The position numbers and the translations under genes are program-made. Source: Panopea generosa (taxonomy: Eukaryota; Mollusca; Bivalvia; Adapedonta; Hiatellidae). From it: DNA of 64,000 bases. Location of the stretch: assembly GCA_029582155.1 (NCBI GenBank), contig CM055906.1:11651101-11715100 (forward strand), written 5' to 3'. This document shows, piece after piece, positions 1 through 64,000 of the stretch (within the stretch, counting starts at the first letter, position 1; each line of letters begins with the position of its first letter). The notes under the pieces were generated by a model that saw nothing but the letters and a program-made list of their open reading frames with translations, did not search any database and was not told the origin of the DNA.

Positions 1-1277
1 TATAATGTTTAGTCAAAAAATTAACTAAATTAATTTTAATTTAGTTAAAAAAAATTTTTTTAATTTGTTTATAACATGTGTACTTTTAATAGAGACTTAA
101 CTTATACATTAAAAAAATGACGAAGGGTCTGTCTGGAGAAAGACGATCCAACGTAAATATATTAAACCATAGAGAGCCAGTGCACGAGTCTGGGTAGATT
201 CATAATCCTTTTGCGAGCTATTTGCCAACTTTCACACTTGAAATCTTTAAAGGAGGCTCTTCATCTTAACCCACTAGGGAGGAACAGTGGTGAATATTAA
301 ACCTTAAAATCTCAAAACAAGCCCGAATTAATTCTTAAACTACAAGTTTTTTAACCTCAACTCGAAAATTCAGTTTTCGGAACTATTAAATATATGATAA
401 TATCGGTATATTGCAATGACATGAGATTACAGTCCCAATAATCAATGTTGAATAGTTCTTAACATAACACAAATGAAGTGAATAATAAGTGACAGTATAC
501 ATCCGACCATATGATTTGAGCTTCACATTGGAATTGATACATTAATACGATAGTTATAAAGATTACCTCTACACAACAAAAAATAATCCATTTTACCTAT
601 AGCACATTATTAATTATCATCAACAGCATCAATTGGTCATTGCTGCATTATGACTACTACAATACCATAGCCTAACGATACAAAAAGTTACAATGATGAG
701 ATAACAAATTATATATTTTCCTTTACCACCTTAAAGTCATATATAAATTCTAATAAAATCTGTTATAAACTTTATATTTACCTGAATATATTGATAAAAA
801 ATATTTCTTAGCATAAAAAGCTCACATGTTTTTAGTCTGGCAGTAAACCAAAAATGAAGACAAAACTTCCGATAATTGCAATTCAAGAAACCTGACATTT
901 CCTTTTAGGATACCAGAGACCCGTTTCACCAACATTAATAAGTTTCCTAACTTCTTAGTGTTCAATTTGAGGTTAGGATAAAAAGTCACAAAATTCATTT
1001 AGTGTTTCACTAATAACACCATAACACAATAAGACCTTGCTATAGGTTACAATGAGACCTTTTACACCATAAGACTTTATATGATTTTTCTGTTTAAAAA
1101 TTCACAATAATTTTAATGTAACGCCTGTACTCTGGGGCTGCTGCCATTTTTTCATATGAAAATCTATGACTTACAAATGTTAGTGAAACAGATCTCTGAT
1201 CCTTAAGCTGTACACAATTTATATTTGAAATATCAACATACCTGCGAATGAAGCAATAAGATTTAATTTGATACATT
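1..1277. other. Non-coding AT-rich DNA
   Basis: No coding signal or clean repeat is visible. Bases 180-260 (GGGTAGATTC, CCAACTTTCACACTTGAAATC) resemble a worn SINE fragment of the kind found elsewhere in the window. Confidence 0.5.
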
Positions 1278-2330
1278 ATGTATTATCAGATATCCGTCAG
1301 TATGTATAATCAGATATCCGTCAGTATGTATTATCAGATATCCGTCGATATGTATCAATAGATATCCGTTGGTATGTATTATCAGATATCGGTTGGTATG
1401 TATCATCAGATATACGTCCATATGTATTATCAGATATCTGTCAGTATGTATTATCGGATATACATCAGTATGTATTATCAGTTATCCGTAGGTATGTATT
1501 ATAAGATATCCGTAGGTATGAATAATCAGATATATGTCAGTATGTATCATCAGATACTGGTCAGTATGTATTATCAGATATCTGTCAGTATGCATTATAA
1601 GATGTCCCTCAGTATGTATTATCAGATATCCATCAGTATGTATTATCAGATATCTGTCAGTATGTATTATCAGATATCCTTCGGTATGAATAATCAGATA
1701 TATATCAGTATGTATTATCAGATATTGGTCAGTATGTATTATCAGATATCCGCGGTATGTATTATAAGATATCCTTCAGTAGGAATAATCAGATATATGT
1801 CAGTATGTATTATCAGATATCTGTCAGTATGTATTATCAGATATCGGTCGGTATGTATTATCAGATATCGGTCGGTATGTATTATCAGATATCGGTCGGT
1901 ATGTATTATCAGATATCTGTCCATATGTATTATAAGATATCCGTCCGTATGTATTATCAGATATCTGTCAGTATGTATTATCAGATATCAGTCGGTATGT
2001 TTTATCAGATATCCGTCAGTATGTATTATCAGATATCCGTCGGTATGAATAATCAGATAAATGTCAGTATGTATTATCAGATATCGGTCAGTATGTATTA
2101 TCAGATATCCGTTGATGTTTTATCAGATATCCATCAATATGTATCATCAGATATCCATCGGTATGTATTATCAGATATCTGTCAGTATGTATTATCAGAT
2201 ATCCGTCAGTTTGATTATCAGATATCTGTTAATATGTATTATCAGATATCCATCGGTATGTATTATCATATATCTGTCAGTATGTATTATCAGATATCTG
2301 TCAGTATGTATTATCAAATATCTATTAAAC
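1278..2330. repeat. 24-bp tandem array, about 44 copies
   Basis: The unit contains TATGTATTATCAGATATC followed by CGTCAG or CGTCGG. Copies vary at a few bases, with occasional AATAATCAGATAT variants and small indels. The 24-bp period keeps frames open on both strands, so the MYYQIS-type reading frames here are by-products, not genes. Confidence 0.95.
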
Positions 2331-2338
2331 ATTTTTTT

Positions 2339-2525
2339 AATGGGACTGAATGTCATTTTTGACACATCTCAGGTAGTTTATGGAATATCCAGTTTTATTG
2401 GTGGAGGAAGACATCAGAATAAATCCGAGTAGAACCATCTACTTTCCGCAAGTAACTGGCAAACTTTCTCACATTAAGATTTTGGAGCAAGCAGGACTTG
2501 AACCTACGACCTTAGTGTTGAGAGG
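2339..2525 (-). mobile_element. SINE family A copy (head truncated)
   Basis: On the plus strand it reads TTTTTGACACATCTCAGG, then GAGTAGAACCATCT, CAAGTAACTGGCAAACTTTC and GGACTTGAACCTACGACC. The last segment is the reverse complement of a tRNA-type B box. It abuts the 24-bp array. Confidence 0.75.
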
Positions 2526-2529
2526 TAAT

Positions 2530-3255
2530 TGCTAACTTGATATATATTTATTTGAATTGTTCTGAATACTAAAAGTAGTTTTATTTATTTTAAAAACAGG
2601 CAAAATATAATTTAAAGAAAAATTTTACTTCTTAATCTGTGTTAAGGTATAGTGGTAGGCAGCTCACGCCTTTCATTTTACTTTGTAACTTCAGATATTT
2701 CTTGAAAACCATCAGTTCCACAAGGAAACACCAACTCTATAATTAATCAATAATCAACCAATTGTCTGTAATTCAAACTGATTGCAAAATTGTGTCATGA
2801 TATTTGCCATATTTAAACCTCAATTTCCATTAAAAACAAATTCCCCCGACTTTCCAATTGAATTTTTGTTGCTGCATTATTGTCATGAGCCACAGGAATA
2901 CTGTGTTTATAGTGAAATAATTCAAAGTTGGAATGAATACATTTGTTTCTGTAGAGTAAACAATCGTCCCCAGCTGTACTCAGGTTTGTAAATAACTGTA
3001 AATTACCATTACATAATATCAAAGAACAAACTTTAAATTGAATCGAAATTGCAAATAATGGAAATTAACACCTTCATAAAAATAATCATTTTCATTTCAC
3101 TAAATGAATGGAACAGATAATGATCAAACATAAATTAACTAATGTTTAATTGCTAACTGTTTTTTCACACAAACAGGCTATACATGTAAAACTTGTTAGT
3201 TATAAAGCAGCAAACACATATCACAAATTTCTAAATCTTCCTGTTTAGAGAAAAG
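2530..3255. other. Unannotated AT-rich DNA
   Basis: Overlapping 69-codon frames on opposite strands near 2782-3022 show no domain, no splice context and no family resemblance. I see no gene here. Confidence 0.4.
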
Positions 3256-3261
3256 TGTTTT

Positions 3262-3475
3262 ATGCTGCTTTCGACACATTCCAGGTTAAAATAAACAGAT
3301 GTATGATATTCAGTGCACCTAGTTTAGGAACGAATCTGAGTAGAACCGTCATCATTCCACAAGTAACTGACTTGCTTTTTTCTTAAAATGTTTTTTTGGA
3401 TCAAGCTGGGCTCAATTCCACAACCTCAGTGCTGAGAGGTAAGTGATCACAAGTCGTCTTCTACCATAAGTGGCC
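3262..3475 (-). mobile_element. SINE family A copy, diverged
   Basis: Segments TTCGACACATTCCAGG, GAATCTGAGTAGAACCGTC, CAAGTAACTGAC and CCTCAGTGCTGAGAGG occur in the family order. It is more degraded than the 12156-12414 copy. Confidence 0.65.
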
Positions 3476-4683
3476 AAAATGCTGAAAATTTTTATTTAAA
3501 CTTATTTCCAAGTAAATTTACTCTGTCACACAATTCAAGTTTGATGTCTTCCTTTATATCACCAGTATTGAATAAACCTATGCAGATGAAATGTGAATTA
3601 AAAGGTTGAGCACATTACCTCTGGATCACTGGCCCCACATCATCAGATATAATGACGAGTCCATAAATGGGATGTTCATGTATTATCAGTTGAGATCATG
3701 ATGGAATACTGGAAAAACACATAATTGTCAGGTATCTGCAACACGTATTATAAATCTGATAACACTTCAGCTGAAACCCTATCTAAACCATAGCTAGGAA
3801 AAAGTACAAAATTAAATACAGGTCACAAATACAGGTCAGTTTTTCATTTAACCTGTGACAATTGAAAATGACCGAGAGAACTGCTTGATTGAATTAATCA
3901 TTTTCAGGTAAACAGGTTTAACTAAATTATTCCAAGACTGACTTCTACATAATGAATCATGTGATGTTTTTATACAAAACTAACTAAACATTCAGTAAAA
4001 TTCATATAAAAATATCATACTTCACAAAACAAAACATATATAAACATGTTACAGCATACAGCAAATTCACAAAACAATGCCAAGTATATACATGTATCCA
4101 CCTGCCAACAACTTCCACTTCTCTGTTCATTTGACATGCAAAATAAATAAATAAATCAATATATCAAGGGGAATAACTCTGACAATAAAAATAATAACTA
4201 TGGTACAGTAAATATAACAAGTCTGATCTTATACAATCCAGAAGGTTAGCAGACTGCCTTTATAGATTCACTTTATCTCAAAATAACTAAACTGTGGATA
4301 GTCTTTAATCTGGTGTACTACTGATTCCCAGCATATGGAAACTATGATTTATAATGATCTCAGGGCAAATTTAATTTTTGTCATTTCAAATAGTAATGAA
4401 AATATATAAACTTGTAAGGATTCATATTTCTTAAGGATATAAAAATAACTATTTATTATGTACAGTTTATTATTGATAAAATGTTCTGTACAAACTCATC
4501 TTATAAAAATGTGATTTTATCAATATTACTTGTAAATAAGTTACTATACATATATAAAGTAAAAGATATTCATTTGAATTTTAGGCTTCAGTTCACATCA
4601 AAAGAACTTTTTAATTATTTTGTAGTATATAAACCATGGATATTAGTTCTTGGCTACATTAATTCATTATGTCGTCTAACACA

Positions 4684-4800
4684 GGCCAATTTTCTCACAT
4701 GAAGATTTTTGGACTGAGCTGGCCTCAAACCCAGAACATCAGCAGTGTTATTAGTAAGTCAGTCATTAGACAACAGTGCCCAAGACCACTCTACCAGGTT
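4684..4800 (-). mobile_element. SINE family A head fragment
   Basis: It reads CCAATTTTCTCACATGAAG, GGCCTCAAACCCAGAAC and CCAAGACCACTCTACC, matching the tRNA-like end of family A in reverse complement. Confidence 0.6.
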
Positions 4801-7080
4801 CCAGATGTACACTTTATCAATGTATTATATTGAACATATTCTTATAAAGTGTAACTTTCTATTAAACAATAACAGCCATAAGTAATACAGAATATTTACT
4901 TTTTGCTAAAACTACTTTAATAACAAAAAATGAATGCACAAAATTGGAATGGAGTCGAAAATATGCCCGATTCTATAATATATACAAAAAATTAAAATAT
5001 ACATAAACAAAAGCATAACAGTTTGCACTGAAAAGTGAAATTAAATAAACCTTGAAGCTAAATAATTGTTATAACATTTTAATGCTACAAATTTCAACAT
5101 TTTTAAAAAGTTTTCAACAGAAGCTAAGTTTTCTTGGTTCGTAATGAATTAAATTTTAATGCTATTAACTTCAACATGTTAATTTAGGTTTCAATGTAAA
5201 GTTAAATTTTTTTGGTCCACAATGAATTAAATCCTATGATACACATTTCAACTACAGTTTCAATAAAAGTTGCTAAAACCAATGAACATTCAGTTATATA
5301 CATACCTCATTAATTAATATTGAGTGCAGCATTTTTCGCTAAATAAAAGTAAAAACAAATGACTTATGATAAGATTTTGCAAAGCATAAAATTAAAGTGC
5401 AGTAATTAAATGATAGTTTCATTACTTCATTACAATATTGAGAAGCAAATCCACTGTTTTGGAATGTACATGTATTTCATTATGTCATGTTGTTAATGCT
5501 ACCATGAAACGCAAAATATAACTAAAATTCCTTTTCAACAAAAACTGCAAATGTATAAATTAACAATTCATTAGATGCCGGAATGTATGTGAACCACACA
5601 TATACACTGCCTTGACCCCAACATACTGATTGTAAAAGCATTTTATCCCCTTGTACACACATAAATAACTATAAAATAAAACTTTATTTTTTTAATTCGC
5701 AGGAAAAAATGGAAATATAACAAACATAACGCCAGATTTTATGATAGAAAAAGTCTTTGTTTATAATACATACTTAAAGCTCCAAAAACAAATATAAATA
5801 AGAACATTTGCAAGGTAAGCAAAATATCTACAAACCTTTTTTTTATTATAATTAAAGCATTATCATCTTTACAATAAACATTTGAAAAAAAAGGGAATAG
5901 GAAAATACTGTTTAATAGCAATTCTAACATTTCTTAGTCAAATACTTTTCCACCCAACTGTTTGGTATGAACTTTAGTGGGATTTGCAAAATAACCTTTG
6001 GTTGTTGTATTTTACAGTAATATTGCAACATACATGTACTAGTATACATACTTGAATGACTATAAAAAAATCACAAAGTCCTTATCAACAGTGCTCACTT
6101 CCCTACCCACAACCTCTTCTCCATGAGAAAGATATGTGAATCAAATGACAGACATGCATGTGTGCGTACAAAAACAGTTCATGCAGACAATAATTATACA
6201 TGACTTATAACATTTCTATGAAAATATCACATAATTATAAACAAAAATAATTGTATAGCTGCAATATATGTACTGTGATCCTGTTTACAGGTCATAAGGT
6301 CATATTAGGCATATTTTTCAACATATAAAATTCTATGTTCCTGAATTTTCCTAGAAATCTACATGTAAACATGATTAACTCGCAATAAAGTATTGTTTAT
6401 TTACAACCAGATTTTAACAATAATTTGCATTAATTGTATTGTACCACCATTTTTTTATATGATTTCAAAAATAACAAGGCGAACAAATGGAAAAAGTGTC
6501 AATAGATGATGCCTTGTTTTCGTATAAATTAACACTTAGGATGCCATGGCAACTGTTCCCTATGCTGACATATAGAAGTTATATAATTTTAGTCCCGAGA
6601 AAAAAAACTTTAATACTAAAACAAGGATCTAAATAGAAATAGACACTGACATGAATGATATTCCTCAATATAATTAATTGTTTGCTAGTGTAAAATTTAC
6701 AAATAATGAATAATTTTACTAAACTATCAATATAGAGAAACAAGGATTGAAATCATATAAAAAAAATATAGTCGAATTTTGAGTAGGTATGAAGGAAACC
6801 GACATACAATCTTTTTTTAAATTTTTGACGAGCATTTTTATAATTTACTTGACTACTGAGATTCAGAAAACATACAATTACTTCTCATCAAACAGTATCA
6901 TTGCAAAATATGAACAAAATCGAAAAAACTCTTAACTATTGAGCGATATATATACCTATGTTTGCCATGGAAACTATAACCCTGTTAGTTACCCTGATTA
7001 CAGCAGCATGCATGATGTGCGTAATGATTATAATTGGAATGTAATTATCACTTAACAAGTCTGGTCTGATCTTCCTGTCT
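4801..7080. other. AT-rich 3' flank, nothing recognised
   Basis: Only short open frames and homopolymer-rich stretches are present. I see no conserved peptide, tandem repeat or clean SINE. Confidence 0.4.
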
Positions 7081-7109
7081 CGCGACCTCCTACCTTGTGA
7101 ACACAAAGC

Positions 7110-7212
7110 TAACCTTCCTACCTCGCAACCATTTTTCAAACCTGTCCTACCTCGCAACCATTCTTCAAACCCTTCCTACCTCACAACCATTTTTCAAACC
7201 TAACCTTCCTTC
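7110..7212. repeat. About 33-bp tandem repeat, 3-4 copies
   Basis: The unit contains CCTACCTCGCAACCATT followed by TTCAAACC. It is short and imperfect. Confidence 0.75.
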
Positions 7213-7494
7213 CTGTAGAAAGTATACCTTCTTATCTGAAGAGGTGATTGAGAACACTGTTCAGATCTAACCTTCAAATTTGACTCTCTGATATTGCTTT
7301 TCTCAATATTGAGTTCATTCCTTAAATCTAACAATGCAAAATTGACATCACTCTTCAATAACTGACCTTGAGATATGAAGGTCAAGGTTTAATTTCAGAT
7401 CTTCTAACATGGATATGCCAGAAAAGCGAAGTTCATGAACTAAGATTTCATCTTGGCATTTCTGTTTGTGTAACAGTGTTGCCAATTTCTTGAT

Positions 7495-7682
7495 TTACGG
7501 AGTGGACTGATTTGGCCAGTTTTCTGACTTGCCCAGTTTCCCCGACTTGCTCAGATTAATGACAGGCCCATATTCCTGATTTGCCCAGTTTAATGACTGG
7601 CCCATATTCCTGATTTGCCCAGTTTAGTGATTTGCCCACTTTAATGATTCACCCAATTTACTGACTGGCCCAGTTTCCTTGC
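7495..7682. repeat. About 20-bp degenerate tandem repeat
   Basis: Repeated words TGATTTGCCCAGTTT, TGACTGGCCCATATTCC and GACTTGCCCAGTTT recur about nine times. The array lies just beyond the 3' end of UGCG. Confidence 0.8.
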
Positions 7683-7748
7683 ACATAGTTTTTAATATCC
7701 AATTGTCTTATAGTCCTCTAGATGTGTATGTATATGTTAGATCTAGTT

Positions 7749-7791
7749 TTTATTCCACCTCAACCTTTTACATATTAACATCTACTTTATT
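7749..7791 (-). promoter_or_regulatory. Candidate UGCG polyadenylation signals
   Basis: Two minus-strand AATAAA hexamers follow the stop codon, at 7791-7786 and 7754-7749, about 80 and 120 bases downstream. Either could end a short 3'UTR. AT-rich DNA gives such hexamers by chance, so transcript data are needed. Confidence 0.35.
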
Positions 7792-7870
7792 GCAAAGTAA
7801 TTTCCAGCCATCCACTCCGCTGAAGATCTGATGATTGTAATGTTACTTATGATAATGAGATATATCTATG

Positions 7871-8044
7871 CTATGATGACTTAATTATTTCTGTATGGCC
7901 ACCAAACGAATACTTGTAAGTCCTTTTTCCCCACTTGATTGTTCGTGGAGCTATTAGTGCTTCCAAAAATATCACCACCGCAAGAGTTTCACGTAAAATC
8001 CAAGCCAATAAGTATTCACACTTGGAAAATGGAAGAGGTCCATG
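7871..8044 (-). CDS. UGCG: UGCG coding exon 9 (residues 349-405, stop)
   Basis: After acceptor TGTTTCAG the exon reads HGPLPFSKCEYLLAWILRE, a hydrophobic stretch, then RTIKWGKRTYKYSFGGHTE and ends KSS with TAG at 7873-7871. The human C-terminus has the same layout (FSKLDYAVAWFIRE, TISWRTGRYRLRCGG). A plus-strand reading frame over the same bases is a shadow. Confidence 0.93.
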   Translation of the reverse strand, partial: HGPLPFSKCEYLLAWILRETLAVVIFLEALIAPRTIKWGKRTYKYSFGGHTEIIKSS

Positions 8045-11000
8045 CTGAAACAGAAAAAGCAGAAATAGGAATCAAGAAGAAATGGCAACCCTTTTATAGC
8101 TTTCGACTACGTCCCAATCTGAAAACTACATTTCCCTGCCACAATTGTGGTCAGAAAAATTCCCAAATTGATATTGTTTTCTTCAATATTCCTTTTTTCC
8201 CCCCCCAAATCAATTGGACATAATGACATGTTAAATTCAATTAAATAAGGCTTAAACATCTAGCTGTGGTAAATCCAATAGTTTGGTTCAGTTTGATACA
8301 AACATCAAACTACTTCAAAAATCCCGAATACATCACAATATTGACCTCTTTTTTCCCCCATAATTAAAGGGTTTGGTCTCGTCATAGAAATAGAGGACTG
8401 CTAAGTTTTGTGTGGATTTAATGTAAAACTTATTTAACCCAATATAGACTAAGTTCTTGATTATATGAATCAGTTTGATAACATGGTCAACAGGATGAGG
8501 CATTCTGAATATATAAAACTCAGAGAGTAAAGTTGTCTTATTTTCTACCATTGTAATGTTATGATGATCATAAAATGAGGCTTCTCTGTTTTCTATATAA
8601 TCTTTCCTGAATCTGAGCATCTGGATAATGTGCGCATCAAAATACATGACTGTATTCAATTGTGTACTTCCAAACATTGGTGGAGGTACATAAAGAAAGC
8701 AACCGAGTCATTACCGAATTACAAATATGTAAACAAAAGCTTAAAGTTCAGTCCGCTCATTTAAGAAATACACATTTCAATCAAAGTTATTTATTTTCTC
8801 ACTTTTTTAAAAAAACAGTCACTAAGGGTTCTACAGGAATGGTTTTGGCAATACTATTAACAAATTTAACTGCAATCATTTTGTTTTATCAAAAATTGTG
8901 CATTTCGGAAGTTTAATGAGACTTTGAAAGTGTTTCATTCTTACCTGGACCATGCGTAACAACAGATAATCTGAAATGAGCCAGACTGCCAAATGGATGC
9001 CAAAAAATATATATGGATTGATTCCCAAGAAATGATAAAGGGACCAGGCACCATACACGCCAAGCGGCAGACACTCAGTCAGCGGTTCCAGGAAGCCACT
9101 CACAACTGGCATCATGTTGAATCTCAGCCGCAGCCATCTGAAACCGAAATTACAGTTATAGAATATTAAATTATTGAAAATAAGTTTTATTGAAAATAGT
9201 GAACATTGTACCTTGGTATTTTATGAATTGTCCTTGAACACAGAAATTGAGAATGCAGTCTGTTCCCTTTCTGTCTATACTCTTTGACAAATATTGCACC
9301 TGGTCTGTATTATACTGATGGGCAGACAGACAGTGTTAACACTTTATGCCCCATCACCATTTTCCGTTTGACATAAAAAAGCCGAATTAACATATCATAA
9401 AAGCATTGTTCTTATTTCTGTAATACAAAAATCAACCTACACACACAGACTGCATGTCCTTAAGGCAGATGAGATTGCAAGAAGTATAAAAATGTAGTTA
9501 CATGCATTGTGCATAACAACATGCAATCAACAGGTGTAGCACACAGATATGAATTTCTGCCCATGACAATTAACTAATATCAAGTTTGAAACTGACAATA
9601 TCATTATAATGATATTAACGTCTGTTATGACAGAAGTTAATTATCTGTCTATATTAATTAATTCTGCCTTCCGTAGATATTAATTTGTTCCTAGATGCGT
9701 ACAATTTCAGAAGTTTTTATCAATTATCGATTTAAACAAATTTTACATTAAATTTGAAAGAAGTTCTTACAACATGGACAAATCATGCTCAGAATTTCCC
9801 TAGGTAGAACCAGTTCTAAACCTCATTATGTGGATAAAGTGTCATACTTAAGTTAAAAATATACGGCTGTGGTGGGGATCAAACCCTCAACCCTCGGATC
9901 ATTGGTCCTATGCTTTACCACTGGACCAAGTGCTCAACTTGTAGTTTAATATTATTTCTCCTGAAGATCAAATTCCACAGAAAATAGGAGAAAATGTTCT
10001 AAAGGTAACAAAATAAACTGTTCAGATGATCCATGGAATGTTTCAGGACCCATTCTGTGTGGGAATGAAGGAAACAGTTAACAAACAACAACTATTCAGG
10101 CTCGATAAAATAGAAGTGAGACATTATATGTGAAGAATAGGAAAATCTGCCCTTACCTGACCATTCTATCTTTGTAACCAATGACGGATGTCTGGGCCAG
10201 GCTCTGCTGTGCTGGGTATGATGACAACACCAGTCTGTGGCCTCTATAATATAATGCATCAACTGGTGTTAGAAAAGAGCATGAAAAATGTGAAACCTGC
10301 TTTAGTTGTTGTCTATAATACATGTTTTTTTAATTTAATTAATGATACAACTGTCTGTGACACAGGATTTAGTGCTTGTTGATGTTGCATAAAATATTAC
10401 ACATGGCCTTCTATGACACATGCCTATCATTGACGGTCTTATAAAAGATTGTATTATGATACCATGGTCATAACATATGCCTATCAGTAACCAGCCAGGT
10501 TCATAGCATATGACTTTCAGTAACCACCAGCCAGGTTCATAGCATATGACTATCAGTAACAGGCAGCCAAGTTCATAGCATATGACTATCAGTAACCAGC
10601 AGCCAGGTTCATAGCATATGACTTGGTAACCAGTCAGGTTCATAACATAAGACTATCAGTAACCGGCCTGGTTTGTAACATATGACTATCAGTAACCAGC
10701 CAGGTTCATAGCATATGACTATCAGTAACCAGCCAGGGTCATAACATATGACTATCAGTAACCAGCCAGGTTCATAGCATATGACTATTGGTAACCAGCC
10801 AGGTTTGTAGCACATGACTATCAATAACCAGCCATGTTCATAGCATATGACTATCAGTAACCAGCAGCCATGTTCATAGCATATGACTATCAGTAACCAG
10901 CCAGGTTCATAGCATATGACTATCAGTAACCAGCAGCCAGGTGCATAGCAAATGGTTATCAGTAACCAGGCAGGTTCATAGAATATGACTATAAGTAACC

Positions 11001-14000
11001 AGTCCAGTTCATAACATATGACTATCAGTAATCAGTCAAGTTCATAACATATGACTTTAAGTAACCAGTCAGGTTCATAACATATGACTATCAGTAACCA
11101 GCCAGGTTCATAGCATATAACTATCAGTAACCAGCCAGGTTAATACAATATGACTATCAGTAACCAGCTAGGTTCATAGCATATGGCAATCAGTAAGCAG
11201 CCAGGTTCATAGCATATGACTACCAGTTACCAGCCAGGTTAATACAATATGACTATCAGTAACCAGCCAAGATCATAGCATATGGCAATCAGTAAGCAGC
11301 CAGGTTCATAACATATGACTATCAGTAACCAGTCAGGTTCATAGCATAGGACTATCAGTAACCAGCCAGGTTCATAACATATGACTATCAGTAACCAGCC
11401 AGGTTCATAGCATAGGACTATCAGTAACCAGCAGCCAGGTTCATAGCATATGACTACTTGTTATCAGTCAGGTTAATAAAATATGACTATCAGTAACCGG
11501 CTAGGTTCATAGCATATGGCAATCAGTAACCAGCAGCAAGGTTCATATCATATTACTATCATAACCAGCCAGGTTCATAACATATGACTATCAGTAACCA
11601 ACCAAGTTCATAGCATATGACTATTAATAACCTTATAACATATGACTATTAGTAACCTTATAAAGTATGACTATTAGTAAACAGCATTTGTGCTCATTCA
11701 TTATTGAATTTATTAAACTTGGGAAAAATGACAGAGCCTTACATAATATTTTTTATAATATACCGTAAAATCAATTTAATAAAAAATAAACACTCATGTA
11801 AAATCCTCAATATAAACATGTCACTTTACTGATAGTGGATGTGTAAAATGTCATGTAACACTATCTCTCATTGCTGCTGAAGCAATGAAGCAAGTATTCA
11901 GTGAAGGTTACTAGTCAAGGTTATCTGGTTACGCTAAGTGTAAATACTTTTCAGTAAACAAGTAGTATGTTGTTGCACAATTATCTAACAGTCCCCATCT
12001 GTGACGTTGTGATGTATTGTAACCACAGTTTTTAACACATAACAGGTTATATCACATATATATGATTATAATATTATATGGCAACCAATTTAACTTTGGG
12101 GATAGAAGTTTGTATGATTAGGTTTTACATCTTTTTGAAACGGTATTTCAGTTATTTTTATTCCTTTTTTTTTTTTTTTTGAATAGCGTTTAACACCATT
12201 TTCAACACATTTCAGGTTATATAAGGCATATTCAGTGTTATTAGTGGAGAAAGACCACAGAATGAATTTGAGTAGAACCAACGTCCCTCCGCAAGTAACT
12301 GGTAAACTTTCTCACATAAAGTTTTTGGAGCAAGCGGGACTTGAACCAACGACCTTAGTGCTGAGAGGTGACCTTAAGATGGTACCTTCGACCATTCGGC
12401 CACGGAGGACCCCTGTATTTCAGTTATACAATGGTAGTTATCACACCTAACCATTCCTGGAATCCGTCTAGCGGTTATCCAGAAATTGACACACCTTGTC
12501 CCTGCAAGACACTGACTACTTCTCCACATATCCAGAAGTGGGAGGATCATGGCCATAGAGCACAGTTTAATCATTGAAGAGATTTGTGGCCAGGTTGGGA
12601 TTTGAACATTACCTCTGGACTGACAGGTTCTTTACAGACTGAGTTAATTGGGCTGGGCTGCGGAGAAGAAAACCAGATACATAAACATCTGATCAGAACC
12701 ACCTTCTTTCTCAAAGTAAGTGACTCAATTTATCAATTAAAGTTTTTTGACCAGGCGTGGTTTGAACTCACAACCTCAACGCAAGAGGTAAGTGATCTTG
12801 AGACGGTCCCCGACTTGACCACAGACCCAATTTGTATATACAGAATAATATCAGAAACAGTCTGTCAGGAGAGCACTGTGATTTTTAAGTTATGTAGCGT
12901 GTCACCAACTTTGTAAAATAGCATATATTCTTCTATATCATAACTACGTCTGTAGATAATACATACTTTTCATGCAGTGCATGTGTGAGGTAGAAATCCT
13001 CTGCCAGATATTTCCCGTACCAATTCAGGCCATGCAGTTCATCAAGTGAGGCCTTTTTAAACATGTAAGACATCCCAGTGGTACAGCAGAGGCCCAAGAT
13101 GTTGAAGGCCAAATAGTATCTCGCAAATGCTCCTCCAAAGTAGGTCTGAAATGTGTGAAAATTATTTATTTCTGTCAATTTGTTTGAATATTTAGTATGA
13201 TTTATTCTGTAAATATGAACAAATGCTTCGTAGATTGTGTAAAAATCAGTTTGTCAATGGGGGTTGGTCTGTTTGTTTGAATATTTTGTGTCATTTTATG
13301 CCATCAATGACTAACCCAACCACTCTTATCTGGGATCCTGGAAGTTTACCAGCACTCAAGTACACCCATCTCCGCAAGTAACTGATAACTCTCCCACTTG
13401 AATCAGCGGTGACAGTTGAAGGACAATGAGATGCATATGAGATGTATATCTACCATAATAGAGACTGTGAACAGGCAGGGATAAGAATTCCGACCACTCG
13501 ACTGAAAGTCAGATGTGCTACTGACAGAGCTAACCAGTCGTAGCTATTAGTCTGTGAGCAATTGTTAATTTACTTGCCTTAAATACAATTATGGTTTAGG
13601 GGGCATGTTTCAGCCAACAAGAATTTTTCAGCTGTTATAAGTAGTTTTAGCGATACATTATATTAATGCTGTAAAAAACATAGGTAAGTTGGATGGTATG
13701 ACCTCAATTCTAGTTTGAGTGTTCCAGCCATCCAGATTCCAGTCATTGAATGTAGAATAATGGAATTTAATAGGAATTCCATCTATCTGGTTTTCCTGTC
13801 ACAAAAATGAAGTTCTGATGCGCTTACCTTTTCTAGAGTTTGAGCAAATCCTTTCTGATCCGTGGTGAAGGGCATCTGGTGACATAATGCAACATTGGGC
13901 TTCTGCAGTTTACACACCATATCTAGTATTATATCTGAACTGGCTGCAAGGAGAAAAAACAGTCAGAACTTTACTCTCAATGTCATACATCCAGAAATGA

Positions 14001-17000
14001 TTTTTAGAGGGAATGCAATGTATTGACCAAATTATACATGAAGCTTTAAAATAATAATTTGAGGTTCGTCATTTTCGGCATATTACTGGTTATATATGGT
14101 TAACAATTTTTTTTTTATGGAAAAAGATCTCGGACTCATAAACATGAAATTGAGAAGAATCACTGGCAAACTTTCTCATACATTTTTCATACTGAGCTGG
14201 GTTCGAACCCATAACCTTAGCCGTTTAAGAAAAGGAATTTGGAGAGTGTCTCAGACCACTGAACTATGGAGGACCCGAGCAAAAAAGTTACTTCTAGTAT
14301 ACTGGTACAAGCGATATCCATTCATTTATCTAATGTCATAAAACCATCTAACTTTAGATTAACCGAAGCGTTATTTTACATGTTCACATCCTCGCCTGGA
14401 TCGGTGCACAACCATATCAAGCATAACATTTACCAGCAAAAATTGGTTTTGCAGATTTTATGTAACTTTATTCACCATTTATAAACATATGACATTGAAA
14501 CAGCAAAAATAGGTATGTGTAGTGTCATTCTGTTGTTATAAGTATGTGTAGTGTCATTCTGTTGTTATAAGTATGTGTAATGCAATTCTGTTGTTTTAAG
14601 TATGTGTAGTGTCATTCTGTTGTTATAGGTATGTGTAGTGCAATTCTGTTGTTATAAGTATGTGTAGTGCAATTTTGTTGTTATAACTATGTGTAGTGTC
14701 ATTCTGTTGTTATAAGTATGTGTAGTGTCATTCTGTTGTTATAAGTATGTGTAGTGCAATTCTGTTGTTATAAGTATGTGTAGTGTCATTCTGTTGTTAT
14801 AAGTATGTGTAGTGTCATTCTGTTGTTATAAGTATGTGTAGTGCAATTCTGTTGTTATAGGTATGTGTAGTGTCATTCTGTTGTTATAAGTATGTGTAGT
14901 GTCATTCTGTTGTTATAAGTATGTGTAGTGTCATTCTGTTGTTATATGTATGTGTAGTGCAATTCTGTTGTTATAAGTATGTGTAGTGTCATTCTGTTGT
15001 TTTAAGTATGTGTAGTGTCATTCTGTTGTTTTAAGTATGTGTAGTGCAATTCTGTTGTTATAAGTATGTGTAGTGTCATTCTGTTGTTATAAGTATGTGT
15101 AGTGTCATTCTGTTGTTATAAGTATATGTAGTGCAATTCTGTTGTTATAAGTATGTGTAGTGTCATTCTGTTGTTATAAGTATGTGTAGTGCAATTCTGT
15201 TGTTATAAGTATGTGTAGTGTCATTCTGTTGTTTTAAGTATTTGTAGTGTCATTCTGTTGTTTTAAGTATGTGTAGTGCAATTCTGTTGTTATAAGTATG
15301 TGTAGTGTCATTCTGTTGTTATAAGTATGTGTAGTGCAATTCTGTTGTTATAAGTATGTGTAGTGCAATTCTGTTGTTATAAGTATGTGTAGTGTCATTC
15401 TGTTGTTATAGGTATGTGTAGTGTCATTCTGTTGTTATAGGTATGTGTAGTGTCATTCTGTTGTTATAGGTATGTGTAGTGTCATTCTGTTGTTATAAGT
15501 ATGTGTAGTGTCATTCTGTTGTTTTAAGTATGTGTAGTGTCATTCTGTTGTTTTAAGTATGTGTAGTGCAATTCTGTTGTTATAAGTATGTGTAGTGCAA
15601 TTATGTTCTTATAAGTATGTGTAGTGTCATTCTGTTGTTTTAAGTATGTGTAGTGTCATTATGTTGTTATAAGTATGTGTAGTGCAATTCTGTTGTTATA
15701 AGTATGTGTAGTGTCATTCTGTTGTTATAGGTATGTGTAGTGTCATTCTGTTGTTATAGGTATGTGTAGTGCAATTCTGTTGTTATAAGTATGTGTAGTG
15801 TCATTCTGTTGTTTTAAGTATTTGTAGTGTCATTCTGTTGTTTTAAGTATGTGTAGTGCAATTCTGTTGTTATAAGTATGTGTAGTGTCATTCTGTTGTT
15901 ATAAGTATGTGTAGTGCAATTCTGTTGTTATAAGTATGTGTAGTGCAATTCTGTTGTTATAAGTATGTGTAGTGTCATTCTGTTGTTATAAGTACGTGTA
16001 GTGCAATTCTGTTGTTATAAGTACGTGTAGTGTCATTCTGTTGTTTTAAGTATGTGTAGTGTCATTCTGTTGTTATAAGTATGTGTAGTGTCATTCTGTT
16101 GTTATAAGTATGTGTAGTGCAATTCTGTTGTTAAAGGTATGTATAGTGCAATTCTGTTGTTATAAGTATGTGTAGTGTCATTCTGTTGTTATAAGTATGT
16201 GTAGTGCAATTCTGTTGTTAAAGGTATGTGTAGTGCAATTCTGTTGTTATAAGTATGTGTAGTGTTATTCTGTTGTTTTAACTGGCCTCTGTTTCACCAA
16301 CACTTTCTCAAGTCTAACTTTAACACTTAATTTGACTGGTTATGTAAACATCTTTAATCAGTATGAATGAATCCAACTGCAGTTTTTATGGAGCCAGTCT
16401 AAAATCATGATCACCGGGATGCTTTTCATAGATTTAATTTAATCATTAGTATTTAAGCATTTACTTAAAGATGAGCCAGATTGCACAGGCCATCAATGAA
16501 GAAAGTGTTGATTTCTGTTTTCCAACAGAGTTCTAAAGTATGTGGGAGGAGGGGGGGGGGACAACCTCATCAATTCAATTATTCATAAAATATGAAACTA
16601 CTTAGACATTTACAACATTCTGCTGGTATTAATTAACAGCTGCCCTATTATGAGGGCCAGTGTAGTATACACACACGACAACATAAACATAAAATACTCC
16701 AGACTTTGTTAGTTTTATATAGAGCGTGACAATCCCAGAATGTTATAAATTTTTAAGTGTTTCTATAAACAGTTATCTCTTATCTACTACTGTGTTTATT
16801 TAACTATTTAAGTTATAAGATCTGTGTTTATATTGGGTGCAGCTTGATGAACTTGACAACAATATCAGCTATCTCCTTGATGGGGCAGTTATCTTGTTAA
16901 TAAATAGCTACACATGTGATGCATCTTTTATCATATTTCCTGTACAACATCAGGCCAAACAAGTTACTGCTTAAATTTAATCTGCATTTGAAAGGTAGTT

Positions 17001-20000
17001 AAAATACAGTTAAAAGATCTAGTTTTATCATTTTGAAGTTTAGCCTTCAACATCACATCATTTTCTTTCACATTGTGGTGTTTCCATCTCTAACCCTCAA
17101 TTTACATTCAGGTTTTATCTGAAGACTTATTTTCCTACACTGGTGTTCCTTTCTTATCCTTAGTTCATATTCAAATGTGCCCTTTATTATTTGAAGTTTG
17201 GAACTCTTTGTTTAAGGTTTAACTCCAGATTATTTCATCTGTAGTTTTCACTCAGTTACAATAAAACTAAAATATAGTATGTTGAGTGTGAGGGGCGGGA
17301 TCTAATAGTAAATTGACCTGATGCGAGCTGTCAATTAAACAAGCCGTTTATCCAATCAGCGATCGATATTGGTTGCCACACCACCATTTTCCTTAGGCAA
17401 ACTGACAATGTCTTAAGTTAATACTACATTGTATTTATTTTAGACAAACAATGCCACATAGCCAGTGGGCAGAGCGATAGTTGTTCTTGAGTCAGGTCAA
17501 TAATTTGTTGAACCCTGAGATCAGAGAGTCATGGGTCCGAACCCAACACTGCTATGTGTCAGTCCTCGAGCATTTTATTTACATTACACTTAGCAATGGT
17601 TCTACTCAGGAAGACCAAGTTTTCAGAATTTGTTTCGCAATCTATCTAAAATAAATAAAGTTTCCTTACCCTTTATTCTACTGGTACTTATCCAGACATA
17701 TTCATATTGAGCATTGTCATATGCTGGAGCCATGTTGTGGACCATAGGGTTGATTATTCCTTCTTTACCCCCTGAAAACAAAAATCAATTAGATTTGATT
17801 ACATTATTCAATAAAAATGAAACATTGTTATTATATTACAGTGATTATACAGTATTCTGCTATTTACACTCTTGATAAATTAATATTTGGATTCCCTCCA
17901 TAAATTATGTTCAAAGCTGTTAAAACTCCTACATAATATCTAGATATTAAACCAGCCAATGTCTTTTATTATTTTCACTTTACATACCATAACTATTTAT
18001 AACAGTGTCATAAAAACATTAAATTTTGGCATTTTTTTTAAATTTAAAAATAGCTTCTGATATTCTTTTGAGTTTGTGTTTTTTGTATATAAATAAATCT
18101 TACAACAGGAAAAGATCCCATATTTTGTCATAAAAACAAAAGCTTTGCATATCAACTAAAGAAAAAACAGAGTGGTAGTGTAGCGAAAAGGACACTGTCT
18201 GCTTACATCAGAGGTTGTGTGTTTGATCTCAGGTTAGACCCGTTGCCTCTAAAAAACAACACCCAGACGGATTGAAATAGTACAAAAAAACTAGTGTAAC
18301 TCACCCATGAAGAGTTTACAGTCCACTTTTGGATAGCGCTCCTTCATTTTGTTGACGAGATTAATGGCTGGGTCTTCATCATCCTGGACACAACACAGCA
18401 GCTCAAACTACAAGTACAAGCACCGTTACAACAACAATAACATAGTTGTGATGAATGGTTAAATTATATTTGAATGGGGTTTAACACCATTTTCGACACA
18501 TTTCAGGTTATATATGGCATATCCAGTTTTACTAGTGGAGGAAGATCAAGTAGAACCACCACACTTTCAGACAAAGTTTTTTTGCAGCGTGAGCTTCAGA
18601 TGGTGCCATAGACCACAAATGGTTAAATAAGGAAGTCTAACGCTACTGCACTTACATAGTTTGTAGACAGTAATATAAGTATGACAAAGTAACATCTAAA
18701 CAATAATAACAATGGCACTGACACTGTCACCAGAGCTGACATGTCACCAGAACTGGCAATAACAACAACATTGAAAATGTCACCAGAACTGGCAATAACA
18801 ACAGCACTGACAATGACACCAGAACTGGCAATAACAACAGTACTGACAATGTCACCAGAACTGACAATGACACCAGAACTAGCTACAACAGCACTGGCAA
18901 TGTTACCAGAACTGGCAATAGCAACAGCACTGACAATGACACCAGAACTGGCAACAACAGCATTGACAATGACACCAGAACTGGCAACAACAGAACTGAC
19001 AATGTCACCAGAACTGACAATAACAACAGCACTGACAATGACACCAGAACTGGCAATATCAACAGCACTGACAATGGCACCAGAACTGAAAATAACAACA
19101 GCACTGACAATGATTCTAGAACTGGCAACAACAGCACTGACAATGATACCAGAACTGACAATAACAACAGCACTGACAATGCCACCAGAACTGACAATAA
19201 CAACAGCACTGACAATGACACCAGAACTGGCAACAACAGCACTGACAATGACACCAGAGCTGGCAACAACAGTACTGACAATGTCACCAGAACTGACAAT
19301 GACACCAGAAATGGCAACATCAACAGCACTGACAATGACACCAGAACTGGCAATAACAACAGCACTGACAATGACACCAGAACTGGCAATAACAACCGCA
19401 CTTGCAATGATACCAGAACTGACAATAACATCAGCACTGCCACAGATAACCATTAAAGAGTTATCCAGGCATGTTGCAAACCATGATGAACAGACTGTGA
19501 AGGATAATGGACATAAGCAGTATTTTTACTCACCTTGGGGTAGTTGATGAGGAAATGACTTTCAAGGTTTATTTCCAACAATGGATCTATACCCATCAAT
19601 GGTTTAATGATGGATACACCAGGTAAGTTATCTGTCAACACTATTGGGTCCTCTTTGTTATGTAACACAAAACGCCTAAAATATACAAAAGAAATGCCAA
19701 TGAACCAATCTTTCTAAATAAAATGTTATTATAAAAACTAATGAATCAAATATTTCTTATGTTCAAAATCAGGTATCCATGCATGGTAAATAACAGCAAA
19801 TGTCTTTGATACAACTTCTCAACTGTACATGTTATTATCTGTAGCCATTGGAAAGCTACTTAATTTGGATGTCTGGCAATGACTCAAAGAAAAGATTTAG
19901 TGTCATTTTTAAGCCCTTGATAAACCTAACTACTCTTTACAGGGATCCTGGTTAACCAAATACTTCAACACACACTCAGATAGTTGCTAAAATCTTCCCC

Positions 20001-21408
20001 ACTTGAATCAGTAGTGAGAAACAGATGACAAAGAGAGGCAATGCTGTATATCAATCACCGCTGAGACTACTGGGTGAGTATTCAAACTCACAACACCTGG
20101 ATTGATAGTCAAACACAATACCGACTGAACTACCGGGTCCAAATATTAATACACCTAAATAATGCAGTCTGACATGATGATAAAAACTTACACAAAGTGA
20201 CTCACACCACAAACACACATCAGTTGTTGTGTTTTCAGAGAAGTCAATTGCTTATACTTTAGCCGGATACAGTAATGTTAATGACGGTGCTATATATAGA
20301 CTTCTCAGAACTTAATTACACAATTTTCAAGATAGTCAATTGTTGCTTTGATTGTTTTTCTCCTTTAAACATCTACATAATTTAATATGTAACCAAATAT
20401 TGATATCAATGTAAAAGCTACTTTTCTCACTCTGCCTAAATTCCATCAATTAGCTGACTTCTTTCCCAGGGAAACTGTTAAAAAGTAGGACAAAAATTAC
20501 TACACTATGAGTATGCCTTAATGTAAGTATTCTAGCATTTGTTATGTAAAACCACATCATTGTAATTTTTTTCTTATTTTTTTATCTCAATTTAAGACTT
20601 CTATAACAACAACTTTTGTATAATATAGCCAACACAATTACAATATTTCAATATATTATAATGCAGGTGTCAGTCAGTAAGCAATTAATGTTTACTGCAT
20701 TGTAAAATATATTTACACAAAATATAATAAAGCCATTGATCCATTGTGATCACATATTCAAGATAATGCAGCAATACAATACAATGACACCTGTACTAAA
20801 TTCTTACCTTTAGTTAATTTCAACAAAACCACGCACAATGTAAATGCTAATCAGTCTGTAATTGACATTCTGATCTGTCTACATTGTTTACCACTCAGTT
20901 TATTTGTTTCAATATATAGCATCACATTATACCATCAATGGCTAACAGATGATCAGATGGACTGTTAACCAGTACTCACGACCACACCCATCTTGGAAAA
21001 TAAATAATCACTTTCCCATTTGAATCAATGGTGAGAGATATGACAATGAGACACAATGCCATATATATATCATCATGGAGAGGGAGGTGGTAGTGTAATG
21101 GATAGCGTTGGCTGCTAACGCTAGAGGTTGCGGGTTTGATCCCCAGCTTGACCTGATGCCTCTTATAAAACAACACTCTGTTATGGTTCTACCCAGAAAG
21201 TGGACTTGAGGGCTGTGACATATAAGCTCTGAGCTTACATCACAATCAAGCTAAGTATAAACTAAGCATTTTTTGTGTTTACTTACCCACCAATCTGTGA
21301 TATGATGACAAAGAACGTTGAGAGGCCATACAGGACAAGGCCAATAATTGCCAGGAAAAATATCACATATGATAATGTCTGCTCGTCCAGTAAGTTGTAA
21401 ATACCCAT
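7871..21408 (-). CDS. UGCG: Ceramide glucosyltransferase (glucosylceramide synthase), complete nine-exon gene
   Basis: The enzyme transfers glucose from UDP-glucose to ceramide at the Golgi membrane, the first step of glycosphingolipid synthesis (family GT21). I joined nine minus-strand exons: 21408-21287, 19675-19534, 18407-18305, 17771-17670, 13943-13828, 13145-12967, 10243-10157, 9137-8945 and 8044-7871. Their lengths sum to 1218 nt, giving 405 residues plus TAG with no internal stop, and every junction is GT-AG. Visible features are an N-terminal membrane anchor (about 12-37), LPGVSIIKPL (58-67), QDDEDP (96-101, D1 = D100), AED (243-245, D3 = D245), RMVRW (281-285) and C-terminal hydrophobic segments (about 305-380). 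The D2 Asp (human D144) is Thr152 and human H193 is Phe202. Human residues are recalled from memory. Gene identity is very secure; catalytic competence is not. Confidence 0.96.
8945..9137 (-). CDS. UGCG: UGCG coding exon 8 (residues 284-348)
   Basis: Acceptor TTTCAG and donor GTAAGA flank 193 nt. It starts with the W of RMVRW, then WLRLRFNMMPVVSGFLEP and two hydrophobic segments (about 305-322 and 327-347) ending SDYLLLRMVQ. Human counterparts are WTKLRINMLP and FDYIQLRGVQ. The exon ends on a codon boundary. Confidence 0.96.
9786..9935 (-). mobile_element. SINE family C copy
   Basis: In reverse complement it reads GGTCCAGTGGTAAAGCAT, then GAGGGTTTGATCCCCACC (A-box-like and B-box-like), followed at the lower coordinate by ACTGGTTCTACC. 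It lies in UGCG intron 7. Confidence 0.7.
10157..10243 (-). CDS. UGCG: UGCG coding exon 7 (residues 255-284, RxxRW start)
   Basis: A short 87-nt exon between acceptor TTATAG and donor GTAAGG. It encodes GHRLVLSSYPAQQSLAQ and then YKDRMVR, with the W from exon 8 completing the (Q/R)xxRW motif of processive and lipid glycosyltransferases. Phases (one base in, two bases out) fit both neighbours exactly. Confidence 0.94.
10475..11685. repeat. 33-bp tandem array in UGCG intron 6
   Basis: The unit contains CCAGGTTCATAGCATATGAC followed by TATCAGTAACCAG. Some units carry an extra CAG, giving 36 bp. Roughly 36 copies are present, decaying at both ends. The CYEPGWLLIVI-type minus frames are by-products. 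Confidence 0.95.
12156..12414 (-). mobile_element. Complete SINE family A copy with 13-bp target duplication
   Basis: Perfect 13-bp copies of GTATTTCAGTTAT flank it at 12143-12155 and 12415-12427. Read on the minus strand it starts GGGGTCCTCCGTGGCCGAAT (A-box-like), has B box GGTTCAAGTCCC (rc of 12338-12349), and continues TTCTACTCAAATTCATTCTG and GAAATGTGTTGAAAATGG. It ends with GTTAAACGC and a run of 16 A. The head resembles a class II (Leu/Ser-like) tRNA. It lies in UGCG intron 6. Confidence 0.93.
12645..12832 (-). mobile_element. SINE family A copy, older
   Basis: It reads AACCACCTTCTTTCTCAAAG, GTGGTTTGAACTCACAACC, and AGTGATCTTGAGACGGTCCC, in family A order and reverse complement. It lies in UGCG intron 6, 3' to exon 6. 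Confidence 0.65.
12967..13145 (-). CDS. UGCG: UGCG coding exon 6 (residues 196-255, D3 motif)
   Basis: Acceptor TTTCAG and donor GTATGT flank 179 nt. It encodes YFGGAFARYYLAFN, then CCTTGMSYMFKK and YGKYLAEDFYLTHAL. The D3 aspartate (human D236, the proposed catalytic base) is Asp245 in AED. Human C207 aligns to Cys216. Human H193 aligns to Phe202, so that side chain is not conserved here. Confidence 0.96.
13270..13545 (-). mobile_element. SINE-like family E copy
   Basis: On the plus strand: TTTTGTGTCATTTTATGCC, CTAACCCAACCACTCTTATC, CCACTTGAATCAGCGGTGAG, then a tRNA-like end with AACCAGTCG. It shares its layout with copies at 19895, 20912, 42590 and 55735. It lies in UGCG intron 5. Confidence 0.75.
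13828..13943 (-). CDS. UGCG: UGCG coding exon 5 (residues 157-195)
   Basis: Acceptor CTTGCAG and donor GTAAGC flank 116 nt. The peptide SSDIILDMVCKLQKPNVAL and then PFTTDQKGFAQTLEK aligns to human PDTLTDMVNQM and PYVADRQGFAATLEQ. The exon ends on a codon boundary. Intron 4 upstream is the longest of the gene (3726 bp) and holds the 29-bp array. Confidence 0.95.
14082..14276 (-). mobile_element. SINE family A copy
   Basis: It contains ACTGGCAAACTTTCTCATAC, GGTTCGAACCCATAACC and CAGACCACTGAACTATGGAG, the tRNA-like head in reverse complement. It lies in UGCG intron 4. Confidence 0.75.
14511..16285. repeat. 29-bp tandem array in UGCG intron 4, about 61 copies
   Basis: The unit reads GTATGTGTAGTG, then TCATTCTG or CAATTCTG, then TTGTTATAA. 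The array is very homogeneous, with two main variants at the TCAT/CAAT position and rarer TTGTTTTAA and TTGTTATAG ends. Confidence 0.97.
16286..17455. other. Intron 4 sequence with no recognised feature
   Basis: Apart from a G-run near 16550 I see no repeat or coding signal in this part of the intron. Confidence 0.4.
17457..17640 (+). mobile_element. SINE family C-like copy
   Basis: It reads CATAGCCAGTGGGCAGAGCG, then AGAGAGTCATGGGTCCGAAC and TGGTTCTACTCAGGAAGACC. The second segment is B-box-like. It lies close to exon 4 in intron 4. Confidence 0.65.
17670..17771 (-). CDS. UGCG: UGCG coding exon 4 (residues 123-157, altered D2 site)
   Basis: Acceptor TTTTCAG and donor GTAAGG flank 102 nt encoding GGKEGIINPMVHNMAPAY and then YEYVWISTSRIKA. 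The family motif GGKKVGINPK is clear. The segment aligned to human WICDSGI reads WISTSRI, so the D2 aspartate (human D144) is Thr152 and the Gly two residues on is Arg154. The codons are unambiguous in the sequence and the frame is fixed on both sides. Confidence 0.94.
18168..18270 (+). mobile_element. SINE family B head fragment
   Basis: It contains GAGTGGTAGTGTAGCG, CAGAGGTTGTGTGTTTGATC and GTTGCCTCTAAAAAACAACA, matching the family B head. It lies in UGCG intron 3. Confidence 0.65.
18305..18407 (-). CDS. UGCG: UGCG coding exon 3 (residues 89-123, D1 motif)
   Basis: Acceptor TTGTAG and donor GTGAGT flank 103 nt encoding FELLCCVQDDEDPAIN and then YPKVDCKLFMG. The D1 aspartate (human D92) is Asp100 in QDDEDP. 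The exon leaves a codon split after one base, which exon 4 completes as Gly123. An earlier CAG at 18386-18384 could serve as acceptor but would drop the conserved FELLCCVQ. Confidence 0.95.
18478..18612 (-). mobile_element. SINE family A tail fragment
   Basis: It reads GGGTTTAACACCATTTTCG, TTATATATGGCATATCCAG and GTGGAGGAAGATCAAGTAG, the 3' part of family A in reverse complement. It lies in UGCG intron 2. Confidence 0.75.
18705..19450. repeat. 33/36-bp compound tandem array in UGCG intron 2
   Basis: Units alternate ACTGACAATGACACCAGAAC with TGGCAACAACAGC or TGGCAATAACAACAGC. Indels are multiples of three, so frames of 186-276 codons stay open on both strands. The peptides are pure repeats (LAITTALTMTPE and reverse), so I do not call genes. 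Confidence 0.95.
19534..19675 (-). CDS. UGCG: UGCG coding exon 2 (residues 41-88)
   Basis: Acceptor TTTTAG and donor GTGAGT flank 142 nt. It encodes the post-membrane linker and the signature LPGVSIIKPLMGIDP followed by NLESHFLINYPK, matching human LPGVSLLKPLKGVDP and NLETFFELDYPK. This begins the glycosyltransferase A-fold nucleotide-binding region. The exon ends on a codon boundary. Confidence 0.95.
19895..20140 (-). mobile_element. SINE-like family E copy
   Basis: It reads TTAGTGTCATTTTTAAGCCC, CCACTTGAATCAGTAGTGAG and GTATTCAAACTCACAACACC, in family E order. It lies in UGCG intron 1. Confidence 0.7.
20912..21075 (-). mobile_element. SINE-like family E fragment
   Basis: It contains CATCAATGGCTAACAGATG, CACACCCATCTTGG and CCCATTTGAATCAATGGTGA, and runs directly into the family B copy that follows. 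Confidence 0.65.
21080..21275 (+). mobile_element. SINE family B copy
   Basis: The tRNA-like head GGTGGTAGTGTAATGGATAG and B box GCGGGTTTGATCCCC lead into TTATAAAACAACACTCTG, GGTTCTACCCAGAAAGTGG and AGCTAAGTATAAACTAAGC. The copy ends next to UGCG exon 1, in intron 1. Confidence 0.85.
21287..21408 (-). CDS. UGCG: UGCG coding exon 1 (residues 1-41, start codon)
   Basis: The ATG at 21408-21406 lies in the context ACAATGG. The peptide starts MGIYNLLDEQ and continues into a hydrophobic stretch (about 12-37), the N-terminal membrane anchor of this family. The exon ends with GG before a GTAAGT donor at 21286-21281, leaving a codon split after two bases that exon 2 completes as Gly41. A polypyrimidine-CAG acceptor ends at 21412, so the exon probably runs to 21411 with three bases of 5'UTR. 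Confidence 0.93.
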
Positions 21409-21424
21409 TGTCTGAAAATATACA
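21409..21424 (-). promoter_or_regulatory. Splice acceptor of an unplaced UGCG 5'UTR intron
   Basis: Immediately upstream of the ATG the minus strand reads TATATTTTCAG then ACAATGG. This strong acceptor suggests that a non-coding first exon and the promoter lie further upstream, at or beyond the 39-bp array. I could not identify that exon. Confidence 0.5.
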
Positions 21425-21479
21425 TGTGTAGGCTTGTGTTAATCAGGCAACAGTCTAGTTTAATTTAATTCTATGTTTT

Positions 21480-23400
21480 ATCATCTGACCCAGCTACACT
21501 CATGTGCATGTCAGGTTGAACTAGCTATCTAACCCATGTTCATCCCAAGTTTGATTTCACTAGCTATCTAACCCATGTTTGTCCCAAGTCTGGTTGAACT
21601 AGCTATCCAACCCATGTTCATCCCAAGTTTGATTTCACTAGCTATCTAACCCATGTTTGTCCCAAGTCTGGTTGAACTAGCTATCTAACCCATGTTCGTC
21701 CCAAGTCTGGTTGAACTAGCTATCTAACCCATGTTCGTCCCAAGTCTGGTTGAACTAGCTATCTAACCCATGTTCGTCCCAAGTCTGGTTGAACTAGCTA
21801 TCTAACCCATGTTCGTCCCAAGTCTGGTTGAACTAGCTTTCTAACCCATGTTTGTCCCAAGTCTGGTTGAACTAGCTATCTAACCCATGTTTGTCCCAAG
21901 TCTGGTTGAACTAGCTATCTAACCCATGTTCGTCCCAAGTCTGGTTGAACTAGCTATCTAACCCATGTTCGTCCCAAGTCTGGTTGAACTAGCTATCTAA
22001 CCCATGTTCGTCCCAAGTCTGGTTGAACTAGCTATCTAACCATGTTCGTCCAAGTCTGGTTGAACTAGCTATCTAAACCATGTTCCTCCCAAGTCTGGTT
22101 GAACTAGCTATCTAACCCATGTTCGTCCCAAGTCTCGTTGAACTAGCTATCTAACCCATGTTCGTCCCAAGTCTGGTTGAACTTGCTATCTAACCCATGT
22201 TCCTCCCAAGTCTGGTTGAACTAGCTATCTAACCCATGTTCGTCCCAAGTCTGGTTGAACTAGCTATCTAACCCATGTTCGTCCCAAGTCTGGTTGAACT
22301 AGCTATCTAAACCATGTTCGTCCCAAGTCTGGTTGAACTAGCTATCTAACCCATGTTCGTCCCAAGTCTGGTTGAACTAGCTATCTAACCAATGTTCGTC
22401 CCAAGTCTGGTTGAACTAGCTATCTAACCCATGTTCGTCCCAAGTCTGGTTGAACTAGCTATCTAACCAATGTTCGTCCCAAGTCTGGTTGAACTAGCTA
22501 TCTAACCCATGTTCGTCCCAAGTCTGGTTGAACTAGCTATCTAACCCATGTTTGTCCCAAGTCTGGTTGAACTAGCTATCTAACCCATGTTCGTCCCAAG
22601 TCTGGATGAACTAGCTATCTTACCCATGTTCGTCCCAAGTCTGGTTGAACTAGCTATCTAACCCATGTTCGTCCCAAGTCTGGTTGAACTAGCTATCTAA
22701 CCCATGTTTGTCCCAAGTCTGGTTGAACTAGCTATCTAACCCATGTTTGTCCCAAGTCTGGTTGAACTAGCTATCTAACCCATGTTTGTCCCAAGTCTGG
22801 TTGAACTAGCTATCTAACCAATGTTCATCCCAAATTTGGTTACTCTAGTATCTAACTCATGTTCCTACCAAGTCTGGTTGAACTAGCTATCTAACCCATG
22901 TTTGTCCCAAGTCTGGTTGAACTAGCTATCTAACCCATGTTTGTCCCAAGTCTGGTTGAACTAGCTATCTAACCGATGTTTATCCCAAGTCTGGTTGAAC
23001 TAGCTATCTAACCCATGTTTGTCCAAAGTCTCGTTGAACTAGCTATCTAACCCATGTTCATCCCAAGTCTGGTTGAACTAGCTATCTAACCCATGTTCAT
23101 CCCAAGTATGGTTGAACTAGCTATCTAACCCATGTTCCTCCCAAGTCTGGTTGAACTAGCTATCTAACCCATGTTCATCCCAAGTCTGGTTGAACTAGCT
23201 ATCTAACCCATGTTCATCCCAAGTATGGTTGAACTAGCTATCTAACCCATGTTCGTCCCAAGTCTGGTTGAACTAGCTATCTAACCCATGTTCATCCCAA
23301 GTATGGTTGAACTAGCTATCTAACCCATGTTCCTCCCAAGTCTGGTTGAACTAGCTATCTAACCCATGTTCATCCCAAGTCTGATTTAACTAGCTATCTA
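21480..23400. repeat. 39-bp tandem array upstream of the first UGCG coding exon, about 49 copies
   Basis: The unit contains GTTGAACTAGCTATCTAACC followed by CATGTTCGTCCCAAGTCTG. Variation is mainly CGTCCC, TGTCCC, CATCCC or CCTCCC. It begins about 70 bp beyond the 5' edge of coding exon 1, so it lies in a 5'UTR intron or the promoter-proximal flank. Confidence 0.97.
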
Positions 23401-24290
23401 CTATCAAGTTCTACTTGACCTCACAGTTGCATGGTACTCTACTATATTTTATGATGTGTGAACAATTCATTACCACCATCAGTGTCACACATTAATAATT
23501 GATGTTGGGACACATCACTGCCTATGAGATAATGTTCTTATAGTTTATACATTCACTTATAATCTGTGCCTCATTTGAATATTGGAAATCAATTAGAAGT
23601 GGGAAGAAATTTCTGGAAGTTGTAAAAGAAATATGTCTAAATCATTCCCCAATGCCAATACTGGTACATTTATCATATAGAGTGACATGGCATACACCCA
23701 CACATAAATGTACTAAGCTAATTTTCTCAACTACAAAATGATGCTTTGCCATATACAGACTAGAATAGTAAACTGGTATCTTCTATCATTCTGTTTTAAA
23801 GGTACACAAGCACAAATGCCAAGTAAACATTTTTTTTTAAGACATCAAAGTTTGAAATTTTACCATCAAATTAAAATATCGTTTTTGTCACATTTTGGCA
23901 TATTTGAAGAGTTAAATCATTTGTATAATCATTTACAAATGATAATGGAATGTTTTGCATTTTATTTTAGATATTTAGGCAGTCCTTAAAAAACATGTCT
24001 TGTTTGTTGTGTTCCTGCCTACTCACTCAAAATTGCAGCTACCAAAACTTTTTTATTGAATTTCAAAGCATTTAGTTTTTGTCTTGATTTCTGTCCATTT
24101 TTCTTTAAATTGACTATGCAAAATCAAAATTTTGGCAAAAAAAAAAGTAGCTTCTTACCTACCCACATGAAAAATACTAAGTTGGAGCACAGCAAACAAA
24201 TAATTTTTAAGGCTGGCTTAATAGCATATTTTCCTTACATACTGCCTTTTAAATTATGAACATATCACATTACTACTGCTGCTTTAACAA
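23401..24290. other. Unannotated AT-rich DNA
   Basis: Plus-strand open frames at 23738-23989 and 24056-24259 have low-complexity F/L/H-rich composition and no splice or family support. Confidence 0.4.
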
Positions 24291-24292
24291 AT

Positions 24293-24722
24293 AATAGTTT
24301 AACTCTACACTCGATAAATAACGGTGGTTACTCTAAACTCGATAAATAATAGTTTTACTCTACACTCGATAAATAACAGTGGTTACTCTGAACTCGATAA
24401 ACAATAGTTTTACTCTAAACTCGATAAATAACAGTGGTTACTCTGAACAAGATAAATAATAGTTTTACTCTAAACTCAATAAATAATAGTGGCTACTCTA
24501 AACTCAATAAATGATCATTTTACTCTAAACTTGATAAATAACAGTGGTTACTCTAAACTCGATAAATAATAGTTTTACTCTAAGCTCGATAAATAATAGT
24601 TTTACTCTAAACTTGATAAATAACAGTGGTTTCTCTAAACTCGATAAATAATAGTTTTACTCTAAAATTGACAAATAATAGTTTTACTCTAAACTCAATA
24701 AATAATTATAGTTTTACTATAA
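24293..24722. repeat. About 26-bp tandem array
   Basis: Units read TTACTCTAAACTCGATAAAT followed by AATAGTT or AACAGTGG. The two endings often alternate, giving a dimeric pattern. Confidence 0.92.
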
Positions 24723-25430
24723 AATTTGTCAATGTTGCTATTTTAATATTTATTGAGGGAAAAAATCTGATATCCATTGAAGCTAGCATGTGATATTAAA
24801 TCAAATGTGGTTTAAAGAGTTGTTTAGATTGATTTCCAATAACACTGCAATGTTTTAACATATAGATTTTACGTATATTACATGTATTTATATTGGCAGT
24901 TACACAGCTGCTGTCCCGGTATACAGCTGTTTTTATTCCATGTCAAAGAGAGTGTGGAAGGGGCCATATAAATTGTTTTGGGTGGATCTAAGGCCATTTT
25001 GCATGTGCTTCAGGGATACAGCAAACATTCATTTTCTGTTTTTGTAATAAACTGTATTATATAATGCTTAGAATGTGACCTTAGAATATGACCTTAAGTG
25101 ACCCACTGACTTTGCAAAGGGTGAACAGGTTACAAATTTTCTAATAAAATTCCTTTATTCAAACTCCAATACAAGAATAATGTCTTTGATGTTTTAAACC
25201 TATTTATTTTACATAATTACTCAAGTTCTTACAACTTGATGAGGACAAAATCACATCACATTAACTTGACTGATATTTGAATACCTACAGATTTGCATAC
25301 ATTGTTTTCGAAGACAGATTCAAAGATGGGGTGATTTGTTTATATGTACTGATAATATCCTGTATAAGTTACTGTTTTGAAAAATGACAAAAATTAGCAT
25401 AGTGGAATCTCACCATTAGTCTGTTTTAAA
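24723..25430. other. Unannotated DNA
   Basis: Nothing beyond ordinary AT-rich sequence is visible. Confidence 0.4.
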
Positions 25431-25432
25431 CC

Positions 25433-25640
25433 TATTCAACCGCAGTATGGTCTAGTGGTGGAGCATCCACCTTGCATACAGAAGGTTGTGGGTTTGACCC
25501 CCAGCCAGGTCAAACATCATCTTAATCAAGTTCTTACAACTTATATGAAAGACGTCTTCTTGGGTAGAACCATGCAATAAGCGTCTTGCTCAAGGACACA
25601 AGACATGGATGTGGAGAGAGAATCAAAACCATGTCCCAGG
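25433..25640 (+). mobile_element. SINE family C copy
   Basis: The head GCAGTATGGTCTAGTGGTGG is A-box-like and GTTGTGGGTTTGACCCCC is B-box-like. They precede TTGGGTAGAACC and GCTCAAGGACACAAGACA. Confidence 0.75.
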
Positions 25641-25741
25641 CAACCTGCAGCTATTGCTCAATCACAAGACATTTTTCTTGTATGTGAATATTCAGAAGTT
25701 GTCAGAGTTATAGGACAATGATATAATGATCTTTTTTAAAT

Positions 25742-25972
25742 GACAATTAACGCCATTTTCAACACATTTCAGGTTATATATGGCATATCCACTTTTATTG
25801 GTGGAGGAAGACCTCAGAATGAATCTGAGTAGATCCAATGTTCTTCTGCAAGTAACTGACAAACTTTCTCACATAAAGTTTTGGAAGGAGCGAGACTTGA
25901 ACCAATGATCTTAGCTGTGAGGTAAGTGATCTTGAGACAGCACCTTAGACCAATTTACGACAAAGGACCCCT
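25742..25972 (-). mobile_element. SINE family A copy
   Basis: It contains CGCCATTTTCAACACATTTC, TTATTGGTGGAGGAAGACC and GAGACTTGAACCAATGATC, ending TTAGACCAATTTACGACAAA. It is near full length with light divergence. Confidence 0.85.
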
Positions 25973-26129
25973 TTATATAATAATATGAACTGCAACATTT
26001 GGTCCTTGAGCAAGACACTTTTCCGCATATACTTATTACTGGTTTTAACCAGGAAGACTTTGAGCGTGATTTGCCTAAGTTGTAAGAACATGTTTCACAA
26101 TCAAAATAAAATAAATAAGTTTAAACTAT

Positions 26130-26475
26130 GTATGGGTTGTAAGTTCTATAAGTACACATACCTGTTGTATATGAATTGTAAGTTCTATAAAGTACACATG
26201 CCTGATATATATATGGATTGTAAGTTCTACAAAGTACATATACCTGATATATATATATGGATTGTAAGTTTTATAAAGTACACATACCTGATTAATATAT
26301 ATGGATTGTATGTTCTATAAAGTACACATACCTGATATATATGGGTTGTAAGTTTTATAAAGTACACATACCTGATAGTTCTATAAAGTACACACACCTG
26401 ATAGTTCTATAAAGTAATAAAGTACACATACCTGATATGTATAAGTTGCAAGTTCTATAAAGTACACATACCTTA
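26130..26475. repeat. About 40-bp tandem array
   Basis: The repeated core is GTAAGTTCTATAAAGTACAC followed by ATACCTGATATATATGGATT. Unit length varies through the TA-rich segment. Confidence 0.9.
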
Positions 26476-26574
26476 TATGTATGGGTGTTCAGTAATTGTC
26501 AGCTGGTTAGAACATATAGCTCAAACATCTGTAATACTGGAACAGAGAATGGAGAGAAATTCGAGCTCTAATCG

Positions 26575-26705
26575 AATTTGGAGATCTGCTGTAAGTCTGG
26601 AGTCTTGGCAACCTTCCGTAAGTTTGAAATTGTTAAGATCTGCTGTAAAGCTGGAGTTCTGACAACCTTCCTGAAGTTTGAAATTCTGGAGATCTGTTGG
26701 ATTTC
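26575..26705. repeat. About 54-bp repeat, 2-3 copies
   Basis: GGAGATCTGCTGTAAGTCTG, then CAACCTTCCGTAAGTTTGAA, recur with small changes. Confidence 0.75.
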
Positions 26706-27221
26706 TTAAGGTTCAACAAAATTCTGAAAATTAGCCGGACTTTCAAGAACTGTAATCAATGATGTTTGCTTGAGAAATGTGATGAGTTACAGGGTATGTT
26801 GTACTATTTTACAGATATGCTTTATCCTTTCTTTCTGTGATTTGTTGGGAGTTTCTGTGAGTTTAACTGTCCTTGTGGTATCCACTTTATATCATGAGAT
26901 CTTTTGAAATTTTGGCAATCTTTTTTGTCAGCTAATCGTAAACACTTGATCCTTATCAGTCATTAACCTGAAAATAGAACAAAAGGTGAAGGTCATTTGG
27001 AATGGTTAAGTAAATTTTTTGTTAAATTTGTGCTAGCAAAAGCTGAAAATCACCTATACCAACAATAACCTCAAAACAGTTAAGAACATACAAACATCAG
27101 TGAGAGACACATTAACAACAGTAAGGGACATCCAAACAACAATAAGAGATGCTCAAACGAAAGTAAAGGAAATACAAACAACAGTAACAGACTCAAACAA
27201 ACAACAATAAGAGAGATCAAA

Positions 27222-27380
27222 ACAAGAGTTATCAGAAGACAACAAAGCTCGCCTATGGGATAAAACTCACCATCCACTTATACGTATCTAAAGACAAAAG
27301 TTTAACATGGGTGTCTACAGATGCCACCGACGCCCGAGGCATGGCAATAGTTCTCCTGGACATTCGTCCTGGCAAGCTAA
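27222..27380. mobile_element. Short inverted-end repeat, CTCGCC/GGCAAG type
   Basis: It begins ACAAGAGTTATCAGAAGACA with AAGCTCGCC and ends GGCAAGCTAACG. The same start and end words bound the copy at 29905-30140. Confidence 0.6.
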
Positions 27381-27454
27381 CGAAAGTAAAGGAAATAAAT
27401 CCAAAGCACATTAAGAGTCTTACAAAAAATACCTAAAGGAAATTCAAACAATAG

Positions 27455-27605
27455 AATGAGGATACGAGGGTCACGGGTGCAATCCTTGATCAGCGCCAAC
27501 ATGTGTTGTGCCCTTGAACAAGACACTTTTTCTGCATTCTCTAAGAACTGAATTAGTTTATGTAAGTTGAAAAAACTAGTTTCACAACCAACATAAAATA
27601 GGTTT
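27455..27605 (+). mobile_element. SINE family C fragment
   Basis: GAGGGTCACGGGTGCAATCC (B-box-like), then CCTTGAACAAGACACTTTTT and CTGCATTCTCTAAGAACTG, match the body of family C. Confidence 0.6.
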
Positions 27606-28127
27606 AAAAGAAAGAATCCATATATAAATTTATAATGTGATGCAGTGTCACCACCCACAACGGTGTTCATCATTTTTCAGAACAGTTGTATGCAACATTA
27701 TCAATATATACAAATAAATCACCCACTCTTAGGATCCGGCTCCAAAAACAATGTATGCAAATCTAGGTATTCAAACAGTCAGTAAAATTAATGTGATGTG
27801 ACATCTCCACAGTGATTACGTCCTTGTCAATCGATGAAACTGATCTTGAACATGCTCTGCAGTTATGGCAATAGTTGAACCAGAGTGATGTATTGCTTCA
27901 CGGAACTTCAATCTCCACAATGGGAGATCTTGATATGGCTGTAATGTTTAATGAGGCACTGCAGAAAGGTAGGAAAATGGAGAGATAACTGAGAATATGG
28001 CCTTTAATTATTTGTGCTTTTTGTGGATCTCAGACAATTCTCCATGAATTGTTTACATAACTGCAGGACAGACACTGAGATACTTTAAACATTAGAGTCA
28101 TGTGTAAAAATGCATGAAGGGGGGTGT

Positions 28128-28215
28128 CTAATGCCCTTTTCAACTTGTTGAAGACTTCTATGACAACCTGCTTTATTGGCAGAGGAAGACCTCAGAAAGA
28201 TTCTGAGCAGTTTGT
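28128..28215 (-). mobile_element. SINE family A tail fragment
   Basis: It reads AATGCCCTTTTCAAC and TTATTGGCAGAGGAAGACC, then CAGAAAGATTCTGAGCAG, like the 3' half of family A. Confidence 0.55.
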
Positions 28216-28254
28216 GACTTTAGTATCCTAACCTGGTCAGATGCCTGCAGACAA

Positions 28255-28545
28255 CTCATCATTTACAACACATAATTCGCAATACATCATTTACAATGCA
28301 CCATTTACAATGCATTATTACCCAACACACCATTTACAACACATTGTTTACCAACACACCATTTACAACACAGTATTTACCAACACAGCATTTACAACAC
28401 ATTATATACCAACACATTATTTACAACAGATTATTTACCAACACACCATTTACAACACATTATTTACCAACACACCATTTACAACACATTATTTACCAAC
28501 AGATTATTTACCAACACACCATTTACAACAGATTATTTACCAAGT
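28255..28545. repeat. 29-bp tandem array
   Basis: The unit contains ACACACCATTTACAACACAT followed by TATTTACCA. About ten copies are present, shorter at the 5' side. Plus-strand open frames here are by-products. Confidence 0.92.
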
Positions 28546-28625
28546 GTTATTTGTGGAAAAGGACTGGGAAGTTTTTTCATACTTTTTCAGACCAAGCTGG
28601 GTTCAAACCCGTAACCTTAACGATG
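28545..28625 (-). mobile_element. SINE family A head fragment
   Basis: AAGCTGGGTTCAAACCCGTA and CCTTAACGATGAGTTAA match the B-box region of family A in reverse complement. The fragment abuts the 29-bp array. Confidence 0.55.
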
Positions 28626-28679
28626 AGTTAAATTGTCAAACTTATATTAAACCTATAATATAATTCCAGACTGTGTACA

Positions 28680-29900
28680 TGTATCAGTAATATTGCATAG
28701 CTTCGTGCTCATGTCTAGGTAATACCACAACCGTTCAACTATTAAAAACACATCAGTCGACATCTCTATATACCTTAGATATCTGCATAATATGAACAAG
28801 CATATTTCCTTAATTAGCATCTTGTTTTTTAAATTTTAGATCCAAATTTGACTGTTATTCTGTGTAATCATCACCAGGTATTATTTTTTCCATAAAAGTT
28901 TCTTATTTCCCACTCCCCTCATATAATATATGATATGAATACAATGATAAAATATGACCCAGCTTCATTCTATTAGACCTATATATAATTAATTGAAAAC
29001 CCACCTTTGAAGGACAACAGAAAACAAGTCATTAAATCCGAAGGTTTAGAAACAAAAACACTCAAGTGTTGCACAGCAACCACTTCAATATAACCATAAT
29101 GATTGAAATCACTTTGTTTCCTTCTTAAGATGCAATGTCACACCTGAACCCTGTGTTTATAATGTACCGCCATAAAAAACAATATCAATAAATAGCTGTT
29201 ATTGATATAACTTCTTCAAATGATAGCATAAACTTTTATGATCCAAAATTATTGGGCCTTCAGGGTGTGAAGGATGGCAATGCTGACATCTGATATCTAT
29301 CACAAGCATCACAGTGTCATACTTGGCAGTTACACTGCAGGTACTGATTGACTTTATCAGCACTTGAGATCTACAAAAAATAATATTTAATGCTACTTTA
29401 CTAATTCATGACAGGATGATGCAACCAGATGTCACCTTTATACCAATACATTTGTTCTCACAAAACACAAGTAATTATCTACTTGACCAACTTGACCCAC
29501 TAGTGTACTGGTGGTTAGCATGCTTGTTCCAAGACCCAGATGACCCAAGTTTGATTTGGAAAAGAGTAGTTACCCATAACACAATTGTGAATTAAGTTTG
29601 GTAGTTTTTGATTAAACGATAGTAACACAATAAAATTGTAAGTAAAAACGTAATATTTTATAGAGGCTTACAGACTATTCTTAGAGGACAATTTCATTTT
29701 GGAAAAAAAGCTGCAAGGTTTTGACTTTATACCTGAATAAACCTGTATAATGAAAAAATACATTTTTTTCATCCAACTTGGTCAAGAATTGAGTGACACA
29801 TCCAAGATCGGTGGATGTTTTATTTTTTAAACTAAAAGTATTTCATTCAGACTCAAGTGATATTTTTCACTTGGATAAAAAAATTAATAAACATGCCATA
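28680..29900. other. Mostly unannotated; possible old SINE near 29490-29600
   Basis: CACTAGTGTACTGGTGGTTA and CCCAAGTTTGATTTGG look like a worn tRNA-derived head. The rest shows nothing recognisable. Confidence 0.35.
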
Positions 29901-29904
29901 TAAA

Positions 29905-30140
29905 ACAAGAGTTGCCAGAAGACAACAAAGCTCGCCTATGGATGTCTAAGTAAAAAAAGGGCCATAACTGTACCAAAAAGCAATCCAGAGTCCACTGATG
30001 ATGGTGAACACACATGCGAAGTTTCATTCACATCCAATGAGTGGTTGCATAGATATCTTAAACTTAATTGCAAAAGATTAACCTGAGTGTCTATAGATGA
30101 TGAAGCCAATGACGACGACACTGGTGTCCCGGCGAGCTAA
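29905..30140. mobile_element. Short non-autonomous repeat with inverted AGCTCGCC ends
   Basis: It starts ACAAGAGTTGCCAGAAGACA with AGCTCGCC at 29929-29936 and ends with its reverse complement GGCGAGCT at 30131-30138. GGGCCATAACTG and GCGAAGTTTCATTC lie inside. I associate such sequences with bivalve genomes from memory. Confidence 0.65.
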
Positions 30141-30152
30141 CAAAGCATTAAT

Positions 30153-30302
30153 TGGTATCTGAGTAGAACCATTGTAATTCTGCAAAAAACTTTCTCAATA
30201 AAGTTGTTAGACTGAGCTGGACTCAAAGCAAACACCTCAGTGGTGAGAGCTAAGTGATCATTACACAATAGCACCTTAGACCAATCTACCATGGCGGACC
30301 AC
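30153..30302 (-). mobile_element. SINE family A copy, partial
   Basis: It contains TCTGAGTAGAACCATTG, GAGCTGGACTCAAAGC and TAGACCAATCTACCATGGCG, in reverse complement order. Confidence 0.7.
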
Positions 30303-30305
30303 AGA

Positions 30306-32384
30306 ATTTGATGAAACTCAGCAGTTATGCGTTACCAACATTCCAAATGTATATAGCATATTCAATGTTGATGTGTCAGATAGATCATGGTTACACCTAC
30401 AAATGTTTATAATTACCTGATGCATATTTTAATTCCTCCAGATACAAATAGCAACCAAATTCCTGCACACTGACAAACAGATACACACTCCTATACTATT
30501 ATGTCCAGTAAAATTGCCCTGTGTAAATATTCCCCCCCCCCCCTTAAAACTTTCTTTCACTTTCTGAAATTCATAATAATAAATTTGACCAAACAAATGG
30601 ACAAACAATTATCCAGGTGTGTACAAACAAATCCAGAGGTCTTACAAATTCATGTAAACAGTTTCTCATGTCCGCATTGTCTGAATTCTTAATATCCAAA
30701 TATGCACATATTTGTAGGAATTAGCATTAAAAAAGTAGCAGTGAAAAGTTTTATAACCATAATCCTGTAAGTCTATTTCTCACATTCACAGCTCTTCAAA
30801 GACTTCAATATAATATCCCTTTGGAAAACGAACATGTTGTAACATTAGCTGAATGATCAAACTTGAATAATTTTTATACCACAACAAACATAAATGACTG
30901 GTTTTACTGCAGTATTTATCTAACACATTGACAGTCAATATAATCTGAAAATTTATGTGAATTGGATAATTTTTCATCGTCTGGGCTTGTTTCATGATAA
31001 ATCCGGCAGATAATGACACTGAAAATTCACTGAATGGAAGAAAAATCATGGCTTAAGAACATTCCAATGCATACCAAAAATACAACAAATGTATTATCAG
31101 TTATATATGCAAACACTTCTCTTTTTATTTGTTGGCATACAGAAACATCTGCCATTCCTATTTTTTATCCATTTGTAAAAAAAAAATCACTCTTTATTTT
31201 TTTTTCATTCTGTCAAGACAATTATGATAATAAAAAGAAACTGAACAAAACCATGTATTGTTCACCATAAAAGCATTGCTCTGAGAATTAGCATTTATCA
31301 CATTTAGAAAATGAACACATTTGACCGAGCGTACAATGTGTTATCCATAATGAATTATTTCTTTTTTTTCCAGATTTCCTCCCCTTGTAAACCAACAAAT
31401 AACAAGTCTGGCCTTACTAAAATAAGGTTTGATACAAATGAAAATATTATTTCATGCTGAAGTGAGCTAAATTTATTGAGTGCATCCCAGAACAGAAATT
31501 GTGAACCAGTCCTAAACAAATTTATGAATATTTTGCGGATGTAAAAAAGGAGATGTAGAACCACACAGGTAATACTGTCATGGGCGGATCAAAAACTTTG
31601 AGCCAGGGGGCGTCCAACAAAGATTTTGTAAATCACAGGCTAGTAGAGAGTAGGCAGGTTCCAAGTATATGATTTTCATCATTTTTCACAGAAATACATT
31701 CCCCTGACCCCACACATCTAAATCTTCCGCTACAAAAGATAGTGTGAGTTAAACTTGAATGAAATCCATCCCACCTGTAACTGAATACATGTACACAACC
31801 TTATACTAACAATGGTAGCATGTCTTGTCCACAATATTTTAAAGTATTTGAAATATGTAGGGAATTTTGTGAAAATGAATTCATAATTATGAAGATATAC
31901 CTAAAACATCTAACCTTGAAATAAAACTTGATGGCTCATGAATTAGACTGTATTACAGTTCATAAATTATTATTACGAAATAAAAAATATATAAGTTAAA
32001 GAATGATAGTATTAGTATGGATGAGTGCTCATGTTGTTAAGGACAACTAGGGATGGTGTCAGCCTTGAATGTCTAGTCTACTGAAAGATAACAGGTGTTT
32101 ACTATTTGGTGTTAAGCATCACTTTCATCAGCTTTATGAGCCAAAAATATGCAATTTTTCATTTTTCAAAAAATATTTTAACATTATTTATGACAAAGAA
32201 CTTGACATGTAAGCATTATTGATCTTTGCATTTCTGTGCTTGCCTTACCATTGCATTACATGAATATAATTTTCCACAGAATATCATACTCATGCCCCTC
32301 GCCAAGGGATCGCAGCAAAACTATTTAGACAGGATTGTTGTTTGGAGAAATATGGTACGTCATATATAAAAGCAGCACTTAGCT
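30306..32384. other. Unannotated AT-rich DNA
   Basis: Several short frames on both strands lack any support. A C-run lies near 30532-30544, and GGGCGGATCAAAAACTTTG near 31583 looks like a small dispersed repeat fragment. Confidence 0.4.
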
Positions 32385-33525
32385 GCTACAACAAGTTCCC
32401 AATTCTGAGAGAGCAGCACTCGACAGCTGCTACAACACATGCTACCTAACACAAGTTCCCAATGTGGAGAGAGCAGCACGACACCTGCTACAACACATGC
32501 TACCTAACAACACAAGTTCCCAATTTAGAGATAGCAGCACTCAGCTGCTACAACACATGCTACCTAACACACATTCCCAATTTGGAGCTGCTACAACACA
32601 TGCTACGTAACACACATTCCTATTTTTGAGAGAGCAGCACTCAGCTGCTACAACACATGCTACCTAACAACACAAGTTCCCAATTTGGAGAGAGCAGCAC
32701 TCAGCTGCTACAACACATGCTACCTAACAACACAAGTTCCCAATTTGGACAGAGCAGCATTCAGCTGCTACAACACATGCTACCTAACAACACAAGTTCC
32801 CAATTTGGACAGAGCAGCACTCAGCTGCTACAACACATGCTACCTAACAACACAAGTTCCCAATTTAGAGATAGCAGCACTCAGCTGCTACAACACATGC
32901 TACCTAACACAAGTTCCCAATTTGGAGCTGCTACAACACATGCTACGTAACACGCATTCATATTTTTGAGAGAGCAGCACTCAGCTGCTACAACACATGC
33001 TACCTAACAACACAAGTTCCCAATTTAGACAGAGCAGTACTCAGCTGCTACAACACATGCTACCTAACATGCATTCCCATTTTTGAGAGAGCAGCACTCA
33101 GATGCTACAACACATGCTACCTAACAACACAAGTTCCCAATTTTGAGAGAGCAGCACTCAGTTGCTACAACACATGCTACCTAACAACTTAAGTTCCCAA
33201 TTTTGAGAGAGCAGCACTCAGCTGCTACAACACATGCTACCTAACATGCATTCCCATTTTTGAGAGAGCAGCACTCACCTGCTACAACACATGCTACCTA
33301 ACACAAGTTCCCAATTTAGAGATAGCAGCACTCTGCTGCTACAACACATGCTACCTAACAACACAAGTTCCCAATTTGGGGCTGCTACAACACATGCTAC
33401 CTAACATGCATTCCCATTTTTGAGAGAGCAGCACTTAGCTGCTACAACACATGCTACCTAACACAAGTTCCCAATTTAGAGAGAGCAGCATTCACCTGCT
33501 ACAACACATGCTACCTAACACAAGT
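32385..33525. repeat. 60-bp tandem array with an AGCAG/CTGCT dyad
   Basis: The unit reads CTCAGCTGCTACAACACATG, CTACCTAACAACACAAGTTC, CCAATTTGGAGAGAGCAGCA. Most full units are exactly 60 bp and shorter deletion variants are interspersed. Each unit pairs GAGCAGCACT with CAGCTGCT and carries the E-box CAGCTG. Overlapping plus-strand frames are by-products. Confidence 0.96.
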
Positions 33526-33935
33526 TAGGGGATGGAATGAGCTGGGAATGGAACAAGCAATGTTTTTCAAAATAAAAAAAAGTAAATCTATGACTAATAC
33601 TGGTTAAATTACCAGAAAAAAAACTTGCAGGCAACAGCATCACACCAAATTTTGATCTATTCAGTTAATTAGAGCTAAGATTATTGAACAGAAATGGTTT
33701 TGCTATTTTTGGCTGACCTATGTATGAAATTTCCCTCACATTGCTCCAACCTTCAAAACAATATTTGAAAGGAAACCATCATTCTGTCAATCTTATAACC
33801 TAGTGTTGAAAAACCTGGATAAGAAAAGTCGAGGACAAAAAATAACTACATACCCAAAAACCTTGTTATTCTCACTGGGCCCACCTTGCTCTAGGACTAT
33901 AACTAAGGAATGTTGTTGTATGGTGTTTATAAGGG
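33526..33935. other. Unannotated DNA
   Basis: No repeat or coding signal was recognised. Confidence 0.4.
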
Positions 33936-33939
33936 TCAC

Positions 33940-34215
33940 TTTCAAGAATTTTTCAGTCATATTGTGACGTGTCTACTTGAAACAGTATTCTAAGTGCTGC
34001 TACACTGGAGTATAACACCGCAGACACACTGTATAATACCCTACCCAGTCACATACTGACACTGACCTGACCAAGAACTCTTCTGTAAATGCTGAGTGCT
34101 AAGTAAGGAAGTTTCTAGAACAATTTTTTAATTCTTTGGTTTGACCTGGTCAGGTATCAAATTCCCAACCTTCTGCATGCAAGGGAGATGCTCTACCCTT
34201 AAACAACGGCTGTGG
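33940..34215 (-). mobile_element. SINE family D copy
   Basis: It reads TTTCAGTCATATTGTGACG, GCAGACACACTGTATAATAC, ATGCTGAGTGCTAAGTAAGG, then a tRNA-like head in reverse complement (AGGTATCAAATTCCCAACC, AGATGCTCTACCCTTAAAC). Confidence 0.8.
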
Positions 34216-34336
34216 TTTGCCAAGACATTTAATAATGGTTTGCTGGATAACTCCCAAAATTATTGAAATATTAATTTTAAAATTCCATGATAGATTTTAC
34301 TGCTGCAAATATTAAAAGAATAAAATTAATAATAAA

Positions 34337-34555
34337 GGTGGGTTGGTAGTGTAGTGGACAGTGTTGGCCGCTCACACCGGGGGTTGCAGGTTTGATCCCC
34401 AGCTTGACCTGATGCCGCTCATAAAACAGCACTTAGTACTGGTTCTACACAGGAAGTGGACTGATAGAACTTTCTGCCTATATGAATATTCAGAATAACG
34501 TTCAATCATAAACAATTTTATTACCTGTTAATCAAAATAAACTAATCAAAATAAA
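34337..34555 (+). mobile_element. SINE family B copy
   Basis: Head GGTTGGTAGTGTAGTGGACA and B box GGTTTGATCCCC are followed by ATAAAACAGCACTTAGTACT and GGTTCTACACAGGAAGTGG. The tail is AAAATAAACTAATCAAAATA. Confidence 0.85.
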
Positions 34556-34559
34556 CTAA

Positions 34560-35300
34560 AAAAAAAATTTTGATTACCAGCCAGCTTTTATCAGGAAGTC
34601 CAATAAAAATAAAAAATAAAAACTCGCAGGAATTATTAAATCTTCCTAATATAACAGAATTTCTAAAGATTAGGAAATTTTTAAAATGATTTCAAAACCA
34701 CCCAGTTAATTATAGTACAGTCATATTGATCACTGAATAGAAAACCTGTTTTCAAAAGAACTGATATTTTGCAATCATGCCAAGGCATGTATTTGTATGG
34801 TATGACCAGTTTACATTACTAGGTATCAGAACAAACATTATAACAACTAATCAAGCAAGACTTAAGTGATTTAGAAATCTACATAGTCAGTTGAATGAGC
34901 TGCACCTCAGGGCAAACCATAAATTGTTATATATAGTGGTTGTCAGTTAAGGAAAAGTTGGCATCTACTGTAAATACTTTATATAGCCATTGTTGCAAAA
35001 TTTCAAAATAGTTTTGTGTTTTTCTATTCACTATTTCACTGGACTGATTCCATATTTGACTGGATTAGTTTTTAAAAGCAGCACCAGTTACTCCCTAAAC
35101 GCAGGAAACAAACTCAGAACCTCTGAGCTCAGTTCACACAAAAAAGATCAAATAATGTAGTAGAATTCACAAGAAAGTAGGAGGTTCTGATAGGTAGTGT
35201 ATGTCAAATATTTCAAAACAGCTACAAAGTAGCTTCATATCTTGTACACCAGGCACTCAGCATAGTTGTTTGTTTGAGTACTCTAAGTTTCATTTTAATA
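34560..35300. other. Unannotated AT-rich DNA
   Basis: No feature was recognised. Confidence 0.4.
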
Positions 35301-35304
35301 GATG

Positions 35305-35490
35305 CTCAGTTTACCTAACCACTCTTTCCTCCGGGGACCCTGGAAGGTTTATCAGTACTTAAGAACAACCATCTTTACAAGTAACCGACATCTTTCCCAC
35401 TTGAATCAGCAGTGAAACAAATGATAGATGTAATGTTGTTATATCATTTATCACGCAGACCAGAGCCATGCACATCTAGTGTGAGATTAT
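35305..35490 (-). mobile_element. SINE-like family E fragment
   Basis: TTACCTAACCACTCTTTCCT and CCCACTTGAATCAGCAGTGA, then TATCATTTATCACGCAGACC, follow the family E order. Confidence 0.65.
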
Positions 35491-35506
35491 ATAGACCAGT
35501 CTACAG

Positions 35507-35690
35507 GCCAGTGGTGGTGTGATGGATAAGTTGGTGGCTGTTCATGCAAGAGGATGTGGATTCGATCTACCAGCACTGGTTGTAACCAGGAAATGGGACT
35601 CAAGAGCAATTGCAAAAGTTATGAGCTTATATACAGCAATCAAGCTAAAACAAATTACTATAATCAAAGACACACACTGTTTAATTAAAG
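35507..35690 (+). mobile_element. SINE family B copy, diverged
   Basis: It reads GCCAGTGGTGGTGTGATGG, GAGGATGTGGATTCGATCTA and ATCAAGCTAAAACAAATTAC, matching the head and tail of family B. Confidence 0.7.
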
Positions 35691-35699
35691 TAACTTCAA

Positions 35700-36215
35700 A
35701 TAACACACAATACATCATAATACATACTTAAACCTTATATATTGGTTCAAGGATTAGGTTGGTAAATTATTTATATGTTTGGTCTTTGTTATCATGACAA
35801 TAATTGTATATGTTTATACTTGTAGCCTGGATCCCTGTAAAACTTGTTAAATATGATACCCTTTACCTTTATATGAAATTAATGCCTTTCAATCAATGTT
35901 TTCATAGAACTTACATTTCTTATAATTAACACTGCACAGCTATAAGCTACTATATCTCTTGAGAAATAAAATGAGATCCATAAATCATTTAAAAATGTAT
36001 TCATTGGCTTACTTTACATTGCTTTAGAATGTACAAAAATCATATTTTGTAATTGTCTACTGTCATCAATACATTAATCAGCCAATGTATACTCCGACAT
36101 GATCCCCATTCACCCGCTACCTGATCTTCAACCCAGCCACAGTCAGGACCCTCGGATACCTTGCTCCGACAAGTCCAAATATTTTCTCTACATAACATTG
36201 TGTAAATTTTTTTTT
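35700..36215. other. Unannotated DNA
   Basis: No feature was recognised. The plus-strand frame from 36099 runs into the next SINE and is not convincing. Confidence 0.4.
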
Positions 36216-36217
36216 GG

Positions 36218-36455
36218 AATGGGGTTTATTGACATTTTCAACACATTTTATACATGGTTATATATGGCATATGCAATTCTATTGGTGGAGGAAGACCTCA
36301 GAATGAATCTGATTAGAACCATTTTCCTTCCACAAGTAACTGGAAAACTTTCTCACATCAAGTTTTTCGAGTGAGTGGGACTTGAACCTACGACCTTAGT
36401 GGTGAGAGGTAAATTATCATTAGATGACATCATGTTAGACCACTCCGCTACAGTG
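36218..36455 (-). mobile_element. SINE family A copy
   Basis: It contains GGGGTTTATTGACATTTTC, TATTGGTGGAGGAAGACCTC and GGGACTTGAACCTACGACC, and ends TTAGACCACTCCGCTACAG. Near full length. Confidence 0.85.
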
Positions 36456-36459
36456 GAAT

Positions 36460-37380
36460 GCATCATCATTAATCAGTCAGAATAGAATCACTGGCTGAAT
36501 TCATGTTTTTTTCAACATATAAAACAATCTATTTTACCTTCACACCATCACATCTTAGAATGATAAATAAATCACAGTTTCGTTTTATTCCTGTAACAAC
36601 AAATTCATCAATCACTGCTACTACATGGAGAAAAAAAAAGGTCAAACATATTAATTAATTTTAAACAACAATCAATGCAGTGGAGGATTTCACTAGTGAC
36701 ATAGCCAAGATAAACATTCTAGTACACTTACATACATAGAGGATGACTCAAAAACATTCAGATATTACTGCAGTACAGTTAATTATGGAGCACCTGATGA
36801 TCACTTCACAACTAATTAAGTAATTATGGCTGGATCCTATCTTGACCAAGCCTTGTAACAGGTACTGAGTGGTCTTGACTCATCTTTACAGACAAGGTAT
36901 TTTTTTTCTATTTTTAACTCATTATTTCAAATAGGTAATGTCTGGGTCCTCACGTTGTTACTATATTTGAATTTTTATGAATCTGAAAGTAAATAACTGG
37001 AAAAATAAATTGAATTACTTTTTTTTCAGATCAGAATTATTCGATAAACAGATAAATTGCTAAAATAAAAATATGATCATAGGATATAGATGCCCCGTTA
37101 TATGCTGGTAAATTTTTATCAAAGTTTATGTTGACGAGGGGCCATAAATCCTGTAAAATTTGATCCAAAATTGGCAAAATTGCACTTGACCTGTATTTTA
37201 TAATCATACTAGCTATACACCAATTACATAAGACCTCTCAGAAATTTTGCTTACCTGAGTGCCAATAAGTAACAGTATTTATTTGAAGAACTGAAAGTAC
37301 AACTTTGAGTTGTCCAGATGGAATACATTAATCAAATCAGTTAACTGATGTTCAATATCAGTAAGACCCTGAGGTCTTCT
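36460..37380. other. Unannotated AT-rich DNA
   Basis: GGGGCCATAAATCCTG near 37138 may be a fragment of a dispersed repeat. Nothing else stands out. Confidence 0.35.
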
Positions 37381-37382
37381 GA

Positions 37383-37577
37383 ATGGAGTTTAATGCCATT
37401 TTCAACACATTTCAGGTTATATATGGCATATCCAGTTTTACATGTGGAGGAAGACCTCAGACAGAGTCAGATTGAGAAGAACCACCTCGTTCTGCAAGTA
37501 ACTGGAAACTTTCCCACATAATGTTTTTTTCAGCGAGCTGGACTCGAACCTACAACCTTACTCGGTCATGGACGACC
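37383..37577 (-). mobile_element. SINE family A copy
   Basis: It reads GAGTTTAATGCCATTTTC, ACATGTGGAGGAAGACCTC and GGACTCGAACCTACAACC, ending CTCGGTCATGGACGACCC. Confidence 0.82.
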
Positions 37578-37619
37578 CTGTAAGTGCTTCTGAGTTTATT
37601 AAACTTTGTGATTTGTCCA

Positions 37620-38728
37620 AGACCAACAAACAAGACCTCTATAACAAACAAAACCAACAAACAAGATCTCTATAACAAACAAGACCTCTAAAACAAACTA
37701 GACCAACAAACAGGACCTCTATAACAAACAAGACCAAAAAAACAGGATCTCTATAACAAACAAGACCAACAAACAACACCTCTATAACAAACAAGATCTC
37801 TATAACAAACAATACCTCTATAACAAACAAGACCAACCTACAAGACCTCTATAACAAACAAGACCAAAAAACAGGACCTCTTTAACAAACAAGACCAACA
37901 AACAATACCTCTATAACAAACAAGACCAACAAACAACACCTCTATAACAAACAAAACCAACAAACAAGAACTCTTTATCAAACGAGACCAACAAACAGAA
38001 CCTCTATAACAAACAAGACTTCTATAACAAACAAGATCTCTATAACAAAAATACCAACAAACAAGGCCTCTATAACAAGCAAGACCAACAAACAAGACCT
38101 CTATAACAAACAATATATCTATAACAAATAAGCTATCTATAACAAACAAGACCTCCATAACAAACAAGACTTCTGTAACAAACAAGATCTCTATAACAAA
38201 CAAGATATATATAACAAACCAGACCTCTACAACAAACAAGACCTCTATAACAAACAAGACCAACAAGCAAGACTTATATAACAAACAAGACCAACAAACA
38301 GGACATATATAACAAATAAGACATCTATAACAAATAAGACATCTATAACAAATAAGAACAAACAAGATCAACAAACAAGACATCTATAACAAACACGATC
38401 TCTATAACCAATAATACCAACAAAAATGATCTCTATTACAAACAAGACCAACAAACAAGACTTCTATAACAAACAAGACCTCTATAACAAACAAGACCAA
38501 CAAACAGGACATCTATAACAAATTAGACCTCTATAATAAACAAGACCTCTATAACAAATAAGACCTCTATAACAAACAAGACCAACAAACAAGTCCTCTA
38601 TAACAAACAAGACCTCTATAACAAACAAGACCAACTAACAAGACCTTTTTAACAATCAAGACCTCTATAACAAACAAGACCACCTAACAAGACCTCTATA
38701 ACAAACAAGACCTCTATAACAAAAACCG
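37620..38728. repeat. Compound tandem array of about 18- and 31-bp units
   Basis: Two modules, CCTCTATAACAAACAAGA and CCAACAAACAAGA, are combined in irregular order. The minus-strand 65- and 181-codon frames (VLFVIEVLFVGLV) are hydrophobic repeat translations and not genes. Confidence 0.93.
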
Positions 38729-38997
38729 ATCTTACTCTACTGCCATACCCTGTTTTGTATAAAGTTTAAATTCGAAGTTCACAATCAATAAATGTAAATT
38801 GTTGTATTCGTATGCATTATGATTCGTTTCAAATTGGTATTTGTATTTAGGCCATTCAAAAATTATTGTCAGAATCTAAATACAAGTAAGCTATGCAGCC
38901 TCAGTAAACTTTAAGAGCACCAGAGTTAACAAAATCCAGGTAAAAAATGAATATATTATTATGATTATTATTATTATAGTTGCATTTCCTTTTAAAT

Positions 38998-39070
38998 TTT
39001 CTTTCAATGGGGTATTTTTATCTAATGCCATTTTCAACACAAAACACATGGCATCTACTTTTATTTGGGT
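38998..39070 (-). mobile_element. SINE family A tail fragment
   Basis: TCAATGGGGTATTTTTATC, then GCCATTTTCAACACA, match the 3' end in reverse complement. It lies head to head with the plus-strand copy that follows. Confidence 0.55.
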
Positions 39071-39305
39071 TCCTCATTCCCAGAATGGTCTAAGGCGCTG
39101 TATTACCTAACAACCAGTTCTCTGAGGTCATTGTTTGAGTCTCCCTCTGTTTGAAAACTTTATATGAGAAAGTTTGACAGCTATTTCAGGAATGACTGTT
39201 GTGGTTCTTCTCAGTTTTATTTTATGGTCTTGACCTCCACAATTAATCTGGATATGGCTCATTATGACCTGTTGTGTGCTAAAATGGCACTAAACACAGT
39301 AAAAC
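39071..39305 (+). mobile_element. SINE family A copy in plus orientation
   Basis: It reads AATGGTCTAAGGCGCTGTA, GGTCATTGTTTGAGTCTCCC (B-box region), GAGAAAGTTTGACAGC and CTGGATATGGCTCATTATG, ending AAATGGCACTAAACAC. This confirms the family's head-to-tail direction. Confidence 0.75.
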
Positions 39306-39737
39306 ACACAAACTAGTTATTTAGAAAAAGGTTTGCCTCAGATATTTTAATAAAACTGAGCAAATCACTTCCTTTCCCAGGAAAAATTGTTGAAAGCATC
39401 GCTAAAGACCATACAACAACAACAACAACAACAACATATGTTTGGATACATTCCTGCTATGAAAAAAATACTTTAAAAGTTCAAAAAAATTCTATGTGGA
39501 ATATTATTTTTATTGTGGATTCTAGACCTTTTAGTACATAGAGGTAATTCAACTGTGCAGTTAGACCTGAACAGAATGCAAGAAGAACATAAAACAGTAT
39601 AAAACAAAAGTGTACAATAGAACTAGGTCACTGTGTCAGGTATTATTCATAATTATAGAACATAAGACCACGCCTATTTAATGCTCAAGTCAATAAAATG
39701 TAAACTATAGCCTTGCATTTATCAATAAAAATGTTAC

Positions 39738-39864
39738 CTGGTGTCGAATATATCCCATATTGGTTTGTGGAGTACTTTTTTGTTTTTCAAGATTGATGGA
39801 GTATATAATACAGGGGCCATAAAAGATGGAAGATATCCGATTGCAGTGTCAAATAACAATGTAT
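39738..39864 (-). CDS. Candidate orphan coding exon, unknown product
   Basis: The minus strand has acceptor TCTTTTGTACAG before 39864 and donor GTAACA after 39738, with 127 nt between and an open frame: TLLFDTAIGYLPSFMAPVLY, then TPSILKNKKVLHKPIWDIFD, then a final split codon. The peptide looks protein-like (YLPSFMAPVLYTPS could be a membrane or re-entrant segment), but I cannot name the family or find neighbouring exons. The opposite strand is also open for 61 codons, so chance is possible. Confidence 0.35.
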
Positions 39865-40056
39865 CTGTACAAAAGATATATGTTAAAAACATTTCACTGA
39901 CCTCCTTTGTGTGCAGCAAAGTATGACATGTTAGCAATGTAAGACATGAAGTCACGCTCAATTAGCTACAACAACTAATATATTATTTGTCCAAATTACT
40001 AATTTATTTCCAATTTTAAAGGCTTTTTCAAAATTTTAGAATTGGCAAAAACCATT

Positions 40057-40078
40057 CCCCCCCCCCCCCCCCCCCCCC
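40057..40078. repeat. 22-base C homopolymer
   Basis: An uninterrupted C run. Its exact length is prone to sequencing error. Confidence 0.8.
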
Positions 40079-40424
40079 ATAAATTATACTTAGATACTAT
40101 CTGACACTGCATGAGCCTTTGAGCCTTTATTGCAGAGTATCTGCTATCGTCTAAGAATGAAGTGTTTCCCACGTAAAATTGCAATATGTTTTATGACATC
40201 AAATCAGTCAGAGGACTGCAATTTTGTTTACAATTTGATCCACCACATTGGCTATACATGATTGGTGAATTTAAATGATCTTGCAGACAAATCAGTCTGG
40301 ATGATGTGTTGAGTGCCTATGATTGTGCAGGTTTTAAATTACAAATCATTCATATTTTAGCAAATTTTTTTTTTAAAATAATGCATAGATTTTGCATGAG
40401 AGTATCTTATACTAATGAACAGGT

Positions 40425-40595
40425 TGTACAGTGGATACATATTATATTGTTAGCTGCTCACGCCAGAGGCCGATCATGATTTCTATCCAGACGACCTCTC
40501 AAAAACACTCAGTTATGGGTTTTGCTTCGGAAACAGATTATTAAACTTGGAGTAAACTTACTTGACAATCAAGCTTAAATAAATTAGTTTTAACT
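40425..40595 (+). mobile_element. SINE family B copy, diverged
   Basis: TTGTACAGTGGATACATATT and GCTGCTCACGCCAGAGGCC, then ACAATCAAGCTTAAATAAAT, match head and tail. The B box is degraded. Confidence 0.65.
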
Positions 40596-41169
40596 TACTT
40601 TTATATTCATCAATTAACCATACTGGGACCATCCAAGTTTCATACCCAAAATCTGCGTTTTTCTTAATAATGTGATGATAGTATATAGCATTTTGGGGCA
40701 GTTACTTACACCCGTGATGTTCAATAATTTTTAACTTCCATCCATCAATATTTTTTTCATCAAAGTCAAATTTCTATTTAATTACCAATTTAATCAGGCA
40801 TCAAATTGGCCAATAAGCAATTTTTTGTGAAAAAGTACTGCACAATTCCTGTCATTCCTCAACAAATATATTCCAATTTTATTGCTTTGATATGGTAAAA
40901 CAATAGTAACCAAAACTGTTAGAAAGCATTTCCTTAGGAATGTTATATGTGCAAAAATGAAGGATAATTTCTTCCTCCTCAAGGTAAGAAAGTAATACAG
41001 AATCAATTATTTATCATTCTGATGACAGGTATCCAGTCACTTGACAGGACAGATACCATTGGTACATGCAACTACAATCTTCTGTAGTCTTCAACACCTA
41101 TTTTGATCAATATTAACTGCAAAATTGAATCTAAACTAACTGAATTATAATTCCAATTTTGTTTTAAAG

Positions 41170-41385
41170 TTGATCATTCAAACTCATAACCTCAGTGTTT
41201 GACCTTTAGACATGATCATTCAATCTCACGACCTCATGTTTGACCTTGAGACTTGATAATTCAAACTCATGGCCTCAGTGTTTGAACTTTGAACTTGATA
41301 ATTCAAACTAACGACCTCAGTGTTTGACCTTTAGACATGATCATTCAAACTCAGAACCTCAGTGTTTGACCTTTGGACATAATTA
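41170..41385. repeat. About 42-bp tandem repeat, five copies
   Basis: The unit reads TGATCATTCAAACTCATAAC, CTCAGTGTTTGACC and TTTAGACA. The copies are imperfect. Confidence 0.9.
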
Positions 41386-41875
41386 TACACTTATGGACAA
41401 GTGATTTTTCTTTATTTTTACTTGCCTGTAGATGAAATAACATTACTTATCTATATATAACCATTTCACTTAAAACAAAACAAATGACAAAAACTTTTAA
41501 TTATAACAAAATACAAAAACCTCAAAGTAAATTTCTTTTTTATTTCATGAACTCTGACTGAAACTATTTAAAATTATTTATTTCATTTGAAACATCAAAA
41601 CACTGAACACAAATGTTTATAAAATGAGCCTTTCTCTCAATTTCGTTTCATCTTTCTTTTCAATACTTAACTGGACAAGTAAACAGAACTATTACACTAT
41701 ATTTGAACATGTACGACACCGACAAATTGATCTTGCCATCCATGAAATGTTAATTATGCTACATGACCATAGAGGAAAGTAACTTTATTTTTAATATAGT
41801 TTAAGAACCAGAAATTGGATGTATTAATATGAAGGCCAAACATTAATGTATTTAACTCTCATCAGTTCTTTTAGT
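41386..41875. other. Unannotated AT-rich DNA
   Basis: No feature was recognised. Confidence 0.4.
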
Positions 41876-41877
41876 TT

Positions 41878-42180
41878 AATATGTAGCATCATTTTATGCA
41901 ATCAAGGGCTAACAAATGATTACCTTGCCACTCTTTCCTGGGATCCACCAATCTCTGCTATAACTGATAACTTTCCCACACCGGAGTATCATGCAACAGA
42001 GGTATGATACCCATCCTGTAACATTATTCTGACACCAGGGGCCAACCAGACCTAGAATTAAGCTCTGAATACTGAGCGCCAAGCAAGGAAGCTTTTAGTA
42101 CCATTTTTCAAGTATTTGATATGACCTAGCCAGGGATTGAACCCACTTCTGCATGCAGATCCTCTACCACTCAGCCACAA
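41878..42180 (-). mobile_element. Family E fragment joined to a family D copy
   Basis: Bases 41878-41985 read ATGTAGCATCATTTTATGCA and AGGGCTAACAAATGATTACC (family E). From 41980 it continues as family D: GGAGTATCATGCAACAG, AAGCAAGGAAGCTTTTAG and GGGATTGAACCCACTTCTGC. The join may be an insertion or a recombinant. Confidence 0.65.
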
Positions 42181-42589
42181 AAAGCAATATATTATTAGTT
42201 ACTTAATTTGAAAATAGTATAATTGACATAAACGTTCAGTAAAAGCCAATCAATATCATTGGGAAAGTGACGTATAAATAATAGTAGAAGATAAAGAAAT
42301 CAATAGTGAACTCATTAAAACCACTTTATTGACTAAACATGTTGTAAGAGGGTTCATATTCCAATTGTTTGTTCATGACTCCGCCTCCATCATGCGGCCG
42401 TCACTCAGTTTAAAATGATTTTTCTTTCATTATTCAATCCCCATACTGAAGGGTTCAATTTTAACATATTATATTGCAGCTTTCATCAATTTTTCGGTCG
42501 AATCAGGACATTGTCTGCTTAAAACAAGTATTCCATAACTCATCAGATCTTGAATATTTACAATAATTCTGCTTTAACCTACAATGATT

Positions 42590-42845
42590 TAAACTGATTG
42601 AATATTTAGCGTCATTTTATGCCATCGAGGGCTAACAGATGATCAGTTAACCTAACCACTGTTTGCTGGGATCCTGAAAGGTTAACCAGTATGCGAGCAC
42701 ACCCCATCCCTGCAAGTAACTGATAACTTTCCCACTTGAATCAGCGATGAGAGACGAATGAAAATGAGACACAACTGTTGTATATCAATCATCACAGAGA
42801 CTGTGGCTAGACGGGGATTCAAACTCAAGACCCCTGGATTAAATC
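42590..42845 (-). mobile_element. SINE-like family E copy, near full length
   Basis: It reads GATTGAATATTTAGCGTCAT, TTATGCCATCGAGGGCTAAC, CCCACTTGAATCAGCGATGA, and a tRNA-like end GGGGATTCAAACTCAAGACC. In reverse complement the last segment is B-box-like (TTTGAATCCCC), so the head is at the high-coordinate end. Confidence 0.82.
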
Positions 42846-43786
42846 TACAAAAGTTATGAGGGGAAAGTTCAGCTAATACTCTGTGTGTAAAAATACAGTA
42901 CTTAGATGACAGACCGTCTGTTTAGACTATGAGGAATTCAACTTTTGTCAGAATAATAGAATTTTTTACTAGAAAAAAAAAAAATCTGAAAAAAGTTGAA
43001 TGCATTTAGTACCGGTATATAACATTTTATAAGTTACTATCTTTAAAGTAAATCCTAAAAATATAAAAACAAAAATACCATTCCTTTAAGGTAGTGCGTG
43101 GGTTTACACATGGATTTTTGAAAGACGTCGGGATTTTAATGATACTTAAGGTGATTGTTGAAACACACCTTGTCTTTTATATAATGTTAATTTTTTGGCC
43201 TAAAATATAGCAATTTTGACGTCAGTGGAGTCCCCTGGCGACAAGCCATTTATTCGCCGTTTTCTACGTTTCGGCATTCTAGTTTGATCATTAATTGGCC
43301 GATTTTTAAAATACAAGCACTCACTTGAATAGGATACAATCCTATAGGATTTTAGATACAGTTATAAACATTAATAAGCGCAGTGAACGCTTGTTTATGA
43401 ATGAAGGTGATCATTTGCGTACTTATGACCTCAAAATGTGTTACAAAATTCCATATCATGCGAAATATACGAGGTAGAAGTTTTTTTATTTTCTGTATGT
43501 TATCAGATAACGGGAAACTTGATGATGGAATAAAAATGGGGGGGGTTTAACCGTGACATTTTTTGCTAAACAACTTTGAAAGTATTTGAATTACTTTAAT
43601 AAACGCCGTATTTACAGCGTCACGCCGACAACGTGGTGATGTTAATGTTTTTACATAACGACAAATATGCTGTTGATATGAGTATTATATTTTTTGAATT
43701 TATATATTAAAATGATGCTCAAAGGTTAAATAACGACATAACGATATTTGCTGGGAAAAACAATTTAAATATTACGACATAATGTA

Positions 43787-44044
43787 TCAGTATTTTTCTG
43801 TGGAATTCACAACAGAATATAAATTAAAAGCAGTCTTCCCTGGAGTTGACAATACATTTTTTAATAAAACTACAAGTCCGTCAAGTCCGGATCGTCTCAA
43901 CACCAGTTCTATGTGGTTTTTACTTACCCCACTTGCTGCGAGGGATTTCACGTTTCCTTTTGTTATAAACTTTTTGGGAATCCAATCCGAGTAGGTATCA
44001 AAATATTTCTTTTCATTTAAAATCCGTTGAATTTTACAGTTCAC
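43787..44044 (-). pseudogene. Putative C-terminal transposase fragment
   Basis: An 85-codon minus frame with IPKKFITKGNVKSLAASGVS followed by KNHIELVLRRSGLDGLVVLL. This resembles a helix-rich segment I associate with the same transposase family, but the match is from memory and weak. It lies inside the TTAA element, in the orientation of the N-terminal part at 46257-47053. Confidence 0.45.
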
Positions 44045-44097
44045 TGAAAAAGTATCATAATAGAGTAACGATACGCCAAGGTTTGATTGAATAATTG

Positions 44098-44366
44098 ATT
44101 GATGATTGAATATACACCGTCATTCTTATGCCATCGAGGGCTATCAGACAATCGGTTAACTTAACCACTGTTTTCTGGGGTCCTGAAAGGTTAACCAGTA
44201 CCCGAGTCCCGCTCGCTCAAAAAACTTCAAGTGGGAAACTTTTACTAGGTTTTTGCGGTCGGACGGTGGTTCTACTCAGTCTGAGGTCTTCTTACACCAG
44301 TAAAACTGGATATGCCATATATAACTTGAAATGTGTTAAAAAAAGCCTTAAACCCCATTAAAAAAA
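44098..44366. mobile_element. Family E fragment (minus) joined to a family A fragment (plus)
   Basis: 44098-44205 reads ACACCGTCATTCTTATGCCA and CCTGAAAGGTTAACCAGTAC (family E, minus). 44205-44366 reads GTGGTTCTACTCAGTCTGAG, AAAACTGGATATGCCATATA and TTAAACCCCATTAAAAAAAC (family A tail, plus). The 388-bp duplication starts at the family A tail. Confidence 0.75.
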
Positions 44367-45104
44367 CAAAATATATTGATATTGATGATATGGAGAACTT
44401 CAACTAATTTTGTTTTAACTTGTAGATCAATCCAATTTATTATGTTATATATAAGTATGTATTATCATGTGATGTTAAGTGTCTGTAATATAAGTAATAA
44501 AAATGTTTAATTAAACTTGAATCAGCAGTGAGAGCCAAATGATAATGAGACACAATGTCGTATATCAATCATCACGGAGACTGTTAATTACTTGTATGAT
44601 ATAAAATGACAATTTACATTTATATATAATATAAAGGTCCCGAATGCAAATCTCCAATGTTGGTTCTGAATAGTACATGTATGTATGGGCAGTTCTCCAG
44701 CAAAACTGGGGTTGAAAAAGGCGTTAAAACCCATTAAAAAATCATTCCGTTATACAAAATATATTGATATTGATGATATGGAGAACTTCAACTAATGTTG
44801 TTTTAACTTGTAGATCAACCCAACTTATTATGTTATATATAAATATGTATTATCATGTGATGTTAAGTGTCTGTAAAATAAGTAATAAAAATGTTTAATT
44901 AAACTTGAATCAGCAGTGAGAGCCAAATGATAATGAGACACAATGTCGTATATCAATCATCACGGAGACTGTTAATTACTTGTATGATATAAAATGACAA
45001 TTTACATTTATATATAATATAAAGGTCCTGAATGCAAATTTCCAATGTTGGTTCTGAATAGTACATGTATGTATGGGCAGTTCTCCAGCAAAACCAGGGT
45101 TGAT
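44345..45104. repeat. Tandem duplication of about 388 bp
   Basis: ATATATTGATATTGATGATA recurs at 44371 and 44759, and TTCTCCAGCAAAAC near 44692 and 45083. The two copies (44345-44732 and 44733-45104) differ at few positions, so the duplication is younger than the surrounding element. Each carries a family E fragment (TTGAATCAGCAGTGAGAGCC). Confidence 0.92.
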
Positions 45105-45771
45105 ATGTTCTTAACCAGTAAATTGTTATATACATAACACTGCATTCAGTTTTAAATCAAAAGTACATTTCCCGATCTTTATACTGAAAACAGACGAAGA
45201 TTGTATATCCAATCGCACATACTCGAATGATAATCGTATTCGACATAGTTATATGTGTTACCGATTGTGTCGAAATGCTTATTTATCAATTGAAACACTT
45301 AAATTTACATTACTGGAATCATTTAACTTAATTAAAAGTACTAAATTAACTGTGGTGTTGAATATAAGAAAGTGTTATGTTCAGCCTTTGGCCGGAACCG
45401 AACCCAGAAGTCTTGAACAACAGTTCACGGCTTTAACAACTACGCCAAATCATCGTTTGTTACAAATATGAATATTTTATGATTATTACTACATACTTCA
45501 GTCTGTATAAGAATCGGCATGCCCGCCGGTTCATATTCATTTTCATTTCTTTATATTATTGTTCCGTTTTTTAGTATACGTAGATAAGATCTAAAATATC
45601 TCGTACTCATATAAGATAGAAATAAAGGCTTGATTCTTATTCTACCTGTCTTATAAACACGTTTCTGTACATTTAATGTACTGATGGGTGGGTGGGGAGA
45701 ATTGGAATTCATTATCATTTAAATGCCATTCTGATAATTGAATAAAACTTAGGTCAGATAATTTTTATTAG

Positions 45772-45956
45772 ATACAGTCGAACCTGTTTTAGCGGCAACC
45801 TCTATTAAGCAGCCACTTGTCTTAAACAGCCACATTTGCCCATTCCCATTTCAATGCTTTCAAAGCAAATTAACCTGTACTAAGCAACAACCTGTCTTAA
45901 AAGGCCACTTTTGCTCACACCCTGGACTTGCTGCTTAAGACAGGTTTAACTGTATT
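45772..45956. mobile_element. MITE-like element with inverted ends
   Basis: It starts ATACAGTCGAACCTGTTTTA and ends with the near-inverse TTAAGACAGGTTTAACTGTA. The interior repeats AGCAGCCACTTGTCTTAAAC and CAACCTGTCTTAAAAGGCCA. TA bases at both ends fit a TA target, as in Tc1/mariner-derived MITEs. Confidence 0.75.
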
Positions 45957-46062
45957 AGGTAATGCAAATTGCAACCATGTCAAAATTATTTTGCATTTAT
46001 ATACATCATTTTAATTCCGCGAAAATACAATTTTTCACTTATTTAACCAACAAAATACCAAA

Positions 46063-46255
46063 GCGGGGCGGTAGTCTATTAGATAGAGTGTTGGCCCCTC
46101 ACGCCAGAGGTTGCGGGTTCGATCCCCAGCTCAACGCCTCTCATTAAACAACACTCATTACTGGTTCTACCCAGAAAGCGGACTCGAGAACGGTTCATAT
46201 AAGCTCTGAGTTTTCATCGCAATCGAGCTAAAATAAATTAGTATAAACTAAAATA
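46063..46255 (+). mobile_element. SINE family B copy, well preserved
   Basis: Head GGGGCGGTAGTCTATTAGAT and B box GCGGGTTCGATCCCC lead to ATTAAACAACACTCATTACT, GGTTCTACCCAGAAAGCGG, and tail GAGCTAAAATAAATTAGTAT. It sits directly against the transposase remnant (46257 onward), which it probably interrupted. Confidence 0.88.
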
Positions 46256-46256
46256 T

Positions 46257-47053
46257 TTGGCTGATTGCAGCCTCTCGACTGCTCCTTTATCTTCTCATAT
46301 TACTTTATCGCACGACTTTTCTGCTACCAGTTCAAAGGATGAACCAATCTCCCTCTCTCTTTTTTTAAGCGATTTGTGGTGTAGAGGAGGAATGTTCAAA
46401 ACAGCTAAAACATTATTCATCTGTGTCTCACTTATGCCGGTATCTAGCATAGCTTCAGAAATAATATAACTATATCAATAAGACACAATGGAGAAAACAA
46501 ACTCTTTTATAATGAAATACAGTTATTATTATGCATCTTGAGTAAAACAGTGTCTTATTGTATGAGTAATTTACAGAGCTTTCTTATACAATTACAGAAT
46601 TCGGAACTTCTATCCATAATTAATAAAAAAAATATTTTTACTTCTAGCAATAGAAGTTTCGATAGCTCCAAAACAACCTTTATTAACGTGTTAACGTTTT
46701 ACTGGTCCATTTTCGCTCATTTTGTGTCTTTTCCCTGTTGCTACATGATTCACCTTTAAACAGTATCGGCAGGAATTATGTAATCTTGATCCAAGACCAA
46801 ACTGTTTCTTGGCAACAATCTTATGAAGGCTGAGCTGTTATTTGCAATATGCGCACTCTTTAAGTCTGTCTTATAAAAATCCCAATTCTATAATACGCCT
46901 TACTTCGCGCCAAGATTCGTCAGTGCCACCACGGTCATCTGTAACATCTTCATTGTCTTTAAATGAACTTCCGGAAAAATGAGTGTTTTTGGCCTTATCT
47001 TTCCGTTTCAAGATATTTAGAGACACAAAATGTCCAATCTTTCTAAACTGCAT
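46257..47053 (-). pseudogene. Decayed Mutator-like (PF20700-type) transposase
   Basis: Minus-strand translation from 47053 gives GGTDESWREVRRIIELGFL, then a stop. In the same frame follow KECAYCK, a second stop, QLSLHKIVAKKQFGLGSRL, CRYC and VNHVATGKRHK. A later open segment reads EAMLDTGISETQMNNVLAVL, NIPPLHHKSLKKREREIGSS and ends near a stop and the SINE. Two CxxC pairs and the TGKRH and LNIPP words match the mollusc transposase family I know as PF20700. Stops and gaps show it is dead. Confidence 0.7.
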
Positions 47054-48464
47054 GACATGTTTACTACATTTAGAGTAAATCCGCGAGAGAAATGCCGCTT
47101 GACCGTGACGACATCATTTCATGTATTAGACCGGTATTCAGATATGCATGAAGGTGCATGGCAATTCAAAGTAGTGTGAATCAGCTACAGAAACATATAC
47201 GGCCATAAGCGATAGTAGTGATAGCTTTATTTGAGTTTCTTTTACACCTATATAGTTCTGTTCAAAAATTAGGTAGATAAATGGTGTGGTTAGAATGTAT
47301 TAAATGTGGCAATGATCATTGTCACATACAGCTATAATCATTCTAATGAGTGCAGTAGTAAGTAAACATATCAACAACATAATTGTCATGAAGTACACCA
47401 CGTTGTCTACGTGACGCTGTAAAAACGGCGTTTATTAAAGTTATTCAAAACTTTATAAGTTGTTGAGCAAAAATATTACGGTTAAACCCGCCTTTTTTAT
47501 TCCCTCATCAAGTTTCCCGTTCGTCGTAGAAGGACATACTGAAAACAAACAAAAATCTACCTCGCATATTTCGCGTGATATGGAATTTTGTAACACATTT
47601 CGAGGTCATAATAAGTATGCAAATGATCACCTTCATTCATAAACAAGCGTTCACTGTACTTATTAATGTTTATTAATGCATACAACTGTACCTAAACTCC
47701 TATAGGATTGTGTCCTATTCAAGTGAGTGCTTATATTTTAAAAATCTGCCAGTTAATGATCAAACTAGATTGCCGAAACGTAGAAAACGGCAAATGTATG
47801 GCTTGTCGCCAGAGGGCGCCACTGATGTCAAAATCGCCATATTTTCGGCCAAAAAATAACATCATTTAAAAAACAAGATGTATTCCAACAATCACTAAAA
47901 GTATCATTAAAATCCGACGACTTTCGAAAATCCATGTGTAAACCCACAAACTACCTTAAATCACATGATTATCCTGCCTCTTTCCCCACACAATTATATA
48001 CATATGTCATGGCGATGAACATGTCTGTAACATTATAAATAAGCTGTGATGATCATTCTCATTTATTTATGCCTTGCAGTTCATCAGTTTTCAAGTAAAT
48101 ACATTTAGTTACGGAACTTGGGATTACTCATGTGGAAATAATATTCTTGCTTATGGGGGACCATTGATTTTAGTCTGGGACAAAATCTATATAGCGTTAT
48201 TTGTCCCGACTAATACCTGCTACTTAGCATGAGGGGAATTGTGATAATTAGCATATCTTGCATTAAACTGTTCTCTTATTCAAATAATTCAATAAACATT
48301 GTATCAGATGTATTGCAATACGCATCGCTTCTCATCTGCGTTTGAAAACAATAAAAGAAGCAAATGAAATGTGTAAAAACAAGGTTACTCACAGATAACT
48401 GTCATTTTTAACATATTATATTGTTCTTACAGCTTTGATAAATCATGCCTAAAGTCTCCCTGGA

Positions 48465-48620
48465 ATAGAACTAGTGCCATAATAAGCATGATGTAGATAA
48501 AGCTAATATCTCAAGCATGTCCTGCTCAAGGATATCACAAACGGCTGCTGCGGGGATCAAACATACAACCCTCTGATCCTTGGTCTTATGGTCCACTAAA
48601 CCATGCACCCAACACATTGA
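48465..48620 (-). mobile_element. SINE family C copy
   Basis: In reverse complement it reads GGTTTAGTGGACCATAAGAC, then GAGGGTTGTATGTTTGATCC, followed by TTGAGCAGGACATGC. It matches the copy at 9786-9935. Confidence 0.72.
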
Positions 48621-48644
48621 TTAAATCAATACAATTTAACTTTT

Positions 48645-48860
48645 TTCATGTGGTTTTCAACAAAATTTAATGAGGCAAATTTCTACACATTACAAACCTC
48701 AGCTAGAGGAAGACCTCATAATGGAACCCAATGATAGTCCTTCATTGAGTAACTGTCAAACTTTCCCAAAAAGTAATTGGACCAAGCTCTGGGCATAAAC
48801 TCATGACCTCTGCTTTGGAGTAGGTGATCTTGTAACTCACTTGACCATAGAGGACAACCT
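48645..48860 (-). mobile_element. SINE family A copy, diverged
   Basis: It reads CAAACCTCAGCTAGAGGAAG, ACCTCATAATGGAACCC, AACTGTCAAACTTTCCC and CTTGACCATAGAGGACAACC. Confidence 0.7.
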
Positions 48861-48889
48861 TATTATATCAGAATAGTAAAAAATTAGTT

Positions 48890-49065
48890 AACTGACAAAT
48901 CTTCTATTAATAACTGAAGTGGGGGGGGGGGTTCCATTATTGGAATAGGAGAGAAAATGTTCGGCCAACAACACTTTAAGATTGTAAAAGTTTTAAATAG
49001 AAAGATTTTATATTTCCTGTCAAGAGATGCAGCAGGGTATATTTCAGATACTTTCTATGTTACTT
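48890..49065. other. Unannotated DNA with a G homopolymer
   Basis: A run of about ten G lies near 48921. Nothing else was recognised. Confidence 0.4.
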
Positions 49066-49069
49066 ATGG

Positions 49070-49240
49070 TTCAACAGCAATGGTCTAGAAGTAGAGTATG
49101 GATCAGCACTGCAAGTGGACTGTCACAGGTTTGATCCCTGGCTGGGGCATTATTACCAAAGACTTGAATTACGGTATTATATAAGCTTTCTCGATTGGCA
49201 CTCAGCATTTAGAGAACAAATCTAGGTTGGATCGGCCCTG
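49070..49240 (+). mobile_element. SINE family C-like copy
   Basis: CAGCAATGGTCTAGAAGTAG and GTCACAGGTTTGATCCCTGG are A- and B-box-like. The downstream body is poorly preserved. Confidence 0.65.
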
Positions 49241-49249
49241 TAAAATGCC

Positions 49250-49875
49250 ACTGGGTGATACCATGTATCTTCAGGATGATATTTCAGTGTGGCAGCGCTT
49301 ACATACCGTCTCAAGTAGACACCGTCTGGATTGATGAAACCTACAGTTACACCACAAAACCAACCAACCAATCAAATATTTGCTTAACCTATTTACCGGT
49401 AAGTCACTTTCCTTACATGGGGTCACATTTTCTCACTCCAATGACTTAAGAGTGTCTATGAGTTTCATTATTTTTTAATTGCTATTAGGCAGGTTTGACC
49501 ATAAGTAATTCAATTAAATGACTGTATACCATCATAGAAAATTCCCCTAAAAACTTTAAATGCCAAAATAAAGTGGAGCCTTGCCAATCAAATATAAAAT
49601 AATTAACTGCCTTACTTCCTGCATTATGCATGTAATTAAGTTGAATCTAATCTGTATTAATTTGTATAGTGAACTTGCTGGTTTATTAATAATGTGAATT
49701 TAATGTACAGTATATTAATAAACTTGTTAGTTAATTAATGAATGAATTTATAGTGTAAAATGACTGTTGGGTACATAAACAACATCATATTCACCTTGTT
49801 GGTGTATATGTTCCTGCATCTTTTTTAAAGATGTAAGTTATACTCATAAAATGGAACTTGGAAAATAAGTATGGT
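49250..49875. other. Unannotated AT-rich DNA
   Basis: Bases 49620-49760 hold weak AT-rich repeats (TTAATTAATGAATGAATT and similar). No coding support. Confidence 0.35.
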
Positions 49876-49879
49876 AATA

Positions 49880-50379
49880 CAAGAGGGCCACAATGGCCCT
49901 AAATTGCTCACCTGTGGCAGAGGAGACAATGCCAAAGATGGCATTTTTTGCAGGTGCTAGAATGCACACAAGGTCAAATATTGCATTTTTTAATGTTTCA
50001 ATGGCCACAACTCTCAGACATTAATAATCTGATTTGGCCTGTTCAAGAACTTGTCCGATATATGATAGTTATATAACTACTATATAAGTTTGGTGAAGAT
50101 CTATTAAAAAGTGAGAGTGCTCACTAAGAGTGCACACAAGATCAAATAATGCATTTTCTAATGTTTCAAGGGCCATAACTCTAACATTAATTATCCAATT
50201 TAGCCTGTTCAATAACTTGTCCGAGATATTATAGTTATATAACTACTATATAAGTTTAGTGAAGACCTAATGAAAAATGCGAGTGCTAGAGTGCACACAA
50301 CAAAAAAATTCAAGGACGAGTAACGGACAGATAACAGGCGATCAGAATAACTCACCTTGAGATTTGCTCAGGTGAGCTA
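49880..50379. mobile_element. Bivalve-type repeat with inverted GCTCACCTG ends
   Basis: It begins CAAGAGGGCCACAATGGCCC with GCTCACCTG and ends CAGGTGAGCTAA, its inverse. The interior carries two diverged copies of a block with GGCCATAACTC, CTGTTCAATAACTTGTCC and TATAACTACTATATAAGTTT. I recall very similar sequences as common in bivalve genomes. Confidence 0.75.
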
Positions 50380-50784
50380 ATACATGTAAATATTTTATAA
50401 GAAGAATTCTAGATAATTATCAATTTGTGCAGTACAATTATAAACACTACCTGACACAACTTAATTCTACCCTCAAGTAAATTATAGATTGATCAATAAA
50501 GTATAGTTCTATTGAATTCAGGTAATATATTCTTTGTTGCAGTGGCAGTACAACAGTGTTTATAACTGTTACACAGTATTAAACACAAGATCTGAATTTC
50601 AACCCTAGAATTCATTAATTGTTATTCAGGCAATCAATATAGCTTACCATTCCATACATATTTATAAAGCAAAGAACGCAATTTGTTTATTGGAAAAACA
50701 TCTGACCAATGACTGGCATGTCTAATAGATTCAATCCCTAACCAGGATCAAATGTTGTGTCATTGTAAGCAAGACACCATTCAC

Positions 50785-51003
50785 AGATCATGTGTTATGT
50801 AACCTTGAAAGCAAAAAACTTCTTTCACAGCATAGATCATGCTCATCAGTAAAAATCTTTATTCACAGAATCATGTGTTACATCCTTGAAAGCATGCCTC
50901 TTTATTCACAAATCATGTGTAACATCCTTGCAAGCATGCCACTTAATTCACAAATCAGGTGTTACATCCTTGCAAACTTGCCACTTTATTCACAGATCAT
51001 CAT
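50785..51003. repeat. About 45-bp tandem repeat, four to five copies
   Basis: The unit contains TTCACAGATCATGTGTTACA followed by TCCTTGCAAGCATGCCAC. Copies are imperfect. Confidence 0.88.
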
Positions 51004-51004
51004 C

Positions 51005-51900
51005 TTGAGACAGTGCCTTAATTATGCCAATTTTTGCATGTTTTATCAATTTTTATTACAAAAAACAGCAACTTATTTTATTCTAGCAAATAACATCATG
51101 TGATGTAAATGCAGTGAAGGGCTGGAAAATTCCACTCGTTCACTCGCCATGATGACAACATTTAATTTGGACGAGTAAGAATTAAGAAACTGACCTTTAC
51201 ATTTCTTTGATTTTAAGCATTCAATTAAAAAATCTTAGAAAGGGAGAAAGAGTAGCTTTTATAAGAAATTTCAAGCCCTGTGCCCCAACTGTTAGACTCA
51301 ACTATAGCTATGAGTTAATATAGTCATTGACATAATAAACAGTTAATCAATGCTCTAAAGAGTATTTAAATGCTGGTTTGACACAAGGCTAAAACAATGA
51401 TGTCATCAATTTGTGTATTCCTGCAAGATAAACTTACCTGCTGATAAAGCAAATGTTTATCTTAACCCCACTTTGTTACTTCCATGCCGATAAAGCAAAT
51501 GTTTATCTTAACCCAACTTAGAATAATACATAATGATGTGATCAAAAAATAAATGATAGATCCGTGTTTTTTGTTTTGAATGGAGTAATCGTCAGGGAGA
51601 ATTCTAGAACCTCAATATTAAAACACCAATGCCAGACTAGAGCTTTATTTTACATTTTAACACTTTTGTCTGAACTAGATAAGAAGATTCGGACTTGGGG
51701 GTGAAATATCTAATGAGTATGTATGCAAAATTGTCAATTCTGTTGAATAAAACAGATTGTATTCATCTACTGTATTGAATACAATAAGTTTAGTAACAAA
51801 ATAAATGTAAAATTACATACCGGACATTCAATCCCCCTATCTAGCTGGCTTTGTAAATAACAAATGGCAACTGAACTTGAGTCAGCAATTAACAGAATTA
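51005..51900. other. Unannotated DNA with one small duplication
   Basis: CCGATAAAGCAAATGTTTAT with CTTAACCC occurs twice, near 51440 and 51487. No gene was recognised. Confidence 0.4.
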
Positions 51901-51902
51901 AA

Positions 51903-52400
51903 ACAAGAAAATATTGGTGAAACCAATGGATGCTCCCCAAAGTGAATGTTTGACTCTGTACCATATGGTAATGATATTGAATGGGAGAAGTAAATGTGAG
52001 AGTTCTAAAGGGAAGTCAATACATTATTATTTATTTCCTGATATAATACATTGTACATTATACTTTGAAATACATGTAGGTCATTATGAAGCATCCTAGC
52101 AAATTTCATATAATTCCAACATGGGGTTGTAGAGAAATAGCACGACAAGAATTTGGTCACAGACAGAATTAAAGGACAATTACTCCATGAAAAATAATTG
52201 AACTGGAACACAAAGACAATATGCACATCTGCACTTGGTAATGATGCATCCTAGCAAGTTTCATATAATTCCAACCTGAGATTGTAAAAAATAGCGTGAA
52301 CAAGAATTTGGTCACAGATTCATTTAAAAGGCCATAACTCCATGAAAAAATCAATTGTACTGTGGTTAAGTTACCCAGCCCCTGTGTGGTTCCAGGGAAC
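51903..52400. repeat. Dispersed repeat with two internal copies
   Basis: Two diverged blocks share GCATCCTAGCAAGTTTCATA, TAATTCCAACATG, AAGAATTTGGTCACAGA and TAACTCCATGAAAAA (about 52088-52210 and 52245-52370). Mixed-strand frames here are not supported as genes. Confidence 0.6.
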
Positions 52401-52559
52401 CATATGAGTGACAGCAAGAACAGGATCACTGTGGCTCATGCATGTTGTAAGATGCGATAGTATGCTTTATTCTGCATATTCATTTGTTGATGTGACTTTT
52501 TTAAACTGAATGTCAATTGGTTGTTTTTGTACACGTAAAGTGAACCTTGAATATTCCTT

Positions 52560-52624
52560 CCTGTTGGCACTGAATGTTACCTACAATGTGTGTTGGTATG
52601 CTGTAAAACCCCATTCATTCATTC
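52560..52624 (+). mobile_element. Retroposon 3' tail fragment with ATTC repeats
   Basis: TGTTGGTATGCTGTAAAACC followed by CCATTCATTCATTC matches, in opposite orientation, the tail of the element at 54419-54572. Confidence 0.65.
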
Positions 52625-54295
52625 AAAATACATGCCTGAGATTTGAATTTTGTACCCGGTAATGCTTTTATATTGTTAACATTTCCATATGAAAGGATTT
52701 TACTTAAGTATGTATTAGATGTGGACGTTTCTATCATAGGATCAACTTTCCACCCACTACCAATACTTTGTTTATACATTGCTAAGAAAACTCTAGACAT
52801 TGAAATATGTTGGTTGACCAAGGGCAAATAATTGGGAATGCGATCTATATATAAAAAAAATGTTGACATTGTAACCACGGTTATTTTGAAGGCCTCATGC
52901 CCTTTGAGTAATCTGATACAAAATTTTACACCAAATACAGCTAAAACTTCTTATCGATATTCTATATCTTCAGATCTGGCAATAAACTAGAAATATGTTC
53001 AAACAGATGTTTAAGACAGTACATTCATTTAAGGAATGAATTTCAATTACTGAAAGTGCATGAAATATGAACTTACTCTGATGGATACAAGTAAGTGAAC
53101 CCTGATTGTTAATGTAAACCTGGGGCAGATCCAGGATTCAAGTTTAGAGGGGGACATACCTAGGGAGCACAACCCCAAATCTGAATGAACACACGTTTCT
53201 CGGCAGAAATATAGTGAATTTCAATAGAATATGAGGTAAGGTTCTAATAGATATATCATTGTAACATGCTGGTTTATATCCCATTAAAGTCTAATATAAA
53301 TAATATACATATAGTAATTTCATGTTAATTTAAGTTGGTTATTCAAACAGCAAAAGACCTGTCTATTTTGTTTTTCTTAATACTGGTCCCAGATTCATGA
53401 TAGCTTATCCCACTATCATGTAACACACAATTCAAATTCTATATACTTGTTCATTACATTATGTCATTAATATAAACATTAGCCATATTTAGCCACAATA
53501 ATATCATAATGCTATACAATCCTTTGCAATACACTGGTAGACATCATCTTTCAGCCCAACACTAAATGAATGAATGAAGAATTGGAGATTGACTGCATTC
53601 CACAGGGTTTTCGTTTGGCAGTTTTTTGGCGCCAAATTACGCCTTGCCCTAGCATATATGTTTTCTCCCTAATTTCACTGAAAATTTCTCTCTAAATTAG
53701 TTTTTTGTAATTACTGTCAAGTGAGAATTTCCTAGTAACTAAAACTAAAGTAAAGTGTGACTTTCCCTCTTTTCATGTTATGATATATTTATTAAGAATT
53801 TTCTGCATAAACACAGATACGACACGAAATTTCACCCTCAGAATGCCCTGGTTCCATTCCCCCAAAGTGAGGCGCTGTACCAGAAGATAAAGGTTACATA
53901 ATGCCAACAGGAAGTGGAAGATTCAAAGCTTAGTCTCCATGTACAAATAAAAACAATTAACAAGTCCAACACTGAATATATTTTAGTTTGCTCAATAGTT
54001 TTACTAACTGAAACTTAAATTACTGTCATAGCGCCATGTTCATGCAAAAAATAGCTGTTTTTTACCCTTGGGTCCGTATTTACTTTACCCATACAAAAAT
54101 GACCATAAACATTTTAGAATTTATTCATTTAATTTTGTTAAGATTTCCATATACATTATCTCCACTCATAATTTTAATCCAAGTAAAAATTACAATCATG
54201 TACTAGCTAGTTTTTTTTTCAAAAATAGGTTAACTTGCATCTGAATTAAATCCCTTTGTAATAGTCAATAATACTTCAGTTGTTGTATAATGTGT
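52625..54295. other. Unannotated AT-rich DNA
   Basis: GGGGCAGATCCAGGATTC near 53121 looks like a small dispersed repeat. Opposing frames at 52615-52878 have no support. Confidence 0.4.
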
Positions 54296-54299
54296 TTAG

Positions 54300-54705
54300 T
54301 CATGTCACGACGGTCACAGTCTACTTGAGACAATATTCTATGTGCTTCCACATTGGAATATCATGCCGGAGACACATGGTATGTCACAGTATACTGATAC
54401 CGGGCTCACAAGATCTAGAATGAATGAATGAATGAATCGGGTTTTACGGCGTACCAACACATTATAGGTTATTCGACGCAAACAGGAAGGAAGATTCCAG
54501 GTTCACTCTACATGTACAAAAACAACAAATTAACATACAGATTAAAAAAAAAATACACCAACAAATGAATAGACAAGATCTAGGACAATCCTCTAAATGC
54601 TTAACGCCAAGTGAGAAATGACTTAGCTTCTAGTACCATTTCTTCAAGTCTTTGAACTTAGGACCTTGCTGTACAAGACGGACACTCTACCACTGCTTCT
54701 GTGTG
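54300..54705 (-). mobile_element. SINE family D copy split by a younger retroposon
   Basis: TAGTCATGTCACGACGGTCA and GGAGACACATGGTATGTCAC precede the insertion. AATGCTTAACGCCAAGTGAG and CGGACACTCTACCACTGC follow it. Removing 54419-54583 restores a family D order like 59285-59535. Confidence 0.8.
54419..54572 (-). mobile_element. Young retroposon with ATTC tail and 11-bp target duplication
   Basis: ACAAGATCTAG at 54408-54418 and 54573-54583 is a perfect 11-bp direct repeat. On the minus strand the insert ends TGTTGGTACGCCGTAAAACC and CGATTCATTCATTCATT, a typical retroposon tail. Confidence 0.88.
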
Positions 54706-54709
54706 TATT

Positions 54710-55730
54710 TATAACTTCAGTAAAATAAATCCAAATAATCATTCATAATTCAAATTTAGTTTCAAATTCATATTTTAATTCAACTGAACAAAATTAATAT
54801 AAAAGTTCAACATTCTACGAAAAAAAAATATCACAACTTTATAATATTATAATATTATTTTACAACAACCTTTAATAAAAAATAAATAAAAATTACTCAA
54901 AATACCTTTGGTATTTATAATGTACCCACAACGTAATAAATAATCCAATTGCTTTAAAATTATTTATGTCCTTAAATCTACCCTGTCATTTCACATGACC
55001 ATACCATCAGCCACACTTGAGCTAGGTCATAGTAAATATGCCAATTCTACCCGACATACACCCAACGTGACTCACTTGTACCTATATATAGATTACTCGT
55101 AGATCAATTATACACCGCAGACAGTCCTAGATGGAACAGGTTCCATTCTATATCTTAGGCAGCCATTCTTCGTGTTCAATTAAGCCTATCCATACAGTGA
55201 AGTCTTTATTGGCAATTAATACAATGGTACAATTCTCTGAGGTCGAATCAGTAGATCAATACATTCAAATCTGTCAATACAATCGTGTGCAATTTTGGTC
55301 CAATTTTTGCAAGATTTCACATGTCCATCCTACGGTCTGACGCACAAATAACCGACTGTCCTTGAGGTTAGAATTTACATTCCGTCGGTAAATATTTGTG
55401 TTATAAATATATACTGCAGTATGACTTTCCTAATACTGCCGACGTAGGCTAGATTTATGCTTTTAAAGGAGTGTCATTCATACATGACACAAATTTTATA
55501 CACACATATATATAATATACACCAATGGAATAATTTTAAAAAGTTCTGTTTACATTTTAAGCCCAGTGGCCACCATACAATGAAGACAGAATTTTCCATG
55601 ACTCTCAAATTTTTAGTTTTTGCAACACTTTTAATTTTGATCAACTGATTATCCAATCTGTCTATAAAGTCTCATCATACATGGGACAAATCGCCGCAAA
55701 TTTCAAATTGTGAGGAGAAACAACGTGTAG
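54710..55730. other. Unannotated AT-rich DNA
   Basis: Small frames at 55131-55340 and 55457-55656 show no family resemblance. Confidence 0.4.
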
Positions 55731-55734
55731 AATA

Positions 55735-56010
55735 AAATTGTTGTTGTTGTTGTTTGAATATTAAGAGCATCATTTTCTATGCAATAGAGGGCTAACAGAA
55801 GATCAGTATAAACTCTTTCTGGAATTTTGGCAGGTTAACCAGTACTCAAGCACACTCCATCTCCGAAAGCAACTGATAACTTTCCCGCTTGAATCAGCAG
55901 TGAGAGATGAATGACAATGGGACGCAATGTTATATATCAATCATCACAAGGCTGTGGGCAAAGATTTGAACTCATGGTTCCTAGACAGGTATTCAAATGT
56001 GCTACCAGGC
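55735..56010 (-). mobile_element. SINE-like family E copy with TTG-repeat tail
   Basis: A TTG run near 55738-55757 precedes GAATATTAAGAGCATCATTT, AGAGGGCTAACAGAAGATCA, GCTTGAATCAGCAGTGAG and AAGATTTGAACTCATGG. In reverse complement this is head, body, then a CAA-repeat tail. Confidence 0.78.
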
Positions 56011-56595
56011 CCAGCCTTTGCAAATTTTATCAGTAGCGTATGGATATTCCAAAATTATTGCAGAACTTTCAAACATTTTGCTGGAAGGTCTCAGACCTTA
56101 AATTTAACTGTTAATTATTATATAACTCTGCCTGATGTTGCCAACTTCATATAACCACAACAGGTATTAAGTCATCTCTAATCCCATGGATTATAAATCT
56201 TATAATCATCAAAGCATAATAAAGTAAGTCCTAGATTTTCACCTCCACCACCCCAATTGTTTTACCAGCCCCAATATATTATACTAGTGTAAAAAAAGAG
56301 AGTATTTTTTTAGACAAAGGGAACCATTATTTGATAAAATGGTGCTGTATTTTAAAGTGTTTGATCTTTGAATGATTTTTTCTTCATTTAATGCCTATAT
56401 AAAAAAATCTATAAAACAACACATCTGTTTTATATCTGCTAAAATACTGAAAATGCAACTGCCCCCTGTTCCTAATTTGATTTAAATTGGGATGAAAATC
56501 TAGGGATTAAATTAGTACAATTATAATCCTTATCTACAAATCAAAATAGTAAACTGTAACAAACAACTAAGCGTACCTGACAGAGCAAGGATTTT
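56011..56595. other. Unannotated DNA
   Basis: No feature was recognised before the satellite. Confidence 0.4.
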
Positions 56596-56599
56596 AAGC

Positions 56600-57890
56600 A
56601 CGAACCTTCACACAAGCCACGGACCCTAACAAAAGCTACGGACCCTCACACAGGCCATGGACCCTCACACAGGCCATGGACCCTCACACAAGCCACAGAT
56701 CCTCACACAAGCCATGGACCCTCACACAGGCCATGGACCCTCACACAGGCCATGGACCCTCACACAGGCCATGGACCCTCACACAAGCCATGGACCCTCA
56801 CACAAGCCATGGACCCTCACACAGGCCATGGACCCTCACACAGGCCATGGACCCTCACACAGGCCATGGACCCTCACACAAGCCACGGACCCTCACACAA
56901 GCCACAGATCCTCACACAAGCCATGGACCCTCACACAGGCCATGGACCCTCACACAGGCCATGGACCCTCACACAGGCCATGGACCCTCACACAGGCCAT
57001 GGACCCTCACACAGGCCATGGACCCTCACACAAGCCACAGATCCTCACACAAACCATGGACCCTCACACAAGCCATGGACCCTCATACAGGCCATGGACC
57101 CTCACACAGGCCATGGACCCTCACACAGGCCATGGACCCTCACACAGGCCACGGACCCTCACACAAGCCACAGATCCTCACACAAGCCATGGACCCTCAC
57201 ACAGGCCATGGACCCTCACACAGGCCATGGACCCTCACACAGGCCATGGACCCTCACACAGGCCATGGACCCTCACACAGGCCATGGACCCTCACACAAG
57301 CCATGGACCCTCACACAAGCCATGGACCCTCACACAGGCCATGGACCCTCACACAGGCCATGGACCCTCACACAGGCCATGGACCCTCACACAAGCCACA
57401 GATCCTCACACAAACCATGGACCCTCACACAAGCCATGGACCCTCATACAGGCCATGGACCCTCACACAGGCCATGGACCCTCACACAGGCCATGGACCC
57501 TCACACAAGCCACAGATCCTCACACAAGCCACGGACCCTCACACAGGCCATGGACCCTCACACAGGCCATGGACCCTCACACAGGCCATGGACCCTCACA
57601 CAGGCCATGGACCCTCACACAGGCCATGGACCCTCACACAAGCCACAGATCCTCACACAAGCCATGGACCCTCACACAAGCCATGGACCCTCACACAGGC
57701 CATGGACCCTCACACAGGCCATGGACCCTCACACAGGCCATGGACCCTCACACAAGCCACAGATCCTCACACAAGCCATGGACCCTCACACAAGCCATGG
57801 ACCCTCACACAGGCCATGGACCCTCACACAAGCCATGGACCCTCACACAGGCCATGGACCCTCACAAAAGCTACGGACCCTCACACAAGT
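56600..57890. repeat. 19-bp satellite, about 68 copies
   Basis: The unit is CCATGGACCCTCACACAGG with variants ending CAAG, or with CACAGATCC in place of CATGGACC. Variants recur in blocks, showing a higher-order pattern. Because 19 leaves remainder one when divided by three, the frame shifts each unit and all three plus frames stay open for 389-480 codons. These are not genes. Confidence 0.97.
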
Positions 57891-58625
57891 CACAAACATT
57901 CATACAAACAACAGACCCTAATAGAAGCCATAGACCACGGTCTCTCACAGAAACCACATACCTTAACACAAACCATGGTCCCTCACTCAAGCCAGGTCCC
58001 CTCACACAAGCCAGGGACCCTCACACTAACCACAGACTCTCACACAAACCACAAACCCTAACACAATCCACAGACCCTCACACAAACCATGAACACTAAC
58101 ACAAACCAGGGATCCTCACACAAACCACGAACACTAACACAAACCTGGGACCTCACACAAACCATGAACACTAACATAAACCAGAGACCCTCACACAAAC
58201 CACGAACACTAACACAAACCAGGGACCATCACACAAACTACAAACACTAACACAAACCAGGGACCCTCACACAAACCACAAACACTAACACAAACCAGGG
58301 ACCCTCACACAAACCACTAACACTAACCAGGGACCTTCACACAAACCACGAACACTAACACAAGCCAGGGACCCTCACGCAAACCAGGGACCCTCACACA
58401 AACCATGAACACTAACACAAACCAGGGACCCTCACACAAACCACTAACACAAACAAGGGACCTTCACACAAACCACGAACACTAACACAAGCCAGGGACC
58501 CTCACACATACCACGAACCCTAACACAAGCCAGGGACCCTCAAACAAACCACGGACTCTCGCACAAACCAAACCCTAGCACAAGCCACGGACCCTCACAC
58601 AAACCAGGGACCCTCATACAAACCA
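57891..58625. repeat. 38-bp dimer derivative of the 19-bp satellite
   Basis: The unit is CACAAACCACGAACACTAA followed by CACAAACCAGGGACCCTCA, two diverged 19-mers. It continues the 19-bp array without a gap and decays toward 58620. Confidence 0.9.
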
Positions 58626-59280
58626 TCGCATGCCAGTATGAAGAATTACTTAATGAGAAAGTGTAATAAAATTTGTAACTTTTAAAATTACAAAGTTTCC
58701 TTTGTATCAGAAATGAAAGACTGTAAGATAGAATACAAATCTCGAGAAAGTATATGGTTTTATTTGGGCCACGCATGTACGATTCACATCTATAGTGTGC
58801 TACATACCAATTAAATCTTTGTTTTCAGACACCCTGCAACAAGGCTGATTACATCCAGTTTACATACATATTCACTGGAATAAGACATGGAAAAATTAAT
58901 TATTTTTTTCAGTGTATCCGATATTGAAATAGGCATGTGATTTGGAAGAACTGCCATTTGGCCAAACACCAACTTAAACACTGACAAAGTCCAAAATAAA
59001 TATATTCGAGGGTATGTAAAACTATTAATGTCCTTTATAAAAAAACAATGGAGCAATTTTCTTTATATTTCATTTGTTGAAAACCACACCTTACTTTGAT
59101 GACTATGCAATAAACAGCTGACCCCTGACATAAGGGTCATCTGTGGACAACTCATTTTAAATGTTATTACATGCATACACTTAAATTAGCAATTAAGGAG
59201 ACACTTGATTCAAACATTGTTGACATCCATTGTATTGAGATGTCTTATCTGATGATATAGGCAATATGTTATTGTATGGT
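58626..59280. other. Unannotated AT-rich DNA
   Basis: An 81-codon minus frame at 58811-59056 has ordinary composition but no recognised motif and no convincing splice context. Confidence 0.4.
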
Positions 59281-59284
59281 GGTT

Positions 59285-59535
59285 AGCACTTTTCAGTCAT
59301 GTTATGACTGTTTCTACTTGGGACAGCAGTCAAGAGCTGCCACACTAAGGTATCATGCTGCAGACACATGACATGACAGCCCACCCAGTCACATTATCAT
59401 GACACCAGGCTAACCAAATGCTGAGTGACAAGCAAGGAAGCTTTTAGAACCATTTTTCAAGTTTTTGCATGTAACCGAGGATTGAACCAATGAACTTCCA
59501 CATGCGAAGTGAGCGCTTTACACCATAACAACAGC
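59285..59535 (-). mobile_element. SINE family D copy, near full length
   Basis: It reads TTTTCAGTCATGTTATGACT, CTGCAGACACATGACATGAC, GACAAGCAAGGAAGC, and in reverse complement a B box GGTTCAATCC with head GGTGTAAAGCGC. Confidence 0.85.
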
Positions 59536-59539
59536 TTTG

Positions 59540-60465
59540 GTTTTATAGGAAAATAAATCAAGGATCCCGTGAGGCATCACAGGTAGTAAATATGTTATAC
59601 TGAAATTTAGCAAGTATGTATAAATTAACTTAAATCTGGTGGTAGTAGAACTGGCAGCTGCCCTCATCATATGAGCAAATATATTTGGCCTTCTCCCCAT
59701 AGTATAACTGTACAATGCCCTTTCCAAAATCATGATTTACCTCAAGCCTTTCCAAAATCATGATTTATTCCAGGCCTTTCAAAAACTCACATGACTATAT
59801 GGCATAAATATTTGCTGAAAAATATGTGACCAAACCCTCCTGTCAAATCCGCCAGCGATCAGAGGTATCAGATGATGAAACATCTGCTGGGAGGTGAAGC
59901 CAGAGTGGTTTAGAGGAAACTGCTCCATGATACAGAGCCCCCACACCCCCAGTTAAATACCCAATGGAGTCATGTCCATGGCTTATGAAAGTGAAACTCA
60001 CCCCCAGGTGACTTGTCGGACAAGAGACCATCTATCAGATAGGTTATAGAGTCTATAGTTCGCATGCAGGGTCTAGTATCATAATGTACCAATCAACTAC
60101 ATTAATTAAAGCACCAGGTGCCCCAATGTGTGATCCCATGATTATATCGAATATCTAAAATGTATATATTAGACTGATGATAACAAAAAAAAAAAAGATT
60201 TTCTCCTAATGTCTCAAAATATCCTCCTGACACTACATTTCACTAAACCTTGTCAACTGATTTGAAAATGTGAAACCCTCTCTCACAGTAAAAATCCTTT
60301 TACAGAAGTTTGCCATTTTCACAGTGCATGTATTATATTGCATATCCCATTGTATTGAGGGAAGAAGACAAGAAGGAATGCAATGCTTCATGTAAAATAT
60401 CTTAGGTTTAGGCTTTGAACTTTCTGAGAAAATGTTTTTTAAAGTTTCGCTTAAAATGTGCTTAT
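59540..60465. other. Unannotated DNA with one short direct repeat
   Basis: CCTTTCCAAAATCATGATTT occurs twice (about 59719 and 59747). No gene was recognised. Confidence 0.4.
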
Positions 60466-60514
60466 AAGCCCTGTGGTCGGGGCATTTGTGGTCGAATGAC
60501 GCTGGTTCAAGAAA

Positions 60515-60655
60515 TCATCCAAGTCTTGTGATTATATAACTGCTGTGCAAGTTTGGTTAAGATTCAATGAAAATACAAGAAAAAGGTTAACATAAGGACG
60601 ACGATGGACAATTTACGATGACATGCCCTGCTGGTCTTTGGCCAGTAGAGCTATA
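60515..60655. repeat. Fragment of a bivalve-type dispersed repeat
   Basis: TGCAAGTTTGGTTAAGATTC, AGGACGACGATGGACAATTT and GCCAGTAGAGCTA resemble the end of the 49880-50379 class. Confidence 0.5.
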
Positions 60656-60659
60656 AACT

Positions 60660-61510
60660 GGATAACAGTATGTCAAAGGAATTGTTCAGGTCATATACTA
60701 ACATATGTCACTTAAATATACACCGTTTTGAACCTGGTAGCATATATCCAAAATAGTTTAATGTCACAATCGATAGCCGTTTTGTGTTCTTCCCAGCCAA
60801 TCAACTGGTTGACTTGCCCCACAGTTCCACCCAATGTCATTTTCAGAAATAACACCCGTGATATACCATGATTGTACACACCTGAGAAACCATAGAGGGA
60901 CAAACGATTATGTTGAAATATATTTTACTCAATGTCATGATCGTGTGTCAAGACAGCTTTTGTACCTATGAACCATATGTAAATAAAAATAGAACTTTCT
61001 TCCTGTAAATTGGGAAGAGGCCCAAGCCTTTTAGATTGGGAAAAAACAACACGATTGTGGGAAAATTGATTTTTTTAAAGCTTTAGCAAACTGAAAAAAA
61101 AAATCTCTGTATTTAGACTGTTCTCCCATGACTACAACAAATACATTCAAATACTAAATAAACATACAATCTTACAATAAAATAAAGTCATTGCATTTCT
61201 AAGATATCCATGAATATACAATGTTATGACAACGATAGTATACGTCTTATAGAAATTTTGCGAATTAAAATCTACCACTGTATCAGTTAAAACTACTTGA
61301 GTTGTGTAATATTTCTTTTTAACTTTGCTTGTTGTACACTTGGGGCTATGGAGTTCCATATGAGAGCCCTAGAATAGTGAACTGTGTATTTGTTTAATCT
61401 ATATTAAGGAATCACTTGCTCTTAATTAGTCTCTTGGAACAACAGATGTAAGATAATCTGAAGTAAGCTGGCCGACACATTTATAAATTTGTATTGCTTT
61501 ATGAAAATGT
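60660..61510. other. Unannotated AT-rich DNA
   Basis: The segment may include the 3' part of the broken LINE that starts above it, but I could not trace coding below 61513. Confidence 0.35.
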
Positions 61511-61697
61511 ATTCATTCTGCAATATTTAACCATTTAAGCTGCCGAAACAATGGTTTACATGGAAAATCATATGGCATATCAAACATGATTCCAGCTGCT
61601 TTCTTTTGGATTTTAACAATTATACTGATATTGTAACCTAAGCAGTTTCCCCAAATAGTGTCAGTGCTCCAAGAAAAAAAAAATTTGGGACTAGCCC

Positions 61698-61730
61698 AGG
61701 GCAAGTAGATTGAAAAAATCTACTTGCCCT
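61698..61730. repeat. Perfect 14-bp hairpin near the element's left end
   Basis: AGGGCAAGTAGATT (61698-61711) pairs with AATCTACTTGCCCT (61717-61730) across a 5-base loop. Confidence 0.9.
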
Positions 61731-61984
61731 GACTAAAAAAATAACTTGCCCTGATCAACGGTTCACATGCCCAGATTTTTATTACCAATACACCTTGCGG
61801 TATAATATGAAATATGTAAACATAGACTTAAATGTATTCATTTTATGTAGGGTAAGCTCCCCGTAACATTATGCATGTCTAAATCACAAGTTTTAGAGTT
61901 TGAATAAGACCGGGAAAAGTGAGAGAATTTTGGGAGAACTGACTATGTCTCTATCAGTATGTTGTATTTCATCTTTGTTCTTTA

Positions 61985-62006
61985 TTAGCATAAAAAAGAT
62001 GCTAAA

Positions 62007-62054
<48 letters not shown>
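61985..62054 (+). mobile_element. SINE-like family E tail with AATC microsatellite
   Basis: AGCATAAAAAAGATGCTAAA, TATTCAATC, then about ten CAAT repeats. This is the 3' end of family E in plus orientation. Confidence 0.65.
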
Positions 62055-62690
62055 TGTTCTTTATTGACTATCATTTCTGTTCTGTCGATTCAGTGGCAGT
62101 GTTGGAGTATATTTAAAACATTACTTTAAATATCTTTCTCTTGTTTTCTATTATTGCTGTCACAACATACAATAATGGCAATGCCAAGCCTACAAAGCTA
62201 TTCAATCTATCCAAGAGAACTTGGCAATATGATAAATGAATGCAGTCTATGATAGCCTTCAAATATCTAGAAAGTGCAACTAGTCAACTATATTTCAAAT
62301 ATTAAAAAACAACAACACATAATTCATCTTAATTGTTGTTTTCAATACTATATTCAAATCATGCAAACAAAATATACGCTGAAACTACACAACCAAAAAG
62401 CATTGTTTATTACTATAATACCCCACCCACATTTTTCTTTTCCGTAAACTCAATTTCAATATCAACTCTCACGTTTTCACAGAAGAAATTTTTTATACAT
62501 ACAGTTCCAATTATTGTAAATCTACGAAATATTTATAAAATTACCAGAACCTAACGCTGACATTTTACATAACGTGATCGATCGCAAATTATCTGCAAAA
62601 ACATTACCAGATTTTAGAAATCGTTATCATTTTGGCAAAATGAGGTAATTTTATACTCTTCATAATGGAGAATTCGAGAAACACCCGCGA

Positions 62691-62832
62691 ATTACGTCAT
62701 CGTCTTTTTTTTTAATCTTTGCTCGGGGTAGGTGGTAAGAAACGTGTTTACCTTGGGCGTAGATATCAGACCAATCAGAGTGGTTATTAAAAATATATTA
62801 GTTTATATTCAAAGCTATCCACCAATCACATT
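62691..62832. promoter_or_regulatory. CRE-like and two CCAAT-box motifs
   Basis: TTACGTCA at 62692-62699 and two CCAAT boxes, in ACCAATCAGAG near 62770 and CCACCAATCACA near 62820, about 51 bp apart. They lie inside the inserted element, so promoter function is only a suggestion. Confidence 0.3.
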
Positions 62833-63889
62833 AGAGGAATTAAAATAGACAAATGAATATGCATGAGAGGTTTACCAAAGTCGCATTATCGGGCATGTGG
62901 TATGATAAACACCGCAGGGGTCAATTGTTTATACTCACAGTCTGATTAGTTACGGTCTTTAAACAACAGTTTGACCTGTGTCGTTTCGAATAGAGATATT
63001 TGCAGACCTGTGTATTGTGAAAACTAGCTTGTCCGACTTTTTAAGACAAGCCCGATGGGCAAGTAACTTTGAAAAAGGCACATGCCCGAATCCAGATTTG
63101 ACAAGCCCCGGGCATCGGGCTATCCTATTCTTGGAGCACTGCGTGTCATCATAATCTAAGACTGATTGTATATATGCATTATGATATAGTATTCATGTTT
63201 CTAATGGAAGACATTTCTTGATTTTAGACAGCAAGAAAACCTTATTAATTGATGATTTACATAGTTTATTATGATAGGTCATGATTATCTACATACAATC
63301 ATAACAATTTTTGGCACTTTACATGTTATTGACATACAAATTAGTAATATTTATTGAAGACCTTCTTTGTGATGAGCATACAACCATACTCTTAGTTTTC
63401 TTTTCATCTAATAACACTTTGTTTTGATTTGCCCACTGTTCTGTTTGTTTAGGACTAAGCTTACTATTTACTTGTATTTGTTCAAGATTACTACCAGAGT
63501 TAAACAATGTCACATCATCTGCGAATTTATCTGTGTTATTAATGACACAAAGTGGAAGATCATTTACAGACATAATAAATAACAATGGCCCAAGTATAGA
63601 TCCTTGAGGTACCAAATCCTAATTAGACTGGATTTTGAATATTTGGTACCAAATTGCACTTTCTGGTACGTTCCATTTAGATAAGAACTAAACCACGTAT
63701 AAAGTGTAACTCTGTCATGTTTACACTGTACTTTAACCATTAATTATCAGATGTTACAATAATATTTCATATCCAGAGTTTTTTTCATCCCTGTTTGTGG
63801 ATATATCAGCCTCTGTTTAATAAGCCTTATATTAAACAGATAGTAATACGGTAAAATGCCCTGTATATCCAAGTATTACTGAACTCTGT

Positions 63890-64000
63890 AGAGTTCATGG
63901 TCCAGTGGTAGAGCATCAAACCCTGGATCAGAGGGTCATGGGTTAGTGCGGTTCCTTGAGAAGACATTTTTTCTGCATATGCTTAAAACTGGTTCTACCA
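63890..64000 (+). mobile_element. SINE family C copy, runs off the window end
   Basis: GTTCATGGTCCAGTGGTAGA (A-box-like), GAGGGTCATGGGTTAGTG, TTCTGCATATGCTTAAAACT and GGTTCTACCA match the family. Confidence 0.8.

Follow-up and report, generated by a model that had tools for sequence, protein, structure and literature searches.

UDP-glucose:ceramide glucosyltransferase (UGCG), a GT21 enzyme and of GT-A fold by family, catalyses the step that commits ceramide to glycolipids built on glucosylceramide, and it serves as a drug target. Its published motif definition comprises three aspartates (D1, D2 and D3) and RxxRW; the lysine of the NPKxNN motif (K124) lies outside that definition and is conserved in the sample described below. 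This lysine probably corresponds to one that lies close to the UDP phosphates of processive GT2 synthases, an equivalence on which one literature search yielded nothing relevant. In GT-A enzymes, both metal and nucleotide sugar are coordinated with the help of the DxD motif (PMC7185993, available sections). UGCG has DSG at this place, so D144, the D2 residue, is the sole acid of the motif. The accessible part of PMC6219604 places the DDD motif among 16 residues fully conserved across seven aligned glucosylceramide synthases (GCS), those from human, the fly, the worm, Arabidopsis, tef and two yeasts.

GT-A proteins without the motif are described in other families. According to the portions of PMC7185993 at hand, COSMC (C1GALT1C1, family GT31) is a GT-A paralog without DxD and xED that acts as a scaffold and chaperone for T-synthase. 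The gene described here is likewise an intact and kept GT-A paralog without its DxD; unlike COSMC, it belongs to GT21 and retains the xED aspartate as AED (D245), and of the two only COSMC has been shown to act as a chaperone. Bacteroides ovatus GT6 (with NXN) and the GT14 enzyme C2GnT-L share with our gene a GT-A fold lacking DXD; they are of other families and, in the excerpted text of PMC3961637, proven active and metal-independent. The bacterial GT21 proteins (ceramide glucosyltransferase, HpnI and their kin) have the catalytic core, D3 and RW in common with it.

The window analysed here, a whole stretch of 64,000 nucleotides from Panopea generosa (CM055906.1, positions 11,651,101 to 11,715,100), carries a UGCG-like gene on its minus strand at 7871-21408, located on C13 of the 1.47-Gb assembly (Table 1). 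Its coding sequence of 1218 bp specifies 405 amino acids. The claim of the first-pass annotation that the gene is complete and in frame over nine exons holds: the exons join in frame from ATG to TAG and all introns are GT-AG. Large minisatellite arrays occupy the introns of the gene or lie just upstream of it (10468-11632, 14509-16281, 18708-19439 and 21510-23400), with units of 33 bp (35 copies), 29 bp (61 copies), 18/261 bp, and 39 bp (49 copies). Elsewhere in the window, at 56604-58626, a 19-bp unit is repeated in tandem about 107 times, with long stretches open in each of the three forward frames (446, 487 and 489 codons); this array is likely a minisatellite, not a gene. Two open stretches on the minus strand are probable remains of transposable elements: one at 43787-44119, whose PML_C match of 23.6 bits lies under the cut-off of 27.1, and one at 63319-63618, whose RVT_1 reverse transcriptase match of 28.8 bits lies under the cut-off of 29.6.

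Table 1 Exons of the UGCG-like gene, in positions of the window.
Feature	Position	Strand	Remarks
Exon 1	21287..21408	-	start ATG, N-terminal hydrophobic segment; joined reading frame, donor GT
Exon 2	19534..19675	-	LPGVSIIKPLMGID; aligns with 26qf
Exon 3	18305..18407	-	carries D1 = D100 (CVQDDEDP)
Exon 4	17670..17771	-	102 bp, AG acceptor, GT donor; T152, R154 and M132 in the columns of D144, G146 and K124
Exon 5	13828..13943	-	
Exon 6	12967..13145	-	carries D3 = D245 (AEDF) and H233 in the G224 column
Exon 7	10157..10243	-	RMVR of the RxxRW motif
Exon 8	8945..9137	-	W285 of RMVRW and part of the C-terminal hydrophobic region
Exon 9	7871..8044	-	stop codon TAG

The protein aligns over residues 17-401 with the PDB chain 26qf, 'Ceramide glucosyltransferase' (phmmer, E 1.6e-95), which we take to be the human enzyme. 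Identity to this human-type chain is 39.5% (154/390), and both hold the domain PF13506 (Glyco_transf_21), found in the window protein over positions 1-173/174 at 131.7 bits, against a cut-off of 21.7. The top NCBIfam match is HpnI, at 135.4 bits far under its 310-bit cut-off. In a tree of 15 sequences, 11 of them drawn from the 37 bacterial proteins introduced below, the window protein groups with the human enzyme, a paralog on C6 and a partial sequence from C8, with support of 1.000 (FastTree) and 100 (IQ-TREE). Judged by domain and tree, the protein is a UGCG of family GT21 by descent.

Within the animal group, the window protein falls outside the other three, C6, C8 and human (support 0.734 and 56). 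Long-branch attraction may play a part in this weakly supported inner order, as no other animal branch is as long as that of the window protein. The sequence is probably that of a divergent, old paralog of animal UGCG. An outside position would also suit a second UGCG clade, animal-wide or mollusc-wide and lost in vertebrates, with the STSR-type D2 as its standard. We entertain this tentatively: apart from the danger of long-branch attraction, it has against it that DDD is invariant in the fly, worm and human enzymes aligned in the accessible part of PMC6219604. Such a clade would concern the spread of the variant, not its mechanism, and is compatible with the other readings discussed below.

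Exon 4 encodes GGKEGIINPMVHNMAPAYDNAQYEYVWISTSRIK. Its D2 column holds T152 (codon ACC, plus-strand positions 17683-17685), as the first-pass annotation had observed, and the exon limits that it gave, 17670-17771, are exact. The column of G146 holds R154 (AGA, plus 17677-17679). Also as described there, and confirmed by alignment, the other published motifs are intact: D1 is D100 (human D92), D3 is D245 (human D236), and (Q/R)xxRW reads RMVRW at 281-285, with R281, R284 and W285. Three further changes had been missed. In the same exon as T152, the lysine of NPKINN (K124) is replaced by M132 (ATG, plus 17743-17745) and the asparagine following the isoleucine by H134; in exon 6, the first glycine of AGGL (G224) is replaced by H233. 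Histidine 193, a residue of note in the literature on the rat enzyme, corresponds to F202 in the window protein; the bacterial loci vary in this column (Q in 19, F in 8, H in 2 and A in 1, n=30), which makes F202 uninformative.

The changes in exon 4 could in principle stem from an assembly error, or from a wrongly chosen exon with the DSG version elsewhere. The run of 500 N in the C8 UGCG locus (see below) shows that the assembly record is incomplete. We nevertheless consider an artefact very improbable, as going from D to T takes at least two base changes and the K-to-M and G-to-R replacements share the same in-frame exon with good splice sites. An alternative exon 4 encoding DSG, which the first-pass annotation had named as a counter-indication, was sought, and introns 3 and 4 hold no convincing one. 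Exon-4 peptides from human, C6, a dead C18 copy and the window itself, run by tblastn with E up to 10 against 13944-18304, gave short chance matches, the best at E 0.2 and five residues long. A short-motif scan of 9138-19533 returned the known exon 4 and two unrelated plus-strand matches.

How unusual the replacements are was gauged in a family sample. In 200 genomes from a single bacterial phylum, an HMM search gave 31 matches at E <= 1e-20 in 23 genomes, of which 30 loci were aligned; at the same limit, which may favour well-conserved members, none of 14 control genomes matched. Seven plasmid-borne homologs, picked from 42 plasmid records with a match, were added. The D2 column holds Asp in 30/30 bacterial GT21-family loci and 7/7 plasmid homologs, and so it does in human and C6; the K124 column holds Lys in the same 30/30 and 7/7 and in the same two animal proteins. 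D1 is D in 27/30. Many of the 30 loci are closely related and therefore do not make 30 independent tests, and two (L178, L179) come from a genome reached via a pattern scan holding D2 or the lysine; minus these, the count is 28/28. A further contig scan, which kept 80 of 526 relatives, was left out of the residue count, since one of its patterns held D2 and the other the lysine. Scans of prokaryotic and viral contigs with patterns from the animal alignment gave 116 and 111 pattern matches and no confirmed relative; bacterial relatives do exist, so these scans are insensitive.

Where all 37 bacterial proteins have D2 and K124, the window thus has Thr and Met. Among 21 human columns kept in at least 90% of the 37, the window protein has lost four (K124M, D144T, V168C, G224H) and C6 one (L220V). 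Seven human columns are conserved in 100% of them, and of these the window protein has lost three (K124, D144 and G224), the first two encoded by exon 4 and the third belonging to the AGGL loop in exon 6; C6 has lost none.

Whole-assembly searches found three kinds of UGCG-like locus besides dispersed fragments: the window gene, the C6 gene and the C8 locus. The C6 paralog (C6:13264682-13284115) is intact-looking and encodes 390 residues in eight exons as assembled. Its protein keeps D1, D2 (NISDSSI), D3, RLVRW and the lysine, with NGK for NPK and DSS for DSG as variants; its top NCBIfam match is also HpnI (164.2 bits, cut-off 310). Human and C6 are 44.5% identical, C6 and window 41.0%. The exon 7/8 and 8/9 junctions of the window gene are missing from C6, which has one different junction instead. 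The start of exon 4 of C6 is repeated about eight times in the intron directly upstream, mostly at 63-base spacing (C6:13270294-13270889, or L039:895-1490), and the copies seen include the splice acceptor.

The C8 locus looks like the conventional UGCG ortholog: the exons read from it (2, 5, 6 and 7) share 53.8% identity with human across 171 residues, while exons 8 and 9 give weak matches (E 0.19 and 0.56). The 500 N, either a gap in the assembly or a withheld stretch, lie between exons 2 and 5 of this locus (L047), where exons 3-4 are expected, and leave its D1 and D2 unreadable. A probe of the genome with exon 3, which carries D1, returned matches in C6 and the window only. The first-pass annotation had raised the prospect of a DSG-type paralog beside the STSR gene. 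A paralog with Asp at D2 does exist, namely C6; lying on another contig and being 41% identical, it is no recent sister. The genome search found no recent DSG paralog beside the window gene: apart from the gene itself, the best match was C6, with 54% over one exon, and the others had 30-51%.

Much of the remaining UGCG material in the genome is fragmentary. Seven broken copies of exon 4 were found, and Asp stands at D2 in 7/7, in frame or past a frameshift; with C6 and these dead copies all keeping Asp, the window gene is exceptional in its genome as it is in the family sample. A Pfam search of the genome gave 22 matches, of which 18 lie outside the window, C6 and C8, all over the part of the domain encoded by exon 6; the three of these that were read (L005, L006, L007) are of C8 type. 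Exon-2 copies other than that of C8 have a stop at the same place in 4/4 read (L024, L028, L032, L036). In one stretch of another dispersed copy (L048), neither exon 3 nor exon 4 was seen. The pattern NPK[IV]NN occurs 117 times in the genome versus 169 for the reversed control, so its matches are mostly chance; 12 of 30 such loci were read, one of them (L074) being a dead exon-4 copy, and four more listed places are likewise.

The dispersed fragments occur at C13:10506728-10532475, at C5:22592333-22620553 and on C2, C7, C9, C10, C12, C14, C17, C21, C23, C24 and C25 (loci including L003-L008, L024, L025, L028 and L032-L036). In several, an exon-2 match is paired with an exon-6 match about 20-28 kb away. 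It seems that a large repeat has carried copies of UGCG exons along as dead cargo, or else that segmental duplication has multiplied them.

With so many fragments elsewhere, those read being broken, and several invariant residues lost, the window gene might itself be freshly released from selection and at the beginning of decay. We rate this as improbable, and the view of the first-pass annotation that decay is unlikely is borne out by simulation. Neutral evolution of the window coding sequence was simulated in 1000 runs, with half of the substitutions as transitions, one indel per ten substitutions (80% of them frameshifting) and splice sites not modelled. On average, 270 substitutions passed until 3/7 invariant codons had changed, at which point the sequence had accumulated means of 8.1 stops and 21.4 frameshifts; 9/1000 runs were without a stop, and 0/1000 were free of stops and frameshifts alike. 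The window gene has no stop, frameshift or splice-site defect across its 1218 bp. The simulated positions were picked after seeing the data, which flatters this result, yet the gap is wide.

Against decay also stands the C-terminal part, as exons 8-9 keep 65-70% of the columns in which human and C6 agree. The idea that exon 4 had decayed as a whole finds no support: it retains 8/18 of such columns versus 100/155 for the other exons (Fisher p = 0.12). Neutral decay of the whole gene is unlikely; it does not fit. Instead, selection seems to have held the protein while the donor-site residues went.

We propose that the gene encodes a pseudo-glycosyltransferase, a divergent paralog of UGCG that has been kept although its UDP-glucose site is disabled; we put this at about an even chance and prefer it to the other readings. 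DxD-type donor residues are lost in an intact reading frame: a full-length protein would have been kept while the donor half of the active site was lost, with D2, the NPKxNN lysine and the AGGL glycine all replaced. With both D2 and K124 gone, ordinary UDP-glucose binding is unlikely. UDP-glucose would then not be productively bound, and little or no glucosylceramide would be made. By analogy with COSMC and T-synthase, the protein could instead bind ceramide or pair as a subunit with the animal's own active UGCG enzymes, so as to stabilise or modulate them, to name one option.

Several observations count against a pseudo-enzyme. The catalytic motifs of GCS are present in part, D1, D3 and (Q/R)xxRW being there and the D2 aspartate and K124 lysine missing, and the kept motifs are real evidence against a long-dead site. 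Unlike in COSMC, xED is not lost. The erosion of exon 4 does not significantly exceed that of the remaining exons. The plant GCS are described in the available sections of PMC6219604 as lacking RXXRW, so motifs 'essential' in human GCS can be missing elsewhere. Active GT-A enzymes without DXD are known from GT14 and bacterial GT6 (PMC3961637 and PMC7185993, in the parts at hand).

The latter precedents lead to the main rival reading, a protein that would still be an active glycosyltransferase, only metal-independent: with DSG turned into T-S-R, the charge of Arg154 would replace the cation, and D1, D3 and RxxRW, all retained, would catalyse. R154 occupies the G146 position, which corresponds to the metal-holding second Asp in a DXD motif, and in the same excerpts GT6 (DXD changed to NXN) and GT14 (DXD lost) work without metal, GT14 by means of basic side chains. 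However, K124, a basic residue in 37/37 bacterial proteins, is lost in the window protein, so that the surroundings of the donor site show no obvious gain in positive charge; the cationic residues of GT6 and GT14 lie near the C-terminus and not in the DXD slot (PMC3961637, in part); and no GT21 precedent was seen in the literature searched. We therefore consider this mechanism unlikely and favour the pseudo-glycosyltransferase over it. For the same reason, the 'different D2 solution' offered by the first-pass annotation is weakened: as K124 and G224 have also gone, to M and H, it has become less likely than a loss of donor binding.

The protein could also have taken on another sugar nucleotide or acceptor, leaving its donor-side residues free to change. 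The changes do fall on the donor side, with D3 and RxxRW kept, and C6 differs as well (NGK, DSS), so that several UGCG types, each with its own specialisation, may operate in this animal. The D2 aspartate and the K124 lysine are, however, also found in HpnI-like and more distant members of the sample, which means that an altered sugar or acceptor need not entail their loss; such neofunctionalisation appears rather improbable to us.

Altogether, the original observation of a missing D2 is confirmed and strengthened, and the pseudo-glycosyltransferase reading remains the one we prefer: the window gene is most likely a disabled or regulatory UGCG paralog. The copy is probably a dead or re-purposed enzyme and not a normal one. 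More boldly, it may represent an active GT21 glucosyltransferase without D2 and metal, Arg154 standing in for the cation, or else an animal clade of UGCG pseudo-enzymes that regulate glycosphingolipid synthesis via dimers with the active enzyme; this pair of outcomes we regard as possible, though doubtful. To our knowledge, either would be the first of its kind in GT21. Our searches of the open-licence PMC literature found no paper on a D2-lacking UGCG or on UGCG paralogs of bivalves.

An intact natural paralog without two donor-site residues that are kept by the family members examined would mean either that the family works without the metal aspartate, or that the animal keeps a non-catalytic UGCG regulator. 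It would also advise caution against counting each invertebrate UGCG-like gene as an enzyme.
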